DNA of 64,000 nt, taken from Lentibacillus sp. Marseille-P4043 (lineage in GTDB: Bacteria; Bacillota; Bacilli; Bacillales; Amphibacillaceae). Positions 1 to 64,000 of the stretch are shown here, piece by piece (within the stretch, counting starts at the first letter, position 1; each line of letters starts with the position of its first letter). The translations under genes were made by a program, and so were the position numbers. The DNA is taken from positions 1,375,168-1,439,167 of the forward strand of contig NZ_LT984884.1 in NCBI RefSeq assembly GCF_900258515.1, in the 5' to 3' direction. The notes beneath the pieces are model-generated. The model was not told the origin of the DNA. It ran no database searches and worked only from the letters and a program-made list of their open reading frames with translations.

Positions 1-922
1 TAATGCCGAGAAAGACGCCAAACCAAAGTGTGACAAATCGTATGATTAGGGATATCGTGACAGCTAAACTTCCGGCAACGCCAAAATATATCAGTAGCCC
101 CGTAATACTGCCTTCTGCTGCACCTAGTCCACCGGGAATCATGGATAGGGCGCCAGCTAATGTACCGAGACTAAAGGTAAAGATGCTAGCGATAAAGGAA
201 ACATCAACTGAAAAGGCTGTGATGATTACGTAAAGACTAATACATTCTAATAACCAAGCGGCAACACTAATAATAAAGGAGAAACTGAGAATGTTTAATC
301 GCATTAAAAAAAGTGTTTGCTTATAAAAGTGGTGTAAGGAATTACGGAAACGCTGTAGTCTCTTCGGTCTGGTTAGCCAATTTATTAGTTTGGTACAAAG
401 GGAACGCTTTTGCACCAGAATGAAAAAAAGCACGATCAAAATGGTTAAAATCAACAATGGTGTTAGACCAAATGGATATACCAGGAAGCCAACACCTACA
501 AGTGCCATCATAGCCAATAAATCAGTAAGGCGATCATAAATAATCACAGGGATAGATTCCGAATAGGGAACGTTACCTTTCCTTTGCAATAAATAGGATT
601 TGATCAATTCTCCAGCTTTTCCAGGAGTAATCGACATCATCAATCCAATTAGGAAAATTACAACATTGTCCTTCAAGCCAATTTTAAAATTTGACCATTT
701 TGAAAATGCATGCCACTTATAAAGTCTTAGGGAATAGCTCCCTAACGTTAGAAGAAACGCCAGTATAAGGTAATGTACGGGCATTTCTCTAATCGTTAAC
801 GTTACTTTTTTGAGATCAGCAATTAGCAAGAATCCGGCTATTACAATAATGCCGAGGATCACTCCAATTATTAATTTTGGAATGATCCTGTTTGGCTCCT
901 TTTTGCTGGGATTATTCATCAT
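1..922 (-). CDS. Flippase-like (LPG synthase TM / UPF0104) membrane protein, partial
   Basis: Reading the reverse strand from ATG at 922 gives an open frame to the window edge, so the C-terminus is missing. About 300 residues are seen, nearly all hydrophobic segments. The family signature MSITPGKAGELIKSYLL lies near residue 85 and an SMIPGGLGAAEGS loop near residue 260; both are typical of the lysylphosphatidylglycerol synthase transmembrane / AglD-like family. The start overlaps the stop of the upstream reductase as ATGA (919-922), so it is the last visible gene of the leftward operon. Members are often placed with polyprenyl-linked sugar pathways. A role in moving or using the polyprenyl-phospho-pentose is inference. 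Confidence 0.8.
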   Translation of the reverse strand, partial: MMNNPSKKEPNRIIPKLIIGVILGIIVIAGFLLIADLKKVTLTIREMPVHYLILAFLLTLGSYSLRLYKWHAFSKWSNFKIGLKDNVVIFLIGLMMSITPGKAGELIKSYLLQRKGNVPYSESIPVIIYDRLTDLLAMMALVGVGFLVYPFGLTPLLILTILIVLFFILVQKRSLCTKLINWLTRPKRLQRFRNSLHHFYKQTLFLMRLNILSFSFIISVAAWLLECISLYVIITAFSVDVSFIASIFTFSLGTLAGALSMIPGGLGAAEGSITGLLIYFGVAGSLAVTISLIIRFVTLWFGVFLGI

Positions 923-1659
923 ATATCGGTCCGTTTAAATAGCTTTTCTGGGATTATTTTGATCACAAGCAGAATCACAAACCAAAACCATGGCGTATAT
1001 ACAACATCACGACGTTTAACTAACCCCTTTGTGATGTCACCTGCTACTTTCTTTGGATCGGCAAGCAATTTAGAATCTTCAACAACTCCATATGTCATCT
1101 TTGTGTCGACCATGCCAGGCTTAATCGTCAGTACGTTTACCCCTGACGCATGAAGTCGGTTGCGCAACCCTTGCATGTAAACACTTAATCCAGCCTTTGT
1201 TGATCCATAGATGTAATTGCTTTTACGCCCACGGTCTCCCGCAACTGATGAAACAGCACAGATAAAGCCTTGCCGTTTCTGCTCAAAATAATTTGCAGCT
1301 ATGTTTAATATCGATACAGCTGATGTATAATTGACATCAATCATATTACGGGAGATGGTAAACGATTGCTCTGCTTCTTTTTGGTCTCCCATTGCTCCAT
1401 ACATGAGGATCACCCCATCAATGCCTCCTGTTTCTTCGATAACTTGAGAAAAGAATACCTCATGATGATCAAAATCCAATGCATCGAACTGTTTAAGTGT
1501 AATCTCAACACCATGACGAATTTGCAAATCACTCTTTAATACCTCTAGCTCATCCATCCTTCTTCCAGTTAAAATTAAGTTCATATTTCGAGCAGCCAAT
1601 TTACGAACAGTTTCCTGTGCAATTGTTGAACTCGCACCTAAAATTAAAACTGTAGTCAT
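919..1659 (-). CDS. SDR-family oxidoreductase, DprE2-like (decaprenylphosphoryl-2-keto-pentose reductase)
   Basis: About 246 residues. A Rossmann motif GASSTIAQ near the N-terminus, the catalytic Ser in AVSSVAGDRGR and the YxxxK motif YGSTK identify a short-chain dehydrogenase. The C-terminal hydrophobic tail (WFWFVILLVIKIIP) and the position next to a DprE1-like gene point to the DprE2 branch, which reduces the keto intermediate when polyprenyl-phospho-ribose is epimerised to the arabinose form. The ATG at 1659 is preferred: an AGGAGG lies 12 nt upstream, while an in-frame TTG at 1671 abuts that site. It follows the oxidase gene by 56 bases and overlaps the flippase-like gene by 4. Confidence 0.8.
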   Translation of the reverse strand: MTTVLILGASSTIAQETVRKLAARNMNLILTGRRMDELEVLKSDLQIRHGVEITLKQFDALDFDHHEVFFSQVIEETGGIDGVILMYGAMGDQKEAEQSFTISRNMIDVNYTSAVSILNIAANYFEQKRQGFICAVSSVAGDRGRKSNYIYGSTKAGLSVYMQGLRNRLHASGVNVLTIKPGMVDTKMTYGVVEDSKLLADPKKVAGDITKGLVKRRDVVYTPWFWFVILLVIKIIPEKLFKRTDI

Positions 1660-1715
1660 GTTATATGACAACCTCCTTCATTTATGGACCTGTGCCCCAT
1701 TAAAAAAGATCTCCA

Positions 1716-3089
1716 TTAAGTTAAACCTAATCGCCGAGACATAGACGAGGAAAAGCGTCCTTCCGGGTCCAACTGTTGCTTCATGTGCAAGAACTGCTCC
1801 CAATTTGGATACATTTGTTTGAATGTATCGGGTCCAATGGTTGAGTCCTTTGCTAAATACACACGCCCACCATGAGATAAAACAATTTCATCCAATTCTC
1901 TTAAAAAGGGAAACAACCGATTAGTTTTAATTGGGATATCTAATGCCAGTGTATAACCTTCCATAGGAAATGATAATAATCCATTGTTTGCCGGTCCCGA
2001 ACTCTTTAACACAGCTAAGAATGAAGACTGTTTTTCCTCACTTAAGCGTTCCAACAATTTACGTAATCCCTCTTTAGGATGATTCGCTTTCGGAAAAACT
2101 GCCTGATACTGGACAAACCCATTTTTGCCATATAACTTATTCCAATCCCCAATCGCATCTAGTGGGTGGAAGAAAGAAGCTTGATCTACAAGTTTTTTAC
2201 CATCCGAAAAAGAAGCGTAATAGAGCTTGTTGAATGCAGAGATACTCGAATAATTTAAAGCGAATGATGGTGCATTAATCGGCATCTTTAACGGAAATTT
2301 CTTTCCAGTTGAATAGGCTTTCGTCATTTTTAACGGCAGTTCGCTCTGTTTAGCATGTTCGCCGCGCATTAAAACCGATCGTCCTAAAGCATCACCAGAG
2401 CTAAGACAATCAATCCAAGCTACGGAATACTTATAGTTCTTATCATTCTCGATGAATTTCTCGAAGGCTTCGTCAAGATTTTTTGCCTTTTCATATGTAA
2501 CATTGATATACGAACTTTCAACAGGAATTAATTGAATCGTGGCGCGTAGAATGATTCCTGTCAGTCCAATCCCGCCAATTGTCGCCCAAAACGCGTCAGC
2601 ATTTTCATTCCGACTGCATGTCATTACAACACCTGCAGCAGTTAATAATTCAAATGAAACAACAAATTCAGAGAAACACCCATCTACATGATGGTTTTTT
2701 CCATGAACATCATTAGCGATAGCTCCGCCAATTGTCACATATTTTGTCCCTGGTGTTACTGGTAGATAGTAGCCCCGGGGGAGAAACACATCAATTATCT
2801 CCGCCAATGATACACCAGCCTCACACGTCAAAAGTTGTTTCTCTTCGTCAAACCCCAGCATGTGATTTAACTGGTCAAATCGGATAACTCCTTCATCCTT
2901 GTTTAATGCTGTATCGCCATAGCTTCGCCCAAGTCCATAAACAATTTGAGAAGTAGTATCCCTATTTTGGACGATTGTTTCCAGGTCGTGCATTGTTTCC
3001 GGCCGATATACGTAACAAGATTCCTTTGGGTAGTTTCCCCAACCCGAAATAACCTTTTTTACTGGTTTAACCATATTCACCACGTCCAA
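1716..3089 (-). CDS. FAD-dependent oxidase, DprE1-like (polyprenylphosphoryl-ribose oxidase)
   Basis: 457 residues from a TTG start; an ATG at 3074 is an alternative and neither has a strong ribosome binding site. The FAD-binding motif YGLGRSYGDTALN (residues 51-63) and the C-terminal block GGRVYLAKDS...MYPNWEQF...LDPEGRFSS...RRLGL match the DprE1 family, which oxidises the 2'-hydroxyl of decaprenylphosphoryl-ribose. Lys414 in the AKDS motif aligns with the active-site Lys418 of the mycobacterial enzyme. At the position of mycobacterial Cys387 (WNICVDFPIK) this protein has Ala382 (YTLALDIPIK). The gene is 5 bases from the prenyltransferase and upstream of the reductase, so the three form one pathway unit. 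Substrate is inferred from family and neighbours. Confidence 0.85.
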   Translation of the reverse strand: MDVVNMVKPVKKVISGWGNYPKESCYVYRPETMHDLETIVQNRDTTSQIVYGLGRSYGDTALNKDEGVIRFDQLNHMLGFDEEKQLLTCEAGVSLAEIIDVFLPRGYYLPVTPGTKYVTIGGAIANDVHGKNHHVDGCFSEFVVSFELLTAAGVVMTCSRNENADAFWATIGGIGLTGIILRATIQLIPVESSYINVTYEKAKNLDEAFEKFIENDKNYKYSVAWIDCLSSGDALGRSVLMRGEHAKQSELPLKMTKAYSTGKKFPLKMPINAPSFALNYSSISAFNKLYYASFSDGKKLVDQASFFHPLDAIGDWNKLYGKNGFVQYQAVFPKANHPKEGLRKLLERLSEEKQSSFLAVLKSSGPANNGLLSFPMEGYTLALDIPIKTNRLFPFLRELDEIVLSHGGRVYLAKDSTIGPDTFKQMYPNWEQFLHMKQQLDPEGRFSSSMSRRLGLT

Positions 3090-3094
3090 TCTGT

Positions 3095-3970
3095 CTATTC
3101 AAAAAGTGTAAGAATCACGACAACACTAACCGCATATAAAATAACGGTAACTAAAATATGTCGGTCTTCAAATAAAACCTTCTCAGGAGCCCCGCCCTGT
3201 TTCTTAATATGAATCAAGTACAAGTAGCGAAAAATACCGTAGATTACAAATGGAATCGTCCACATTAAATGAATGCTGTCACCTGCCGTAAAAGTAAAAA
3301 CTGCATAACTGACAATTGTAGCCGATGAAACAATGCTTGTTAATTGATCAAGAAACGGCAACGAATAGTGATCTAATACTTTTCGATGGGAGCTCTTATT
3401 TTCCAATGATAGTGTCAACTCATGGCGACGTTTACCAATAGCAAGGAACAAGGATAACAACATAGCACATAAAAGGAACCATGGAGTGAATGGTACATTA
3501 ATGATAATGGCCCCACCAATCGCCCTTAAAACAAACCCGAAAGCAATAATCATGATATCAATAATGACAACATGTTTAAGATATAGGCTGTATAACACAT
3601 TTGTGATAAAATAAACCAATAATATGAGACAAAATTGCTTATTTATCAAAAAAGAAGAAATGAGCGATAGACCTAATAAAATCACACCTAAGCCAATTGC
3701 TAAGGAAGGGTTTAATAATCCCGAAGCCATTGGTCTATTTTTCTTTACAGGGTGGTTGCGGTCAGCTTCCCGATCTTTGTAATCATTTAAGATATATATA
3801 CTGCTTGCTGTGAAACTGAAAGTGATGAATCCAAAAAATGAAAGTAACACAGCGTCAAAATTCGACAACTGAAAAGAAAATAATAAAGCAGCAAACACAA
3901 GGAAATTCTTTACCCATTGCCTTGGTCGCAACTGCTTCCACAGTAATAAAACAATCGAATTACTTCCCAA
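3095..3970 (-). CDS. UbiA-family prenyltransferase, DprP-like (polyprenyl-phosphate phosphoribosyltransferase)
   Basis: 291 residues with about eight membrane segments. The first Asp-rich motif NDYKDREADRNHP and the following KKNRPMASG are those of the UbiA branch that transfers 5-phosphoribose to polyprenyl phosphate in bacteria carrying DprE1/DprE2. The start is TTG, chosen because GAGGAG lies 7 nt upstream and no ATG fits. It is the first gene of the leftward operon. A TATAAT box lies about 37 bases upstream on the reverse strand. Together with the next two genes it would make a polyprenyl-phospho-pentose donor, unusual in a Bacillaceae-like genome. A plain UbiA enzyme of other specificity cannot be excluded. 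Confidence 0.85.
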   Translation of the reverse strand: MGSNSIVLLLWKQLRPRQWVKNFLVFAALLFSFQLSNFDAVLLSFFGFITFSFTASSIYILNDYKDREADRNHPVKKNRPMASGLLNPSLAIGLGVILLGLSLISSFLINKQFCLILLVYFITNVLYSLYLKHVVIIDIMIIAFGFVLRAIGGAIIINVPFTPWFLLCAMLLSLFLAIGKRRHELTLSLENKSSHRKVLDHYSLPFLDQLTSIVSSATIVSYAVFTFTAGDSIHLMWTIPFVIYGIFRYLYLIHIKKQGGAPEKVLFEDRHILVTVILYAVSVVVILTLFE

Positions 3971-4006
3971 AATAATCTCCTCACATACAACAAAATTTCC
4001 TCATTT

Positions 4007-4012
4007 ATTATA
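4007..4012 (-). promoter_or_regulatory. -10 box for the leftward prenyltransferase operon
   Basis: A perfect TATAAT on the reverse strand about 37 bases before the TTG start. The -35 region is weak, so this is a candidate only. Confidence 0.4.
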
Positions 4013-4069
4013 GCATAGAACAACGAATAACCGACACCTTTTACATTAAGATTTGTTGTTTTTAAATCG

Positions 4070-4192
4070 ATGGATTCAGACCTTGATGAAGTTCTCGTTC
4101 TTCCATCACTACCACATGAGGAGCAAATTGTGATAATATATCAGAATGAACCGTTGCACATGAATTATTGGGAAATATGTCGTATTGTATAA
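4070..4192 (+). pseudogene. Small ORF resembling a sigma-factor region 4 fragment
   Basis: A 40-residue frame reading LPSLPHEEQIVIIYQNE...WEICRIV. The spacing of Glu-Gln, Val-Ile, Tyr and Glu-Ile recalls the start of sigma region 4 (LPEREQLVISLYY..EL...EIG). No ribosome binding site precedes the ATG and the helix-turn-helix end is missing, so it is more likely a relic than a gene. It fills part of the divergent intergenic region. Confidence 0.25.
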
Positions 4193-4200
4193 ATTTCCTC

Positions 4201-4230
4201 TTGCAAGAAAGCAAGAAAAATGTATATTCT
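4201..4230 (+). promoter_or_regulatory. Putative sigma-A promoter of the rightward polymer operon
   Basis: TTGCAA at 4201-4206 and TATTCT at 4225-4230, 18-base spacer, about 50 bases before the O-antigen-ligase-like gene. Confidence 0.45.
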
Positions 4231-4281
4231 AGTAGCATATGCACATTAAAATCAGTTTACTATCTTTGGAGTTGAACATGA

Positions 4282-5772
4282 ATGGATAATCGGAAGAACT
4301 TTCTTTATTTTATAGGGATAACTATTGCGATTCTTGTTATCGGACTTTTTTTACCGACAAAATTCGCTATGGTAATTTCTGCCGTATACTTTGCGGCCGT
4401 AACATGGCTAAAACCAAAATGGCTGATTCCATTATTACTTATTTATTTTCCATTTCGACCTTTTTTAACCGAAATTAATGATGGGCTTAAATTAGCTGGA
4501 GATATTGGGATTATTGTCCTTTTTGTTAGAGTGTTATATGAGGCAGTTAAGCAAAAAGATTATAAATCAATTTTTACATTGCAATGGTATGAATGGGCAT
4601 ACCTTTTGTTTTGTGTTGTCGGAGCGATATCCGCATTATCAACAGGAGTTACACTTATAGCAATCATCTTTCAGTTGCGTAAATTCCTTATGCTTTATCT
4701 CCTATTCTACGGTGTGAAACGTTTGAGTTGGGAGAAATATGAAATTATGCGGTTGTTAAAGCTGATTACAGGTGTTGCGGCAATTCTAAGTTTACACGGC
4801 TTTGTGGAGAAGTTATCACAGCGGCAATGGTTACTTCCAAAAGCATGGATGGAGCAATTTATATCGCCAACCAATTTTGAACGGATTTATGGTCTGCTAG
4901 GCAATCCGAATTCGATGGGACTATTTATGTTTGTTTCCATGGTAGCCAGTGTTGTCTTATTACGTATGACCAAAGAAAAGCGTTGGTATATCCCGCTAGT
5001 TCTTTCCTTTGGTACCTTTTTACTGACATATTCCAGGGGAAGCTGGATTGGATTAGTCGTTTCCACCATCGCCATCTTGTTAATTGCAAGAAATAAAGAA
5101 TTAGTTAAACAAGTAGTAATTGCGTGTTTAGCTGGATATGTACTAGTCTTTCTACCAATTAATTATGCGGATCAACTAATTTTTAATGCATTAGATGATG
5201 ACACGCAAAAAAAATACATGGAAGAAGGCGGAGGAAATTCACTTGGTGATCGCTTTAGTTCTTCCTTTGATGAGGAACAGCTAGATCGAAGCTTAAACAC
5301 AGGGCGTATTTTCTTTATCAAAAAAGGTTTTGGAATACTAATGGATCATCCGGTAATAGGGACTGGTTTCGGTACCTTTGGTGATTCAGCAGCCCTTGTC
5401 TATTCCTCTCCAATATATGATGATTATGGATTGGAAGATATTTATTACTATATGGGTAAGGACTTTTATTCGGATAACCAATATATACAAATTATTGTCC
5501 AAACGGGAATTGTTGGGACGTTATTATTTGCTGTTTTCTTATTAAATATGGTTTATCGAATTTGGACGACAAGAAAGACATATCCCAATCTTGCAAATGT
5601 AGCAATAATGTTTTGGTTATTTATTTGTATTGTAGGGGTCGTCTACAACGTTTGGGAGAATCAGGTATTCCCAATTATTTTCTTAGCGTTAATCGCTTGG
5701 TTGGAAACGGTGAAAAGTGGAAAAAGTGAACCGTTATCTGCCACTTATGAAGGGAAGGAAGAAGTAAAATGA
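4282..5772 (+). CDS. O-antigen ligase / Wzy-like polymerase family membrane protein
   Basis: 496 residues with at least ten hydrophobic segments. A periplasmic-type loop (about residues 300-400) is rich in Asp and Tyr and contains HPVIGTGFGTFG. LLGNPNSMGLFMF and TYSRGSWIG are signatures of the Wzy_C / O-antigen ligase family, which joins or transfers lipid-linked glycans outside the membrane. The ATG at 4282 follows TTGGAG. The stop overlaps the start of the dehydrogenase by 4 bases, giving a three-gene operon with it and the TagA-like gene. The polymer is probably a ManNAc- or ManNAcA-containing wall glycan, judged from those neighbours. Confidence 0.8.
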   Translation: MDNRKNFLYFIGITIAILVIGLFLPTKFAMVISAVYFAAVTWLKPKWLIPLLLIYFPFRPFLTEINDGLKLAGDIGIIVLFVRVLYEAVKQKDYKSIFTLQWYEWAYLLFCVVGAISALSTGVTLIAIIFQLRKFLMLYLLFYGVKRLSWEKYEIMRLLKLITGVAAILSLHGFVEKLSQRQWLLPKAWMEQFISPTNFERIYGLLGNPNSMGLFMFVSMVASVVLLRMTKEKRWYIPLVLSFGTFLLTYSRGSWIGLVVSTIAILLIARNKELVKQVVIACLAGYVLVFLPINYADQLIFNALDDDTQKKYMEEGGGNSLGDRFSSSFDEEQLDRSLNTGRIFFIKKGFGILMDHPVIGTGFGTFGDSAALVYSSPIYDDYGLEDIYYYMGKDFYSDNQYIQIIVQTGIVGTLLFAVFLLNMVYRIWTTRKTYPNLANVAIMFWLFICIVGVVYNVWENQVFPIIFLALIAWLETVKSGKSEPLSATYEGKEEVK

Positions 5773-7043
5773 CGAAGATTAATGTTGTCGGATTAGGATA
5801 TATTGGATTACCAACAGCAATTATGTTTGCTAAGCACGGCTTTCAAGTACATGGCGTTGACGTGAACGAAGATGTTATTAACAAGCTTTCACATAAAGAA
5901 CTGCATATTGAAGAACCTGGCCTGCAAGAGGCTTTAAATGAAGTAACAGAGGCTGGTCATCTCACAGTGGCAACAGAACCACAGGAGGCCGATGTCTTTA
6001 TTATTTCTGTACCAACACCGATTACTGAAGAAAAGACAGCGAACTTGGATTATGTTCGAAAAGCTACGATGAGTATTGTTCCATATGTAAAAGAAGGCAA
6101 TTTGGTCATTCTGGAATCGACTGTACCACCTAGAACTGTTGAGGACGTCATGATACCAGTTCTAGAAAAGACGGAATTAAAAATTGGTGAAGAGCTATAT
6201 GTTTCCCACTCACCTGAGCGAGTAATTCCAGGTAAAATATTCCAAGAATTAGAAGGAAATGACCGAATCGTTGGTGGGATCAATAAGCAATCAGCCGAAC
6301 TCACCGAAAAGTTGTATAAGTCATTTGTAAAAGGGAATATTCATTTAACAGATGCTACTACAGCAGAGATGGTAAAAGTAATTGAAAACACCTATCGTGA
6401 TGTGAACATTGCTTTTGCTAATGAACTGGCAAAAATCAGCGATCAAATCGGAGTAAATGCTTGGGAAGCTATTAAACTGGCTAATTTCCATCCGCGGGTA
6501 AACATTCACCAGCCAGGCCCAGGTGTTGGAGGTCATTGTATCGCAGTAGATCCATGGTTCCTTTCCGAATTGCAGCCTGAAATAGCGGATATGATAACAC
6601 TAGCCCGGAATACAAATGATAATATGCCAGCATATACAGTGGAACGTATCCAACAAATAATCGAGCAGCATACTATTACGAAACCTAAAGTGGCACTTCT
6701 CGGGTTATCATTTAAAGGAAATGTTGATGATATGCGGGAAAGTCCATCTCTTAAAATAATGGAGCATCTAAATAAAACGAACATTGATTATAACGTATAT
6801 GATCCACACATAAAGGATATCCGTGTTCCTCATCAAGTGACGGATTTAGACGAAGCGATTGCTGATGCAGATGTAGTTGTTATCCTAACCGATCATAAAC
6901 GTTTCCAAGAATATCAACCAGAAGTAATCGGGCAAGCCATGAAAACAAGAATTGTATTCGACACCAAAAATTGTCTAGATGAATCCTCCTGGCGTGAAGC
7001 AGGATTTGACTTTATTCGCTTAGGAGATGCAAAGAACAGGTGA
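5769..7043 (+). CDS. wecC: UDP-N-acetyl-D-mannosamine dehydrogenase (WecC-like)
   Basis: 424 residues. The N-terminal NAD-binding motif is GLGYIGLPTA (residues 8-17). The catalytic block HPRVNIHQPGPGVGGHCIAVDPWF carries the active-site Cys257. The C-terminal UDP-binding domain starts near LGLSFKGNVDDMRESP. The HPRVNIHQPGPGVGGHCIAVDPWF form is that of UDP-ManNAc 6-dehydrogenases rather than UDP-glucose dehydrogenases. The product would be UDP-ManNAcA. ATGA overlap with the ligase-like gene and near overlap with the TagA-like gene indicate one transcript. No epimerase (MnaA) is in the window. Confidence 0.85.
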   Translation: MTKINVVGLGYIGLPTAIMFAKHGFQVHGVDVNEDVINKLSHKELHIEEPGLQEALNEVTEAGHLTVATEPQEADVFIISVPTPITEEKTANLDYVRKATMSIVPYVKEGNLVILESTVPPRTVEDVMIPVLEKTELKIGEELYVSHSPERVIPGKIFQELEGNDRIVGGINKQSAELTEKLYKSFVKGNIHLTDATTAEMVKVIENTYRDVNIAFANELAKISDQIGVNAWEAIKLANFHPRVNIHQPGPGVGGHCIAVDPWFLSELQPEIADMITLARNTNDNMPAYTVERIQQIIEQHTITKPKVALLGLSFKGNVDDMRESPSLKIMEHLNKTNIDYNVYDPHIKDIRVPHQVTDLDEAIADADVVVILTDHKRFQEYQPEVIGQAMKTRIVFDTKNCLDESSWREAGFDFIRLGDAKNR

Positions 7044-7048
7044 TCTCA

Positions 7049-7768
7049 ATGCCAAATAAAGAAACTATACTTGGGGTAAATGTCTCTAGAGAAACATACG
7101 ACAGTCTTAAACAACAACTTTTTACAAATATAAATGAAAAAAGGCAATCTTTCATTGTAGCAGTAAATCCGGAAAAAATCATGAAGGCTTATCGTGATCC
7201 TGCTCTAAGGGAATTGATAAACACTGCCGATTATCAAATTCCAGATGGAGTAGGAGTTTTAATTGCATCCAAACTCCAAGGTGGGTCCATCTCGAATCGA
7301 ATTACTGGAATAGATTTAATGATGGAATTGGTACAGGAAGCTGTTGTGCAAGAAAAATCCATTTTCCTTTATGGTGCTAAACCAGGAGTTGCGGAAACAG
7401 CAAGTAAAGAATTAATGAGGGAATATCCGAATTTAAAATTAGCTGGCGTAATGAATGGCTATGTAAAAGATAATGCTGAAATTATCGATGCGATTAATCA
7501 GTCAAATGCGGATATCCTATTTGTTGCAATGGGCAGCCCAAGACAAGAAGAGTGGATCAGAGAAAATCGGACAAAATTAAATGTATCGATTTTCCAAGGT
7601 GTCGGCGGTTCCTTTGATGTATTGGCAGGCAATATCAAACGAGCTCCCGCTTTATTCCGAAAAACAGGATTGGAATGGCTATATCGATTATTAGCAGAAC
7701 CATGGCGCTGGAAACGGCAGCTAGCATTGCCAAAGTTTTTAATGAAGGTAATCAAGGAAAAGAAATAG
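7049..7768 (+). CDS. tagA: WecG/TagA/CpsF-family glycosyltransferase (ManNAc or ManNAcA transferase)
   Basis: About 239 residues. VNPEKIMKAYRDPALRELI, YQIPDGVGVLIASK and VAMGSPRQEEWI are the conserved blocks of the TagA/WecG family, which adds ManNAc (TagA) or ManNAcA (WecG) to undecaprenyl-linked GlcNAc. Next to a UDP-ManNAc dehydrogenase, a ManNAcA substrate is plausible. The ATG at 7049 is preferred over an in-frame GTG at 7040 because AGGTGAT sits 5-6 bases upstream. The gene ends in a clear intrinsic terminator. Lipid-linked ManNAc disaccharides are building blocks of the wall polymers that SLH domains bind. Confidence 0.85.
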   Translation: MPNKETILGVNVSRETYDSLKQQLFTNINEKRQSFIVAVNPEKIMKAYRDPALRELINTADYQIPDGVGVLIASKLQGGSISNRITGIDLMMELVQEAVVQEKSIFLYGAKPGVAETASKELMREYPNLKLAGVMNGYVKDNAEIIDAINQSNADILFVAMGSPRQEEWIRENRTKLNVSIFQGVGGSFDVLAGNIKRAPALFRKTGLEWLYRLLAEPWRWKRQLALPKFLMKVIKEKK

Positions 7769-7809
7769 GAAGATAGTTGGAATAAAAAATGAATATCCGT
7801 AATACGTTA

Positions 7810-7844
7810 AATAGTCGCATCTTTTATGATGTGATTATTTTTTT
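7810..7844 (+). terminator. Intrinsic terminator of the polymer operon
   Basis: AATAGTCGCATC pairs with GATGTGATTATT (with wobble) across a short loop, followed by a T run. Confidence 0.75.
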
Positions 7845-7925
7845 GTTAATTTTAGATAATAACGAAATAAAGTTGCAATATAATGGCAATATGGTGTAAA
7901 CTAATAGATAACTAGTTGAAAAACT

Positions 7926-8038
7926 GGTTCTTTTTCTGTAATAATATAAGAAATATCTTGCAACACATGAAATTATTATCTATTTCACCATTATCTAGTT
8001 GACAAAAAAAATAGTAGTATCTATACTGAAAAAGAACC
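7926..8038. repeat. 11-bp inverted repeat flanking the S-layer promoter
   Basis: GGTTCTTTTTC at 7926-7936 and its exact complement GAAAAAGAACC at 8028-8038. The right arm covers the expected transcription start of the SLH gene. It could be an operator or an RNA/DNA hairpin base; function unknown. Confidence 0.4.
7999..8027 (+). promoter_or_regulatory. Sigma-A promoter of the first SLH gene
   Basis: TTGACA at 7999-8004, 17-base spacer, TATACT at 8022-8027: near-consensus. The implied leader is about 120 bases, as is common for S-layer genes. Confidence 0.75.
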
Positions 8039-8157
8039 AATAGATTACTAGGGTTTCAGCTAATTTTCTGGGACTTACATATTAGTAAAATAGACTAAGA
8101 TAATACCGGGAAAATTAGATAACTTATAGTATTTAATTTAGAGGAGGATAAAGTTTT

Positions 8158-10710
8158 ATGTCTAACAACAAAGCTTACCGTAAGATTGCTGTTTCATCCA
8201 TGGCAACAGCTGCTGCTGTCGCAGGAATCGCGCCTGCTGTATCTGCTGCAGAGTTTGACGGATATTCAGATGTGGATTCAAGTAATTCCCACTACGAAGG
8301 GATTAAATCACTAACAGAACAAGGTGTTATCAAAGGTTACGAAGATGGATCTTTTGGCGTTTGGGATAATGTAACACGTCAACAAGTAGCCGTAATGCTT
8401 GCTGGCGCATTAGATCTTGATACACCAACTGATGTTGCTGGTGTATTGTCAGCATATGATGATGTTGATGAAGACAGCCTATATGCAGAGCAAATTGCTG
8501 CTGTAACTGCTGCAGACGTATTTAGTGGAGACAACGGACAATTCAATCCAGATGGAGATATCACTCGTGAACAAATGGCTTCAGTGCTTGTTCTTGCATA
8601 CGGGTTAGATAAGTATGATGTTCCTGATGTTGACGTTAACTTAGACGGTGTTGGTGACTCACATGCTGATAGAGTTCAAGCATTGGCTAATCTTGATATC
8701 ACTAACCAATTAGAAGATTATCGTTCAGAAGAAGGAATTACTCGTGGTTCTTTCTCGACTATGTTGCATGAAGCACAAAAAATTGTAGCTCCTGCTAATG
8801 TTGAGAGTGTAAGTGCGATTAACCCTACAACATTGTCATTAAGTGGTATTGGTCTACTAAATCTTGACGCAGATCAAATCACTGTGGAAGGTAATGAAGT
8901 AGTAAGCCTAAACCCATCAAATGATGGTCAATCTGCTACTGTAACTTTAGATGATAAATTAGCTCCATATAAAGAATATACTGTAAGTGTTACTGTAGAC
9001 GGTGAAACTGAAGAGTTTACTGTTGAGTTCACACCTTTAGATGTTAAGAATGTAGAAGTTACTACAACTGTTATTGATGATGATAAAGATGGCCAACGTT
9101 TAGGATTCTCTGTTAACGGAGAAGGTGTTGATCTAGATTACCTTACTAACGTATTAGGTTGGTCAGTTGAATTCCAAGCTGATAAAGATGTGTTTGAAAA
9201 CGGTGCAACCACTCCAGTATCCACTTCTGAATCTGGTGAAATCAGCGATGAAGATGTAGAAATTAATGATACTTTTAACGCTAAAGTTGTTTTAACTAAA
9301 GACGGTACAACAGTTGAATCTGACTATGTAGAAGTAAAAGTTGTTAATGACAATGAAACCCCAGCAATTGGTTCTGTTGCACTTGAAAATGATAATAATG
9401 CTGCGGGAGACAATGCATTTGATATGAACAGCACTACTTTAGTAACTGGTGAGACAGCCAAAGTTACTGGTATTAACTCAAGTAGTGGTGATGTAATTGA
9501 TATTACTGGTTCTAGATCATATTCTTCATCAGATAACAGAGTTGTTACTGTGGACAATGCTACTGATGAAATTAAGGCTGTTGCACCTGGAACCGCTACT
9601 GTTACAGTCACAGCTGGTCTTCAGACATACGAAATCGATGTAACTGTAACTAATGAAGAACGTGTAGTATCTAATATTGTTCCATCAAAATCAGAGGTAA
9701 AAGTTGCTCCAGGAGTTAACGCGACTGTCGATGTAACAGCTTATGATCAATATGGCGATCCAATTCAAACTAACGATAACGAGGTAGAAGAAGCATCAGA
9801 TTTAACTGTTCCAGAACTTAATACAGATAAAAATGGTGAGGCTTCACTTACTATTGATCTTACAGGAACAAACGCAGTAGACCCAGGGACTTATCCTGTA
9901 TATTTAAAAGCTAATGGTATCGTACTTGGACAATATGATGTAGTAGTAACTGAGGATAATGTTGCTAACACACCAAAAATTGAAGGTGCAGATACAGTTG
10001 CAGTTGGTGAAAATATTGATTTAACTGCAAATCTATATACTAAATCAGGTGGATTTGTTGAGTCACTAGAAGCTACAAATGCTAGTGGTGCTCTTAAAGA
10101 CAATAAGGGTAATACTTATACAGTGGAATCTGTAGATAAAAATGTTGCTACTGTTGCTACTTCATTGGGTTCATCAGCTCTAACTGTTACTGGTGTAACT
10201 GAAGGTTCAACTGAATTTGTATTAAAAGATGAAAATGACAACCAAGTTGCAAAATATGTTGTTAATGTAACAAATGACACTATCCAAATCACTTCCGTTG
10301 ATTGGTTAGTAGATGGAGATACTATCACAAACCAAGATGTAGATATTGATTTATACGATGCCCTTGAAATTGAAGATGTTACTGATGATAGTGGAAACAA
10401 TGTTGATAGTATTGTAAGAAGTCTGTCGTTGAATGTTGATACAACTGCAAAAGTTAGAGTTGAAGATATTAGTACAAATGAAGCTACATTCTATGTAGAC
10501 TTTGATGATGATGGATCAAATAATAATGATGATGTTGTAGTAGGTACAGTAGAAGTAACTGAAGATCCAAATTCAAACTTTACTGCTAGTAACTTAGATA
10601 GCATTTTAACAACTGATGTAGGTGATGAAGGTTCTTTAATCTTTACAATATCAGATGATGATAGTGGAGATGTTTTAAGTTCTACTACATTGAATGTTAA
10701 TGTAAAATAG
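8158..10710 (+). CDS. S-layer-type protein: three SLH domains plus Ig-like repeats
   Basis: 850 residues, strongly acidic. A signal peptide (residues 1-31, ending AVSAAE) is followed by three SLH domains (about 34-205; YEGIKSLTEQGVIKGYEDGSFG, VTRQQVAVMLAGAL, ITREQMASVLVLA). The rest is beta-rich Ig-like sequence with a bacterial Ig-2-type stretch near residues 440-500. SLH domains hold proteins on pyruvylated wall polymer. GGAGG lies 10-12 bases before the ATG. A strong promoter and long leader suggest high expression. The N-terminus is nearly the same as that of the SLH protein at 62904, so the two are paralogs. It is probably structural; no catalytic domain is visible. Confidence 0.9.
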   Translation: MSNNKAYRKIAVSSMATAAAVAGIAPAVSAAEFDGYSDVDSSNSHYEGIKSLTEQGVIKGYEDGSFGVWDNVTRQQVAVMLAGALDLDTPTDVAGVLSAYDDVDEDSLYAEQIAAVTAADVFSGDNGQFNPDGDITREQMASVLVLAYGLDKYDVPDVDVNLDGVGDSHADRVQALANLDITNQLEDYRSEEGITRGSFSTMLHEAQKIVAPANVESVSAINPTTLSLSGIGLLNLDADQITVEGNEVVSLNPSNDGQSATVTLDDKLAPYKEYTVSVTVDGETEEFTVEFTPLDVKNVEVTTTVIDDDKDGQRLGFSVNGEGVDLDYLTNVLGWSVEFQADKDVFENGATTPVSTSESGEISDEDVEINDTFNAKVVLTKDGTTVESDYVEVKVVNDNETPAIGSVALENDNNAAGDNAFDMNSTTLVTGETAKVTGINSSSGDVIDITGSRSYSSSDNRVVTVDNATDEIKAVAPGTATVTVTAGLQTYEIDVTVTNEERVVSNIVPSKSEVKVAPGVNATVDVTAYDQYGDPIQTNDNEVEEASDLTVPELNTDKNGEASLTIDLTGTNAVDPGTYPVYLKANGIVLGQYDVVVTEDNVANTPKIEGADTVAVGENIDLTANLYTKSGGFVESLEATNASGALKDNKGNTYTVESVDKNVATVATSLGSSALTVTGVTEGSTEFVLKDENDNQVAKYVVNVTNDTIQITSVDWLVDGDTITNQDVDIDLYDALEIEDVTDDSGNNVDSIVRSLSLNVDTTAKVRVEDISTNEATFYVDFDDDGSNNNDDVVVGTVEVTEDPNSNFTASNLDSILTTDVGDEGSLIFTISDDDSGDVLSSTTLNVNVK

Positions 10711-10754
10711 TAATGATTTCATAATCACTATAAGTATTGGGGGCAAGTAATTAA

Positions 10755-10839
10755 GGGTCAGACCCCCAGTGCTTTAGAGTGTAAAAGTGTTAGATTGATA
10801 GGAAGTCCTGTAGAGAGAAATCTCCGCAGGGCTTTTTTT
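10755..10839 (+). terminator. Family A element (GGGTCAGACCCCC head + terminator hairpin)
   Basis: GGGTCAGACCCCC followed by GTGCTTTAGAGTG, then the hairpin AGTCCTG...CAGGGCT and a T run. It lies 45 bases after the SLH stop and probably serves as its terminator. It is one of about fifteen related copies in the window. Confidence 0.7.
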
Positions 10840-10880
10840 ATCTAAGTTATTAAATAGAAGAAAATAGTATAAATGGGTTG

Positions 10881-10990
10881 AGTGCCTGTCACGGAGCAGC
10901 CGACAAGACTGAGAAACTAATGGAGTGAAAGTCTCCTGTCATCAATTGACCGGTTCGGATGATAATTTTTGGGTGCCTGTGAACCGTACC
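10881..10990 (+). repeat. Two family C motifs at the left side of an IS3-type remnant
   Basis: AGTGCCTGTCACGG at 10881 and GGGTGCCTGTGAACC near 10970 bracket about 90 bases with no gene. GTGAACCGTACCCCTTATAC then looks like the left end of the IS3-type element that follows. Confidence 0.4.
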
Positions 10991-11042
10991 CCTTATACTA
11001 GACACAAGAAAGTTAAAATTGTGGTATGGGGAGGAATCGGAA

Positions 11043-11345
11043 ATGGCATCATCTAATAAACATAAGCGGTATAGTAAGAAAATAAAATTAGAAGCAATTC
11101 GACGTGTTCTTGAAGAGGATGAACCGGTTCAAGTAGTTTGTGATAGTTTAGGTATCCGTCATAGAGATAATATATATGAATGGATTAAAAAATACAGAAA
11201 GCATGGGGAAGCAGCCTTTGGGCGTTCTGTTGGACGTCCTAAAAAAGAAGATGTTTCTCAATCCACTGATGAAAAAGTGGATCAACTAAGAATAGAGGTT
11301 GATGCTTTAAAAAAGTACTTAGAAATATTGCGCCAAGGGGGGTAA
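11043..11345 (+). CDS. IS3/IS150-type transposase OrfA (helix-turn-helix)
   Basis: 100 residues from the ATG at 11043, chosen for GGGAGG eight bases upstream. YSKKIKLEAIRRVLEEDEPVQVVCDSLGI..RDNIYEWIKKYRKHGEAAF is an IS3-family HTH domain, and the end (DEKVDQLRIEVDALKKYLEIL) is the leucine-zipper-like segment. In an intact element OrfA and OrfB are joined by frameshifting. Here OrfB is cut short, so this OrfA can no longer give an active transposase. Confidence 0.75.
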   Translation: MASSNKHKRYSKKIKLEAIRRVLEEDEPVQVVCDSLGIRHRDNIYEWIKKYRKHGEAAFGRSVGRPKKEDVSQSTDEKVDQLRIEVDALKKYLEILRQGG

Positions 11346-11469
11346 AAGAGAAGTATCAAGTGATTGATTTCCTAAAGGATCAGTATCCAATTAAAACGTT
11401 ATGTGAGGCCTTGGGGGTGTCCAGGAGTAGGTATTATGACTTTAAAAAGCGTCCAAACAAGAAACTGCT
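11342..11469 (+). pseudogene. IS3-type transposase OrfB, truncated by a family A repeat
   Basis: The -1 frame reads KEKYQVIDFLKDQYPIKTLCEALGVSRSRYYDFKKRP, the HTH_21 start of OrfB, and stops exactly where GGGGTCAGACCCCC begins at 11470. The DDE catalytic core is absent. Confidence 0.75.
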
Positions 11470-11660
11470 GGGGTCAGACCCCCACTGCTTTAAAGCGTAA
11501 AGTGGTAATTTATAAGCAAAATCCTGAGGAGAGTAAAATCTCTGCAGGGCTTTTCTTTTTCTTTCATATTTATAATGAAGGAAAGAGTCAACAAAATTGG
11601 TCGCCATCTATATGCCAATCCGAAATCTTAATCATCACTTTTTCCGCTTCCCTTTCATTT
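11470..11660 (+). repeat. Family A element, long copy
   Basis: Head GGGGTCAGACCCCCACTGC, then TTTAAAGCG, then the hairpin ATCCTGAGGAGAG...CTCTGCAGGGCT with a T-rich run. A tail reading ATTTATAATGAAGGAAAGAG...CTTAATCATCA..TTCCGCTTCC is shared with the copy at 32702. The element replaces the rest of the IS3 orfB. Confidence 0.65.
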
Positions 11661-11844
11661 CCGCTCATTTCGTTTCTCTAGCCAGTTAGAAAAAGTAGAA
11701 ATTTGATCCCAATGTCCTAATATTAATATCCACAATTTAACCTTTTTTTCATAAATCTATTCGACTTAAAAGGACTTTCTTCCTAATTTATGAAGGGATT
11801 AACACAATTTTTGTTGAATATTGTTAAGAAAGGAGGTGAACATT

Positions 11845-11973
11845 ATGAGTGAAGAACAGGCAGATAGGATAATTGAACTTCTTGAATCAATTGATAATAA
11901 GTTAACCGATGTCCAATCGAATACTTCTTGGATTGAGCTTCATACCAGTAACATCGAATCTAATACAAATTAA
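11845..11973 (+). CDS. 42-residue acidic small protein
   Basis: ATG at 11845 preceded by AGGAGGTGAACATT, one of the best ribosome binding sites in the window. The product (MSEEQADRIIELLESIDNKL...) has heptad-like hydrophobic spacing, a likely short amphipathic helix, with no signal peptide or membrane segment. A hairpin terminator follows at 12026. The family is not recognised. The strong start and own terminator argue for a real gene. Confidence 0.6.
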   Translation: MSEEQADRIIELLESIDNKLTDVQSNTSWIELHTSNIESNTN

Positions 11974-12025
11974 TTTTATGAAAATACTGAGGTAGTAGCC
12001 CCACAAACCGTTATGAAACATTAGG

Positions 12026-12060
12026 AAGTCCTGAGGTGTAAAATCTCCGCAGGACTTTTC
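12026..12060 (+). terminator. Family A hairpin without head
   Basis: AAGTCCTG pairs with CAGGACTT, then TTCTTTTTC. It acts as terminator for the 42-residue gene. A decayed head (GGGGTCAGGCC) lies separately near 12117. Confidence 0.6.
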
Positions 12061-12224
12061 TTTTTCATTCATTTTTTATACTAACAAAAGCGGCTTCCCC
12101 TGAACTGCTGAACTGCTGGGGTCAGGCCGTGTGGCCGAGCTTAGGTCGTAACATATTAATATAAGATGCCATGTACCGATGCAATTCAGTTTCTATATTT
12201 AAATAAAAATTGGATGTATATGGT

Positions 12225-12515
12225 AGTTGGAAATTGAGCCACATGACAATTAAAAACTGAGCCACTAAAAGTTTGTAAATTTTATTTTCCACAAAACTAA
12301 ATCGGGTTTATATGGAGATGCGGTCATGATACCCTGATGAGGGTGCGAAATTTTCTGCTCTCACACGCTTTTGCAAAGAAGTCATGCAAGCAAAGGCTCC
12401 ATGTCAATCCTACGCAGTACTGAAATGTATTCTCCGAGTTTGTGAATTTCTCTAATCTTAGGTGGCTCAAAATAAATTGCGATATGGCTCAATTTTCAAT
12501 TGCGAAATACAATTG
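12225..12515. mobile_element. Internally deleted IS21-type element (about 290 bp)
   Basis: The left end carries two copies of AAATTGAGCCAC / AAACTGAGCCAC. The right end carries GGTGGCTCAAAATAAATTG and ATGGCTCAATTTTCAATTG. Such multiple terminal GTGGCTCA repeats are typical of IS21-family ends. No istA or istB frame lies between. The core holds a small hairpin ACCCTGATGAGGGT. A similar, inverted copy lies at 25778-26023. No other gene is seen between 11974 and 12744. Confidence 0.6.
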
Positions 12516-12661
12516 GAGCGGTTTCTATGCAAAAAGTCATGTGTTTTATCAATTAAGTATCATGGAGTATACACCAAAGATGGCGAAGAAAAATCAAAAA
12601 GGATATAACATTTGGTGCCGGGTACAGGTATAATTCTGACAATTTGTCGGAGAAATAAATA

Positions 12662-12705
12662 GGAATAACAGCCAACTTCCTTTCAAGATGGTTGGCTGTT
12701 ATTCC
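12662..12705. repeat. Perfect 15-bp inverted repeat upstream of a small gene
   Basis: GGAATAACAGCCAAC and GTTGGCTGTTATTCC with a 14-base loop. No T run follows on either strand, so it may be a terminator relic or a regulatory hairpin in the leader of the next gene. Confidence 0.5.
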
Positions 12706-12744
12706 CCAAAAAGGCAAATATAAAAAAGAGAGGAGTGTATTTTT

Positions 12745-12915
12745 ATGACAAAAGACAATATTCCTAATGGGCATGAAAGAAGCTATCGCCGCGGTTACGC
12801 TGATGCAATGGCAGAAGATAAGAGAAAACATTCTGTGTCAGCTCCTCCTAAAGACTTTCCTAATGGTCACGGAGCAAGTTATGATAAAGGCTACAAGGAC
12901 GGTAAGAGACATTAA
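12745..12915 (+). CDS. 56-residue protein with a duplicated PNGHxxSYxxGYxDG motif
   Basis: The ATG at 12745 follows AGAGAGGAGTG. The protein is two near-copies of the unit NIPNGHERSYRRGYADAM / DFPNGHGASYDKGYKDGK joined by a basic, Pro-containing linker, and ends KRH. It is very hydrophilic, without signal peptide. I do not recognise the family. Repeated Gly-Tyr-x-Asp-Gly suggests a small binding module. Its strong start and internal repeat support a real gene. Confidence 0.6.
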   Translation: MTKDNIPNGHERSYRRGYADAMAEDKRKHSVSAPPKDFPNGHGASYDKGYKDGKRH

Positions 12916-13212
12916 TAAATACTTGGTGCCAGGCACCGACGCAGAAAAAGCTCATCCTGCCCACTGGGATCTGATGATTAGAAGATGGTTAAAGAGGCAG
13001 CCGAAAGACTGCATACACAATTGTCCAATGCTGAAGAAGAAGTATGGTAAATTACTATAATTAGTAAGATATTGGAGGCGTAACAAATGAAAAAGGAGAA
13101 TAAATTCTAGCCCTAAATGTAGGGTTAAAGCCAATTACATTTTTGTTATTTTCATTGTCTTTACAAATATATTTTTGTATTACAGACAACGTAGGTTTTA
13201 ACACTCATTTAT
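12916..13212. other. Gene-poor stretch with relics
   Basis: Holds a family C-like motif (TTGGTGCCAGGCACCGACGC at 12924) and, near 13084, a good ribosome binding site and ATG whose frame stops after seven codons, probably a gene 5' relic. Nothing else supported. Confidence 0.4.
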
Positions 13213-13566
13213 CTATTTACCACAACTCGGGCATTTTCTATTTGTTCCATCGGGTGAATCTGGATGAATTTTATTATCTAGTTTCTCTTTTTCACCAAAA
13301 TCATGATAATTTCTGCATTCCTTTTCAAATGCAGCTTTAGCTGAAGAAGCATAACTATATTTAAAATGCCTGTATTTGTTCTTTGATAAATGATCTTTTA
13401 TTCTGTCATTCAAGTCACTATCTGCACGTCCAACATACCTTACAATGAATTCGTTATCTTCGTTTTTGTAGCCTAAAACATAATTACCAGGTGATTTCTT
13501 TGTTATAACAGAACTTATGCTCTCTAGAGAGTATACATAAGATCCTTTCATATCAAGACTAGACAT
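13213..13566 (-). CDS. GIY-YIG-like small protein with C-terminal zinc-binding motif
   Basis: 117 residues. GNYVLGYKNEDNEFIVRYVGRADSDLNDRIKDHL is a degenerate GIY-YIG core (GxYxLG then YVGR). It is followed by FKYSYASSAKAAFEKECRNYHDF and a Cys-x2-Cys end (CPSC). Proteins of this build are common hypothetical relatives of GIY-YIG nucleases. AGGAGG lies 8 bases before the ATG. It stands alone and reads against its neighbours. Catalytic status is uncertain because the Tyr-Ile-Gly is replaced by Tyr-Val-Gly. Confidence 0.7.
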   Translation of the reverse strand: MSSLDMKGSYVYSLESISSVITKKSPGNYVLGYKNEDNEFIVRYVGRADSDLNDRIKDHLSKNKYRHFKYSYASSAKAAFEKECRNYHDFGEKEKLDNKIHPDSPDGTNRKCPSCGK

Positions 13567-13618
13567 TAATTAAACCTCCTTTGAAACAGTAAACTTATTG
13601 AGGTTATTCCTCTCTGTT

Positions 13619-13634
13619 TAGTATAATTATACTA
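13619..13634. promoter_or_regulatory. Palindrome TAGTATAATTATACTA before the GIY-YIG-like gene
   Basis: A perfect 16-bp palindrome 53 bases upstream of the leftward start, containing TATAAT on both strands. It may be the promoter -10 region and an operator. Confidence 0.4.
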
Positions 13635-14037
13635 TAAAAAATAAAATTAGTTATCCCTTAGGCATAATGAACCAAAAAATAATATAGCTCCTTCTTATTT
13701 TCACATTCGATAAAGTTAGTTTTTTAAATCTAACAAGACTTTTCACCTATACGGTCCGCAGTCTGGTTCAATGTCGGCTTAAATGCTAGTGGCTATGACA
13801 TGGCTGCCCAATAAGGTAAGGTACCAGGATATATCGGATATCCTCTAACTTTGAGAAAAAGAAAAGGACCAAGGCCCCTTTTTGCTCGATTGTTTTTACT
13901 AAATATTTGATGTTGCTTTTGGATTAAATGATGCAGGATAATTTGATCTAGTTGTCATAAATGGCCTGTCCTCAAAGTAAAAAAGCGATAATGTGCTAAA
14001 ATACCTATTTTATTTTTTGGAATATAGTCAAAAAGTA
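13635..14037. other. Intergenic stretch without a supported gene
   Basis: Only short frames. One (about 13762-13813) reads VWFNVGLNASGYDMAAQ then stop, possibly the tail of a lost gene. A degraded GGTACCAGG motif lies near 13820. Confidence 0.35.
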
Positions 14038-14066
14038 TTACATATTTTACAAATTTAGGGTATAAT
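14038..14066 (+). promoter_or_regulatory. Promoter of the large SLH gene
   Basis: TTACAT at 14038-14043, 17-base spacer, perfect TATAAT at 14061-14066, 40 bases before the start. Confidence 0.65.
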
Positions 14067-14106
14067 TTAGGGGATTAAAAATACTAAAATAATAGGAGGA
14101 AGAATT

Positions 14107-17100
14107 TTGTCAAAAAATAAAATAAAATACAAAAAGTTATTAGCATCGACAGTGTCTGTTGCTGTTGCTGTAGGTACTCCGGCAATTGGTTCAGTTAGTG
14201 CTGAGACATCGAGTGGGTATTCTGATTTAAAATCAGGAGATCAAGGCTTTAATGAAGTAAAGTCGTTAGTCGAACAAGGAATTATTCATGGGTATGAAGA
14301 TGGTAACTTTGTTCCATATGCAGACATATCCCGTCAGCATGTTGCGGTAATGTTAACGGAGGCATTAGATTTACCTATTCCGAATAATATTTCTGAAATT
14401 CTATCTATCTATGATGATGTGGATGAAAATCACATGTATGCTGGACAGATAGCTGCTGTAACAGAGGCAAATATTTTTAAGGGGAATAATGGTAGTTTCT
14501 TGCCAGATGAACCAATAAAACGAGACCAAATGGCTACTGTTTTAGTCCAAGCATATGGATTGCCAGCTACTCATACGGATGTGGATTTTACGGATTTAAA
14601 CAAAATTGATAATTCTCATCGCGAGAACGTTAAAATTTTAGCACAACATAATATTACAATGGGGAAACAAAATGAGGATGGATCTCGTTACTACGATGGT
14701 ACCGATAATTTAAAACGTGTCCAATTTGCTATTTTCCTAGATAAGATGATGGAACAAGATAAGACTTTAGGTGTAATTACTGATGTATCAGATAATACAA
14801 TTACCATTGACGGCCAAAAATATGAGGTTTCTGAACAGTTAACGAGTATTTTAACGAATGAAGCGCTAATTGATTCATATATCCAATTTGAAGTATCAGG
14901 AGATAAGTTAACTGAAATTACATACTTAGACATTCGAAATAATGGAACAGCATCTGATTCACTAATGATTGACGGTCAGGACGCAACCATTAATGGGCAT
15001 GTAATTGTATCTGGTGATTACATATCTCTAGAAAATATAACTATACAGGAAGACCTAGTATTAGGAGATGCCGAAGATAGTAGTTTCTTTGCCAATCATA
15101 TAACTGTCAATGGTCATACGATTATCAGTAGTGATGAACAAAAAACAACTATCCTTAGTTCACGTTCCATTGCAGCTAATCTATCGAAAAATGAACTGGA
15201 GTTTAAAGATGCAGAATTAAATAAGGTAGACATTGGCCTTAAAAACAGCAACATACAGTTCACAGGGACCACTAACGTAAATGAAATGAATATCCATAGT
15301 GATTCAACTGTTACGCTAGGGCTTAACGTAAAATTAAAAGAGGTATTTATACCAGAAGGCTCTGATATCAGTGAAGTTATTACAAACTTCAACAACGTAA
15401 AAAATAATATCGGGACAATAAATGGTAAGGATAACCAAGGTGATTCAAATACTGGAGGCGGTACTAGTGTGCCACCTGCGCCAATTACACCGCCGAGCAA
15501 TAATAGCGGAGAAATAACGTTAAATCAATTGTCTTTATCAGACGATGTGTTCCTTCAAGGAAGCGATGAGCAATTAGTAATACGAATTCAAGCAGATGCT
15601 GAAGATAACAATGGCAATTACTCCATTGAACTCTGGAATGATGGTGAAAAACAAGAAACATTGTTAGACGATGGAAATGTTGATAATGGGGACGATATTA
15701 GTAATGATGGTACGTATAGTGCTTCTTTGGATCTAAGTGACTATGATACAGGTAAATATAACTTTAAAATTGTTTCCAAAAGTAATGGGCAAGTTAAGTC
15801 TGAAAGTGAAGAATTTATCATTTACATTGTTGAGCCACTAACTGCTGAACAGGTAAAAGAAATTACAACACTTTCTAGTGAGATGTCGGATGTTGGTAAT
15901 GATATAGTTGCTAATGCTGAGAGCGTGGATTCGGCAAAAGAGGATATCGTTAAGGCTTATTCAGAAAACGAAAGTGTAGCAGAAGCAGATTCATCAGAAT
16001 CGAATGGTGTTTGGTATGCATCAACTAACGGAACTTTGGGTGGTTATGCAGTTATCGATGATGCGGAGAACAATAGTTCGGATTCTGAATCTACAACAGC
16101 TTCATTGTCATCCTTTTCTACGGATCAATCAAGTCATCTCGCTTCTGCATCTGAACAGGAATACATTGGGAATAATAAGGTGTTAATGATTTCCCCATTT
16201 GCAGATGTTGAAGGAGATATGAATCTGCCGAATGCAGATATAAATAGTATCGAATCAAACCTTACTGATAATGGGTTCACAGTAAAAAATGTACCAGGAA
16301 CAATTGATGAATTGAAAGAAATACCAGAGTATGGAGTGGTAGTGTGGAATACGCATGGAACAACATTATTTGGTAAGGAATTAAAAGGGGAATCATTCAA
16401 TAACTTAGACGATATTTTTCTTGAAAATGCGGAGAAAGCTGTATTATTAACTTCACAGGAAGTAAGTGACGAAAAAAATGAAGAATATCAAAAAGATTTA
16501 AAACAAGGCAAGATCGTGACAGTGAATGGTTATTATGCCATTACACCTGCGTTTGCTAAGAAATACTGGAGAGACATGGCAAATACAGCCTTTATTAATG
16601 CAAGTGCTTATAGTTCAGCAAATGATTCGCTATCAAAGGTTTTGGAGAAGAATGGTGTAAAAACGTATCTAGGATTTAATGGGAGTAAAGTAAATACGGG
16701 GTTAGTAAGTGACTTCATTACGGAATTATTAGCAGGTAGTACGACTGGACAGGCATTTAGTCAAATTGAAAATGAAGATGTAACGTTATCAGGTAGTGAA
16801 AATTTATCAATCAATTTAAGTGGCTTGGATAATGGTTCCTTTGAAACTGGTACAACAGCTGGTTGGTATGGAAATGGCGATGTACGAGTGATATCGAAGT
16901 TAGGGGAAGAAAATGAAGATGGAGTTGAATTAAAACCAACTAATGGAGATTACATGGCTATAGTTAGTACTGGCTTAGGTTCGCTTGATAATGATTCAGA
17001 TAGTTGGATTGAACGTACATTTGAGATACCAGAAGATGCAAATGCACTTCAATTTGATTATAACGTCGTATCTGAAGAACCAATGGAGTTTATCGGTTCA

Positions 17101-18597
17101 CAGTTTAATGATCAATTTAAGGCAACAATAGAAACAAAAGAAGGAGAATTTACGCTTGCAAACGAATCTGTTAATGAAAGTGATTGGGTTCAACAAGTGA
17201 ATGTAGACCTTCCGGGTGGAGACAAAACAGCATTTGCTACCGATTGGAAAAAAGTAACGTATGATGTTGAAGCATACCAAGGGGAAACAGTAACCTTGAA
17301 ATTCCATACTTGGGATGAAGGCGATAGCATTTATGATACAGCTGTTTTATTAGATAACATTCAATTTAATGACTCTACATTTGAATCGTTAGAAGTAACT
17401 GGTGACGATAAGTTGTATTTTGGGAGCAATACGAACTTCTTAAATGCTGAATTTAAGGATCAATATGGTTCGGTATTGACTACAAATAACATAGCAATTG
17501 AATGGAGTCTTGCAGAAGATGTTGAAGGAATTAGCATTAACGCTGAAACTGGAGATATAACAGTCGATGGAGAAGTAGAACCTGGAACTGAAGTAACTGT
17601 TGTGGCAACATCTGATGAGTTGAAAGCTGAGAAAAAACTTGCTGTCGTAGAGGGGATCTTTGCCGAAAGTGTCTCAGCAGAAAATAATGATATATCTTTA
17701 GTTAACGTTACCTTCCCTGAAGGTGCTAATCTATCAGAAGAGGATTTACTAGGATCTGAGATCACGTTTGATGCTTCATTAGATTCTTCAGTAGTCATAG
17801 AGGCAGAATATAAGTCTATTGACGGTAACACGGCATTGTATGAAGTAAAAGGTGATGAATATTTAGTACCTGGTTTTCCATATGGGCTTTCATCGGATAC
17901 ATTGGTATTCTCGAAAGATTATACGGTGACGCTTGAAGCTGTGCAAGAAGAGCAGGATGATGTATCAGTCTTGACTCTGGATAATATTGAAAAGGGTTAT
18001 GTAGTTGTTGGGGAGGATTTACTTGCAACAAGCCTAATGGATGGTTCGATTTATCTTGCTCCAAAAGGGGAGGATTACACTACCGGAACAAAGGTTGAAG
18101 CAACTGCGGGAGAACAGGTTCAACTAAATACGAATGATCTAGTTTCTGGTACGTATGAGGTCACGTTTGAATCTGACAATGGTGATCTAGAAGAACACGG
18201 TCCCGTTTATATCATTGAACCTACCGAAATTATAAAATTTGGTACTGGTGATGAAGTTTTAGAGGTTGATTCAGACGATTATCAAGTAACTGCTGCAGAT
18301 GGAATCAAGGTAAATGAAGTGCTAGAAGGATTAACTGGAGCAGAAACCTCTAGCATAATCATTCAAGAATTTGATGGATCTGCCTGGCAAGACTTAGATC
18401 CATCATCAGAAGCTGAATTAGTTGAAACAGAAGCGACACCTGCAGAAGGGAATCATCGAATCCTTGTAACTTCAGAAGAAGCAGATGAGCAAGTTTATGA
18501 AATTATTATTTCGGAGACTTCAGAAGAGACTGTGGCATCAACGTTAACAATAGGAGATACTTTTAATCTTCAAAATGGCGTCGTAGAAATTATATAA
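14107..18597 (+). CDS. Large SLH surface protein with a caspase-like (C25/CHAT-type) domain lacking its Cys
   Basis: 1496 residues; TTG start chosen for AGGAGG seven bases upstream. A signal peptide (1-33) and three SLH domains (about 36-205) are followed by a beta-rich segment and a Gly/Pro linker (GGGTSVPPAPITPP, near 450). Next come an Ig-like segment and a domain (about 690-900) built like clan CD peptidases: VLMISPFAD, a His in VVVWNTHG (His750), and TAFINASAYSSANDSL...LGFNGSKVNTG. The catalytic Cys normally follows His as NAC; here Ser833 stands there. A jelly-roll-like binding segment starting NGSFETGTTAGW and a bacterial Ig-2-type domain follow. The protein is probably a non-cysteine pseudo-peptidase or binding scaffold on the wall. 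Confidence 0.85.
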   Translation: MSKNKIKYKKLLASTVSVAVAVGTPAIGSVSAETSSGYSDLKSGDQGFNEVKSLVEQGIIHGYEDGNFVPYADISRQHVAVMLTEALDLPIPNNISEILSIYDDVDENHMYAGQIAAVTEANIFKGNNGSFLPDEPIKRDQMATVLVQAYGLPATHTDVDFTDLNKIDNSHRENVKILAQHNITMGKQNEDGSRYYDGTDNLKRVQFAIFLDKMMEQDKTLGVITDVSDNTITIDGQKYEVSEQLTSILTNEALIDSYIQFEVSGDKLTEITYLDIRNNGTASDSLMIDGQDATINGHVIVSGDYISLENITIQEDLVLGDAEDSSFFANHITVNGHTIISSDEQKTTILSSRSIAANLSKNELEFKDAELNKVDIGLKNSNIQFTGTTNVNEMNIHSDSTVTLGLNVKLKEVFIPEGSDISEVITNFNNVKNNIGTINGKDNQGDSNTGGGTSVPPAPITPPSNNSGEITLNQLSLSDDVFLQGSDEQLVIRIQADAEDNNGNYSIELWNDGEKQETLLDDGNVDNGDDISNDGTYSASLDLSDYDTGKYNFKIVSKSNGQVKSESEEFIIYIVEPLTAEQVKEITTLSSEMSDVGNDIVANAESVDSAKEDIVKAYSENESVAEADSSESNGVWYASTNGTLGGYAVIDDAENNSSDSESTTASLSSFSTDQSSHLASASEQEYIGNNKVLMISPFADVEGDMNLPNADINSIESNLTDNGFTVKNVPGTIDELKEIPEYGVVVWNTHGTTLFGKELKGESFNNLDDIFLENAEKAVLLTSQEVSDEKNEEYQKDLKQGKIVTVNGYYAITPAFAKKYWRDMANTAFINASAYSSANDSLSKVLEKNGVKTYLGFNGSKVNTGLVSDFITELLAGSTTGQAFSQIENEDVTLSGSENLSINLSGLDNGSFETGTTAGWYGNGDVRVISKLGEENEDGVELKPTNGDYMAIVSTGLGSLDNDSDSWIERTFEIPEDANALQFDYNVVSEEPMEFIGSQFNDQFKATIETKEGEFTLANESVNESDWVQQVNVDLPGGDKTAFATDWKKVTYDVEAYQGETVTLKFHTWDEGDSIYDTAVLLDNIQFNDSTFESLEVTGDDKLYFGSNTNFLNAEFKDQYGSVLTTNNIAIEWSLAEDVEGISINAETGDITVDGEVEPGTEVTVVATSDELKAEKKLAVVEGIFAESVSAENNDISLVNVTFPEGANLSEEDLLGSEITFDASLDSSVVIEAEYKSIDGNTALYEVKGDEYLVPGFPYGLSSDTLVFSKDYTVTLEAVQEEQDDVSVLTLDNIEKGYVVVGEDLLATSLMDGSIYLAPKGEDYTTGTKVEATAGEQVQLNTNDLVSGTYEVTFESDNGDLEEHGPVYIIEPTEIIKFGTGDEVLEVDSDDYQVTAADGIKVNEVLEGLTGAETSSIIIQEFDGSAWQDLDPSSEAELVETEATPAEGNHRILVTSEEADEQVYEIIISETSEETVASTLTIGDTFNLQNGVVEII

Positions 18598-18598
18598 A

Positions 18599-18628
18599 GT
18601 GCCTATCACTTCCCGAAATATGTCGAAC
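18599..18628 (+). repeat. Family C repeat (AGTGCCTATCACTTCCCGAA)
   Basis: Immediately after the SLH stop; continues ATATGTCGAACG. Matches the copy at 53198, which also follows an SLH gene. Confidence 0.6.
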
Positions 18629-18643
18629 GAAAATTCTTTATAA

Positions 18644-18690
18644 AGAAGCCCTGTGGAGAGAAATAAATCTCTGCAGGTCTTTTTTTTCTA
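18644..18690 (+). terminator. Family A hairpin, terminator of the large SLH gene
   Basis: AAGCCCTGTGGAGAG...CTCTGCAGGTCTT followed by T8. A family A tail (CTTAATCAACACTTCCTCCCG) is visible at 18740-18760. Confidence 0.7.
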
Positions 18691-18762
18691 TCATATAAAA
18701 GGCCACAAGCGTGGTACCCCTTATTTACTATCTGATACCTTAATCAACACTTCCTCCCGATG

Positions 18763-18800
18763 GATAAATTTCTACTTGAAAGCACACCAATGGGCATTAT
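18763..18800 (+). repeat. 38-bp repeat, copy 1
   Basis: GATAAATTTCTACTTGAAAG then CACACCAATGGGCATTAT. An almost identical copy lies at 25650-25686. Confidence 0.6.
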
Positions 18801-18850
18801 ATATAAAGTGTATGACTTAATATTAGGTGCCAGGTACCGACACAACTTCA

Positions 18851-18973
18851 GACAATTTAGTTTTAGAAGGTGAAAAGAAAAGCTTTATGGGGAGAGGACT
18901 CTTTGCTTGGTATGAGGAAAAGTATGAAAAGTTAGAATGGCTGCGGGCAACTGATGAAGATATAGCTCAATAA
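18851..18973 (+). pseudogene. 3' remnant of an unknown gene
   Basis: Open frame without start reading DNLVLEGEKKSFMGRGLF then AWYEEKYEKLEWLRATDEDIAQ, ending in TAA. A GTGAAAC / GTTTCAC hairpin follows at 18982-19011. Family C sequence (GGTGCCAGGTACCGACAC) precedes it. Family not recognised. Confidence 0.4.
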
Positions 18974-19014
18974 ATGCTAAAGTGAAACACGGGGATGGTT
19001 TTATCGTTTCACTA

Positions 19015-19104
19015 AGGAGGTCCTGTGGAGAGAAATCTTCAAAATTTTGTTGAACGTTTGTTCTTGATATGAAGGAAGAGTAAAATCTCTGCAGGTCTTT
19101 TTTT
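19015..19104 (+). repeat. Family A hairpin split by an insertion in its loop
   Basis: GGAGGTCCTGTGGAGAGAAATC is separated by about 45 unrelated bases from AAAATCTCTGCAGGTCTTT. The two halves would pair if the insert were removed. Confidence 0.5.
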
Positions 19105-19174
19105 CCGGCTCTTAACCAAAATCTATGGTTGACGAACTCAAGTATGCATATAAGTCCAGTTACACTCGAATATC

Positions 19175-19200
19175 GGGGTCAGACCCCCACTGCTTTAAAG
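19175..19200 (+). repeat. Family A head fused to an SLH fragment
   Basis: GGGGTCAGACCCCCACTGC plus TTTAAAG, joined directly to SLH coding sequence. Confidence 0.6.
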
Positions 19201-19274
19201 ACGGTTCTTTTGGCACGTATGATAATGTAACACGTCAACAAGTAGCTGTAATGCTTGCTGGAGCATTAGATAAT
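19200..19274 (+). pseudogene. SLH-domain gene fragment
   Basis: Reads DGSFGTYDNVTRQQVAVMLAGALDN, nearly identical to residues 60-85 of the SLH proteins at 8158 and 62904. Only 25 residues remain. The 5' side is cut by the family A head and the 3' side runs into unrelated sequence, so an S-layer paralog has been lost here. Confidence 0.75.
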
Positions 19275-19371
19275 TTCTCTTATTTTGGATGGAAATTACC
19301 CTACCTATGTCTAATAGATAGGGTGATTTTAGTGATTAAATTAAATTGGTGTAATTCCTAGTTGGTTTTGG

Positions 19372-19506
19372 TTATTGGTTATTCTGATTAACTTCTCGTT
19401 GGCAATCTTTACAAATTCCATTATGGAAATCTGGCTTAGTTGAATTATGATAAAACTGATCTAACTTCTTTGTTTTATTACATCTGTAACAAACCTTCTT
19501 TAACAT
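19372..19506 (-). CDS. Small zinc-ribbon protein (44 residues)
   Basis: Reverse-strand frame MLKKVCYRCNKTKKLDQFYH...FHNGICKDCQREVNQNNQ with a CxxC...CxxC pattern. Such small C4 proteins occur in phages and next to HNH-type genes. The ribosome binding site is weak and a longer overlapping frame starts upstream, so the exact start or a frameshift is uncertain. Confidence 0.4.
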   Translation of the reverse strand: MLKKVCYRCNKTKKLDQFYHNSTKPDFHNGICKDCQREVNQNNQ

Positions 19507-19543
19507 CTTTGGCAATTTGTTTACCTTCTTTCATATCCATCTC

Positions 19544-19813
19544 TCATTTTCCCCTTGTTTTATATTTTTGTTGGTTTTGGGGCGTTTTTTCTGTGGGCTC
19601 TATAATGGCCGTATTTTCATTTCTTGAATAGGATAAAAACATACTGCCAAGCTTTGTACGATCGCCTTTTGTAATCCGGTTCCATTCAAACCCCCTAAAA
19701 AGATCTTTCAACACGAATTCTCCATCATCATTATTAAGCTCCTTTAGTGCTCCAACGGCATGATTTAGTAGTTCATTTAAAGATGTGTTCGAATCAATTG
19801 TCACTTCACTCAT
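19544..19813 (-). CDS. DUF1413-like protein
   Basis: 89 residues. FVLKDLFRGFEWNRITKGDRTKLGSMFLSY matches the pattern of DUF1413 proteins (F-x-LKDLF-x-G-x-EW...R..LG..F). They are small, of unknown function and often on plasmids or phages. The ATG at 19813 follows GAAAGG. The last 20 residues are a Gln/Lys-rich tail. A 20-bp inverted repeat lies just upstream. Confidence 0.6.
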   Translation of the reverse strand: MSEVTIDSNTSLNELLNHAVGALKELNNDDGEFVLKDLFRGFEWNRITKGDRTKLGSMFLSYSRNENTAIIEPTEKTPQNQQKYKTRGK

Positions 19814-19830
19814 CCTTTCATGAAGATTTG

Positions 19831-19879
19831 TTAATGGCTGTTAGCTAATACCTAATGGCTATTAGCTAACAGCCATTAA
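19831..19879. repeat. Perfect 20-bp inverted repeat upstream of the DUF1413-like gene
   Basis: TTAATGGCTGTTAGCTAATA and its exact complement, 9-base loop. It starts 18 bases before the leftward ATG, so it sits in the leader and could block or regulate initiation, or bind a regulator. Confidence 0.6.
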
Positions 19880-19921
19880 AAGAATACTACCATACTAAAT
19901 AAGAAAACACAAACACAAATT

Positions 19922-19976
19922 AAAAGTACCCTATAGAGTAGACACTTTAAAAAAACTACTTTACAGGGTACTTTTA
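19922..19976 (+). repeat. Imperfect inverted repeat AAAAGTACCCT...AGGGTACTTTT
   Basis: About 20-base arms with three mismatches, immediately before a TATAAT-like box (GTATAATAG) and the transposase-like fragment. It is probably the end of the lost IS element. Confidence 0.45.
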
Positions 19977-20018
19977 TGTATAATAGTAAAATACACAACT
20001 TAGAATGGGGAAGCTACA

Positions 20019-20119
20019 GTGAGTAACAAATTATTTACAGAAAAAGAAATTAAGATATTATCACGTAATCCATATGTTAAATCGGTTAGTGGTAAAGGGA
20101 TTACTTATTCAGGGTACTT
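20019..20119 (+). pseudogene. Transposase-like N-terminal fragment cut by a family A element
   Basis: From a GTG: SNKLFTEKEIKILSRNPYVKSVSGKGITYS. This opening is that of a common IS3-type OrfA variant (LFTEKEIK.LSKN.YVK.VS.KGITY). Coding similarity ends about where the family A head GGGGTCAGACCCC starts at 20120. Confidence 0.65.
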
Positions 20120-20245
20120 GGGGTCAGACCCCATGGGAGTATTGGGGTCATTCCCTCACTGCTATAAAGCGCTAAAGTGCTGCTAGATAGAAAGTCCAGT
20201 GGAGATAATATTCTCTGCAGGTCTTTTCTTTTTCTTTCATTTTTA
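20120..20245 (+). repeat. Family A element
   Basis: Head GGGGTCAGACCCC, a second GGGGTCATTCCC, then CACTGC.ATAAAGCGC, then the hairpin AGTCCAGTGGAGA...TCTCTGCAGGTCTT and a T-rich tail. Confidence 0.65.
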
Positions 20246-20428
20246 TAAAGGGAAGTGAAGCCCCATCATTTTGTTTATATGGGGAATTACACTTGCTATC
20301 TGTATTGTATTTGCTATTCACGTATATACTACAGAAGAGTGTGTCACAAAGTCATTTGCTCCCTGTTCCCTTATCCTTTTACTGATTATGGCATTTTCTC
20401 TACCTAAAAATGCCACACAAATTGATGA

Positions 20429-21283
20429 TCAATTTTCTGAATTGCCAATGAAGGCGCCCAATCTCCATTGATTCCATTGATTCTTCCTTTTAATTCTCCC
20501 GGGTACAACACAATAATCGGTGATTACAGTGTTCATTCCATCAAACGTGATGGGCAAGCTTTTCTTATTATTGATTACATAGTTTGCAATCCATCTTCTC
20601 GCTTCTTGTATCCCACCCAAATTGTTATTTAGCGGTTCCTTTTTGCCATTATGTACGTATTCGACCACGTAAGGTTTAATATTCCTGCTACCCGTAATAA
20701 TAAAATATAATTCATCTACCTTATTTACATGGCTAATGATTTGTTTAGGCATTCCGGAAGATCTTCGTTTAGATTTAAAGTTTCTAGTGACCATTAGAAA
20801 CTGATTGATTAAATAGCTTTGAATATTATCGCCATTCTTATTTGTCTCCTTTAACGCATTTATAACATCAGACCACTTCAATCGTAAAACCTTGTGGCCC
20901 TCCCCCAAAAGTGTTTGATGAGCTGCTAATTGTGATTCATCTAGTACCCCTCTAATTTTAAATTCAAATAAAATGTTAAAGTTTTCTCCACAAATCCATG
21001 CATCAGGAATCGATCCGGAATTATCTTCGTATTTGTTTCGCTCGTCTAATGCATGTTGAAATGGAGCAATTCCAATAATATATTCGTACCTTTTATGTTC
21101 TTGTGGACAGTATTTTTTCCTCGTACTTATGTGTAAATTCTTAAATTTAAATTTGCATGCTTCTTTAGGTATTAGGGTCTCTAAAAATTCTTCTGTTAAA
21201 TCATAGTCATGTAACGATAAAATACTCATGAGAATGTTAGTGTAATGATCTTCCTCTTGGGCTTGATATTGAAAGATATTAAT
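20429..21283 (-). CDS. PD-(D/E)XK nuclease-like protein, probable ATT start
   Basis: The conventional ATG at 21229 gives 266 residues but has no ribosome binding site. The frame stays open upstream, and an excellent GGAGGAG (21298-21291) lies 7 bases before an ATT at 21283. That start adds 18 residues, (M)NIFQYQAQEEDHYTNIL, which reads as real coding sequence. The core IPDAWICGENFNILFEFKIRG...DESQLAAHQ has the nuclease pattern PD...ExK...Q (Asp76, Glu89, Lys91, Gln100 counted from the ATG). Substrate and role are unknown. It stands alone among mobile debris, so a defence or mobile-element role is possible. Confidence 0.65.
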   Translation of the reverse strand: MNIFQYQAQEEDHYTNILMSILSLHDYDLTEEFLETLIPKEACKFKFKNLHISTRKKYCPQEHKRYEYIIGIAPFQHALDERNKYEDNSGSIPDAWICGENFNILFEFKIRGVLDESQLAAHQTLLGEGHKVLRLKWSDVINALKETNKNGDNIQSYLINQFLMVTRNFKSKRRSSGMPKQIISHVNKVDELYFIITGSRNIKPYVVEYVHNGKKEPLNNNLGGIQEARRWIANYVINNKKSLPITFDGMNTVITDYCVVPGRIKRKNQWNQWRLGAFIGNSEN

Positions 21284-21745
21284 TTTTAATCTCCTCCATT
21301 CTATTGATATAACGAGAGGCTAATTTTCAGCATAATTTATATAAAAATTGAAAGCCCACCCAAGGTATTTTTTCTGAACTTTTTATGTAACTTTATATTA
21401 ACACCAAAATCCGATTAACTCATGGATTTTGGATAATATGTTTTCTTGGAATGAAGATCATTGTTATGTCGAATGAGAGTTTGACATGAGAACTGATACA
21501 GAGAGACCTCAGTAAGGTCTATAAATGCTAATCTAAGAATGTACAAAAATGATTGTTTAAAAATGTACAGTTTGGATGAATAACTGCATAATATTCTTGA
21601 GGAGAATATTGTGTACATCCAAGTAAATATAAACACAGATTTAGTAATTTCATTCTCCGTGCCTGTTACTTGTCGACTAATGCATCAGACTACACCCAGA
21701 GGGAACCGGATATGTCCAGTTCCCCCTTTAATCTTTTTAAGAATG
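21284..21745. other. Intergenic stretch, no supported gene
   Basis: AT-rich, with a family C-like motif (CGTGCCTGTTACTTGTCGAC near 21659). Short frames only. Confidence 0.4.
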
Positions 21746-21775
21746 AAGTCCTATGGAGGAAAATCCCGTAGGGCA
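21746..21775 (+). repeat. Decayed family A hairpin
   Basis: AAGTCCTATGGAGG...CCCGTAGGGC without the T run. Confidence 0.45.
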
Positions 21776-21920
21776 TTATGAAACTATTGAATATATTACT
21801 AGGTTTATTAGTCTGACTTTATGGGTGGACCAGTCTATCTGTCCCATGGTCCCCTTCCCGACATTACCCTGATATAGTATAATAGACCCAATTATATTTA
21901 ATTGTATTGGGGCGATTTTT

Positions 21921-22514
21921 ATGTATAACTCAGACTTTTACAACAATATGTTTGCAAATGACAATTTGTTTTCTCCGTTACCTGAAACATTACAGGTAAA
22001 AGAGAATGTTCTGGGGGGGATTTCACTTACAACAGGAAATGGTACGACAGTTATGGAGGGTATGCCAGATGTAACTGGTGGGATGAACGCCATGTTTGCA
22101 AATGGAGAAACGGCGACGATTAAAGATAATATTTATGGTGGCACAACAGTAGACATGACTGGTGTGGAAAATGATATCGTTGGAAGACCAACAATTTTTG
22201 GTGGGGAGAGCTATACCCAGGGCGGTGAATATGTGGGGACATTAAGCCCAGATTTGTTAGGTGATGGCTATCAGTTTACAGCACCTACTGGAGAGACATT
22301 GCTTTCAACATCGACAAGCTTTGATGGCGGGACTCAACTTGATTTTAATTCGTTTGCGACAACAGAATTTGGAGAGACAACTGCTAGTGCGTTTGATGTT
22401 GGGGATGCCTTTTATGGTATCGATGCGATCAGTTCCCAGATTTCCGTTGCTGATTTTGGCTCGGGGAGTATTAGGGTCAGACCCCCACTGCCTTGGAAGC
22501 TTAATTTTGTTTGA
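21921..22514 (+). CDS. Gly/Thr-rich repetitive protein with replaced C-terminus
   Basis: 197 residues. Short units recur (ENVLGGISL, DNIYGGTTVDM, RPTIFGGESYTQGG, SFDGGTQL), a beta-repeat style of low complexity without signal peptide or Cys. GGGGCGATTTTT precedes the ATG. From 22474 the frame reads through a family A head and ends SIRVRPPLPWKLNFV, so the natural C-terminus has been lost. I do not recognise the family. Possibly a beta-helical structural protein. Confidence 0.5.
   Translation: MYNSDFYNNMFANDNLFSPLPETLQVKENVLGGISLTTGNGTTVMEGMPDVTGGMNAMFANGETATIKDNIYGGTTVDMTGVENDIVGRPTIFGGESYTQGGEYVGTLSPDLLGDGYQFTAPTGETLLSTSTSFDGGTQLDFNSFATTEFGETTASAFDVGDAFYGIDAISSQISVADFGSGSIRVRPPLPWKLNFV
22474..22500 (+). 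repeat. Family A head inside the 3' end of a gene
   Basis: AGGGTCAGACCCCCACTGC joined in frame to the preceding coding sequence. Confidence 0.6.
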
Positions 22515-22706
22515 GTTAATGTTTTTCTTGGAAGCTATACATATTCTCTTTTTTATTCGTAAATAAAGGGATGTTTAGAAACGTATTTCAAATAAATTGA
22601 TAAAAATATTTCCTGTATTTTTTCTAATATTCCACAAGATATTCCTTCTGACTGTATATTAAATGATGATAACTCATATACTAGTAGTAGAGAGGAGTGA
22701 AATTAA

Positions 22707-22994
22707 ATGAATAGATCAATAAACGAGATTGATAAAGACTTACTCGCCTTGTTACATAAAAAAGCTTGCAAAGAACGAGTTGCATCAGTTAGCCAAATTA
22801 TTACAGAAGCATCTGTATATGGTTACGATGGGTTTGTTGTAAAAGATGCATTACAAGTTTTAGTAGATAATGATATGATTTCTCCATTTTTACAGACATT
22901 ATCATATGGGACTAAAACACAGGATTTTGTCGTCAATCAAAAATTTGAATATTTGTTCAGCCAAGAAACTGTTTTAAAAATATCAAGGTTATAA
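22707..22994 (+). CDS. Small hypothetical protein, helical (95 residues)
   Basis: ATG preceded by AGAGAGGAGTGAAATTAA. The sequence (INEIDKDLLALLHKKACKERVASVSQIITEA...VVKDALQVLVDNDMI) suggests a winged-helix-like or helical fold. No catalytic motif is visible. A family A terminator follows immediately. Family not recognised. Confidence 0.55.
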   Translation: MNRSINEIDKDLLALLHKKACKERVASVSQIITEASVYGYDGFVVKDALQVLVDNDMISPFLQTLSYGTKTQDFVVNQKFEYLFSQETVLKISRL

Positions 22995-22998
22995 ATGT

Positions 22999-23091
22999 TG
23001 GGTCAGCCTCCCACTGCTTTAAAGCGTTAAATTGATAGATTGAAAGAAAAGTCCTGTGGAGATAAATTTCAGCAGGGTTTTCTTTTTTCTT
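22999..23091 (+). repeat. Family A element / terminator
   Basis: GGGTCAGCCTCCCACTGC, TTTAAAGCG, hairpin AAAAGTCCTGTGGAGA...TTCAGCAGGGTTTT and T-rich run. It sits just after the 95-residue gene. Confidence 0.6.
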
Positions 23092-23237
23092 TCCCAATAA
23101 TTCCTAAATGAAAGGGCAGAAAATCTCGTTTTCAGTGTTCGTAATAATCTTAATGAACGTCTATAAGTGATCTAATAACAACTTTGATTACGATAATATA
23201 TGTTGATATAATAAACAAGTATGATAAAAGGAAGAAA

Positions 23238-23559
23238 ATGAAGTTTAAGTTTTTAATTTGCATTACCATATTGCCCTTATTCATTGTCGGATGTTCGGAA
23301 AATAATGAAAAAAAATCTCAGCCAATGATTCGACAAATAAAATAGAACAGGCTGCTGAACAGGGAAATGAAGATTATGAGCAAGGTATAACGGACCAAGA
23401 AGATACTCAGAAGGAAGGTAAAACAAAGAACTAACAACGAAAATAAAGGAAGAAGAGCGCGTCCTTGATGGACAAGTCTATACTCAAGATGGCACTGCAA
23501 TAAGAACGCTACTGTTAGATGATGCCGTAAGCGATGAGGTGATATCAGATGTTAAATAG
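23238..23559 (+). pseudogene. Lipoprotein gene broken by frameshifts
   Basis: MKFKFLICITILPLFIVGC is a lipoprotein signal with lipobox IVGC. After an A8 run the frame shifts: the continuation reads SANDSTNKIEQAAEQGNEDY in another frame, and a further shift is needed for EERVLDGQVYTQDGTAIRTL to the stop. Two indels in A-rich sequence indicate decay. The product was a small charged lipoprotein of unknown function. Confidence 0.55.
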
Positions 23560-23763
23560 GGAGCAAATAATTCTAAAATTAAATAATATTATGGAACAAT
23601 ACGAAATATTGGTATTATCAAATGAAAAAAAGAAGATAAAATAGTTCATCAAGGTATGATATGTGCATATTGCAATGTTTTAAAGTTAGATTCACAAAGA
23701 ATTATTTCATATATTGAAACTGGTAATAAAATTTGGAAGGAATTATTAAAGGACGCATATTAA
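23549..23763 (+). pseudogene. Small gene with a poly-A frameshift
   Basis: Overlaps the end of the lipoprotein relic. MLNREQIILKLNNIMEQYEI then LVLSNEKKK shifts at an A7 run into DKIVHQGMICAYCNVLKLDSQR and on to a TAA at 23763. The CxxC suggests a former metal site. With the preceding relic it looks like a decayed two-gene operon. Confidence 0.5.
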
Positions 23764-23766
23764 TTT

Positions 23767-23862
23767 GGGGAGTATTGGGAGACTTCCATTGCATTAAAGT
23801 GATAAAGTGCTGGTATGACAGGGAAATTCTGTAATGAGTAAATCTTTGCATGACTTTTTTCT
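23767..23862 (+). repeat. Degenerate family A element
   Basis: GGGAGTATTGGGAGACTTCC, CATTAAAGTG, then a diverged hairpin and T6. Recognisable mainly by order of parts. Confidence 0.4.
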
Positions 23863-23875
23863 TTTAATTATATAA

Positions 23876-25489
23876 CTCAACTTTCGCACCCGAAAATTAG
23901 CCTTTAACCCTTGCTATACTTTGATTCAAACCAAACTAATTATGCTGCTTTTGCCTTAAATTCGTCATCATCAAGAAATGTCTTCTTTAAAAATTGAGGA
24001 AGACTATCAAATAGCTCATCGATTATGCATTGGACTTTTTCTTCTGAAAGCACCGGTTCCTTTGAAAGCGTTGATTTTAAGACGTCTATGACCATCATGA
24101 GTGCCTGAGCAAACCGAATATCTTCCATTTCATCGCAGCACAAATAAAAGAGCTGTCCAATCGTTTTTGGATCTTTCTCTTCTCGGGAACTTAGCGCAAG
24201 CATGATATAGCGTGTGAAGACAATCGTAGTATGGGAAACGAGTGCATCGTAATGACGTGACTGGCATTCTTTAGCCAACCGAAGATGGGATTTGGCGACC
24301 TTGAAAAAACACTCGATATCCCAGCGTTTCCCATAAAGACGAATAACTTCTTCTTCCGGCAAGTCAAGGTTTGTTGAAAGAAGAGCCAGCCACTTTTTGG
24401 ACCGATTTCGATCCCGTACAAAAACAATTCGGGCTTGTATTTCATTGCCATTATCGTCCAGACCCAAGCTGACAACGATAGACGCAAGAATCTTAGCACG
24501 ACCGCGTTTTTTCCGAACTTTTTTATAGAGTTGGTTTAAGGTATATTTCTCGCCTTCATGGGTGTAATAAACCCGGTGCATACTTTTGAGCATACAAATG
24601 ACATGTAGCGGATAATCCGAAACAACACGCTTGATCACTTTAGGAAAGCCAAACCAGCTGTCAAACAACAGGGTTCTGGCACAAAGCTGTATCGGGTTGA
24701 TTTCGTCTAAAAGGTCAAACATCGCTTCAGTCGATTTTTGCAGAGCTTCCTGACGACGTTTGTAACCAACAGTACGCTTGTCAATTTCCGAATTGATTCC
24801 CTGTAAGCGATTCTGACTCTTTTTAGAGCTTAGCAATGAGAAAGCTAATGGAATGAACGTATTCCCATCTGACCACCCAAGTGTAAGCATTCGGAAACCT
24901 TTAACAAACTGGCCTGTCGTATGATCATGCACGCGTGCAAGCAGTTCGACGGATTTACTACGGGCTCGACTATACAAGGAATCATCAAATATCAGGACAC
25001 GTTCACGATCACTTGATACCAAAGACAACAGTTTAGACACAATTACATTTTTACTCAACAACACAAGGAATTTTCGCCAGTTATACTTTGGGTTGTTGAG
25101 GAAACGGTGGACTGTATCTTTTTTAGGGGCACCCTGTATGCGGTCGGAATCGAGGATGCGATAGAGGTTCTTGCCATGCAAGACAAGCGAAAAAATAAAC
25201 TGGAGAAGAAACATTGGAGAAAATCCATCTTCTTTTCGTATATTCGCCTAATTAAGCAATGTCCCTAGTTTGTTTTCCTTGAAAAATCGTGAAATATAAG
25301 AATTAGCCTCGTTTTTTGGTTCAGAGTTTGGTAAAATAGTAGCCATAAATACATCCCTTTCTGGTTATGGTTGTGGTGACTATATTTTACCAAATTGGGA
25401 TGTATTTTTGTGTGTTTTTTAATATTATTTCTGGGGAGATCCCAGTTATATCAAGAGATTATAAATGGTTTTTAGCTGCGAAAGTTGAG
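23876..25489 (-). mobile_element. IS4-type insertion sequence, 1614 bp, with target duplication
   Basis: Terminal inverted repeats CTCAACTTTCGCA and TGCGAAAGTTGAG are flanked on both sides by TTATATAA (23868-23875 and 25490-25497), read as an 8-bp target duplication. Because TTATATAA is itself a palindrome, it could also be part of the inverted repeats. One transposase gene is inside. Confidence 0.75.
23940..25346 (-). pseudogene. IS4-family transposase with an in-frame amber codon
   Basis: The frame starts at ATG 25346 (MATILPNSEPKNEANSYISR), meets TAG at 25250-25248 (codon 33) and continues ANIRKEDGFSPMFLLQ to TAA-side end at 23940, 468 codons in all. Catalytic blocks are present: LIFDDSLYSR, LLFDSWFGFPK and YGKRWDIECFFKVAKSHLRL, giving the D-D-E triad and the YxxRWxIExFF motif of IS4. 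Restart at the internal Met (25214) would give 424 residues. The element may therefore be inactive or dependent on readthrough. Confidence 0.8.
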
Positions 25490-25649
25490 TTATATAATGA
25501 AAAATCGGGCAGCAAATGGAGATACCTTCTATGTATTAATCCGTTACCTCATTCAATACTTCTCCCCGCTCCTATTGCAATTTTTTTTCATGCTTTTAGA
25601 TAAGGGAAGAATAATTAAATACCAGAACAGTTAAATAAAGCCTTTATGA

Positions 25650-25686
25650 ATAAATTTTTACTTGAAAGCACACCAATGGGCATTAT
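25650..25686 (+). repeat. 38-bp repeat, copy 2
   Basis: Near-identical to 18763-18800. It lies in an otherwise gene-free stretch (25498-26123). A short frame near 25735 (TTSISSQENVDGKSKQF) may be a gene relic. Confidence 0.55.
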
Positions 25687-25777
25687 AAAGTGTTTACTCA
25701 TCAGGCGATATTTTGTTGTGTGACAACATCTATTAGTAGTCAGGAAAATGTAGATGGAAAGTCAAAACAGTTTAGAG

Positions 25778-26023
25778 ATTGAATTTCGCAATCCAATTTG
25801 AGCCACCTGAAATTAGCAGATTTCACAAACTTGGGTTAAACATTTTAGTCTAGTGTTGGCTTGACATGGAGCTTCTATGGGCATGACTTCTTTGCGAAAG
25901 CGTGCGGTAAGTAAGGATTTCGCACCCCTATTAGGGTATCATGCCCCCCTCTCCATATAAAGCCAGTAAAGTTTTGTGTAAGATTAAAATTCACATAATA
26001 ACAGTGGCTTGAATTTAAGTTGC
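25778..26023. mobile_element. Internally deleted IS21-type element, second copy, inverted
   Basis: Begins TTTCGCAATCCAATTTGAGCC and ends ACAGTGGCTTGAATTTAAG. Reverse-complemented, it follows the copy at 12225-12515 (AGTTTGTGAA..., AGGTGGCTCAA..., the ACCCT..AGGGGT hairpin and GTGCGAAAT). No coding sequence is inside. Confidence 0.55.
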
Positions 26024-26123
26024 TACATACAGAGATGATTAAAGCGCCGCTGGTGGTAAAAAGTTATGTCATTACTGGTACATTTCAGTGGCCGTAACAA
26101 TCACAAAATAAAGGAGGAATGTA

Positions 26124-26717
26124 ATGAGGAATTTAAAGAATTATAATTTAACGTTATTATCTTTTGTGATAGTGAATTTATTGCTAGTAGGTTTGGATAA
26201 TTATTTAGCCTTAAGTATGGATAAATTAAATCAAAAAACATTTATAAAATTGCTACCTTTGTCTTCAATCGTTATATTATCTACGATTATTTTAAATGGG
26301 GCTTTGTCAAGCAACTTAAAATATAAACTAGTTTTTTTAAAAGTTAAAAATCCCCTCCCTGCATCTCGATTATACGAAACACTAAATAATGATTACAGAG
26401 TGACAATCGATCAAATATCAGAAAAATATGGACCAATTCCAAAAGATCCAAAACAACAAAACATATATTGGTATCAAAAAATCTACAAACCAAATCAAGA
26501 CTCAGAGAAAGTTTATGATATTCATAAAAAATTTTTGATGACAAGAGATATGACTGCTATTTGTTTTATGATTTTTATGTTTTCAATAGTATATACTTTA
26601 TTTTCTGGTACTTGGTTACATATGGTTGTCATTTTTATTGAACTTTTAGTTATAAGAGAAGTTGCTGCCAATTATGGGAAACGTTTTGTTTGTACTGTTG
26701 TAGCAGAGTCTATTTAA
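26124..26717 (+). CDS. Four-TM membrane protein of unknown function
   Basis: 197 residues. Two N-terminal membrane helices (about 7-30 and 40-62), a charged cytoplasmic segment (YGPIPKDPKQQNIYWYQKIYKP...FLMTRDMTAICF) and two C-terminal helices (about 143-180). AAGGAGG lies 7 bases before the ATG. It converges on an MBL-fold gene with a shared bidirectional terminator. The two-plus-two layout with a soluble insert recalls small pore-forming effectors of nucleotide-signalling defence systems, but I see no signature proving this. Confidence 0.6.
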   Translation: MRNLKNYNLTLLSFVIVNLLLVGLDNYLALSMDKLNQKTFIKLLPLSSIVILSTIILNGALSSNLKYKLVFLKVKNPLPASRLYETLNNDYRVTIDQISEKYGPIPKDPKQQNIYWYQKIYKPNQDSEKVYDIHKKFLMTRDMTAICFMIFMFSIVYTLFSGTWLHMVVIFIELLVIREVAANYGKRFVCTVVAESI

Positions 26718-26784
26718 AATATTATTTATTATTAAAAAGGTATTTTAAATAAGCAGGGTGCTGTTGATGTAAAAAGTCAATGAT

Positions 26785-26822
26785 AAAGGTACCTTCTATA
26801 CTAGCTGATAGGTACCTTTTTA
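26785..26822. terminator. Bidirectional terminator
   Basis: AAAGGTACC pairs with GGTACCTTT, with T runs on both sides, between two convergent genes. Confidence 0.8.
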
Positions 26823-26825
26823 AAA

Positions 26826-27797
26826 TTATTTTATGTCCTGTAAATACCAACCTTTATAAATATCAGAATACCATGTATATGTTGTTCGTTGGTTCGCAAA
26901 CTTTTGATTTGTTACATATACTGGCATATTTGGCTTATTAGCATCTACTACCATACAACCTGCTTGGTTATTAGTGATATATGGCAAACCACGATAATTC
27001 CAAGCATCATAAGCCAAGTTTTTTGATTCGGCATTTCCAAAAAAACTGAGCTTAGGCTTTAAAGTATCAAGAAAGGAATAATCTCTACTTGATTTTCTGC
27101 CATGGTGCGGGGCTATTAGTAGGTCGATTTCAGATACTTTACTTTCATGATTTTCTAAAATATGTTCCCATGTTTTATTATGGGCATCTCCACTAAATAA
27201 CACTTTTCCCCCTTTTCCTTCATATAAGATAACATATGAACAATCATTATAATCATCACATCTATTGGCTTCTTCTACTAAATCTTTAGTTGGTGAAAGT
27301 ATATAAAAAGCATCACCTGGTCTTGTATCATCCTCATTTTTGGTTCTATAAATATTGTCATCTCCTGAGAATAATGTTAATCGTTTCGGATCTGTTTGAG
27401 GGTTAGAGTCTCTAAGATTTTTGTAAAACTTCCAATCATCCTCACGGTATATTGTAGATCTTGAAAAATCCTTTTCAGCTTTATTATCAGTGTCATAAAA
27501 ATTTGCAGGTTTAAACTCTTCAACTAAATCCTTTATTCCATCCATATGATCCATATCAGGGTGTGTTAGTACAAATCGAAAAATGGAATTAATATTATGG
27601 TTTCTTAAATATTGTATAGGATTTACAGGGTGAGCCTTTTGATTTAAATTCCCTGAGCCGGCGACACTTTCCATTCGTTCTATGATTTTCTCTTCTTTTC
27701 TAGCGTTACAAACATCTATAAGCGATATACGGCCTGTATTGTGTTCAATTATAGAACAATCTCCATTATTAACATTTAAAAAATGAATTATTCCCAT
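26826..27797 (-). CDS. MBL-fold metallo-hydrolase (ComEC C-terminal-like)
   Basis: 323 residues from the ATG at 27797. AAAGGA lies about 12 bases upstream, and the 34 upstream codons do not look coding. MGIIHFLNVNNGDCSII and SLIDV, the metal motif LTHPDMDHMDG (HxDxDH), VLFSGDAHNK and APHHGRKSS form the metal site of the ComEC/Rec2-like MBL branch. No signal peptide or membrane helix, so it should be cytosolic. Relatives act as nucleases or phosphodiesterases. It converges with the 4-TM gene; the two are on opposite strands, so a functional link is only suggested. Confidence 0.75.
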   Translation of the reverse strand: MGIIHFLNVNNGDCSIIEHNTGRISLIDVCNARKEEKIIERMESVAGSGNLNQKAHPVNPIQYLRNHNINSIFRFVLTHPDMDHMDGIKDLVEEFKPANFYDTDNKAEKDFSRSTIYREDDWKFYKNLRDSNPQTDPKRLTLFSGDDNIYRTKNEDDTRPGDAFYILSPTKDLVEEANRCDDYNDCSYVILYEGKGGKVLFSGDAHNKTWEHILENHESKVSEIDLLIAPHHGRKSSRDYSFLDTLKPKLSFFGNAESKNLAYDAWNYRGLPYITNNQAGCMVVDANKPNMPVYVTNQKFANQRTTYTWYSDIYKGWYLQDIK

Positions 27798-28096
27798 TTT
27801 AAGTATCATTCCTTTCGCTGTTCTCAAGGCACAAAATTTAATGAAAGAACTCCCTCTCCCACCTAAAGTGGTATAATTAACTTGGATGAGCAGGCACACT
27901 ACAGAGCACGGGGAGGGGAGTGGTGCAGTATGATTTGCACTGCCCGCATTTTAAGATGTGCCGTTTGCTATTTTCAAGTACAAATAAGTGTGCCAATGAG
28001 CACGAAAACTAATCCTTGCGTAAACAATTCCTGTTTATTATGTGGCAAACAGTCAATGCCTGCTTTATCCACTATAAACTTTGGAGGGATGTGTTT

Positions 28097-29001
28097 ATGC
28101 TTAAGATTGTTCATCCTATTTGCTGTGGAATTAATGTCCACAAAAAGTTTGTTGTGGCAACAGTTGGTACAACCAATCGGGGGTTACAGAGTACCAAACC
28201 AAGCAATTCTCGACTTTTACAGAAGATCTAATCAATCTTCGGGATTGGTTGATATTCCAATCTTGCATCCATGTCTGTATGGAATCTACAGGCAAGTACT
28301 GGCATCTTGTGTTTAATGTTCTAGAACATGATTGTGATGTCATTATTGCTAACCCAAAATACGTAAAAGGTATTCGTGGGAAGAAAACAGATAAGAAAGC
28401 TAATAAAATGCGTGTATGCCTTGACCATGTAGATAGTATTGAAAAACACATTGCCGATATTGAATCGGTTGTTTTAAATTTAGCTCAACCCTACTTACCA
28501 CAGGTTGAATTAATATTATCTTTGCCAGGCATAAAGGATATTTTTACAGCCATCGCTATTATTGGCGAAATTGGCGTTGATATGTCTGCATTTCTTTTCC
28601 AGAAACATATTTGTTCTTGGGCTGGACTTACACCACAAAACAACGAGAGTGCCGGTAAGAAAAAATCGGTTCGAGTATCACGAGCAGGCGTCTATATCAA
28701 ACTTTTATTGGTTCAATGTGCTAATGCGGTAATCAGAAGTAAAGATTGTCTTTATTTCCGGTATCACCAGATCAAAAAAAGCCGTGGCCATAAAAAAGCG
28801 ATTATTGCCATTGCCCATAAACTACTCATTTGTATTTACCATATGCTTGATAAAAATGAGCCGTTTGATGCCGAACTATACAATATAGATTCTAATCCAA
28901 AACCCAAAAACACTTATGCACCGCAAATTACAGAAGACATGGCAATTCGTTATCTAGAAACGCTTGGTTATCAAATCCCCGATAAGCACGTTAAGATTTA
29001 G
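28097..29001 (+). pseudogene. IS110-family transposase, frameshifted, internally deleted, catalytic Asp lost
   Basis: Starts MLKIVHPICCGINVHKKFVVA (GGAGGG upstream). The first DEDD Asp of GIDVHKK is Asn here. A shift near GGGG at 28179 moves the frame to TEYQTKQFSTFTEDLINLRDWL and CMESTGKYWHLVFNVLE. About 100 residues are missing after ANPKYVKGIRGKKTDKK. The C-terminal Ser domain is kept (LSLPGIKDIFTAIAIIGEIG, WAGLTPQNNESAGKKKS). Three independent lesions make it inactive. IS110 elements encode a bridge RNA at the left end, which would map to about 27895-28096 if still present. Confidence 0.8.
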
Positions 29002-29278
29002 AAGCAATATCTAACACTAAAAATTTATTTTTTCGATCCTATGGAAGGGTCTGCTTTTCTATGCACTCTTTTCTTAAACTCCAATTTTTACGTTCTTTCA
29101 AACTAAGTAACCTCCCAAGTTTAAATGAAATTATTATATCTATAATTCTATCATTTGAATCAATATCATAATAGCTCTTTTCAAATAAAAAGTTTGTAGA
29201 AATTAAAAATTATGTTTTTTATATCTATACAACTTGTCTTAGTTTTACGTTGATGTATTTTTGCCGCTAGTTTTGTTA
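29002..29278. other. Right flank of the IS110 remnant
   Basis: AT-rich, no gene supported. Confidence 0.4.
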
Positions 29279-29356
29279 GGTGCCTGCGCATTGTCATTTG
29301 TCGAGAGTTTTTTCTGGAGTGCTTGGGGTCTGACCGGGTCTGACCCCCACTGCTTT
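29279..29356 (+). repeat. Family C motif next to a family A head
   Basis: GGTGCCTGCGCATTGTCATTTGTCGAGAG, then GGGGTCTGACC and GGGTCTGACCCCCACTGC. A short frame follows (ILEVIIAGVGIGDLRGIFKQ, to 29467), probably a truncated gene. Confidence 0.5.
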
Positions 29357-29675
29357 CATAAACATCGGGAGAAGAACCAATTGCTACAATGTATGATTTT
29401 AGAGGTGATAATAGCGGGTGTTGGCATCGGTGATTTACGTGGAATTTTCAAGCAATTAAAAATATGAAGTGAATATAAATATGTAACAAACTTTCCAACG
29501 AGAGGCGGGAGAAAGATTAATCCAACAAATAGAAAGTCCTACTGTTGGGACTGTAGCGATCGTAAGCATGAGAGGATACTCAGTTCCATTATGTATCATT
29601 GGGAGGTTGGCGGGATAATCCATTTATAATAAGCGAAATGATACACTCAAGAAAAATATAGGGGGTGTTGGATAG

Positions 29676-29879
29676 ATGGATAAAGTTAAGGAAGGGTTTG
29701 AGCGATGGCATGTCGAGCGTATGAAAGAGGAAATGAAAGAACTAATAGAATTTGCTTTACAAGATGGAGTTCCTGCACGATTTATTGAACGTATTATTAA
29801 AAGGTGCAATTTTAGCAAGGAAGAAGTGAAAAAAATTTATGAAGGTATAAATGATAGACGGATGAAATCAAACACCTAA
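29676..29879 (+). CDS. Small helical protein (67 residues)
   Basis: MDKVKEGFERWHVERMKEEMKEL...DGVPARFIERIIKRCNFSKEEVKKIYEG. It resembles the C-terminal helical segment of Rpn-type nucleases (GMD..FI..VTKL..EEV..I) but is preceded by its own possible start (GGGGGTGTTGGATAG). It could be a small protein or the tail of a lost gene. The stretch 29468-29675 before it shows no gene. Confidence 0.4.
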   Translation: MDKVKEGFERWHVERMKEEMKELIEFALQDGVPARFIERIIKRCNFSKEEVKKIYEGINDRRMKSNT

Positions 29880-30148
29880 CAGGCCTGCATATTTAAGTGT
29901 TTGATGGTTATAATTTGAAAAGGAATGCACATCTGGTTAGACGATAAAACTGTAATAACACTTATTAAAAGGATTAAGAAATTCGATAAGCGTATTGGAA
30001 TGAATACATAAAATAGTTATATACCATTGGGCGGATTGCTACAGACTCAGGAATGAAACCGATTGGATGTGATAGGAATGCATTGCAATTTATTTACAGG
30101 AAGTTACGCTTAACAATATGTATGCAACGAAATAATGAGGCATATTAG

Positions 30149-30186
30149 GTATACGTATACACAAAAAGACGAAGATGTTGTATACT
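30149..30186 (+). promoter_or_regulatory. Promoter and palindromic operator of the first XRE module
   Basis: TACACA (30158-30163), 17-base spacer, TATACT (30181-30186). The palindrome GTATACGTATAC (30149-30160) overlaps the -35 and a further GTATAC (30180-30185) overlaps the -10. This fits autoregulation by the XRE protein that follows. Confidence 0.6.
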
Positions 30187-30246
30187 GTTAGTGGAGAGAA
30201 AATAAAACGATAACGTGAATAAAATACATTATAAGAGGTGAAGAAC

Positions 30247-30603
30247 ATGAGCGTTAGTTCAGTAGTTGCAGTTTATGTCAGTAACTGGTTAAAACAACAT
30301 AAAAAATCATATCAATGGTTAGCGGATGAGTTAGGAGTAAGCAAGTCTTTAGTTCAGCACATGATTAATGGGGATAGAACATTTACTTCCGAACGTATTT
30401 TCCAAGTATCGGAAGTGCTTGATGTTTCTGTAGATGAATTAATAGACAAGAAAAGTCCATCAAAGGAGTATACAGTCCAATTGAGAGGAAAGATTACTAC
30501 CAGAGAAGGAGAAAGCGCATTGCAAAATGTTATCTTCTCATGTTTTAAAGATGATGAAATTTATTACGCAAATGAAATCTTCAACAAAGGAATCAAAGGT
30601 TGA
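30247..30603 (+). CDS. XRE-family regulator (module 1)
   Basis: 118 residues from the ATG at 30247, placed by AGGTG 6 bases upstream. The HTH_3 domain (about 10-65) reads WLKQHKKSYQWLADELGVSKSLVQHMINGDRTFTSERIFQVSEVLDVSVDELI. A C-terminal part of about 45 residues is of unknown fold. It is the first gene of a tight three-gene unit (XRE, ImmA/IrrE peptidase, PIN-domain protein). In such units the XRE protein usually represses the operon and is the peptidase target. Confidence 0.8.
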   Translation: MSVSSVVAVYVSNWLKQHKKSYQWLADELGVSKSLVQHMINGDRTFTSERIFQVSEVLDVSVDELIDKKSPSKEYTVQLRGKITTREGESALQNVIFSCFKDDEIYYANEIFNKGIKG

Positions 30604-30607
30604 CGTT

Positions 30608-31435
30608 ATGAGTAGTCAAAAGGTAAATCACGCTGATCGTATTGGAGAAGCTTTTGCTCTACAGGTATTAAGTGAACATTTTGGAACCGAAACCTTTATT
30701 GGTTCAAGTATAGAGTTAAAAGTGGAAGAACTGGCCTCCATCGTATACAAAGAAATAAGGGATCCTGACTTTTTTGGTGCAACTATCACACTAAAACGTG
30801 ACAACAGAAAATACGTATTGCTAAACACATCTCAAACTCTGAGACATAGATATTTTACTGCTGCACATGAGTTCTGGCATGTGCTAAATATAAACTCAAT
30901 GATAAAGGATGATATCGATCCTGAAAGAGCGGCTGACAGATTTGCAGCAGCACTAATGCTACCAGAGTCTCTTGTCCGTTCCTTAATCCGTTCTTTACAA
31001 GAAGATGATAAAAAGGAGCAGGAAGAGAAAAAAATAGTCATTCGTATATCAGACATATCTTCAGCTCCATATGTGGCGGTAGTCAAAAGATTAGTAGAGT
31101 TAAAACTAACAGATAATAAAGGACTAGCAGAACTTTCAGATAAAGATTGGACTGAAATACGGCGAGAGTTAAATATTGTAGAAAGTCCGTTGGATCAACC
31201 ACAACGTATTAATCGTTTTACTGACTATGAGGAACGAATTGCTCAAGAAGTTCAGGACGATAATTTAAACTTTATAGAAGCCTCAAAGAGATTAGCAACC
31301 GTATCGCCGGAAAAGTCCGCAGAATATGCCCAACTGCGAGCGGCAGAGGTTGAAAAGGTCATGGATGAAATTGAAAATGATGAGGATGATGATTTCCTCG
31401 ATGCACTATTTGAAACAAGGAGAACTAAAAAATGA
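30608..31435 (+). CDS. ImmA/IrrE-family metallo-endopeptidase (module 1)
   Basis: 275 residues; ATG four bases after the XRE stop. Zinc motif HEFWH (His87-His91) and the third ligand Glu106 in ERAADRFAAALMLPE are intact. The C-terminal 100 residues are acidic and end EIENDEDDDFLDALFE. Members cleave XRE-type repressors. The stop overlaps the start of the PIN-domain gene as ATGA, so translation is coupled. Confidence 0.85.
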   Translation: MSSQKVNHADRIGEAFALQVLSEHFGTETFIGSSIELKVEELASIVYKEIRDPDFFGATITLKRDNRKYVLLNTSQTLRHRYFTAAHEFWHVLNINSMIKDDIDPERAADRFAAALMLPESLVRSLIRSLQEDDKKEQEEKKIVIRISDISSAPYVAVVKRLVELKLTDNKGLAELSDKDWTEIRRELNIVESPLDQPQRINRFTDYEERIAQEVQDDNLNFIEASKRLATVSPEKSAEYAQLRAAEVEKVMDEIENDEDDDFLDALFETRRTKK

Positions 31436-32082
31436 CGGTGCGCAGGGGGAAGGTTATCGTCGATACAAATTTGCTTATGCAAGCCTAGGGTTTCAAAAAA
31501 CATGATATTTTTGACTGGATAGACCATGTATATGAAAATATTTATATTCACATCGAAGTAGTCAATGAGTTTAAGGTAGAAGCTGAAAGAAATATGATTC
31601 TAAAAGTCATTGAGGACAGAGGATGGACATTGTTTGACCAAAACGATGAGAACTCATTGCCAGAGAAGCATAGAGCAATATATTGGGGTTATGTGGATGG
31701 AGTTGGAGAAGGATTTGAAAGCTTAAAAGCTAAAAAAGAAGCACTAGGAAGAACCCCGAAAACATCTAATAATATAGGCGAAATCCATTGTATTGCCCTA
31801 GCTCAATTAATATCAGGTAACATTATCAGCAGTAATGACTTTGAAATTCGAGAAGTTATCAAGGACCAAGATATGAGGGTGTATTCGGATGAATTGGAAG
31901 AAGGCGTCCTTATAGAGCAAGATACAATTGAAGATTTTTGTGTCTATTCTGTACAGGCCGAGGTAGCAAAGCCAAGTTCAGTTGTAAAGTTTTTTAAAAT
32001 ATGTCACAGTGGTGATTTTGTGCAAAAGTTAAAAAACAAGGTATCTGTATTGAAGAAAAGATTAAATAAACTTCTAGAATGA
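31432..32082 (+). pseudogene. PIN-domain protein with an in-frame amber codon (module 1)
   Basis: MTVRRGKVIVDTNLLMQA has the first PIN catalytic Asp (Asp11 in VDTN). TAG follows at 31486-31488 (codon 19) and the same frame then continues GFKKHDIFDWIDHVYENIYI through VVNEFKVEAE (the PIN Glu) to 32082, 216 codons in all. TSNNIGEIHCIALAQL...IISSNDFEIRE supplies the later PIN acidic residues. Apart from one nonsense codon the gene looks intact. A toxin-like nuclease silenced by point mutation is the simplest reading. Confidence 0.75.
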
Positions 32083-32248
32083 TGATATTAATACAAATTT
32101 AAGCTAATGGGCGTGTATAAATCTAGTGGTTTATACACTTATTTTTTTATAGTAAACTTTATGCTGTATTTGTCATCGCATAATTTTGATGAATATTAAA
32201 GAAGTAAATGTAAAAATCTTTGTGGAATAACTTTAGGAGGGCTTATAG

Positions 32249-32680
32249 ATGATAAATAAATTAAAAGCAGTTTTTGATAAAGAATTTAGTTTTCCAATAC
32301 AGTGTCTAAAATTTTTTAAAACAAGCGGTAATAATGACTATAGTTTATTAAAAACATACATTGAAAAAAAGGGCGTATACCGCTTTTTTATGTATCAGAA
32401 TGAGGAAAATGTTACTCTGTATATAGGACAATCTCATACAGCTACTCATGGTTTAAAAAAAAGAGTAAAACAAAATCTTACAGCTCTTGATACAGGCGGT
32501 ACTTTCAGAGATAACTTAGCCATTATAAAATTTGATGGTGATATAAATAAATCAATAGAATTTATCAAACAAAATGCGTATGTACAGTTCATTGTCGTGG
32601 AAGATGATTATGAAGAATCGCAAATTAAAATGCTGGAGCAAATTGCTATTTCATTATTCGAGCCGCTATACAATAAATAA
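32249..32680 (+). CDS. GIY-YIG nuclease-domain protein
   Basis: 143 residues. GVYRFFMYQNEENVTLYIGQS...GLKKRVKQNL is a GIY-YIG core (GVY and YIG), and LEQIAISLFEPLYNK has the usual C-terminal Glu and Asn. TTTAGGAGGGC gives a clear start. Stand-alone proteins of this kind are homing- or repair-type endonucleases. It is followed by a family A terminator and is different in sequence from the GIY-YIG-like protein at 13213. Confidence 0.75.
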   Translation: MINKLKAVFDKEFSFPIQCLKFFKTSGNNDYSLLKTYIEKKGVYRFFMYQNEENVTLYIGQSHTATHGLKKRVKQNLTALDTGGTFRDNLAIIKFDGDINKSIEFIKQNAYVQFIVVEDDYEESQIKMLEQIAISLFEPLYNK

Positions 32681-32701
32681 GTGTTGTTTTAAGGGAGTAC
32701 C

Positions 32702-32875
32702 GGGGTCAGCCCACCACTTTAAAGCGCTAGTAAAAAGTGAAGTCCTGTGGAAAAATCTCTGCAGGGCTCTTCTTTTTCTTTTATTTTTATAAATTTAAGG
32801 AAGAGCCCAACAAAAGTGGTCCTGAATGAAATAATTTGAACCTTAATCAACATTTCCTCCCGCTTCCTATTTATT
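32702..32875 (+). repeat. Family A element, long copy with tail
   Basis: GGGGTCAGCCCACCACTTT, AAAGCGC, hairpin AAGTCCTGTGGA...TCTGCAGGGCT, T-rich run, then GGAAGAGCCCAACAAAAGTGG and CTTAATCAACATTTCCTCCCG. The tail aligns with the copies at 11470 and 18644. Confidence 0.65.
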
Positions 32876-33155
32876 AGCAATTTTTCTCGTACTTTTTGAA
32901 AATATATCCCGTGCGATTTTTAATTGCAGATATGCTGGAAACCTTTGTTATAATATAAACAAACAATGAAATTAGAAGGTATTGGAGTCAGACCTCCGCA
33001 CAATTCGGACATTACTTTTTGTTCGAGAAGTCGGCCAACCATCCTTGGAGAAATATATTGGCCATTGGGGATTTGAAGAAAAAACTGCTGGCAGATGATT
33101 AGACTAAAAGAGATAGGGACACACCAAGGTTAAGAATATGAAAGGTTGCTAAAGT
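32876..33155. other. Leader region of a membrane-protein gene
   Basis: A TATAAT box lies at 32949-32954 and a decayed family A head (TTGGAGTCAGACCTCC) near 32983. No gene. Confidence 0.4.
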
Positions 33156-34169
33156 ATGGTAAAGGTAACAAGCAAACTTAAAAATTTAATTTATAGCATT
33201 CTTTTTTTATTCCGACCAATAACAACTGTGGCATTCAGTTTTGTGTTTTTGGTTTTAGCGTGCATTGTATTATCTGTTATTATTATTTATATGGATGAAA
33301 ACTTAAAAGCGTATGATGTCTCATTATCAATCTTGACTGGTATAACGGCTTCACTTTTAATTGCGATAATGACGGAACTATATAATAACTATCGTTTCAA
33401 TACTAAACGGCAACGTGAATTAAGAGAATATTTTAGATGCGTAGCCGGGTATGAAATTCATCAAAGTTCAATAATGAAAGTTAATTCTAGGTATGAGTCA
33501 GATTATACGTTAGGAGATGGACGAGCAAATGCTGTTTTCCGGCGGCTAGGTGAAATTATCCCAACACTCAGGGAAGCATTAAATAATCGAGACTATCTTT
33601 ACAGGACAGAAATTAAAGAGATAGATGATATCCTATACAACTACGATGACATTGTTAAAGTCATATCGATAGGTTTACTTGGTACATATTTGGGATTAAT
33701 ACGTCAAAGCCATGATGAAACGGCCGATGATAAAACTAAGAGGGATAATGAATATAATGTGGAAAGGGAAGGAATGGAGTATCATGAAGTTATTGATGAT
33801 GAATCAATAACGGATTATCCTGAACTATTCAATTTTCTAAAAAAAGAAGCGATGCATTATGTTGAAAAGAAATATAGTCCAGATCTTTATGATCAAGCTT
33901 CTGAACAATTGGAGTCCGTTATAGAGAAAGCTATTTCCAATAACCATTATGTTTTTAATGAATATTTTGAAGTAACCGATGCTCGGTATGAATCAGCTGA
34001 ATTGATGGATGATGAAGAGCTTTCATATAAAAGACGAAATTTTGAGTTTCGTTCAAATATGATTAGTAAGGCTGGCGGTGATATTGATAGATCTATGACA
34101 AAGCTACAAAAGAGGCTGACTAAGGAACCTTATATTTGGACAATGGCCAGTTATAGAAAAACGGACTAA
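33156..34169 (+). CDS. Membrane-anchored protein of unknown function (337 residues)
   Basis: Two N-terminal membrane helices (about 22-47 and 55-75), then a 260-residue cytoplasmic part rich in charged residues and predicted helices (GDGRANAVFRRLGEIIPTLR..., EIKEIDDILYNYDDIVKV). No catalytic motif recognised. The ribosome binding site is weak. Its place among defence-like and mobile genes makes an accessory role likely, but no family can be named. Confidence 0.6.
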   Translation: MVKVTSKLKNLIYSILFLFRPITTVAFSFVFLVLACIVLSVIIIYMDENLKAYDVSLSILTGITASLLIAIMTELYNNYRFNTKRQRELREYFRCVAGYEIHQSSIMKVNSRYESDYTLGDGRANAVFRRLGEIIPTLREALNNRDYLYRTEIKEIDDILYNYDDIVKVISIGLLGTYLGLIRQSHDETADDKTKRDNEYNVEREGMEYHEVIDDESITDYPELFNFLKKEAMHYVEKKYSPDLYDQASEQLESVIEKAISNNHYVFNEYFEVTDARYESAELMDDEELSYKRRNFEFRSNMISKAGGDIDRSMTKLQKRLTKEPYIWTMASYRKTD

Positions 34170-34299
34170 TTTGAAATCAATGCTTGGGTTAGACCAATTG
34201 GCCTTTATGCTAGTTTTCATCATATTTTTAATTGATAGAACGGTAGCTGCTTTTATAACAAACTTAAAAGAAGGTGAAGTGTCATGGCTAGCTATCTGA

Positions 34300-34496
34300 T
34301 TAGCTATAAGGATCCTGAATTATTGCTTGCCCCCTATGGTATTGTTTAAATAAGCCTAAGATTCCTACTACAATTGCTAAAACCCAAACTGGTAGTGAAA
34401 ACCACCCAATTATTGGGATCATATTAAAAACTAGTCCAAGTATAGCTAGTGAAATTGAGACTATAGCTGCAGCATTTGAATAACATAATCACTCAT
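34300..34496 (-). pseudogene. Small membrane protein gene with a frameshift
   Basis: AGGAGG precedes the ATG at 34496, but the first frame (MSDYVIQMLQL) stops early. A shifted frame continues NAAAIVSISLAILGLVFNMI then PIIGWFSLPVWVLAIVVGIL, two membrane helices, to TAA at 34300. One indel explains it. Confidence 0.55.
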
Positions 34497-34613
34497 TCCA
34501 AAACCTCCTATTATTTACTTAATATATTCAAATATCTCTATTTAACTTTTCAATATTGGGGTGTGAGTTCGGTACCTGCCACTCCCTGAAAGAGGAAATT
34601 ACGTAATTCCGAT

Positions 34614-35228
34614 AATTACCGTAAACGTTCACTCTACTACTGGTCAACGTTATAAGGTGAGCAGATTGTTGAAGGTGAAGCTTACTTTGAATTGAAAAAG
34701 TGCATTGTGATTAACATTCTAAATTTTAATTTACTACACGAAACTGATCAGTACCATAGCGTTTTTAAACTCAAAGAGGCTAATCAAGAGTTCGAGTTAG
34801 TCGATGATTTAGAAATTCACTATTTGGAACTAAAGAAATTTGTAGAAGTTAATGATTATGATCAACTTAGCACATTGGATCAATGGCTATTATTTATTCG
34901 AGACACTTCGGATGACAAGAAACAAGAATTAATTGATCATATAAAAAAACGAAATGAGGTGATTAATATGGCTGGGGAAATCTTAAACAGAGTTAGTCAA
35001 GATGAAGAAGCCAGAGCGATATACCAACAGCGAAGGAAATGGTATTTAGATAAGGTTTCGAGTGAGAAATATCTTTTACATGAAGGTGAGGAAAAAGGGA
35101 GAAAAGCTGAAAAAATTGAAATGGCACAGGAATTAATACGAAAAGGTATGGATAGTGATTTTATTCAGGAAGTTACAAAGTTACCTAAAGAAGAAGTTGA
35201 AAGTATTAAACGAGAAAAGAGAAATTAA
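34614..35228 (+). pseudogene. Rpn-family (PD-(D/E)XK recombination-promoting nuclease) C-terminal remnant
   Basis: The frame begins NYRKRSLYYWSTL, meets TAA, and continues GEQIVEGEAYFELKKCIVINI then LNFNLLHETDQYHSVFKL...LEIHYLELKKF, which is the C-terminal half of Rpn/PDDEXK transposase-like proteins. The nuclease half is missing and a family C motif (GGTACCTGCCACTCCCTG, 34571) marks the 5' break. The 178-residue frame from 34692 could still be made, without the catalytic part. Confidence 0.7.
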
Positions 35229-35229
35229 T

Positions 35230-35335
35230 ATGGCTGGAGAAAACAGAGTTAGTCAAGATGAAAAAAGCCAGAGCGAAATACCAACAAGGAAGGAAATGGT
35301 ATTTAGATAAGGTATCAAGTGAGGGGTATATGCTT
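35230..35335 (+). repeat. Diverged tandem copy of the Rpn 3' segment
   Basis: ATGGCTGGAGAAAACAGAG onward repeats 34967-35080 (ATGGCTGGGGAA...AACAGAGTTAGTCAAGATG, GGAAATGGTATTTAGATAAG) with indels. It no longer encodes a protein. Confidence 0.65.
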
Positions 35336-35494
35336 AAAAGGGTAAAATGAATAAAGTATTGTAGCGGCTGAAGGATTAATATTAATTTGACAGGAAGTAG
35401 CAACTCGCAAAGGATTGCTTTTCTTTTTTATGACTAGAATTTTCGTTCACCTCTCAATTTAAAAAATATCACCAACGGTACTGGTGGAGTCTGA

Positions 35495-35974
35495 TTGGTC
35501 GCAACAATTATGGGAACTTCTATTAGGGAACACATCGAATCCGCTGGAACAGGTGATTTTTCCAAGGAGGGCTATGCTGGTCGGATAAAAGTTTCCGCTG
35601 AAATCATCGAAAATATTGATAAAATCGCAGCCGCAAATGGTAACGTAGAAGGGGATGAAGACAATGCGTTAGATTTGGCGGGTGTTTTCAATGAGGAATT
35701 GTCTTATAGTGCGGAAGGTGAGTTAGCGAATTTTGGAAGCTATTTTCAGAATGTGATAGGTGAACTTGGTACAATATCCCGGGAGTCCCAAAGGATGGAA
35801 CAAAATACTGAAATATTACGACAAACTGTGAATGAAAATCGTTTATCTGTAAGTGCGGTTTCATTAGATGAAGAGATGGCCAATTTGATTCAATTTCAGT
35901 ATGCTTTTGACGCCGCTGCAAGGCGAATGACGGCAATCGATGAACTTCTTGATCGAGTAATTAACAAGATGTAA
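35495..35974 (+). pseudogene. flgK: Flagellar hook-associated protein FlgK, C-terminal fragment
   Basis: 159 residues ending in the FlgK C-terminal signature NENRLSVSAVSLDEEMANLI then QFQYAFDAAARRMTAIDELLDRVI. FlgK is normally about 500 residues; only the last third is present, starting after an unrelated junction without a good ribosome binding site. An internal flagellar gene tail isolated from any flagellar operon suggests a rearrangement or partial duplication. Confidence 0.75.
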
Positions 35975-36057
35975 ATATTGCTGGGAATTGTTGACGCTTT
36001 ACTTATTTGGGTTGTCTGTCGCTTGTTAGATTCTGTTGAATAAGAATGTTGATAATA

Positions 36058-36140
36058 GGAATGTCATGTGGAGAGAAATGAACTGTCCCCTGTTAAGTAG
36101 ACAGGGGGCAGTTCAAAATCTTTGCAGGGCTTTTTTTTCT
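36058..36140 (+). repeat. Family A hairpin with another hairpin nested in its loop
   Basis: TGTCATGTGGAGAGAAAT and AAAATCTTTGCAGGGCTTTT are split by a 35-base palindrome (36080-36114, GAACTGTCCCCTGT / ACAGGGGGCAGTTC). Confidence 0.6.
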
Positions 36141-36149
36141 TAATTTCCG

Positions 36150-36166
36150 GGGTGCCTGTCACTCCT
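36150..36166 (+). repeat. Family C repeat
   Basis: GGGTGCCTGTCACTCC directly after the family A hairpin. Confidence 0.55.
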
Positions 36167-36326
36167 CCAATGATGGAATTTTAAAATGTTATATACAGTT
36201 ATAACGAATTAATTGCGGTGAAATTAACTATCCTTACTATATAATTAAAAGATGAGAAACAATTATTCGGTATTCATGGATTTTAAATGTTGTGAGTGTT
36301 ATAATAAGGGTAAGGAGATGATGTAA

Positions 36327-36716
36327 ATGACGGGTTTTCATGAACAATCATCATTAGATCGCCATGTGGAACAAACATTAAATAATATTAATACCTTTAT
36401 TGATGGCGAGGGTTTAAAAAGGAAGAGACTTGCAAGAAAGCTAGGAATGTCCGAGTCAAACTTCTCTGATTATTTGAATAGGAAACGATCGAATATCCTT
36501 GACTTTGCGGTTCGATTAGCAGAAGTGTTAGGTCTTGAGGAAACTTATTTTATGAATCCTGAATTTGATTATCAACCAAAGGAATTTGCGGATATGAGAA
36601 CAACTGCTTTTTCAGCGGGTACTTTGTCTAAGGAAGGCGAAGAAGGGTTACATCAACTGTTGAGGATTTGCGAATTGATTGAAACCTATAATATGGAGGA
36701 ACAATCAAATGCCTGA
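36327..36716 (+). CDS. XRE-type regulator (module 2)
   Basis: 129 residues; TAAGGAG about 10 bases before the ATG. The HTH reads LKRKRLARKLGMSESNFSDYLNRKRSNILDFAVRLAEVLGLEETYFM. A TATAAT box (36300-36305) lies just upstream of the ribosome binding site. The gene overlaps the peptidase gene by 8 bases. It is the counterpart of the XRE gene at 30247 with little sequence identity, so the modules are related by architecture, not recent duplication. Confidence 0.8.
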   Translation: MTGFHEQSSLDRHVEQTLNNINTFIDGEGLKRKRLARKLGMSESNFSDYLNRKRSNILDFAVRLAEVLGLEETYFMNPEFDYQPKEFADMRTTAFSAGTLSKEGEEGLHQLLRICELIETYNMEEQSNA

Positions 36717-37491
36717 ACTTACATTTGATGATCTGTCAAAGGTTTTGGGAGAAAACAGGGACATCCGTTCAGAAATTAATATGGCAGTAAATCATTATCT
36801 ACAAAATTATCATCCTAAAGGTTGGAATCGTATTGATGGTGCAAAAAAATTTATTGAACAAAATCATTATTTAATTGAAGCACCCATTCATGATTTGACT
36901 TTCGGGGGGTTTATAAGGACGACGAATACGGATAAAATGATTTGTTATATTAACTCAGCTCAGCCAAGAATGTATCAAAATTTTGTTGTGTTTCATGAGT
37001 TATATCATCTAGTTAATAGCCTTAGGAAAATAGAAAATTTACATCTTGTTGAAGTCGAGATTGACAACCGAAGCGAGGAAAGAAAAGCAGACTATTTTGC
37101 CTCACTGATATTACTTGATGAATATAAATTGTATTCTTTCTTTTCTGGACCTGAAAATAGGCAAGAGACTCTTTTTACAAAAATCCTACTTAGTATGAAT
37201 ACCTTCAAAGCACCTTATAAGGCGATCGTAATTCGGCTATATGAGCTTTCCTTGATTACAATAGAGGATTTAAGGGATCTTTTTGATAAAAAGATAAATT
37301 TTGTAGAGGAGTTTCGTAAACTTGGGAAGGACACCTATATACTTGAGTCAAGTCATGTAATTAATTTTAAGGGGTTAGAAAGTTTAATGGATCATAATTC
37401 TCTTCCAGAAGTAGCTCAAATATCTAATAAAGGGATTCTGGAGGAAATACAGCGCTTCTTTTCTGACATTGGAAAGGAGAAACGCCTATAA
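36709..37491 (+). CDS. ImmA/IrrE-family metallo-endopeptidase (module 2)
   Basis: 260 residues from the ATG at 36709, fixed by ATGGAGG upstream. Zinc motif HELYH (His96-His100) and Glu124 in EERKADYFASLILL are intact. The C-terminal half (about 150-260) is helical with no named domain. Its last base pairs overlap the next start (TAATG), so it is translationally coupled to the PIN-like gene. Confidence 0.85.
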   Translation: MPELTFDDLSKVLGENRDIRSEINMAVNHYLQNYHPKGWNRIDGAKKFIEQNHYLIEAPIHDLTFGGFIRTTNTDKMICYINSAQPRMYQNFVVFHELYHLVNSLRKIENLHLVEVEIDNRSEERKADYFASLILLDEYKLYSFFSGPENRQETLFTKILLSMNTFKAPYKAIVIRLYELSLITIEDLRDLFDKKINFVEEFRKLGKDTYILESSHVINFKGLESLMDHNSLPEVAQISNKGILEEIQRFFSDIGKEKRL

Positions 37492-38366
37492 TGTACGAAA
37501 GCCTCGATCAATTTATACAAACAGAAACGTCCTTTATTACGGACGTAGAAGAAATAGTAGATATTCTGTATGATATGGGGCAAGTGTTTTTATATGATAC
37601 TTCTGCCATATATTCACATGAACTTACGTTTCATCACCATAATGATCTTACATTTCACAAATACACTCAAGGCTTTCCCATACTGTTGACAGACACCGTT
37701 GCAAAAGAAATGAGAATTGTTGAAGATCAAGATTACCGATATCTAGATTACCTATCTAATTTTGATAAAGTTCTTTATGTAAAAGAAGAAAACTTAATTG
37801 ACTTACTTAAATTAGACTATGAATTAGGTGCAACCAGAAGTAAATTTTTAATTGCTAGTGATCGGGCCTTTACGAGCATTCAGCTGCTAAAAGAGCAAGT
37901 TAAGGTTGCAAAACAGCACTTTTCGAAATCGGAGCAGATGATATTTTCAGCATTTGATTCCTTTTTCTTAGAGAATGGAAATACGAATAGAGGGGAACTA
38001 TCTTTACTTTGGGTTTCCACCATCATTGAACAATTACCGGGAAAGACAACTGTAACATTTGTTGGAATGGATCACGGTTTATACGACTTTGTAGATAGGA
38101 GCTATTTTACCACAAGAAAGACTAGCCCCTTTTCAAACGTTATTACATTCCTAAGCAATGATACTCTCCTCCAGAGTTGTTACAGAAACAACCCTAATCA
38201 AGAGGCCCTAGCAAAGTTAATTCCTATCTACAGAAGTCCGGATAGGAAAACGTGTTATTTCAGAAAGGTGAATAAGGTATTGAACCTGAACCAACAAAAA
38301 GAGAAAATCGGTAACAAAGAATTCGAGCAACTGGTTGCAAATGATGAAATTGAAATTATATATTAG
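37491..38366 (+). CDS. PIN-like nuclease-domain protein (module 2)
   Basis: 291 residues; GGAAAGGAG precedes the overlapping ATG. VFLYDTSAIYSHE (Asp36), ILLTDTVAKEM (Glu in TxxVxxE) and FVGMDHGLYDFV (later Asp pair) follow the order of PIN-domain acidic residues. The domain has a long helical insert in the middle. Third gene of an intact XRE / ImmA-IrrE / PIN-like unit; a toxin or RNase effector controlled by the peptidase-repressor pair is inferred. Confidence 0.65.
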   Translation: MYESLDQFIQTETSFITDVEEIVDILYDMGQVFLYDTSAIYSHELTFHHHNDLTFHKYTQGFPILLTDTVAKEMRIVEDQDYRYLDYLSNFDKVLYVKEENLIDLLKLDYELGATRSKFLIASDRAFTSIQLLKEQVKVAKQHFSKSEQMIFSAFDSFFLENGNTNRGELSLLWVSTIIEQLPGKTTVTFVGMDHGLYDFVDRSYFTTRKTSPFSNVITFLSNDTLLQSCYRNNPNQEALAKLIPIYRSPDRKTCYFRKVNKVLNLNQQKEKIGNKEFEQLVANDEIEIIY

Positions 38367-38383
38367 AAATTAGGGAATACACG

Positions 38384-38406
38384 AAGAGGGAATTCTCTTT
38401 TTTTGT
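38384..38406 (+). terminator. Weak terminator of module 2
   Basis: AAGAG...CTCTT followed by T7, 20 bases after the stop. Confidence 0.5.
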
Positions 38407-38551
38407 TTTCTATAGGGGTTTCCGGATTGGCACTAATTCAGCATGTGCGATTAACATTAATAAGTAACATTAAACCAAGCTATTGACACGGATGCTGCTG
38501 TGTTTTCAGTAAAATAACCCCTTAAGTAAAACCAAAAGGAAAATTGGAGAT

Positions 38552-38920
38552 TTAATCCTTATTCAAAACTCCCCATCCGTCCAAAATGACTTTAGCATCC
38601 TTATTTAAATAATTACCAATATCATTTCGAATAAACAGTTTAGGAGAATCGTTTGTCGCCATTTTAAGGCCTTTAATATTAAACGTACTGGCATAGGTAT
38701 TAATCGTTTTAACTTTGGCGATTTCTTGTCTGGTTAGTGGTTGATATCCAGCCTGTAACATATCTGAGATAAAATTAAATATCTCTCTAGCATTTTTATT
38801 TAGCTTATGCTTATGTTCTTCTAATTCACTTAAATTGCTTTCAATATATTTTCTAGCAGAGGAGAACTCAAATTCTTCCGTGCAAGTATTTACTTTATTG
38901 ATAACTTCGTGTAGTTGCAT
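38552..38920 (-). CDS. Hypothetical protein (122 residues)
   Basis: MQLHEVINKVNTCTEEFEFSS then ARKYIESNLSELEEHKHKLNK; helical N-terminal half, C-terminal half KATNDSPKLFIRND-like beta segment. No strong ribosome binding site. It follows the CheY relic by 19 bases on the same strand, so it may be the last gene of the riboswitch-controlled transcript. Family not recognised. Confidence 0.6.
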   Translation of the reverse strand: MQLHEVINKVNTCTEEFEFSSARKYIESNLSELEEHKHKLNKNAREIFNFISDMLQAGYQPLTRQEIAKVKTINTYASTFNIKGLKMATNDSPKLFIRNDIGNYLNKDAKVILDGWGVLNKD

Positions 38921-38939
38921 CGTTTTTTATCACATCTTT

Positions 38940-39150
38940 CTATCTGTTTTTGGTGATTTCGTACCCCTTAGCAGAATACATAACTACTTTTGCCAAGGGG
39001 TCAAAATCATAATTTCCTTTAACGCGACTATGATTCGGCATGGTAATGTTGAGAAAAGCTATATTCGGTTGTTTTTGCTTATATACTATAATAGCTTCTT
39101 GGCCATCAGCTACTTCTATAACACCTTGAAAATCAGTGTCATAAATCTTG
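38940..39150 (-). pseudogene. CheY-type response regulator relic
   Basis: The reverse strand reads FQGVIEVADGQEAIIVYKQK then QPNIAFLNITMPNHSRVKGN, DPLAKVVMYSAKGYEITK. This is a receiver core (VxEAxDGxEAIxxY, PDIVxxDITMP, AKVVMCSA). The start and the C-terminal third are missing, and the phospho-acceptor Asp is Asn. Closest in style to chemotaxis CheY of Bacilli. Confidence 0.6.
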
Positions 39151-39161
39151 AATGATACTAC

Positions 39162-39359
39162 TCAAGATGTTCCTTGTCCCTCTGATTTCACCATTCGCTG
39201 GTATTTTATAATTAATTCATCTAATTCTTGGCTGCACTTTAAAGTTTTTTTACTGTCAATACCGAACTTTTTGGCTGCTTTTACCATCATTTTTCTTTTA
39301 CGATTAATTAACTTCAGTAGGTACCCTGTTGTTTCTTTTCTATTTATAGTAATCATCAC
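39162..39359 (-). CDS. Spo0E-like aspartyl-phosphate phosphatase
   Basis: 65 residues. LLKLINRKRKMMVKAAKKFG then IDSKKTLKCSQELDELIIKYQ carries the SQELD signature of the Spo0E family, which removes phosphate from Spo0A and so holds back sporulation. AAGGAG lies 8 bases before the ATG. A c-di-GMP-I riboswitch and an intrinsic terminator lie directly upstream on the same strand, so expression should depend on cyclic di-GMP. It fits the usual family length (50-90 residues). Confidence 0.85.
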   Translation of the reverse strand: MMITINRKETTGYLLKLINRKRKMMVKAAKKFGIDSKKTLKCSQELDELIIKYQRMVKSEGQGTS

Positions 39360-39390
39360 GCAATCTCCTTCAATCTCTGATGTGACACTT

Positions 39391-39421
39391 AAAAAGGCGA
39401 ACCGTAGAAAATAGGCTCACC
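39391..39421 (-). terminator. Intrinsic terminator between riboswitch and Spo0E-like gene
   Basis: On the reverse strand GGTGAGCC pairs fully with GGTTCGCC (two G-U pairs) and is followed by T5. It is placed as the expression platform of the aptamer. Confidence 0.75.
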
Positions 39422-39434
39422 TATTAAGAATAGA

Positions 39435-39520
39435 TTACTTCGGTAACTAGGCTACCATAACTAAAAAGCTTTAGGTCCTTGGCTTTGCGCCCTTATCTTT
39501 CAATAAGTTTGCCATTATCG
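39435..39520 (-). promoter_or_regulatory. Cyclic di-GMP-I (GEMM) riboswitch
   Basis: On the reverse strand the conserved blocks appear in the right order and spacing: GGCAAACTTATTGAAAGATAA, GGGCGCAAAGCC, GGACCTAAAG, a short loop, ATGGTAGCC, TAGTTACCG. These include the GCAAAGCC and GGTAGCC...GTTACCG elements that define the c-di-GMP-I class. It precedes a terminator and the Spo0E-like gene. Whether c-di-GMP turns the gene on or off cannot be settled by eye. Confidence 0.85.
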
Positions 39521-39608
39521 GATAAACTATATAGATAGTCCAATTGAACTATGTTTTACCTATATTATCTATCGGCGGAAATAACAACTTTATAAAGGGG
39601 TTTTTCAA

Positions 39609-39697
39609 GGGACATGGGGACAGGTTAGGTGTCCCGGGCTGTATCCCGCGTCATACGTGGATTTTCCCCTGGGACAAGAAACCTGTCCCCATGTCCC
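39609..39697. repeat. Family B REPIN-like pair
   Basis: GGGACATGGGGACAGGTT + AGGTGTCCC and, inverted, GGGACAAGAAACC + TGTCCCCATGTCCC. A third half-site follows (CCCATGTCCCGC, 39702). Confidence 0.75.
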
Positions 39698-39720
39698 ACT
39701 GCCCATGTCCCGCTGCAAAT

Positions 39721-39797
39721 ATGTCACTAAAATGTCGAAAATTGGCTGTTTTGTGACTTTCATTGGTTTTAGTGACATTAACCTGTATGTTTCGACA
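39721..39797. repeat. Inverted repeats before the first sigma-like gene
   Basis: ATGTCACTAAAA (39721-39732) and TTTTAGTGACAT (39767-39778) are exact complements. TGTCGAAA (39733-39740) and TTTCGACA (39790-39797) form a second pair, with another TTTCGACA at 39852. Possible operators or iteron-like sites. Confidence 0.5.
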
Positions 39798-39968
39798 ATA
39801 ACTGCCATTATTCATTTAAATGTGAGTCTGTTCGTTATAGACTTCGTGGGGTTTCGACAAATAAAACACCCCTTTCTAAAATCCTGTCGCCTTGACAGCG
39901 TTTGCGATAATAGAAGTAGAATAGCTATTACTTTTGCAAAAAGCCGGCTTTTTAGAAAGAGGCTGCTG

Positions 39969-40559
39969 ATGAATCCAGCGATCAAACTAACTTTTGAAGA
40001 AATTGTTAACCAACATGAGGGGAGAATTTACTACTATATCCACAAACTAAACATCAACGATCCTCACCAAGAATTTTATCAAGAAGGCCTTTGTGCATTG
40101 TGGAGCGCCTGTGAGACGTATCTGCCGGAAAAATGTCTGCTTGATACATACCTCAACTACACTATCCGCAATCGTTTAGTCGATTTGCTACGGAAAAAGC
40201 AACGAGAGCAGAAACACGATAAATTTGTTTACCAAGAAGAAACGAAAATGATGGAAAGTGGTAATCGCTGTAATCAGATGAATCTGCCTGTTGATAAGGA
40301 CCCGCCGATACCTAATGAAAACTTGGAATTGTGGGCGCAAGTAAAGGCACAGCTAACGGAAAATCAATGGAAGTGGATTGATTTTTATATATTGCGGGAT
40401 TTGTCGATCAAGGAAATTGCGGAACAGGAAGGTGTCACCGTTGATGCTGTTAAAGGCTGGGCGCGGCAAACCAGGCGTAAATTGAAAAACAATCGGATTA
40501 GAAAGCTGCTGTTGCATTGTCTCCATTGCGATGATATGGATCGTATAATCGCAGTTTGA
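39969..40559 (+). CDS. Sigma-70-like factor, paralog 1
   Basis: 196 residues from the ATG at 39969 (AGAAAGAGG upstream); the upstream open frame runs through a REPIN and is not coding. The region-2-like part reads FYQEGLCALWSACETYLPEK then YLNYTIRNRLVDLLRKKQRE, and region 4 reads LTENQWKWIDFYILRDLSIK then EIAEQEGVTVDAVKGWARQT. Short factors of this type occur in phages and mobile islands of Bacilli. It is about half identical to the next gene, so a tandem duplication. The C-terminus has a CLHCDD extension. Confidence 0.75.
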   Translation: MNPAIKLTFEEIVNQHEGRIYYYIHKLNINDPHQEFYQEGLCALWSACETYLPEKCLLDTYLNYTIRNRLVDLLRKKQREQKHDKFVYQEETKMMESGNRCNQMNLPVDKDPPIPNENLELWAQVKAQLTENQWKWIDFYILRDLSIKEIAEQEGVTVDAVKGWARQTRRKLKNNRIRKLLLHCLHCDDMDRIIAV

Positions 40560-40630
40560 TAGAGGGTGTCCGTCCTTGTGGGTCTGTTACCACTGGGGCG
40601 GGTGATCTTCTTTTTTTATTGTTCACAAAG

Positions 40631-40671
40631 TTGTCACAGAAAATTGTCACTTTTATAACAAAAGATGACAC
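40631..40671. repeat. TTGTCAC direct repeats before the second sigma-like gene
   Basis: TTGTCAC at 40631 and 40644 and ATGACAC at 40665. The TGTCAC / GTGACA core is shared with the sites before paralog 1. Confidence 0.45.
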
Positions 40672-40847
40672 TTAACTAGGTACTTCGTTCGATTATAGGA
40701 GTAGAGGGGATACTAAAAATAGTTCAAAAGTCATTTTCGGATATGGAAATATTTTTTGTAAGCGATTTAGTTATTAATGTTCCTTCCCTTATGTAGAAAA
40801 TATTCTAGTATCATTTGAAAGCGGGCTTTTGAGAAAAGAGGAGAAAA

Positions 40848-41396
40848 TTGAATAAGGATAACAAGGTATCATTTGAAGAAATTTTCAAGCAGAATGAGCG
40901 ACGGATTCATTACCAGATTCACAAGCTACGTATTCAGGATCCACATCGGGAATTTTATGTAGAGGGGCTATATGCCATGTGGTTGGCTTACAAGAAATAC
41001 AGGCCTGATCAGGGTTTGATGTCGACCTACTTCAACTACACGATTCGGAACCGTTTAATTGATATGCTCCGCAAGAAAACGAGAGAACAGGACCACAATA
41101 AATATTTCACCCAAGAAGAAGAGCGAAAAGCGGGTAATGGTAACCGTTCGCGCAAGGATCTTATTCCCATTGTGGATACTTCCGGTATAACTGTGACAGA
41201 TGATGCACTGTGGGATGAGATAAAAGCAATGCTTACGGAAAATCAGTGGAAATGGGTGAAATGCTATGTCATTGACGACATGCCACTAAAGGAAATTGCG
41301 GAACAAGAAGGTGTCATAGTAGACGCGGTCAAGAGCTGGAGTCGAGAAGCCAGAAAAAAACTAAGGAACGCAGGAGTAAAAGAAGCACTGATGTGA
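40848..41396 (+). CDS. Sigma-70-like factor, paralog 2
   Basis: 182 residues from TTG, set by AGAGGAG 4-5 bases upstream. The same order as paralog 1: SFEEIFKQNERRIHYQIHKL, DPHREFYVEGLYAMWLAYKK, FNYTIRNRLIDMLRKKTREQ, then LTENQWKWVKCYVIDDMPLK and EIAEQEGVIVDAVKSWSREA. Nothing resembling an anti-sigma factor is adjacent. The DnaD-type gene follows after a REPIN. Confidence 0.75.
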   Translation: MNKDNKVSFEEIFKQNERRIHYQIHKLRIQDPHREFYVEGLYAMWLAYKKYRPDQGLMSTYFNYTIRNRLIDMLRKKTREQDHNKYFTQEEERKAGNGNRSRKDLIPIVDTSGITVTDDALWDEIKAMLTENQWKWVKCYVIDDMPLKEIAEQEGVIVDAVKSWSREARKKLRNAGVKEALM

Positions 41397-41405
41397 GCAT
41401 GGGGG

Positions 41406-41496
41406 TGGGACGTGGGGACAGGTTAGGTGTCCCAGGCGATTTTGGCGCGGGGCATGGCTTGGCGGGTGGGACAAGAAACCTGTCCCCATGTCCCAC
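41406..41496. repeat. Family B REPIN-like pair
   Basis: TGGGACGTGGGGACAGGTT...GTCCCA and TGGGACAAGAAACC...CCATGTCCCAC in inverted arrangement, same orientation as the copy at 39609. Confidence 0.75.
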
Positions 41497-41547
41497 GAAC
41501 GGGACAACAGCGCCCATGTTCCATTATTTTTGAAGGGATGGATAAGG

Positions 41548-42654
41548 ATGAATTATATTAAAGAGATTAATGCGTTTTATGATCGGGTGGAGCGTACTCC
41601 GTTGTCTGCGTCGGCAATTGTTTTGTGGTATACCTTAATGCATATGAATAATAAGGCGATGTGGATCGAGGAGTTTACGGCGGCTGGACCTGTTTTGCGT
41701 TTTAAATCGGGGTTAACGGAGAGTTCATTCAAGCGGGCTAGAGCTGAGTTGAAGGAGAAAGGCTATATCACTTATACGTCACGTGGCCGGAATCAAGCAC
41801 CGGCTTATCGGATGATTCGACTGGATTTGGCTGGGGCTGGTTGTGGTGCAGGGACGATGACCGCTGATGGAAGGGATGGGAGCTGCTTGAAGGCCGAGCA
41901 GGTGGACATGCGTGCGGACCAAATTACGGATGGCGGGACAGACCAAGTTACGGTCGGGAAGACGGACCAGACTATGGATGTTGGACTGGACCGGGGTGTG
42001 GATGTAGAAGCGAACCAGAACGTGGACCGGGAGATGGACCGGATCACGGACCATTTTACGAACCAGAACGTGAACCGTGATATGAACCAGAACGCGGACC
42101 ACCTCGCGGACCACCTCGCGGACCACCAAGCGAACCGAACTGCGAGCACATTAATTAAACATAAACAAAACATAAATAAAACAAAACAAGACGAAACAAC
42201 TGCTGCTGAAGATGCATTTGTTTTTTACCAAGAAAACTTTGGCGTGATCAGTCCGTTTGTATCGGATTCGTTGTTGAATTGGGTAAATGACAGCGGCGAG
42301 CCATTGGTAATGGAAGCGATGAAACGTGCGGTAGAGCGTAATAAATTGAGCTGGCGATATGTGAAAAGTATTTTGCAAGCATGGGATCGAAAAGGGATAT
42401 CGAGTGTAGAAGATGCGAAGGCAGAGGAGGTAGCTTTTCAGAATGAACGGAAGCAGCAGAGCCGTAGGAATGGGCTACAGCAGAATGTGGAAGTGGTACC
42501 GGATTGGTTCTGGAAGCGTCAACAGGAGGATGCATTGAAGGCGGAGAAAAAGGAACAGCAGCTGCTTGAAGATGACCCAGAAACGGAGGCGGAAATAATG
42601 GCCTTGCTTGAGAAGCATCGTAATATTGGGTGTCAGGTGTCGGCGCAATTGTGA
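41548..42654 (+). CDS. DnaD-domain replisome-type protein with repeat-rich linker
   Basis: 368 residues from the ATG at 41548 (AAGGGATGGATAAGG upstream). The N-terminal winged-helix part (YDRVERTPLSASAIVLWYTL, FKSGLTESSFKRARAELKEK) and the C-terminal DnaD part (FVFYQENFGVISPFVSDSLL, VKSILQAWDRKGISSVEDA) are those of phage-type replication initiators that load helicase. In between, about residues 118-198 are a degenerate repeat of Asp/Asn-Gln/Arg/His steps (TDQ, LDR, NQN, ADH). The linker has higher GC and runs almost without aliphatic core. Probably from a prophage or plasmid. Confidence 0.75.
   Translation: MNYIKEINAFYDRVERTPLSASAIVLWYTLMHMNNKAMWIEEFTAAGPVLRFKSGLTESSFKRARAELKEKGYITYTSRGRNQAPAYRMIRLDLAGAGCGAGTMTADGRDGSCLKAEQVDMRADQITDGGTDQVTVGKTDQTMDVGLDRGVDVEANQNVDREMDRITDHFTNQNVNRDMNQNADHLADHLADHQANRTASTLIKHKQNINKTKQDETTAAEDAFVFYQENFGVISPFVSDSLLNWVNDSGEPLVMEAMKRAVERNKLSWRYVKSILQAWDRKGISSVEDAKAEEVAFQNERKQQSRRNGLQQNVEVVPDWFWKRQQEDALKAEKKEQQLLEDDPETEAEIMALLEKHRNIGCQVSAQL
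41902..42141 (+). repeat. In-gene degenerate tandem repeat
   Basis: Units such as GCGGACCACCTC (three times at 42091-42130) and GAACCAGAACGTG / GGACCGG recur every 12-24 bases, encoding DQ/DR/NQ/DH steps of the DnaD-protein linker. Confidence 0.6.
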
Positions 42655-42842
42655 AAATGAGATGAAATTGTTAAAGGCAATTACGAAATAAAATTAAAAA
42701 TGTTTGGGAGCCCAATGCCGTCTTGAAAAATTTTGTGGAAACTCCTCTCCAGGACTTCTTGGTACAGAAATGACCCAAAAATCAACTGCCAATACATTAG
42801 TCGTCGGAAATATTTAGGACACTAGATGTTATGTGTTGTTTT

Positions 42843-42865
42843 ATGTGTATAATGATGTGTATAAT
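42843..42865 (+). promoter_or_regulatory. Direct repeat at the toxin-antitoxin promoter
   Basis: ATGTGTATAAT occurs twice (42843-42853, 42855-42865), each with a TATAAT-like box, 45 bases before the antitoxin gene. A candidate operator. Confidence 0.5.
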
Positions 42866-42909
42866 ATAAGTATAAAAAGATCGTTAATGCATATACTAAT
42901 GGTTGAGGA

Positions 42910-43308
42910 ATGATGAAAGTGGGTGCTTTTGTAATGACAAAGGAATACCATCCTATTGCAAATTCTAATACTTTAGATTTCTTAAGAAAAAATGTTTTAA
43001 ATGTTACGGACTTAACAAGAAGCAATAAATTGTCAGAAATACTTGATAGTTTCTCGAACGGAATGTCGGATGAGGTATTTGTTATTCAAAATGGGAAAAA
43101 GAAGGATGCCCAGGCAGTTATGGTTGACTTTGAATATTTTGAGCAATTGCTACATTTTAAAGAAATATTAGAAGAATCGCTTGATAAAGTCGCTATAGAA
43201 GAAGCTAATACTCGAGCAAACAAACCGGCAAATAACTCTTTATCGGATACCTTTGATAAGGAGGATATCAACATGAATGAGCTAATGGAATTATTAGAGG
43301 AAGAATGA
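42910..43308 (+). CDS. Type II antitoxin, Phd/YefM-like
   Basis: Up to 132 residues; starts at 42910, 42913 or MTKEYHP (42943) are possible. VTDLTRSNKLSEILDSFSNGMSDEVFVIQNGKKKDAQAVMVDFEYFEQLL matches the Phd/YefM-like DNA-binding N-terminus. The acidic C-terminus (DINMNELMELLEEE) is the usual toxin-binding tail. The toxin gene starts two bases after the stop. Confidence 0.75.
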   Translation: MMKVGAFVMTKEYHPIANSNTLDFLRKNVLNVTDLTRSNKLSEILDSFSNGMSDEVFVIQNGKKKDAQAVMVDFEYFEQLLHFKEILEESLDKVAIEEANTRANKPANNSLSDTFDKEDINMNELMELLEEE

Positions 43309-43309
43309 T

Positions 43310-43690
43310 TTGAAAAACTTTGAGGAATTACAGGCACTAATATTAGAGAAGTATAATGTAGAATTAAAATTTGCCGAGGATGTTAAGAAAGATATTAAAG
43401 CGATTAATAAAGGACATAGACAAACAGTATTATTAGAAATAGTAAGAAGGGCAAAACAAGGACCTTTATTTAAACCAGATGGAGTAGCAGAATCTTTACA
43501 CGGAGACTTACATGGTTTTGCTAAAATAAAATCTAAAACACTCAATGTTAGAATAGTGTATCGCCCGATTGACGAGAGACCTATAAGAATGGAAGTAATT
43601 GCAATTGGCCCGAGAAACAAAGAAAAAGCATACCGAATCGCAACAGAACGTTTACAAAAGTTCTTTTACCAAATGGATAATATTAAATAA
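43310..43690 (+). CDS. Type II toxin, RelE/ParE superfamily
   Basis: 126 residues from TTG (GAGGAAG 6 bases upstream). LKFAEDVKKDIKAINKGHRQ, SLHGDLHGFAKIKSKTLNVRIVYRPID and MEVIAIGPRNKEKAY follow the RelE/ParE fold with basic residues on the sheet. Tight coupling to the antitoxin and a shared terminator define a complete module. RNase versus gyrase target cannot be told by eye. Confidence 0.75.
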   Translation: MKNFEELQALILEKYNVELKFAEDVKKDIKAINKGHRQTVLLEIVRRAKQGPLFKPDGVAESLHGDLHGFAKIKSKTLNVRIVYRPIDERPIRMEVIAIGPRNKEKAYRIATERLQKFFYQMDNIK

Positions 43691-43696
43691 TAGTTG

Positions 43697-43725
43697 AGCC
43701 TAACTGAGTATGTTAGGCTTTTTTT
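43697..43725 (+). terminator. Terminator of the toxin-antitoxin operon
   Basis: AGCCTAAC / GTTAGGCT then T7. Confidence 0.85.
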
Positions 43726-43756
43726 AATGATGCGGGACGAATGTGTTGAATGAATG

Positions 43757-43800
43757 GAAGGTCCTGTGGGGGAGAAATCTTCGCAGGGCTTTTCTTATTC
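43757..43800 (+). repeat. Family A hairpin
   Basis: AAGGTCCTGTGGGGGAGAAATC then TTCGCAGGGCTTTTC. The following 43801-44215 has no supported gene. Confidence 0.6.
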
Positions 43801-44215
43801 TCTCATTTTAAAAAATTCCACGAATCATCATTTTCTATTCCCACCGTTTATCTACAACTCATGAAAAACAACACTGTGTTTGATGGATAACACCGTAGCC
43901 AATGACAAGGGACGAAAGGGCTGATTAGCCAGCTGATAATTGCCCCTTTTATTTTGGTAAAAGTTACGTATATTTCGTTACTAAGATGGGTGATATAATA
44001 TCTAGGTTAGTTTAGTGGAGAGAAGGTAACTGAATCAGTTAGTTAACAAAAACCTAATGGAAGCTATTGAAGCTGGCAGAAAATACTGCACATGATTTAA
44101 TTAATGAGAATTGTTGCTTTCAAAAATTAAATCTAGTGAAAGAAAATAACAGGGTAAGATTTCAAAAGTGTTCTACAGTCTGCTATGAATATAGATTGCT
44201 TGTGATTAGGAGAGA

Positions 44216-45176
44216 ATGAGCATGAATGAAATTGTTTATATTATTGGACTGGTTTTTGTTCTAGCTATTATTTTGATAAGTATTGATGATGTAATATGGG
44301 ATATTTATTATGGATTCAATAAATTACTTGGGGAAATTAAAGTTTCAAGTATTGATGTGGGGAGTATTGAGGCAACACCGCCAAAAATGCTAGCTATTAT
44401 TGTAGCAGCATATAATGAAGAGAATGTATTGAAGTCTGTGATTACCAACTTAATTCGATCGAATCAATATCCAAAATCTATGTATCATATATTTTTAGGA
44501 GTTTACCCTAATGATCCTGTTACATTAAAAGTTGCAAAAGAGCTTGAAGAAGAATTTGATCATGTACACAAAATTATTCATATATTGGAAGGGCCGAGCT
44601 CTAAGGCAGATAATTTAAATAATGTCATAAAAAATATATATGATTTTGAACAGAAATATCATTTGAAGTTTAGTGCTGTAGTGATTCATGACTCGGAGGA
44701 TTTAGTTCATCCATATGAATTTTAGGTACAACACTACGGAAGCTAGGGCTTGTATCTGAAAAGGATATTACGAAAGCAGTATGTGACATTACGCAGCAAA
44801 CATATGTAGACTTTTCACATATTCATTATGCTAATCAATATATTAACCATTATGATAAAGAGCTGCTGCAAACAATTAAAGCTGTTCCTGTTTTACGGGC
44901 GAATGGAAAATTAGTTGTATTAACGAGTGTGGATTCAAATGAAACGGTTATTAGGGAATACTTCTATGAACACGTGATTCTGATATATACTACCAGATCT
45001 TCTGTTTTAGATTGGATTGTTTATAAAAATAGAAGAGTATGTGAATAAAGGCTATATCAGCGTGGATCAAGGGATGATTGCTTTAGGTTATCATAAAGAT
45101 GAAAATATTGATGATATTTTACAATCGATGGGTTTATTAGCTGGGTGCTTGTCACTTCCTGAGGATAATAGAGCTT
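44216..45176 (+). pseudogene. Glycosyltransferase-MshEN fusion gene with internal deletion
   Basis: The first 169 residues (membrane helix, then MLAIIVAAYNEENVLKSVIT and HDSEDLVHPYE) are the start of a GT2 enzyme of the NfrB / N4 adsorption protein B type. The frame stops at 44725 where a deletion joins it to TTLRKLGLVSEKDITKAVCD, YVNKGYISVDQGMIALGYHK, the C-terminal MshEN-type domain, itself frameshifted near 45020. The catalytic C-terminal half and most membrane helices are gone. Confidence 0.65.
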
Positions 45177-45186
45177 AACGTTAATA

Positions 45187-45277
45187 GGGACATGGGGACA
45201 GGTTAGGTGTCCCACTCTACATCCCGCGCCATACGTGGTTTTCCCCCTGGGACAAGAAACCTGTCCCCATGTCCCAC
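45187..45277. repeat. Family B REPIN-like pair
   Basis: GGGACATGGGGACAGGTT...GTCCCAC and TGGGACAAGAAACC...ATGTCCCAC. It touches the stop codon of the leftward zinc-ribbon gene. Confidence 0.75.
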
Positions 45278-46098
45278 TAAAAAATATACCCTAAGACTCT
45301 ATCCAAATCTTCTAGCAGGCTTGATAATAATGCGTCTCCTAATATATAAAATATAATGGACATAATTATAACTGTCGCTAGGCTGAGGTAGACTTTTTGC
45401 CCGTGTTGGTTAATGGTAGCTACTTTTTCATAAACGAACAATACTGGCACGAATACGATGGAAAAAAGCAGCGAGATTGAGATCGGTATCATTATTAATT
45501 GACCAGAACCGATAATCCCACCTAAAAAGGCTATTGCATTTAATAACGTAAATGGGACAAGTAAACTACCGAATTGTGCAAGTAGTAATTTGATAGAATC
45601 TTGATGATTTCCAATCTTAATCATGGCAAATGCGCTGAAAAAGGCTACAGCAAGTATGATGAGAATGAAAATAATTAATTGCAAAACAATCGTAAATGGT
45701 AAGGATGAATCCGACATAAAAAATGATCCAAATGACTTAAAAATAGAATTCGCATAAAAATACACACCTAATGAAAATAGCACCATATAAAGAGCGATTG
45801 TAATGACTCCATTAAGTAAATAACTTTCATTTACTGTAAATGCAGTTGATGGATTTTTTAACAAGTCAAGAAAATATCCCCAGTACTGCTTGAGCGCTTT
45901 TTTTGCTGTTTCCACATTTTGATTCGGCTGCAGTGTCTGTTCTGTCGCAGGATTTGGTTGGTTTGGTCTGGTTTCCGTTGACGCGGCAACTGTTTGCTGG
46001 GACTCGGCCTGATCCACATCCACATACATTGGCTGACCGCATGCTTCACAGAATTTGCCACTTTCCTGTTCGTGATTACAATTGGAGCATGTTAGCAT
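45277..46098 (-). CDS. Zinc-ribbon membrane protein (273 residues)
   Basis: The N-terminal ribbon LTCSNCNHEQESGKFCEACG (two CxxC) is followed by a Gln/Thr-rich linker (to about 65) and five hydrophobic helices in a Yip1-like arrangement. GGGAGG lies 7 bases before the ATG. It is divergent from a TcaA-like zinc-ribbon gene 275 bases away. Such pairs are seen in Bacilli near wall-stress functions. Role unknown. Confidence 0.7.
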   Translation of the reverse strand: MLTCSNCNHEQESGKFCEACGQPMYVDVDQAESQQTVAASTETRPNQPNPATEQTLQPNQNVETAKKALKQYWGYFLDLLKNPSTAFTVNESYLLNGVITIALYMVLFSLGVYFYANSIFKSFGSFFMSDSSLPFTIVLQLIIFILIILAVAFFSAFAMIKIGNHQDSIKLLLAQFGSLLVPFTLLNAIAFLGGIIGSGQLIMIPISISLLFSIVFVPVLFVYEKVATINQHGQKVYLSLATVIIMSIIFYILGDALLSSLLEDLDRVLGYIF

Positions 46099-46373
46099 TT
46101 CTTATCCTCCCTTATATGTATTTTGTTTAGGACAATCTAATATTACAAGAGCAATAGTCTTTTGTCACTAGAGAATTGCAAACATCTGGAATGTACAAGT
46201 ATAATTTTAGTATAGACATGGTAAGAACGAATTACATAATGATTGCTAGCAGTCTAAATTCTAAATGAAAGCGGGGATAAATTCCTGGTTTTGACTTCAT
46301 ATTATGAAAAAGATAGACGAATAATAATAGAGAGTAAGTTTTTCCGACTATAACATAATCCGGAGGGAAAGAG

Positions 46374-47855
46374 ATGAAGTATTGCAAGAACTGTGGGCAT
46401 TCACTGAAGGAAGAGGCTCAGTTCTGTCCAGAATGTGGGACAACCGTACAAAAAGCGGTAGAGACCGACCAAATATCGAAGCAAAATAAGCCAGTGGAAA
46501 ATCAATCTGTACATACAGCAAATACGCAAAAAACGCAAGATACTCGGCAAAACAGGACAAAGAAACCTTTTTTCAAAAGTAAAAAATCAAAAGTAATTAC
46601 GATTATCGCGGTTATTCTTGTGATCGCTTTGTTTGGAAGCTATTATACAATTAATAAAATAATGATGAGTCCTGAGGCTGTGTCAGACCGATTTATTCAA
46701 GCCGTGAAAGAAAAAGATGTGACTCAACTTAGAAACTTTATCAATGAAGGGCAATTGGAAATGGACGCAACAAAGGCGGATGTGAAAACTTTTCTAGCAT
46801 TTTTAGAGGATCGTCCACAAATGATTACGGCAATTTCCGATCAATTGAAAAAGGATGTTCAAAAGCTGGATACGAGTTCAAATGACACGCTAGCTGCCTC
46901 TGATTCAAATGACCATACTCTAGCAAATTTGAAAAAGGATGGGAAAAAGTGGCTCTTGTTTGATCATTATGTTGTTCAAGTTCTACCAGTTTACCTGGAG
47001 GTTTCGTCAACAGAAGACAAAACGACTATTCTTATTGGTGATAAAGAGGTTGGAACGGTAAATAGTGAAAATGAAAAGAAACTTGGACCCTTTTTGCCTG
47101 GAATCTATAACGTAAAAGCTGTTGTAGAAGGAAATTATGGAAAAGTAGAAAACACGCAAGAAGTAGATTTTTCAAATTTAGAAGAACTAGAGGCTGCTTC
47201 TTCCTTTGACTTCTCGGATAATTATGTGGAACTGTATTCGGATAATGGTGATGCGGTCCTATATGTAAATGAAAAAAGCACGAAAAAAACGATTAATAAC
47301 ATCGGAAAATTAGGCCCTATCCCAATGAATGGCTCCGTGGAAGTTTTTGCACAAAAGAAATTCGCAACAGGTGTTAAAAAAAGTGATAAGGTGAAGATTA
47401 CCGAAGACACCTATGATCTAGATTTGAATCTTGGTTACGATGATTATGATGAAGAATATGAATTGACGCAAGCAGAAATGGAAAAACAAGTAAAACTAGA
47501 AGAACAATCGGATGAGGTAATAGAAACAATTTATGACCATTACAAACGAATTTCTAATGATGATTTTAAGTCTGCATACAACTTGTTTTCTTCTAACATG
47601 AAAGATAAATTTGGTGTAGACGGCTGGGCAAAAGGCTTGAAAGCAAATATCAGTGATGATGTGACATTCGTGGAGGTCGAAAGTATTGACGGTGATTCGG
47701 CAAAAGCATATTTGGAAATGACGTCCTATGATAATCAGGAGGATGATTCAACGCTTGTTTCGGAATGGGAAGGATACTGGACACTTGTAAAGGAAAGCGG
47801 AAAGTGGAGATTAGATGAAACGGAATTAGAAAAGGTGGATTCTTGGACGGAATGA
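46374..47855 (+). CDS. TcaA-like zinc-ribbon membrane protein
   Basis: 493 residues. N-terminal ribbon YCKNCGHSLKEEAQFCPECG, linker, one membrane helix (VITIIAVILVIALFGSYYTI, about 66-86), then extracellular repeats of the TcaA type (DRFIQAVKEKDVTQLRNFI..., VYLEVSSTEDKTTILIGDKE, LYSDNGDAVLYVNEK) and a C-terminal NTF2-like segment (about 385-490). TcaA relatives affect wall-antibiotic response and wall-polymer display. GGAGGG precedes the ATG. The GH3 gene overlaps its stop, so they are one operon. Confidence 0.75.
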   Translation: MKYCKNCGHSLKEEAQFCPECGTTVQKAVETDQISKQNKPVENQSVHTANTQKTQDTRQNRTKKPFFKSKKSKVITIIAVILVIALFGSYYTINKIMMSPEAVSDRFIQAVKEKDVTQLRNFINEGQLEMDATKADVKTFLAFLEDRPQMITAISDQLKKDVQKLDTSSNDTLAASDSNDHTLANLKKDGKKWLLFDHYVVQVLPVYLEVSSTEDKTTILIGDKEVGTVNSENEKKLGPFLPGIYNVKAVVEGNYGKVENTQEVDFSNLEELEAASSFDFSDNYVELYSDNGDAVLYVNEKSTKKTINNIGKLGPIPMNGSVEVFAQKKFATGVKKSDKVKITEDTYDLDLNLGYDDYDEEYELTQAEMEKQVKLEEQSDEVIETIYDHYKRISNDDFKSAYNLFSSNMKDKFGVDGWAKGLKANISDDVTFVEVESIDGDSAKAYLEMTSYDNQEDDSTLVSEWEGYWTLVKESGKWRLDETELEKVDSWTE

Positions 47856-49081
47856 TGAAAAAGTCAGTTATGTTTATAGGTTTGGCCCTTCTTTTGATAG
47901 GGGGTGTTGTATTGGGAATTAGAATCTATCAAAGTTTTCATTCAGAGGAAGTAGCTGAGGTAGATTCCATGGAAAATACGTCGGAGAATCATGGGAAAGA
48001 AAACCATTTAGCAGCAACGAAAGAAATTTCAATTCAACCAAAGGATCATGAATCGGTAGAACCCGATGTCGATGAAAAAATTACATCGCTTTTGGAATCG
48101 ATGACGTTGAAAGAAAAGATTGGTCAACTAATGGTCGTTGGTTTTCAAAGTACAGAAGTCGATGAATCGATTAAAACAATGATTGAAGACTATCATGTTG
48201 GCGGTGTTATTCTCTATGAGCGCAACATGGAAACACCTGAGCAAGTCACGGCTTTAAATGCAGATCTGCAAACCTTAGCGAAGGATTCCATGCATGGTAT
48301 TCCTCTGATTATAAGCGTCGATCAAGAGGGTGGAGATATTGTCCGAATGCGCGATCATGTATCACCTATACCAGCACAACAGGAAATTGGCAAAGAAGGC
48401 GATAAAGAGAAAGCTTTTTCAATTGCCAAGCGATCTGGAGAAGAATTAGCTGACATGGGATTTAATGTTAACTATGCACCAGTCCTAGATTTATCAGCGA
48501 CAGATACCCGTTCATTTGGAGAGGACCCGGAAAAAGCTTACCAGTTTGGAAAACAAGTGATAACCGGTTTTGCCGAATCGTCTGTTGTAGGAACGTTGAA
48601 GCATTTTCCTGGGAATGGTCGAAGCAACATCGATCCCCATGTAGAATCATCTTCTGTGGATGCAGGGAAAAATGTTTTGGAAGGCAGCGATATTTATCCT
48701 TTTAAAAGAATGATAGAAGAGGTTGACCAAAACAAGTATTTTGTGATGGTAACCCATTTCATTTATCCAGCTTATGACAAAAAACTTCCGGCGAGTATTT
48801 CCCCTGTTATTGTTAAACAATTGCTGCGGGAGAAGTTGGGATATGAAGGGATTGTCGTTACCGATGATTTGGAAATGGGAGCAGTGAGTAATTTATATGC
48901 GTATGAAGAATTAGGATACCGCGCTGTAAAAGCTGGTGCCGATCTCTTACTTGTCTGTCATACCCTTGAAAGCCAAGAACAGGTATATAACGGGATTTTG
49001 GATGCTGTTAAAAATGGAAAGCTATCAGAAGCGGAAATTGACGATTCGGTGAGGAGAGTTTTGGAGTTTAAGTTGGGGTAG
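47852..49081 (+). CDS. nagZ: Glycoside hydrolase family 3 beta-N-acetylhexosaminidase (NagZ-like), membrane-anchored
   Basis: About 409 residues from ATG 47852, overlapping the upstream stop as ATGA. N-terminal hydrophobic anchor, then the barrel from LTLKEKIGQLMVVGF. LIISVDQEGGDIVR, FNVNYAPVLDL, SFGEDPEKAY, KHFPGNGRSNIDPH and the nucleophile Asp in VVTDDLEMGAVS are family 3 NagZ motifs. The usual KHFPGHG is KHFPGNG here, while the DPH catalytic His is kept. It would trim GlcNAc from muropeptides or wall glycans outside the membrane. Confidence 0.85.
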   Translation: MMKKSVMFIGLALLLIGGVVLGIRIYQSFHSEEVAEVDSMENTSENHGKENHLAATKEISIQPKDHESVEPDVDEKITSLLESMTLKEKIGQLMVVGFQSTEVDESIKTMIEDYHVGGVILYERNMETPEQVTALNADLQTLAKDSMHGIPLIISVDQEGGDIVRMRDHVSPIPAQQEIGKEGDKEKAFSIAKRSGEELADMGFNVNYAPVLDLSATDTRSFGEDPEKAYQFGKQVITGFAESSVVGTLKHFPGNGRSNIDPHVESSSVDAGKNVLEGSDIYPFKRMIEEVDQNKYFVMVTHFIYPAYDKKLPASISPVIVKQLLREKLGYEGIVVTDDLEMGAVSNLYAYEELGYRAVKAGADLLLVCHTLESQEQVYNGILDAVKNGKLSEAEIDDSVRRVLEFKLG

Positions 49082-49084
49082 GCA

Positions 49085-49174
49085 GGGACATGGGGACAGG
49101 TTAGGTGTCCCACCCTGTAACCCGCGTCATACATGGTTTTTGGGCTGGGACAAGGATCCTGTCCCCATGTCCCA
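49085..49174. repeat. Family B REPIN-like pair
   Basis: GGGACATGGGGACAGGTT...GTCCCAC and TGGGACAAGGATCC...CATGTCCCA, starting four bases after the GH3 stop. Confidence 0.75.
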
Positions 49175-49317
49175 ATTATTACGATGGACTGCTGATTTTG
49201 GAATTTAACACGGATACAGTAAGTTTTATTTTTCGTTGTGCGCCAGAAATGCTAGAAAATATATTTATTCGAGATATAGCTTTTACGTTTGATCAACTAG
49301 AAGAACATCCATTTTAA
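49174..49317 (+). pseudogene. C-terminal gene fragment after a REPIN
   Basis: Frame YYDGLLILEFNTDTVSFIFR then CAPEMLENIFIRDIAFTFDQLEEHPF ends at 49317. It has no start of its own and begins at the REPIN edge. Family not recognised. Confidence 0.45.
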
Positions 49318-49352
49318 TGTATTGGGTTTAGCAAGGCTTTTTAATTTGTGTA

Positions 49353-49460
49353 AGGGGTTAGACATTCGCTGCATTAAAGTGTTAAAGTGATAGAATTCAA
49401 GGAAAGTCCTGTGGAGGGAATATGAGCTCCCTATTAGATAGACAGATTAAAAACCTGGAT
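49353..49460 (+). repeat. Family A element with altered right half
   Basis: GGGGTTAGACATTCGCTGC, ATTAAAGTG, AAGTCCTGTGGAGGGAAT, then unrelated sequence instead of the closing arm. Downstream a CTCCC(A/T)ATTAG / CTAATGGGGAG pair lies at 49437-49475. Confidence 0.45.
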
Positions 49461-49991
49461 ACCTAATGGGGAGTCTTTCTGTCTAATTAGGAAAGTCTTA
49501 GGAATTCAGCAAAGGAGTGGGAAGAATTAGAGCACTTGATAAATAACATCAAAGTATAAATTCAATTTGAGCTCAATTAAAGTTTAAGATTGAAAAATTT
49601 TCAAAGTATGGTTTTTTGTGTATCAGCTAGTAGGTTTGCTTTTAATATACAATAACTATTAATTTGGTTAAAATTTGGAAGCCCCTAAATAGCTTCAGTC
49701 TATATCCTATATCTTATATTTAGGATATAATATTGTTAGTTGTAATAGTATTGAATATGTGTTTTGCGCTTAACACAAAACTGCAATGGTCTAGTACATA
49801 GTTTTGAAACGAAAATTACATAATTATTTCAGTGAACCTCCACAAGCATGAGTCAAGGAACCAAATGCCTAGGGGATCTCGCTCTGCCATGGGGGATTAT
49901 CATGTTCGCTTCTCTACTCAAATAGTGGCTATGTATTTTTTCTTTGCAACCTTGGACAGTAAATCTATTAAAATTGTAGGGGTGTTACATA
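49461..49991. other. Intergenic stretch before the AbiEii-like gene
   Basis: No gene supported. An inverted repeat ATATCCTA...TAGGATAT surrounds 49698-49730. No AbiEi-type antitoxin gene is found here. Confidence 0.45.
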
Positions 49992-50897
49992 ATGGAAGAA
50001 ATTATAAATATACAATCTTCAAAAGAAGAACAATTAAGAAATGTTGCGGAACAGAATGGAGAGGCATTTGATTCCATCGTAATGTTGTATTTGCAAGAGC
50101 GTCTTTTGCAACGCTTGTCCGTGTCTGAATATCGAAATAAGTTTTTGCTTAAAGGGGATCTCTTTTTATTTTCTATCACACAGTTTAAGGCAAGGCCGGT
50201 AAAAGAGATGAGCTTCTTGGCTGAACAAGTTCCTAATGATATTCCATACATCAAAGCGGCGTTTGAATCAATTTGTGCTATTTCCAATGGGGAAGATGGC
50301 GTGATGTATGGTAAGGATAATATTACTGTAGAGCGGATCGCAGTAGATTATGAAGGTGTCCATGTGAAAATTCCAGCGTCATTTGGAAACGTGAAAAAGG
50401 AATTACAACTGGATATTGGTTTTGGTGATATTATTGTGCCGAAACCACAAGATATGCTCTATCCGACATTGATCAGTGTGAATCCACTGCAAATTCTAGG
50501 ATATTCAACAGAATCGGTCATAGCTGAAAAATTTGATTCGATTTTATCACTGTCAGCTGATGACAAGATGGCCAATTTGTACGATGTTTACACATTATTA
50601 ACTGCTAAAAATTTCGATGGACGTGTTTTGTTAGAGGCTGTCTTTGAAACATTTCAAAAAAGAGGTACTCATTTAGAAAGAGAACAGGCTGTATTTTCCC
50701 AATCATTTGTCGAGGATGATGCACGGGTTAAACAATGGAACGACTTTGTAGGTCAAATGGGTTCTATGGATGATGACTTGGAATCCCACATGGTAATGAA
50801 GGCAATAAGCAATTTTCTATATCCTATTTATCAAGCTATTATTAATGAGAATGAATTCTTTAACGTGTGGAATTGTCAATTGCAGGAGTGGGAATAA
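49992..50897 (+). CDS. AbiEii-like nucleotidyltransferase-fold protein, catalytic motif degenerate
   Basis: 301 residues; GGGGTG 9 bases before the ATG. The family plan is visible: YLQERLLQRLSVSEYRNKFLLKGDLFLF, a KARPVKEMSFLAEQ block, ITVERIAVDYEGVHVKIPASFG, LQLDIGFGD, and EKFDSILSLSADDKMANLYD. Active AbiEii proteins have KGG at the first site and T/P-x-D-x-D-F at the second. Here KGD and VKEMSF leave no DxD. It ends in a strong terminator. The cognate AbiEi antitoxin gene is absent. Probably an inactive or repurposed paralog. Confidence 0.7.
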   Translation: MEEIINIQSSKEEQLRNVAEQNGEAFDSIVMLYLQERLLQRLSVSEYRNKFLLKGDLFLFSITQFKARPVKEMSFLAEQVPNDIPYIKAAFESICAISNGEDGVMYGKDNITVERIAVDYEGVHVKIPASFGNVKKELQLDIGFGDIIVPKPQDMLYPTLISVNPLQILGYSTESVIAEKFDSILSLSADDKMANLYDVYTLLTAKNFDGRVLLEAVFETFQKRGTHLEREQAVFSQSFVEDDARVKQWNDFVGQMGSMDDDLESHMVMKAISNFLYPIYQAIINENEFFNVWNCQLQEWE

Positions 50898-50911
50898 CCA
50901 TTTAGGTACAT

Positions 50912-50957
50912 AAAAATAGTATGGGGGCTGACCTCATACTATTTTTATGTTTTTTTA
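50912..50957 (+). terminator. Terminator of the AbiEii-like gene
   Basis: AAAAATAGTATG / CATACTATTTTT, perfect 12-bp stem, then T-rich. Confidence 0.85.
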
Positions 50958-51214
50958 TAGTGTTTTCACTTGTCACTACTTAGCATTGCAACCTCAGCTA
51001 TGGCCACTGAAATTTCTCCTTGTGAATGGATGTTTTAATGTACCTTTGAATTCATTTCCGTAACTTTTTATATATGTTTTGTTGTTATGGTATATACGTA
51101 TTCCGGATAAGATACCCACCAAGTTGTATGCCACTATCGCCAATGTTTGTGATAAGTACCGACCGAACTACCCAGGACTATCAATCTATTTTTATGAAAT
51201 CCATGGTGAAAGCG

Positions 51215-51243
51215 TTGACATTAGAGTGATAGTTTTATAGAAT
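51215..51243 (+). promoter_or_regulatory. Promoter of the SLH-phosphatase gene
   Basis: TTGACA (51215-51220), 17-base spacer, TAGAAT (51238-51243), 46 bases before the GTG. I could not see clear Pho boxes. Confidence 0.65.
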
Positions 51244-51289
51244 CACTGTTGAAATATTTCGATCATTATCAAATAAAGGAGGTTTTTCA

Positions 51290-53188
51290 GTGTTTAAGGG
51301 GAAAATCAGTAGGAAAATAGCACCGGTTGCGCTGTCATCTGTCTTGGTGCTATCTAGTTTTGTTGGAATTGGGACAACTAAAGCTAGTGCAGCGGAAAAA
51401 ACGAAGGGTGAAATCGAAAATATCATCTTCATGATTGGGGATGGCATGGGACCAGCTGCTATCACAGCTCATCGTTATATGGAAGATGATGACACGTCAA
51501 CTTCTTTAATGGACGACATGGCTTTCGATCCATATTTAGTAGGTATGCAATCTACTTTTCCAGAAGATGATGATGAAAATGTTACAGATTCTGCTGCGGG
51601 GGCGACAGCAATGGCTACAGGGATAAAATCATATAATGGTGCAGTTTCTGTAGACAATGATAAAAATGACGTAAAAACAGTTCTAGAACGAGCAAAGGAG
51701 GTAGGGAAAGCGACTGGAATGGTTGCTACCGTTCAATTAAACCATGCTACACCTGCATCATATGGTGCTCATGCGGTCGAACGGCATAATTATAATGAAA
51801 TTGCGGATGAATACTATGATGAACTAATTAATGGTAAGCATAAAATCGATGTTTTACTTGGGGGTGGAACGGATTATTTTATTCGCGAGGACCGCAACCT
51901 GGTTAAGGAATTTAAAAAAGATGGCTATAGTTACGTAACGAATCGTGAAGAACTGCTTAACGATAATAATGAGCAAATCCTAGGTCTGTTTGCGCCTGTT
52001 GCGTTACCAATGATGATCGATCGTACAGAAGATATCCCGTCTTTAGCTGAAACGACAAACACTGCAATTGAGCGATTAAATAGAGATGAGGACGGATTTT
52101 TCTTAATGGTTGAAGGGTCCCAAATTGATTGGGCTGAACACGATAACGATATTGTCGGCGCAATGAGTGAAATGAAGGATTTCGCTGAAGCGTTTAAGAC
52201 AGCGATTGAATTCGCTGAGAAAGATGGTCATACATTAGTTGTTGCGACTGCCGACCATGCTACAGGTGGGCTTACGGTTGGACGCGAGCATGATTACGTT
52301 TGGCATCCAGAGGTTATTAAATCTGTCAAACATTCACCAGACTATATTTCAGAACAAATTGTTGAAGGTGCAGATGTAGAAACGGCATTGACGGAAAATA
52401 TCGACCTTGATTTAACAAAGGAAGAAATTCAATCTATTATCGATGCCAAGGAAAATGCAAACCCAGAAGAAGTCCAGGATAGTATTTCCTCTGCGATAAA
52501 GAAAATTATAGACGTGCGCAGTGCAACGGGTTGGACGACTAGTGGGCATACAGGAGTCGATGTTCCAGTTTATGCATATGGCCCAGGTGAAGAAATGTTT
52601 GCTGGTAAAATTGATAATACGGATCAAGCCAAAAACATTTTTAAAATTTTAAATGAAGAAGAAGAGACTGAAGTAGATTACACCGATGTTAAGCCAGGGG
52701 ATTCTCATTACGAAGGTATCCAATGGCTAACGGAAAAGGGAATAAAAGGATATCAAGATGGTTCATTTGGTGTTAGCAACGATCTTACTCGTCCACATAC
52801 CGCAATTATGTTTACGAAAGCGTTAGGGTTAGACGTTCCAAATGCTGAAGAAGTAGAAAACTATTTCGATGACATCGATGCAAATGATCAATATGCCAAG
52901 TTCATAGCAGCTGTTGGAGAAGCTGGTTTGTTTAACGGCAGCGATGGAAGCTTTTTGCCTAAAAAAGATTTAACACGGGAACAAATGGCAACAACGCTAG
53001 TAAATGCATTTGACCTTGAAAGCAATGAAAATAATGTTAATATTAATTTGGAGAATGTTAGTGATTCGCACAAAGCTAGCGTCCAAATTTTAGCAGACCT
53101 TGGAATTACCAATCAACTAGAAGATTTCCGCCCAAATGATGCAGTTACCCGCGGAGAATTTGCGACTTTCTTGTATCTTTCTCGGTAG
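51290..53188 (+). CDS. Alkaline phosphatase with C-terminal SLH domains
   Basis: 632 residues; GTG start fixed by AAGGAGG seven bases upstream. A signal peptide (1-35) precedes the phosphatase domain (about 40-460). Metal and nucleophile residues are present: Asp51 in FMIGDGMGP, Ser101 in VTDSAAGATAMATG, EGSQIDWAEHDND, TADHATGGLT and SGHTGVDVPVYAYG. Three SLH domains follow (about 463-632: YEGIQWLTEKGIKGYQDGSFG, LTREQMATTLVNA, ITNQLEDFRP). It releases phosphate from monoesters while anchored to the wall. It heads a block of SLH hydrolases that could work together on nucleic acid. Confidence 0.92.
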   Translation: MFKGKISRKIAPVALSSVLVLSSFVGIGTTKASAAEKTKGEIENIIFMIGDGMGPAAITAHRYMEDDDTSTSLMDDMAFDPYLVGMQSTFPEDDDENVTDSAAGATAMATGIKSYNGAVSVDNDKNDVKTVLERAKEVGKATGMVATVQLNHATPASYGAHAVERHNYNEIADEYYDELINGKHKIDVLLGGGTDYFIREDRNLVKEFKKDGYSYVTNREELLNDNNEQILGLFAPVALPMMIDRTEDIPSLAETTNTAIERLNRDEDGFFLMVEGSQIDWAEHDNDIVGAMSEMKDFAEAFKTAIEFAEKDGHTLVVATADHATGGLTVGREHDYVWHPEVIKSVKHSPDYISEQIVEGADVETALTENIDLDLTKEEIQSIIDAKENANPEEVQDSISSAIKKIIDVRSATGWTTSGHTGVDVPVYAYGPGEEMFAGKIDNTDQAKNIFKILNEEEETEVDYTDVKPGDSHYEGIQWLTEKGIKGYQDGSFGVSNDLTRPHTAIMFTKALGLDVPNAEEVENYFDDIDANDQYAKFIAAVGEAGLFNGSDGSFLPKKDLTREQMATTLVNAFDLESNENNVNINLENVSDSHKASVQILADLGITNQLEDFRPNDAVTRGEFATFLYLSR

Positions 53189-53197
53189 GGTGGTAGT

Positions 53198-53229
53198 AGT
53201 GCCTGTCACTTCCCGAATTTTGTCGAAAG
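53198..53229 (+). repeat. Family C repeat
   Basis: AGTGCCTGTCACTTCCCGAA then TTTTGTCGAAAG, ten bases after an SLH gene, as at 18599. Confidence 0.65.
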
Positions 53230-53278
53230 TGTAAGGTTGGAAACGGTCCCGCAGTAGCAATAAGAATGTATAGATGAG

Positions 53279-53322
53279 AAAACCCCCAGGATTTGGTTTT
53301 AGTAGACTAATGGGGGTTTTTC
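53279..53322 (+). terminator. Terminator of the SLH-phosphatase gene
   Basis: AAAACCCCCA / TGGGGGTTTT with T run. Confidence 0.85.
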
Positions 53323-53355
53323 AATGCTTAAATATATCCTTCAGTTGGATTTTGC

Positions 53356-53384
53356 TGGGACAAGGGACCTGTCCCCGTGTCCCA
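53356..53384. repeat. Family B half-site
   Basis: TGGGACAAGGGACC + TGTCCCCGTGTCCCA, unpaired. Confidence 0.65.
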
Positions 53385-53399
53385 GTGGAATTTAAAAAA

Positions 53400-53780
53400 T
53401 CATTTTATCGCCATTGCTAATTCGCATTTCGTTTATCATCAATCGTATTTGACTTAAATAATCCTCTTTAAGATTTAACGACTTATCAATTAATTGATGC
53501 TCCTGCTCGAGGGTTAACTGACATTCCTCGAATTTTATACCATTTCCTCTTATCCATCCGATGTATTTTAGCTGTTCCTGTGTAATATTAAATCCTAAGT
53601 ATAGGATGAGAATATAGAGATATTCCTTATTGTGATCATTTTTAAAAGACTCCAGAAAAATTTTGTTTATAATACTTTCCTTTTTCTGGCTTAGAGTATC
53701 GCCTTTAATATTTGACGTTCCATTGCACTTAAGTTTATATATAACAAATCACTGGGACGTAATCTTTTGAAGTTACTCAT
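53400..53780 (-). pseudogene. Small gene with a frameshift, unknown family
   Basis: MSNFKRLRPSDLLY (AAAGGA upstream of ATG 53780) shifts frame within GTTATATATAAAC and continues KLKCNGTSNIKGDTLSQKKE, then YLYILILYLGFNITQEQLKY, LEQEHQLIDKSLNLKEDYLS to TGA at 53400. About 127 codons; helical. One indel explains the break; programmed frameshifting is not suggested by the sequence. Confidence 0.5.
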
Positions 53781-53849
53781 ACGCTGTCAGTCCTTTCTTA
53801 AAACAACCTATGATATGGGATGATTGTCCTATTCTTAGGGTTTGTTATA

Positions 53850-53869
53850 GGGTGCCTGTCACTTTTGTC
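53850..53869 (+). repeat. Family C repeat
   Basis: GGGTGCCTGTCACTTTTGTC. Confidence 0.55.
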
Positions 53870-53887
53870 AAAAAAGAAGTGGCATGG

Positions 53888-53916
53888 TGGGACAAGGAAC
53901 CTGTCCCCATGTCCCA
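53888..53916. repeat. Family B half-site
   Basis: TGGGACAAGGAACC + TGTCCCCATGTCCCA, unpaired, 20 bases after a family C motif. Confidence 0.65.
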
Positions 53917-53958
53917 TTATTTAAATTGGTAGTTTAGTCTCAAAATTCAATAAATTCA

Positions 53959-53987
53959 TTGACATTTTTATCCTTTGGAAGTATGTT
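53959..53987 (+). promoter_or_regulatory. Promoter of the SLH-peptidase gene
   Basis: TTGACA, 17-base spacer, TATGTT. Leader of about 170 bases, with an ACCTTG...CAAGGT pair followed by ATTTTTATT at 54032-54080 that might act as an attenuator. Confidence 0.5.
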
Positions 53988-54162
53988 TAAGTCATATGTT
54001 ATTAAAATTTGAATATCGATAAGAAAGACACCTTGGGAGCGGCATAAATTAATGTCTGTATTCGTCAAGGTATTTTTATTCTTACCGCTATTTTCTATAA
54101 TTCTACTATCAATGGAGTTTTCAATACTCCTGATATAAAAAACCTTAGGAGGGGAAGTATTA

Positions 54163-56094
54163 ATGGTAGATAAGAAGTTTTTTAGGAGGTTTACCGGTAC
54201 AATAGCCTCTGTTGCGGCTGCAGCAAGTTTAACTTTTGTACCGGTTGCTTCAGCAGCACCCGATTCATACCCGGATGTAAAAATAGGTGACAGCCATTAT
54301 GAGGGTATCATGGCTCTATCAAAAGAAGGCGTTGTCAAAGGGTATGAAAATGGCAAGTTTGGTCAATGGGACGATATTACGCGGCAACAAGTAGCTGTTA
54401 TCTTGTATGAAGCATTTGACTTGGAGGCGCCAAAAGATCTTGACGATGTGTTGAGTGTTTACGATGACATTGACAGCAAGCATATCTATGCGAAGCAAAT
54501 CGCTGGGGTAACCGAGGCAGGTATTTTCAAAGGGAGTAGCGGTTCTTTCCACCCCGGTAAGATGATTACCCGTGAACAGGTAGCATCGGTTATTTTACTT
54601 GCAAAAGACCTAGAAGAATACAATTCAGCTGAGGAAAAGGCGATTGAACTAGATAATGTTGATGCATCACATAAAGAACGCGTTCAAATTTTGGCTAACC
54701 TTGGCATTACGAATCAGTATGAAAATTATCGGGCACAACAACCTATTAGCCGTGGTGCCTTTTCAACAATGCTTTATAAGTTGGAACAAAAAGTTGATGA
54801 ACTAGGAAATAAGTATCAGCTTTACGATAACAAAATTATTAAGGATATCAATGTTGATAGTATGTACGACAACATTGCCTATTTATCTGAAGTCCCAAGG
54901 GAAGCTGGAACGGATGGCGAGGTTAGAGCTGTAGAATACATCGAAAGCGAGTTTAAGAAACTGGGATATGAAACGGAAATTCAGCCATTTCCTATCTATG
55001 ATTATAAATCAGAAGCTAAAGTTCAAATTGGCGATACGGAGATTGAATCACCACATGCATTTAACGGAAGTGAAAGTGGTAAGGTAACAGCGCCGCTTAA
55101 GTATGTTGGAAAAGCATCACCTAAGGAAGTGGCGGACGTAGAAGGGAAAATTGCTTTAATAAAACGTGGGGATTTGACCTTTGTTGAAAAGGTCCAGAAC
55201 GTTCTAGACAAAGGTGCTGTAGGTGTAATCATGTTCAACAATAACGATAATGGAAACTATTTTGGCGAAGTACGTAATGGTCAAAATATCCCTGCAGCCG
55301 CTATTACAAAGGAAGCTGGACAAAAATTGGTTGAGCAATTGGATTCATCAGAAGTTTCGGCTACGTTAGATGTTAACACTGAAAAAATCGAGAAGACTTC
55401 CTATAACGTAATCGCTTCCATGAAACCAGATCCAGAGCAAGATACTGGTCAACTTGTAACAATTGGCGGTCATCACGATTCTGTTCCCGGGGGTCCTGGT
55501 GCAAATGATGACGCTTCTGGGGTATCGGCTGTACTTGAGTTAGCAAGAATTTATGCAGACTCTCCGATTGATACAGAGGTTCGTTTTATGACGTTTGGTT
55601 CAGAAGAAAGAGGACTTGTTGGATCTTCTTATTATGTAGATTCACTTCCGCAAAGTGAAATTGATCGCATGGTCGCACACTTCCAAATGGATATGATTGG
55701 AGGTCGTGATGCCGGAGATGATAACCCTGCTGGTGGTTTAATCATGTATACAATTGACGGTGAGAAAAACCTTGTCACGGATTTAGGAGCCGCATCAGTT
55801 TCGAGAACATTAACAGAAATGATTCCATACGGACAATTAGGACGCAGTGATCATCAGCCATTCCATGATGTAGGTATTCCATCAGCATTGTTTATCCATT
55901 CGCCTGTTGAGCCTTGGTACCATCAGCCAACAGATACAATAGATAAAATTAGCAAGGAAAAGCTACAACAAGTTGCTGAGATTGTTGGTTCATCTGCTTA
56001 CCAAATCGTTCGCCCAGAAACACCAGCATTAGCAAACGATCAAGTTGCAGAAGGATTTGTAGACTACCAATTTGAGGACCGCCCAGTAGATTAA
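54163..56094 (+). CDS. SLH-anchored M28-family metallopeptidase with PA domain
   Basis: 643 residues; TTAGGAGGGG before the ATG. Signal peptide (1-31), three SLH domains (about 33-205), a PA-type insert (about 285-400; GKIALIKRGDLTFVEKVQNV, AGQKLVEQLD) and the peptidase domain. Zinc ligands are visible: His437-x-Asp439 in GGHHDSV, Asp449/450 in GANDDASG, Glu481/482 in GSEERG, Asp in QMDMIGG and His in SDHQPFHDVG. This is the plan of secreted Bacillus aminopeptidases, here tethered to the wall. It supplies amino acids next to the phosphate-releasing enzymes. Confidence 0.92.
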   Translation: MVDKKFFRRFTGTIASVAAAASLTFVPVASAAPDSYPDVKIGDSHYEGIMALSKEGVVKGYENGKFGQWDDITRQQVAVILYEAFDLEAPKDLDDVLSVYDDIDSKHIYAKQIAGVTEAGIFKGSSGSFHPGKMITREQVASVILLAKDLEEYNSAEEKAIELDNVDASHKERVQILANLGITNQYENYRAQQPISRGAFSTMLYKLEQKVDELGNKYQLYDNKIIKDINVDSMYDNIAYLSEVPREAGTDGEVRAVEYIESEFKKLGYETEIQPFPIYDYKSEAKVQIGDTEIESPHAFNGSESGKVTAPLKYVGKASPKEVADVEGKIALIKRGDLTFVEKVQNVLDKGAVGVIMFNNNDNGNYFGEVRNGQNIPAAAITKEAGQKLVEQLDSSEVSATLDVNTEKIEKTSYNVIASMKPDPEQDTGQLVTIGGHHDSVPGGPGANDDASGVSAVLELARIYADSPIDTEVRFMTFGSEERGLVGSSYYVDSLPQSEIDRMVAHFQMDMIGGRDAGDDNPAGGLIMYTIDGEKNLVTDLGAASVSRTLTEMIPYGQLGRSDHQPFHDVGIPSALFIHSPVEPWYHQPTDTIDKISKEKLQQVAEIVGSSAYQIVRPETPALANDQVAEGFVDYQFEDRPVD

Positions 56095-56109
56095 TAATAA
56101 CGAAACGAA

Positions 56110-56140
56110 AGCCCTGTGGAGGAACAATCCTCGCAGGGCT
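56110..56140 (+). terminator. Family A-type terminator of the SLH-peptidase gene
   Basis: AGCCCTGTGGAGG / CCTCGCAGGGCT, the best-paired copy of this hairpin, though with only a weak T run. Confidence 0.7.
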
Positions 56141-56148
56141 ATTTGTGG

Positions 56149-56238
56149 TGGGACGTGGGGACAGGTTTCTTGTCCCACCCACGATCCCCACCAAATATGG
56201 CTTTCGGGCCGGGACACCTAACCTGTCCCCATGTCCCG
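56149..56238. repeat. Family B REPIN-like pair, reverse orientation
   Basis: TGGGACGTGGGGACAGG + TTTCTTGTCCCA on the left and GGGACACCTAACC + TGTCCCCATGTCCC on the right, i.e. the half-sites are swapped relative to 39609. Confidence 0.75.
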
Positions 56239-56381
56239 CCCCATCCAAAACGGAATATTTCGTATTTTGGTAGTTTTTTTAATAGAATTCCATTATAATC
56301 GTATTGCGATCTAATTTTGTAAGGGTTTGCATTTTTGAGATTGTTAGATTTATTTGTGATAACTTAAGGGGGCTTTATTAC

Positions 56382-58784
56382 ATGAAAGATGACAAGAAGC
56401 AGTTACGTGCATGGTCTGGGGCGACGATTGTGACGGCTGCTGTGGCTGGGGTGGCACTTGCACCTATGGCGGTAGCGGCTGCGGACGTAGGGAACTATAC
56501 AGACGTGGATGCCGATGATTCTCATTATGATGCGATCAAGAGTCTGACAGAGAAAGGATATGTGCATGGTTTTCCGGATGACACTTTCAAACAATGGAAT
56601 GACATCAGTCGCCAGCATGTTGCGGTTATTTTGGCAAGTGCGATGGAGTTAGAAACACCGGAAAATGTTGAGGAAGTACTAAAGGCATATGATGATGTGG
56701 ATGCCGATGATTTATATGCTAATGAAATCGCAGCAGTGACAGAGGCTGAAGTTTTTAAAGGGGAAAATGGCAGTTTTCAACCGGATGAACCGATAACTAG
56801 AGAACAAATGGCAACCGTATTATATATGTCCTTGGATTTAAATGATTATTATACGAATACGAACGATGTTGCGGTTGATTTAGGCAATGTAGACGCTTCT
56901 CATAAGGATCGTGTCCAGACATTGGCTAATTTAGGGATCACAAATCAGTTGGAAGATTTTGCACCAGCAGCATCCATCTCGCGTGGTGCTTTTTCCACGA
57001 TGCTTTATTTATCCCTAAAAGCAGTAGACTCACCTGAAATTCATCATATTCAGGGAGCAACACATTACTCTCCTTTTAACGGGAAAGGCGTCGATAATAT
57101 AGATGGCATTGTTACCTACAAATACGAAATGAATGGATCACATTATTTCCATTTGCAACAACCGGAAGATGAATATGATAACAATCCGGCTACTTCAGAG
57201 GCACTTGTTGTATATCTTGGTAAAAATGATCTTGTTGAGGTTGGGGATCGTGTCACCGTTTCTGGGGAGGTCGATGAATATGCTATTGACGGGTATGGTG
57301 ATCGTCAAGAAACAGACCTTCCGATTACAGAAATTAATGCAAGGGATGACCAAGGTGGCAGTGTAACGGTAGAAGAAAGTGATGTTGCCTTACCTGGTTC
57401 AGTGAAGGTTACGTCAAGCGGTATTCCTGAAAAAATCGCTGATGAGACAACATTTGAAGTATTCGACCCTTCCAGTTACGCATTGGATTATTGGGAGAGT
57501 TTAGAAGGAATGCGCGTTACAGTGGATCCAACAAAAGCTGTAGCACCGCAAGAACACGGTGATATTTTTACTGTTACCCAAGAATTCGAAACAGATACGA
57601 TGAATGATGGTGTTTTATTAAAACCGACTGGACAAAATGCTCAAGCCATACCGTTCAAGTTATATCCAAATGGAGATGCACGTGATTTTGATGTAAAAAC
57701 AGGTGACCTATTTAACGGTGAAGTTACGGGAGTAGTGAATTATGGTTTTTCCAACTATAAGGTTTATGCAGATTTAGATAAAATGAAAGCGATCTATCAA
57801 GATGGTGGAACTACACAGGAGAAAACGACGATTACACAAGAAGAAGGGAAATTAACAGTTGCTTCTTACAATGTAGAAAACTTTTCTGCAAATGCGGATG
57901 ACTATGAGACTCCTGATGAAAAAGCACAGCGTATTGCCGAGGCTTTTGTAAGTGATATGAACAACCCTGATATCATTGGTATTACGGAAGTACAGGATAA
58001 TAACGGGGGAGAGGAAGGCCCAAATGATGCAGATGCCTCTAAAAGTTTTGAACGATTAATTTCAGAAATAGAAGCTGTTGGAGGGCCTGCGTACGAATAT
58101 GTCAACATTAACCCAGAATATAATGCTGATGGTGGCAAGCCAGATGCGAATATTCGTGTAGGATTCTTGTATAATCCGGAACGTGTTAGTCTAACGGGTG
58201 ATAAAGCGCAGGGCGATGCAAATGATGCGGTAGCTTACCAGGACGGTGAATTAACGTTAAATCCTGGCCGTATCCAACCAAACAACCCTGTATTTGAAGA
58301 TACACGTAAATCACTTGCTGCACAGTTCACATTCCAAGGAGAAGATGTTGTTGTCATTGCGAACCATTTGAACTCTAAAAGTGGGGATACAGGCGCGTTT
58401 GGTTCCACACAGCCACCTGTATTGGGAAGTGAAGCAGAACGCGTTGAGCTTGCAAAAGTAGTCAATCGTTTTGTAGAAGATATTCAAAAAGATAATGCCG
58501 ATGCGAATGTCGTCGTACTTGGTGATATGAATGATTTCCAATTCTCCAAGCCACTAGAAATATTAACTGGTGATGAACTAACAAATATGATCAATGAAGT
58601 ACCACTTGAGCAAAGATATTCCTATGTTTATCAAGGAAATTCCCAAGTACTTGACCATATTCTAGTAAGCAATCACCTAGCAGAAAACACAGCAATTGAC
58701 ATTATCCATGTAAACGCCGACTTCACAGAAATGAGCGGAAGAGCAAGCGACCACGAACCAGTTTTAGTACAAATCGATTTATAA
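56382..58784 (+). CDS. SLH-anchored extracellular nuclease (OB-fold plus EEP domain)
   Basis: 800 residues from ATG 56382 (AAGGGGGC upstream); a longer open frame upstream is not coding. Signal peptide, three SLH domains (to about 210), an OB-fold-like part (IVTYKYEMNGSHYFHLQQPE, VVYLGKNDLVEVGDRVTVSG) and an endonuclease/exonuclease/phosphatase domain (about 520-800). The catalytic motifs are LTVASYNVENFSA, GITEVQDN, NHLNSKSGD, GDMNDFQ and the final SDHEPVLV. This is the NucH/ExeM/YhcR-type secreted DNA/RNA nuclease. A TATAAT box lies at 56294-56299. The 5'-nucleotidase gene follows with only a REPIN between. Confidence 0.92.
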   Translation: MKDDKKQLRAWSGATIVTAAVAGVALAPMAVAAADVGNYTDVDADDSHYDAIKSLTEKGYVHGFPDDTFKQWNDISRQHVAVILASAMELETPENVEEVLKAYDDVDADDLYANEIAAVTEAEVFKGENGSFQPDEPITREQMATVLYMSLDLNDYYTNTNDVAVDLGNVDASHKDRVQTLANLGITNQLEDFAPAASISRGAFSTMLYLSLKAVDSPEIHHIQGATHYSPFNGKGVDNIDGIVTYKYEMNGSHYFHLQQPEDEYDNNPATSEALVVYLGKNDLVEVGDRVTVSGEVDEYAIDGYGDRQETDLPITEINARDDQGGSVTVEESDVALPGSVKVTSSGIPEKIADETTFEVFDPSSYALDYWESLEGMRVTVDPTKAVAPQEHGDIFTVTQEFETDTMNDGVLLKPTGQNAQAIPFKLYPNGDARDFDVKTGDLFNGEVTGVVNYGFSNYKVYADLDKMKAIYQDGGTTQEKTTITQEEGKLTVASYNVENFSANADDYETPDEKAQRIAEAFVSDMNNPDIIGITEVQDNNGGEEGPNDADASKSFERLISEIEAVGGPAYEYVNINPEYNADGGKPDANIRVGFLYNPERVSLTGDKAQGDANDAVAYQDGELTLNPGRIQPNNPVFEDTRKSLAAQFTFQGEDVVVIANHLNSKSGDTGAFGSTQPPVLGSEAERVELAKVVNRFVEDIQKDNADANVVVLGDMNDFQFSKPLEILTGDELTNMINEVPLEQRYSYVYQGNSQVLDHILVSNHLAENTAIDIIHVNADFTEMSGRASDHEPVLVQIDL

Positions 58785-58790
58785 GAAGAA

Positions 58791-58882
58791 TGGGACATGG
58801 GGACAGGTCCCTTGTCCCACCCGCAGACCAGCGCCAGGCAAGGCTTTTGGTGTGGGACACCTAACCTGTCCCCATGTCCCAC
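58791..58882. repeat. Family B REPIN-like pair between two SLH enzyme genes
   Basis: TGGGACATGGGGACAGG + TCCCTTGTCCCA and TGGGACACCTAACC + TGTCCCCATGTCCCA. It starts seven bases after the nuclease stop and ends just before the ribosome binding site of the next gene. Confidence 0.75.
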
Positions 58883-58904
58883 CTAAAAAGGGAGGAAAAT
58901 AAAA

Positions 58905-61085
58905 ATGAAGAGTAAGAAGAACATTGGTAAATTTACTGGGAGTACACTTACAGCGGCGGCTGCTGCTAGTATGGCATTTGTGCCGGTTGCTTCGGCTGAA
59001 ACGCCAGATGGTTATACAGATGTAGCAAAAGGTGATAGCCACTATGATGCAATTATGGCACTTACAAAGGATGGTATTGTAAAAGGTTTTGAAGATGGAT
59101 CATTTGGTCAATGGCAGAATATTAACCGTCAACAAGTTGCAGTTATATTATATGAAGCTTTTAATCTTACACCACCAGAGGATATGGATAGTATTCTGGA
59201 ATCATATGATGATGTGGACAGCGATCATTTGTATGCAAAACAAATCGCTGCTGTTACAGAGACGGGAATTTTTAAAGGTAGCGATGGATCGTTTGCACCT
59301 GATGAAAAGATTACGCGTGAACAAGTTGCCTCTGTTATTTTGCTTGCGGAGAATCTAGCAGACTACCATGCTATTGATGGAAAAGATATTAACTTGGAGA
59401 ATGTGGGTGAGTCCCATAAAGAGCGGGTACAGATTCTAGCAGATTTGGCAATTACGAATCAAACGGATGATTTTCGCCCGCATGAAGACATTACGAGAGG
59501 TGCATTTTCCACATTATTCTATAAGCTAATGAACAAAGCGGATGAGTTGAATGACAAGGATCAGCTTGACTTGATGCATACAAGTGATACACATGCACAT
59601 GTGGACAATGGTCCGAAGCGTGTTACTGCTGCTAAAAACTTCCGCAGTGCATATCCAAATGCGCTCTTACTTGATTCTGGCGATGTATTCTCAGGTACGT
59701 TATACTTCAACAAATTTTATGGACAAGCCGACATGGCTATCATGAACCTGATGGGCTATGACGCGATGACGTTCGGAAACCATGAATTTGACCTTGGACA
59801 AAAAGAAGGAAATCACGAAAAGCTAGCTGAATTCATTGATGCAGCTAATTTCCCAATTGTTAGCTCAAACGTTAATGTTACCAATGACGAGAATTTAAGC
59901 CCACTTTATGAAGGTGGAGTTACTTCTCAACCGGAGGAAAGTAATATATACGATGGGATCATCAAAAATGTTGATGGAGAAAAGGTTGGAATCTTTGGCC
60001 TAACAACAGAGGAAACAGAAAATATCTCAAGCCCATTAAATGTAACGTTTGATGATTACGTTGCCACAGCACAAAAAATGGTAACAGAATTTGAAGCTAA
60101 AGGTGTCGATAAAATTGTTGCCGTGACACACATCGGCTATAACGATAATCCTGACAGTAATGACATCAATTTAGCTAAAGCTGTTGATGGCATTGACGTT
60201 ATTCTTGGTGGACACAGCCATACGGAACTAGATGAACCGGCAGTTGTAATAGTTGATGCGGCAGGACAAAAGAAAGCTCCGACTATAATTGATCATACAT
60301 TCCAATATAGCAATTTCCTTGGTACACTAAATGTGAAATTTGATGACCATGGAAAAATTATTGGCCATGCAGCAGAATTAGTATCCATTGATGATCAAGA
60401 GCCAGATGCTGAAGCTGAAAAGGTATTGGCACCATACAAAGATGAAATAGATGAAACAATGGAAAAGGAAACTGGTGCAACTGCAGCCCACCCTTTCGAT
60501 AATCCACGTGGTGATGTAAGTGTGCGTAACAGTGAAACAGCTCTTGGTAACTTGATCACAGACGGTATGCTGAAAAAGGCAAAAACAATTAATAGTGATA
60601 CAATTATCGCTCTACAAAATGGTGGAGGTATCCGCACAAATATTGATGAAGGACCAATCACTTACGGAGAAATCATGGAAGTACTTCCATTCGGTAACAC
60701 ACTAGCAACCATGGAAATAACGGGAGCAGAATTACAGCAGGCATTTGAACATAGTGTAGCTAATGTGCCAAGTGAATTTGGTGGTTTCTTACACATCTCC
60801 GGCATGAAGTTAACCTATGATAGCTCAAAAGATACAGGTGAACGCGTTGTAAGCATGGAACTTGCAGATGGAACACCAATTGATCCTGATCAAACATATG
60901 TAGCAGCAACAAATGCATTTACAGCAATGGGTGGCGATGGATACGAAGTTTTTGAAGAAATTTACAAAGACGGACGCGTACAGGACCTCGGATTATCCGA
61001 CTGGGAAAACCTAAAAGAACACGTAGTTGATCTAGGCACAGTAGAAACTGAAATTGAAGGAAGAATTGTCGACCAAAACAAATAA
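58905..61085 (+). CDS. SLH-anchored 5'-nucleotidase / metallophosphatase (UshA-like)
   Basis: 726 residues; AAGGGAGG 10 bases before the ATG. Signal peptide, three SLH domains (about 35-210), then the metallophosphatase core: LMHTSDTHAH, LDSGDVFSGT, MTFGNHEFDLGQ, VTHIGYND and ILGGHSHTELD. The C-terminal 5'-nucleotidase domain has GNLITDGML, LQNGGGIRTN, EVLPFGNTL and FTAMGGDGYEVF. It turns 5'-nucleotides into nucleosides and phosphate. No promoter or terminator is seen between it and the nuclease gene, so co-transcription is likely. Confidence 0.93.
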   Translation: MKSKKNIGKFTGSTLTAAAAASMAFVPVASAETPDGYTDVAKGDSHYDAIMALTKDGIVKGFEDGSFGQWQNINRQQVAVILYEAFNLTPPEDMDSILESYDDVDSDHLYAKQIAAVTETGIFKGSDGSFAPDEKITREQVASVILLAENLADYHAIDGKDINLENVGESHKERVQILADLAITNQTDDFRPHEDITRGAFSTLFYKLMNKADELNDKDQLDLMHTSDTHAHVDNGPKRVTAAKNFRSAYPNALLLDSGDVFSGTLYFNKFYGQADMAIMNLMGYDAMTFGNHEFDLGQKEGNHEKLAEFIDAANFPIVSSNVNVTNDENLSPLYEGGVTSQPEESNIYDGIIKNVDGEKVGIFGLTTEETENISSPLNVTFDDYVATAQKMVTEFEAKGVDKIVAVTHIGYNDNPDSNDINLAKAVDGIDVILGGHSHTELDEPAVVIVDAAGQKKAPTIIDHTFQYSNFLGTLNVKFDDHGKIIGHAAELVSIDDQEPDAEAEKVLAPYKDEIDETMEKETGATAAHPFDNPRGDVSVRNSETALGNLITDGMLKKAKTINSDTIIALQNGGGIRTNIDEGPITYGEIMEVLPFGNTLATMEITGAELQQAFEHSVANVPSEFGGFLHISGMKLTYDSSKDTGERVVSMELADGTPIDPDQTYVAATNAFTAMGGDGYEVFEEIYKDGRVQDLGLSDWENLKEHVVDLGTVETEIEGRIVDQNK

Positions 61086-61086
61086 G

Positions 61087-61197
61087 TGGGACATGGTTTG
61101 CCGTCCGGGACATGGGGACAGGTTAGTTGTCCCAGGTGAAAAGCCACACCACGCGGCACTTTGCTAGTGGGACGTGGGGACAGGATTGTCGTCCCAC
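61087..61197. repeat. Family B repeat cluster, direct arrangement
   Basis: GGGACATGGGGACAGG + TTAGTTGTCCCA at 61108 and TGGGACGTGGGGACAGG + ATTGTCGTCCCA at 61168 point the same way, with a partial TGGGACATGG before them. Confidence 0.7.
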
Positions 61198-61311
61198 TTG
61201 CCCACCATTTTTTGAACAGAGGTATAGTTTTATTGTCTTGCTTAAAGCTTTTTGTCAAACATACTCAACATAACGGGCAATTCATGTTAAAATAAAATAA
61301 CATAAATGGAC

Positions 61312-61350
61312 GGGCTACACTTTATCATTACGGTTAAGTGTGGCCCATCT
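61312..61350. repeat. Hairpin before the deacetylase gene
   Basis: GGGCTACACTT / AAGTGTGGCCC, 10 of 11 paired, 13-base loop, weak T run (ATCTTTAT). It may be a terminator or a leader hairpin. Confidence 0.5.
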
Positions 61351-61380
61351 TTATGGAAATTATAGAGTGAGAGGTTTGAC

Positions 61381-62229
61381 ATGAACAATAGGTTTGCAGG
61401 ACGATTGGCTGTAATTGCCTTTATATGTATAATATTCTGGCCTTTGTTAGGCTGTGTTGCATCGGGGGAAGTCACGAAATCAGCGACAAAGATCCCAGTA
61501 TTAATGTATCATGGGCTTCTAACCGAGGCTGAAAATAAAACGATCGAAAGCAACTCAAGTATCATTCCGGTTGAGAATTTTGAAGAACAAATGCACTATT
61601 TAGCGGAACATGATTATCATATGGTCACTGCCAAGGAAATGGATGACTTTTTGAAGGGGGAAATAAATTTGCCTCCCAAAAGCGTCATGATTCAGTTTGA
61701 TGATGGCCTTCGTAGCGTGTACCGTTATGCCCTGCCAATTATGCAGAAATATGAGCTGCGCGGTATCGCAAATATTATTACTAGCAGGACAGAGATGGAT
61801 TATGGTGCTGAATGGGATCCAGATAGAAACCAATATATGGATCAGGAGATGTTAGATGAGGTTTCCTCTGTTTTTGAATTACAGAGTCATACGAATGAAT
61901 TGCATTTCCTTGATCCAGGCGAGAAGTCAAGATTAATACTCGTATCACAGGAGGATGCGATTGCAGATCTCCAAGCATCACAGGAAAAATTGTCAAAGTA
62001 CGGTGATGTAACACTTTTGGCATACCCGTTTGGTCAATTTAGTTCTAATATAGTAAAGCTTGTGAAGGAAGCGGGTTTCACGATGGCCTTTACAACTGAA
62101 AAAGGCTATGTGAAGCCAAATGATGATCCATACCAACTTAATCGGATTGGAATAACCCCGGATATGAGCCTTGAGAAATTTGAGGAAATTGTGAAGGGAG
62201 AAGGAGCCAATCCATCGGTATCCGAATAA
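61381..62229 (+). CDS. Polysaccharide deacetylase-family lipoprotein (CE4, IcaB/PgaB-like)
   Basis: 282 residues; GAGAGG 6 bases before the ATG. Lipoprotein signal with LLGC near residue 25. IPVLMYHGLL, VMIQFDDGLRSVYRYALPIM (the metal Asp-Asp) and FELQSHTNELHFL (SHTxxH, metal His pair) mark the catalytic core; LLAYPFGQF is the later conserved block. Such enzymes N-deacetylate GlcNAc polymers at the cell surface. It is alone between SLH genes and ends in its own terminator. The exact substrate (wall glycan or exopolysaccharide) is not readable. Confidence 0.88.
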   Translation: MNNRFAGRLAVIAFICIIFWPLLGCVASGEVTKSATKIPVLMYHGLLTEAENKTIESNSSIIPVENFEEQMHYLAEHDYHMVTAKEMDDFLKGEINLPPKSVMIQFDDGLRSVYRYALPIMQKYELRGIANIITSRTEMDYGAEWDPDRNQYMDQEMLDEVSSVFELQSHTNELHFLDPGEKSRLILVSQEDAIADLQASQEKLSKYGDVTLLAYPFGQFSSNIVKLVKEAGFTMAFTTEKGYVKPNDDPYQLNRIGITPDMSLEKFEEIVKGEGANPSVSE

Positions 62230-62286
62230 GCCTATTTGTACTATCGGGCAAAAAGAACTTAAAAAAATTTCTCTGCTATATTTAAC

Positions 62287-62320
62287 TGGGTAAGGGCACA
62301 TTATGCTCATACCCATTTTT
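62287..62320 (+). terminator. Terminator of the deacetylase gene
   Basis: TGGGTA...TACCCA with T6. Confidence 0.7.
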
Positions 62321-62750
62321 TACCTTTATATTCGCATTAAAGTAATTCTTATTTTGGTCGATAAAATATATAGATATGTAAATTAAGGGAAAGATGGAAT
62401 TCAAAAGGGGAAACGTAAACTTTCTCCAAAAACTGACATGAAATATATGATTCAAATAATTGGAAACATGTTAAACCCAATTTCAAAAATGTATAGTAAC
62501 CCCCAACTAATAGCGGATCTAGGGCCATAAATCAACTTGAATTTTTATACGAAACAAATAATTTGCACCACCTATGTACTTATAGATAGACTAAATGATT
62601 AGAGGGATTATCCAATAATCTAAGGTTTTCCACAGGTTTTTCCAAATAAAACACTCCACATATTCGACTAGAATATCTACTAATTTTACAGACTATGGAT
62701 AAATTCCAGATACACTTCCAATAACTAGTTATAATTCTATTAAATTCCGG
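62321..62750. other. Long intergenic leader region
   Basis: AT-rich, no gene. It may hold upstream promoter elements of the following S-layer gene; a TATAAT occurs near 62730. Confidence 0.4.
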
Positions 62751-62780
62751 TTGATAATAGCAATAGATTGCCTATATAAT
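62751..62780 (+). promoter_or_regulatory. Promoter of the last SLH gene
   Basis: TTGATA (62751-62756), 18-base spacer, perfect TATAAT (62775-62780). Leader of about 117 bases, similar in length to the one at 8158. Confidence 0.7.
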
Positions 62781-62903
62781 TGAGTTGTCGAGGGGGATTC
62801 CCGCTTGATGAATTTAGTAAAAATTATAGTCTTGGTAAGGTAATTGGATAGCCCTCAGCATCCAGACACACATCAAGTTAATATAACTAGGAGGACTAAT
62901 TTT

Positions 62904-64000
62904 ATGTCTAACAAAAATACTTATCGTAAGTTCGCAACAACTTCATTGGCAGCAACAGCAGCCGCTGTAGCAGTTGTACCTGCTGTATCAGCAGCAGAAT
63001 TTAACGGTTACACTGATGTTAACCCAGGAGATTCCCATTATGATGGAATCAAAGCTTTAACAGAACAAGGTGTAATCAAAGGTTATGAAGACGGTTCTTT
63101 TGGCGTATATGATAACGTAACACGTCAACAAGTAGCAGTTATGCTTTCTAAAGCGATGAACCTTGATACACCAAGTGACGTTGCTGGTGCATTAAATGTA
63201 TATAGCGATGTTGATGAAAACAGCCTATACGCAGAAGAAATCGCCGCTGTAACAGAAGCAAACGTATTTAAAGGAAGCAACGGTGAATTCAATCCTGATG
63301 AAGATATCACTCGTGAACAAATGGCTACTGTACTTGTTCTTGCATTCGGATTAGATCAATACGATGTTTCTGACGTAGACGTTAACTTAGACGGCGTTGG
63401 TGATTCACATGCTGATAGAGTACAAGTGTTAGCTAACCTAGAAATTACTAACCAAGTAGAAGATTTCCGTCCAGAAGAAGGAATTACACGTGGTGCTTTT
63501 TCTACTATGCTACATTTGTCACAGGAATATGTGAAAAACCATGAAGTAGATGCTGATATAGAGGTTGAAAGCGTAAGTGCAATTAACACTTCTACATTTG
63601 TAGTTACAGCTGAAAATGCTGAAGAAGCTAAAAAAGCTAGTAATTCATCTGTGGACGTTACATTAGATGGCGAAGCTTGGGAAGTTGTTTCCGTAACAGA
63701 TAACGAAAACGGTACTTACAATGTTGAAGTTGCTGACCTAGATGGTAAAAAAGGTACAATTTCAATCAATGGAAAAGAATTTGAAGTTGATTACAGTGAG
63801 AGTGCTTTAACATCCGCTATTTCTGATGTGAACAATGCCGAAGAAAATAACGTTATTGAAAAATTAGAAGCTCCAATATTAAACTTAACAGACATTGATG
63901 AAGATTCTGCAGTAAAGTATGTTGAAGAAATTGGCTCTAGCTTCACAACTACAAGAGTTCAAATTCAAGCAGCTGTAGACAGAGTTAATGAAGAAGTTGC
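62904..64000 (+). CDS. S-layer-type SLH protein, partial at window end
   Basis: 365 codons seen; CTAGGAGGAC before the ATG. Signal peptide (1-31, AVSAAE) and three SLH domains (about 34-205: YDGIKALTEQGVIKGYEDGS, NVTRQQVAVMLSKAM, ITREQMATVLVLAFG), then an Ig-like stretch (ESVSAINTSTFVVTAENAEE, VTLDGEAWEVVSV). A helical segment then runs to the edge. The first 200 residues are close to the protein at 8158, so this is its paralog. It is probably a main S-layer protein, judged by the strong promoter and leader. Confidence 0.9.
   Translation, partial: MSNKNTYRKFATTSLAATAAAVAVVPAVSAAEFNGYTDVNPGDSHYDGIKALTEQGVIKGYEDGSFGVYDNVTRQQVAVMLSKAMNLDTPSDVAGALNVYSDVDENSLYAEEIAAVTEANVFKGSNGEFNPDEDITREQMATVLVLAFGLDQYDVSDVDVNLDGVGDSHADRVQVLANLEITNQVEDFRPEEGITRGAFSTMLHLSQEYVKNHEVDADIEVESVSAINTSTFVVTAENAEEAKKASNSSVDVTLDGEAWEVVSVTDNENGTYNVEVADLDGKKGTISINGKEFEVDYSESALTSAISDVNNAEENNVIEKLEAPILNLTDIDEDSAVKYVEEIGSSFTTTRVQIQAAVDRVNEEV

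Follow-up and report, generated by a model that had tools for sequence, protein, structure and literature searches.

Does the small Spo0E-type gene at this locus take orders from c-di-GMP? Spo0E-type proteins hold back spore formation in model bacteria, and here riboswitch, terminator, spo0E and a CheY relic all lie within or adjoin positions 39162..39520 of the window, by which we mean the whole 64-kb stretch of DNA that was analysed (Table 1). The aptamer is intact, a terminator hairpin is present, the spo0E frame is open and conserved, and the same pairing is found elsewhere. Judging from these sequences, we consider it probable that a transcription-terminating c-di-GMP-I riboswitch, more likely of the OFF type, controls a gene for a Spo0E-type phosphatase, which would hold back Spo0A~P.

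Table 1. Features of the riboswitch-spo0E locus; positions are those of the window.
Feature	Position	Strand	Basis
c-di-GMP-I (GEMM-I) aptamer	39439..39523	-	RF01051, full-model match
Candidate antiterminator, AUCUAUU (39435-39429) with AAUAGGU (39425-39419)	39419..39435	-	Helix enumeration and folding, prediction
Intrinsic terminator, hairpin (39421-39396) and T5 tract (39395-39391)	39391..39421	-	Sequence and folding
Spo0E-family (aspartyl-phosphate phosphatase family) gene, 65 aa, CSQELDELI motif	39162..39359	-	PF09388
Truncated CheY relic, outer limits by eye; homologous stretch 38958-39122	38940..39165	-	tblastn
122-aa ORF without clear family	38552..38920	-	Pfam and tblastn comparison

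The aptamer matches positions 1-87 of the 87-position RF01051 model with 79.1 bits (E 6.9e-14), against a gathering score of 35, and is the sole match at or above that score found by Rfam cmscan in the window, one overlapping match of the same clan being omitted by the program. The first-pass annotation had read the GEMM signature blocks on the reverse strand and proposed a covariance-model search as the check; that search, once run, returned the c-di-GMP-I class and bore the reading out. In the alignment to RF01051 both GCAAA blocks are intact, and the GGCAAA, CGCAAAG and CC blocks are aligned. At one position the window aptamer reads G where 237 of 248 aptamers, collected as regular-expression matches, have A; we take this G to lie four nucleotides before the ligand-stacking A47. 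The contact positions G20 and A47 are judged to be present by mapping through the Vc2 sequence, and C92 is presumed present from the conserved CC block only. In Vc2 these three nucleotides are reported to contact the ligand (PMC9049102). Since the aptamer is full-length, scores above the cut-off, has the conserved blocks and is followed by a terminator-type expression platform ahead of spo0E, the RNA appears to be an ordinary member of the c-di-GMP-I class; its interest lies in the target gene spo0E, which is not named among the downstream targets in the available portions of the literature on this class.

The target is a short protein that carries the SxxxD signature as SQELD and scores 55.8 bits against PF09388 (Pfam cut-off 23), and its start is preceded by the ribosome-binding site AAGGAGA, such that the Spo0E gene with SQELD and a strong ribosome-binding site was correctly annotated at first sight. 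Between the spo0E genes of the window and of G044, a relative within the family, dN is about 0.24 and dS about 1.16, and the resulting dN/dS of about 0.2 is only rough since dS is near saturation. Compared with solved structures, the protein has weak and remote matches to 2bzb (E 0.0036) and 2c0s (E 0.14), which are annotated only as conserved domain proteins and which we take to be of the Spo0E family; as the designed helical repeat proteins 5cwg and 5cwc score in the same range, these matches are no independent evidence. The CheY relic proposed downstream of spo0E was recovered as well: it corresponds to residues 29-86 of the 121-aa G044 homologue (52% identity, E 3e-12, tblastn), both of its ends are gone, and its phospho-acceptor Asp has become Asn (FLDITMP reads FLNITMP), such that no complete receiver domain with the acceptor residue is left. 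The 122-aa ORF that lies further downstream gave no tblastn match in the compared stretches of G044, G067 and G083.

The host genome has 7 GGDEF domain matches above the cut-off, which could make the ligand, and one Spo0A (Spo0A_C, 153.6 bits). It carries two further Spo0E genes, neither with a c-di-GMP-I match within its 1.5-kb flanks, and two further c-di-GMP-I riboswitches, one preceding a CheX gene (47.2 bits) and, by eye, a CheA-like frame, the other a 122-aa gene without an assigned family. A sigma-D promoter was considered from a CCGATA-like box upstream in the leaders and was dropped, since the pattern TAAA-N12-16-CCGATAW (30 and 28 occurrences in the genome) is no commoner than its reversed control (31 and 24); a sigma-70 scan, with 7 sites versus 5.8 expected, was uninformative.

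Several other elements were observed in the window. Two adjoining, similar sigma-70-like regulators (Sigma70_r2; 39657-40559 and 40848-41396, +) are divergent from the riboswitch. A palindromic element of about 90 bp, with arms of about 30 nt around GGGACATGGGGACAGG, is repeated at 39609-39697, 41407-41494, 45187-45275, 49085-49173, 56150-56237 and 58792-58880, with single half-sites at 53368, 53900, 61107 and 61169 and, by eye, another occurrence in L001 at about 1690-1780; 16 half-sites with at most 2 mismatches were counted in the window versus 0.04 expected, three copies were confirmed as inverted repeats, and one copy immediately precedes the riboswitch. There are also two HTH and ImmA/IrrE-peptidase-like gene pairs (30238-31435 and 36327-37491, +), the peptidase assignment being a Pfam match for 36679-37491 and made by eye for the other pair, and transposase-like ORFs in pieces (27882-29001, +; by eye). 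Several large secreted-looking proteins within 8158-61085 (+) have N-terminal repeats that by eye resemble S-layer-homology domains, and they include alkaline-phosphatase-, nuclease- and 5'-nucleotidase-like proteins.

We asked whether the pairing of this riboswitch with spo0E recurs, and found it to be rare, but above chance. A non-random set of 40 genomes comprised the genus of the window, two genera with Spo0E relatives, one further genus, and the genomes G001 and G101, which were included because earlier listings placed both features close together in them. Among the 91 RF01051 and 138 PF09388 matches listed for this set, a comparison of coordinates by eye found a same-strand Spo0E gene at most 250 nt downstream of four aptamers, those of the window (119 nt), G044 (126 nt), G049 and G054 (60 nt each); the Spo0E gene of G001, 471 nt downstream of its aptamer, was kept separate as doubtful. 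Random placement over the whole set would yield 0.011 pairs within 250 nt; this comparison is too favourable, as three of the pairs (window, G044 and G001) had already been known when the genomes were chosen. When G000, G044, G001 and G101 are left out, 69 riboswitches remain, with 0.008 pairs expected and 2 found (G049 and G054). The pairings in G049 and G054, which belong to the same genus, look like one inherited event and would form a second origin, their Spo0E proteins being divergent (31.2 and 28.2 bits, with SQLLD) and their neighbourhood being a different one, with an acyltransferase-like gene by eye.

Larger sets of riboswitches, taken in rank order from the matches listed, gave a similar answer. 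One of 155 in the family (G044) and one of 89 at the order level (G252) stand directly before spo0E, with 0.017 and, among 90, 0.010 expected. These are 155 of 156 and 89 of 90 (30 loci and 60 regions) because L116 (family) and L245 (order), whose contigs end early, are out of register, and dropping them leaves the pairing counts unchanged; L282 of the order census is cut at 259 nt, and L250 and L016 are also short. G252 belongs to another family and has a 14-pair terminator and a 50-aa Spo0E (49.1 bits). Starting from the gene, an aptamer lies within the 1.5-kb flanks of 2 of 29 family Spo0E loci (L038 and L051 among L037-L065) and of none of the 20 order-level loci scanned (L070-L089 of 30; L068, L069 and L090-L097 fall outside the scan), and this scarcity weighs against the reading we prefer. 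A wider search of genome contigs by Spo0E sequence retrieved two loci, one from Oceanobacillus damuensis and one with a less closely related Bacillus Spo0E; no aptamer exceeded the gathering score at either. Three neighbouring cases were not counted as pairs: in G101 spo0E lies near the riboswitch and upstream of it, in a second G044 copy it lies 1.5 kb downstream, beyond cheY and a yvyF-like gene, and in L232 a weak Spo0E match lies about 1.5 kb downstream. In G252 (L247), a frame that lies about 1.2-1.6 kb past the riboswitch resembles by eye the antisense of cheY, and a cheY-like gene may thus lie on the opposite strand near that Spo0E. The balance tips slightly in favour of the view that c-di-GMP-I was placed before Spo0E apparently three times in the order (window/G044 lineage, G049/G054, G252, perhaps also G001) and so connects c-di-GMP directly and repeatedly to Spo0A~P; if true, it names a signal for Spo0E, the signals acting on this protein being described as unknown in a 2025 review (PMC12471899).

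A second small regulator appears behind the same aptamer. A SinI-type anti-repressor gene directly follows 21 of the 155 family riboswitches listed (L024, L030, L098, L107, L109, L110, L112-L115, L117-L122, L146, L155, L162, L174 and L225) and 1 of the 89 at the order level (L314), often with a SinR-like gene next; since some of the genomes are close kin, this is not a count of independent events. Of the sequences recovered by the SinI profile, 11 had gone into building it, and the two examples tested against Pfam matched PF08671 with 36.8 and 47.7 bits. By eye, the sinI leaders inspected have a G-rich ribosome-binding site a few nucleotides past the aptamer and no terminator before the gene, and the position of that site suggests translational control, unlike the terminator-type leader of the window. 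A (c-di-GMP)-sinI riboswitch was predicted in Bacillus methanolicus MGA3; as in the window, a c-di-GMP riboswitch stands there before a small cell-fate regulator, but its target is SinI, the SinR antagonist, rather than a Spo0A-phosphatase-type gene (PMC4342826). Taken from sequence, these arrangements suggest that RNA carries the c-di-GMP signal into the Spo0A/SinR decision in these Bacillales.

Among 159 family genomes, three homologues stand close to the window Spo0E, at E 4e-19 to 1e-16, and the match that follows is at 8e-12. G044, whose Spo0E is 58% identical, keeps the whole operon, with an 83-bit aptamer, spo0E, an intact cheY and a short YvyF-like gene. G067, which has the same Spo0E and CheY protein sequences as O. 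damuensis L066, retains the three genes; its leader has no Rfam match up to E 5, the alignment gap spans the second GCAAA block, and a hairpin with a T-run persists by eye, such that O. damuensis appears to have kept the genes and lost the aptamer. As the YvyF scores (33.5 bits in G044, 40.6 in G067) are far below the full-family cut-off of 124, we call the gene YvyF-like only. G083 has an open 57-aa Spo0E frame, with a homology match that extends beyond its stop, and an aptamer remnant below the gathering score (16 bits, E 0.89); its 5-kb stretch yielded no match to cheY. The operon thus seems to be decaying in parts, with cheY broken in the window, the aptamer gone in O. damuensis and a remnant left in G083; since the window lost cheY and kept the switch while O. 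damuensis did the reverse, spo0E is the constant part. The earlier guess of an ancestral transcript joining motility and sporulation gains support from spo0E, intact cheY and the YvyF-like gene in G044 and O. damuensis. The arrangement in relatives, also marked for checking, is whole in G044 but is not broadly conserved, as in both congeners searched no Spo0E gene adjoins a c-di-GMP-I riboswitch.

Other relatives have the riboswitch before cheY with no spo0E in between (the second G044 copy, L125:864-1662; G095, L033; G041, L223; G394, L298), and in G082 (L029) the riboswitch is followed by another gene, then cheY, then a yvyF-like gene; a yvyF-like gene lies behind the riboswitch-linked cheY in G044 (two copies), G095 and G082. 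Because such arrangements exist, a chemotaxis transcript under c-di-GMP control may be the older one, and spo0E may be a later addition to it. The riboswitch- or operon-linked CheYs of G044, O. damuensis, G082 and G095 are closer to one another than to the remaining CheYs of their genomes: in pairwise comparison with the G044 CheY, identity is 58-71% for the linked CheYs of G067, the second G044 copy, G082 and G095 versus 51% or less for the remaining ones.

We judged the sign of the switch from the leader between aptamer and gene. The terminator had been called fully paired, which holds for its arms, GGTGAGCC (39421-39414) and GGTTCGCC (39403-39396), with 8 of 8 pairs, two of them G-U, around a 10-nt loop; the U-tract, however, is short. 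Its folding energy is -13 kcal/mol (z -3.57; 1 of 200 shuffles equally good; z -3.8 for the G044 terminator). A simple terminator scan, which permits loops of 3-8 only, does not report it. In the candidate antiterminator, the AAUAGGU strand is predicted to overlap the start of the terminator 5' arm; alternatively, the aptamer strand ACUUAUUGA would pair with UUAAUAGGU. Helix enumeration gives ACUUAUUGA in the aptamer (9 pairs) and AUCUAUU after it (7 pairs) as the longest blockers of that arm, and two more 7-pair blocking helices are formed with leader sequence that lies at the aptamer start or ahead of it. Aptamer and terminator are compatible in folding and can co-form. At a transcript length of 138 the free fold is favoured over the aptamer fold by 9.3 kcal/mol, such that the energy of the ligand could decide, these energies covering secondary structure only and ignoring tertiary contacts. 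G252 would give the cleaner OFF model: in folding, GAAUAGUUU at the aptamer 3' edge covers the terminator arm while the transcript is about 115-130 nt long, and longer transcripts form a -15.9 kcal/mol terminator with GAAUAGUUU freed or paired elsewhere.

From these features we infer the response to the ligand, the sign of the switch and Spo0A as the target of Spo0E, in the following manner. Bound c-di-GMP would hold the aptamer folded and make the strands that mask the terminator 5' arm unavailable; the terminator would then form, and spo0E would not be transcribed. At low c-di-GMP, the motile state, Spo0E would be made and would take phosphate away from Spo0A~P, which would restrain both matrix production and sporulation. 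The gene set is larger in relatives, where it also includes cheY and a yvyF-like flagellar-region gene; in the window, cheY has decayed and spo0E remains.

We lean towards c-di-GMP switching spo0E transcription off rather than on, as in both the window and G252 the terminator is outside the aptamer and the competing helices are on the aptamer side, which favours OFF. An ON switch, in which c-di-GMP raises Spo0E and lowers Spo0A~P, is rather unlikely on the same grounds, although it would match Clostridioides difficile, where c-di-GMP is reported to inhibit early sporulation by an effector that is not named (PMC8653836), and although in the second G044 copy the aptamer sequence GGCAGCC can itself supply the 5' strand of a terminator-like hairpin, which gives an ON-like layout. 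That copy counts against a firm OFF assignment, as do two further observations: folding found no antiterminator of the window type in the G044 leader, and the leaders of G049 and G054, where no terminator is seen by eye ahead of spo0E, look translational. The unusual G of the window aptamer also counts against the preferred reading, as does a Bacillus thuringiensis c-di-GMP-I riboswitch that is reported to bind its ligand while the downstream genes do not respond to c-di-GMP (PMC11218506).

The relatives raise the question of what the switch is for. The riboswitch could belong to the cheY-yvyF transcript, with spo0E added, the window a decaying remainder and control of spo0E immaterial; the riboswitch-cheY arrangements without spo0E, the broken cheY of the window, the aptamer gone from O. 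damuensis and almost gone from G083, and the two congeners without the pairing would all fit. We hold this to be unlikely, because the window retains a 79-bit aptamer, terminator, ribosome-binding site and spo0E though cheY is gone, because spo0E has a low dN/dS (with dS near saturation), and because the pairing occurs at other sites without cheY behind. It is equally improbable, in our estimate, that the Spo0E-type protein is mainly the phosphatase of the co-encoded CheY-like regulator and not of Spo0A, the operon being a c-di-GMP-controlled chemotaxis adaptor. The 4-nt overlap of spo0E and cheY in G044 and O. damuensis, the distinctness of the linked CheYs and the YvyF-like gene behind cheY speak for such a role, but the window lost CheY and kept Spo0E, the inspected stretches of G049, G054, G001 and G252 have no same-strand CheY behind spo0E, and Spo0E is reported to act on Spo0A in B. 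subtilis and to bind Spo0A in C. difficile (PMC12471899, PMC11115286).

Control of spo0E by a c-di-GMP-I riboswitch therefore stays the reading that we prefer, and in the open-licence literature, as far as its text was available, we found no description of a c-di-GMP riboswitch on spo0E. In C. difficile no known riboswitch appears to affect sporulation-related genes, according to the available part of a study whose conditions did not support efficient sporulation (PMC8653836). Spo0E is reported to promote motility in B. subtilis and to repress it in C. difficile, and the Spo0E/RstA switch resembles the window in using the same protein family to link sporulation and motility; that link is between proteins, whereas the one in the window would be c-di-GMP control of transcription (PMC11115286).

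A riboswitch on spo0E would make a short causal chain from c-di-GMP to the control of sporulation. If it is an OFF switch, motile cells with low c-di-GMP would make Spo0E, in relatives together with CheY, and keep Spo0A~P low, and rising c-di-GMP would stop Spo0E; if it is an ON switch, c-di-GMP would restrain sporulation, as reported for C. difficile (PMC8653836). Either way, the signal that decides between swimming and settling, c-di-GMP, may also set the brake on sporulation.
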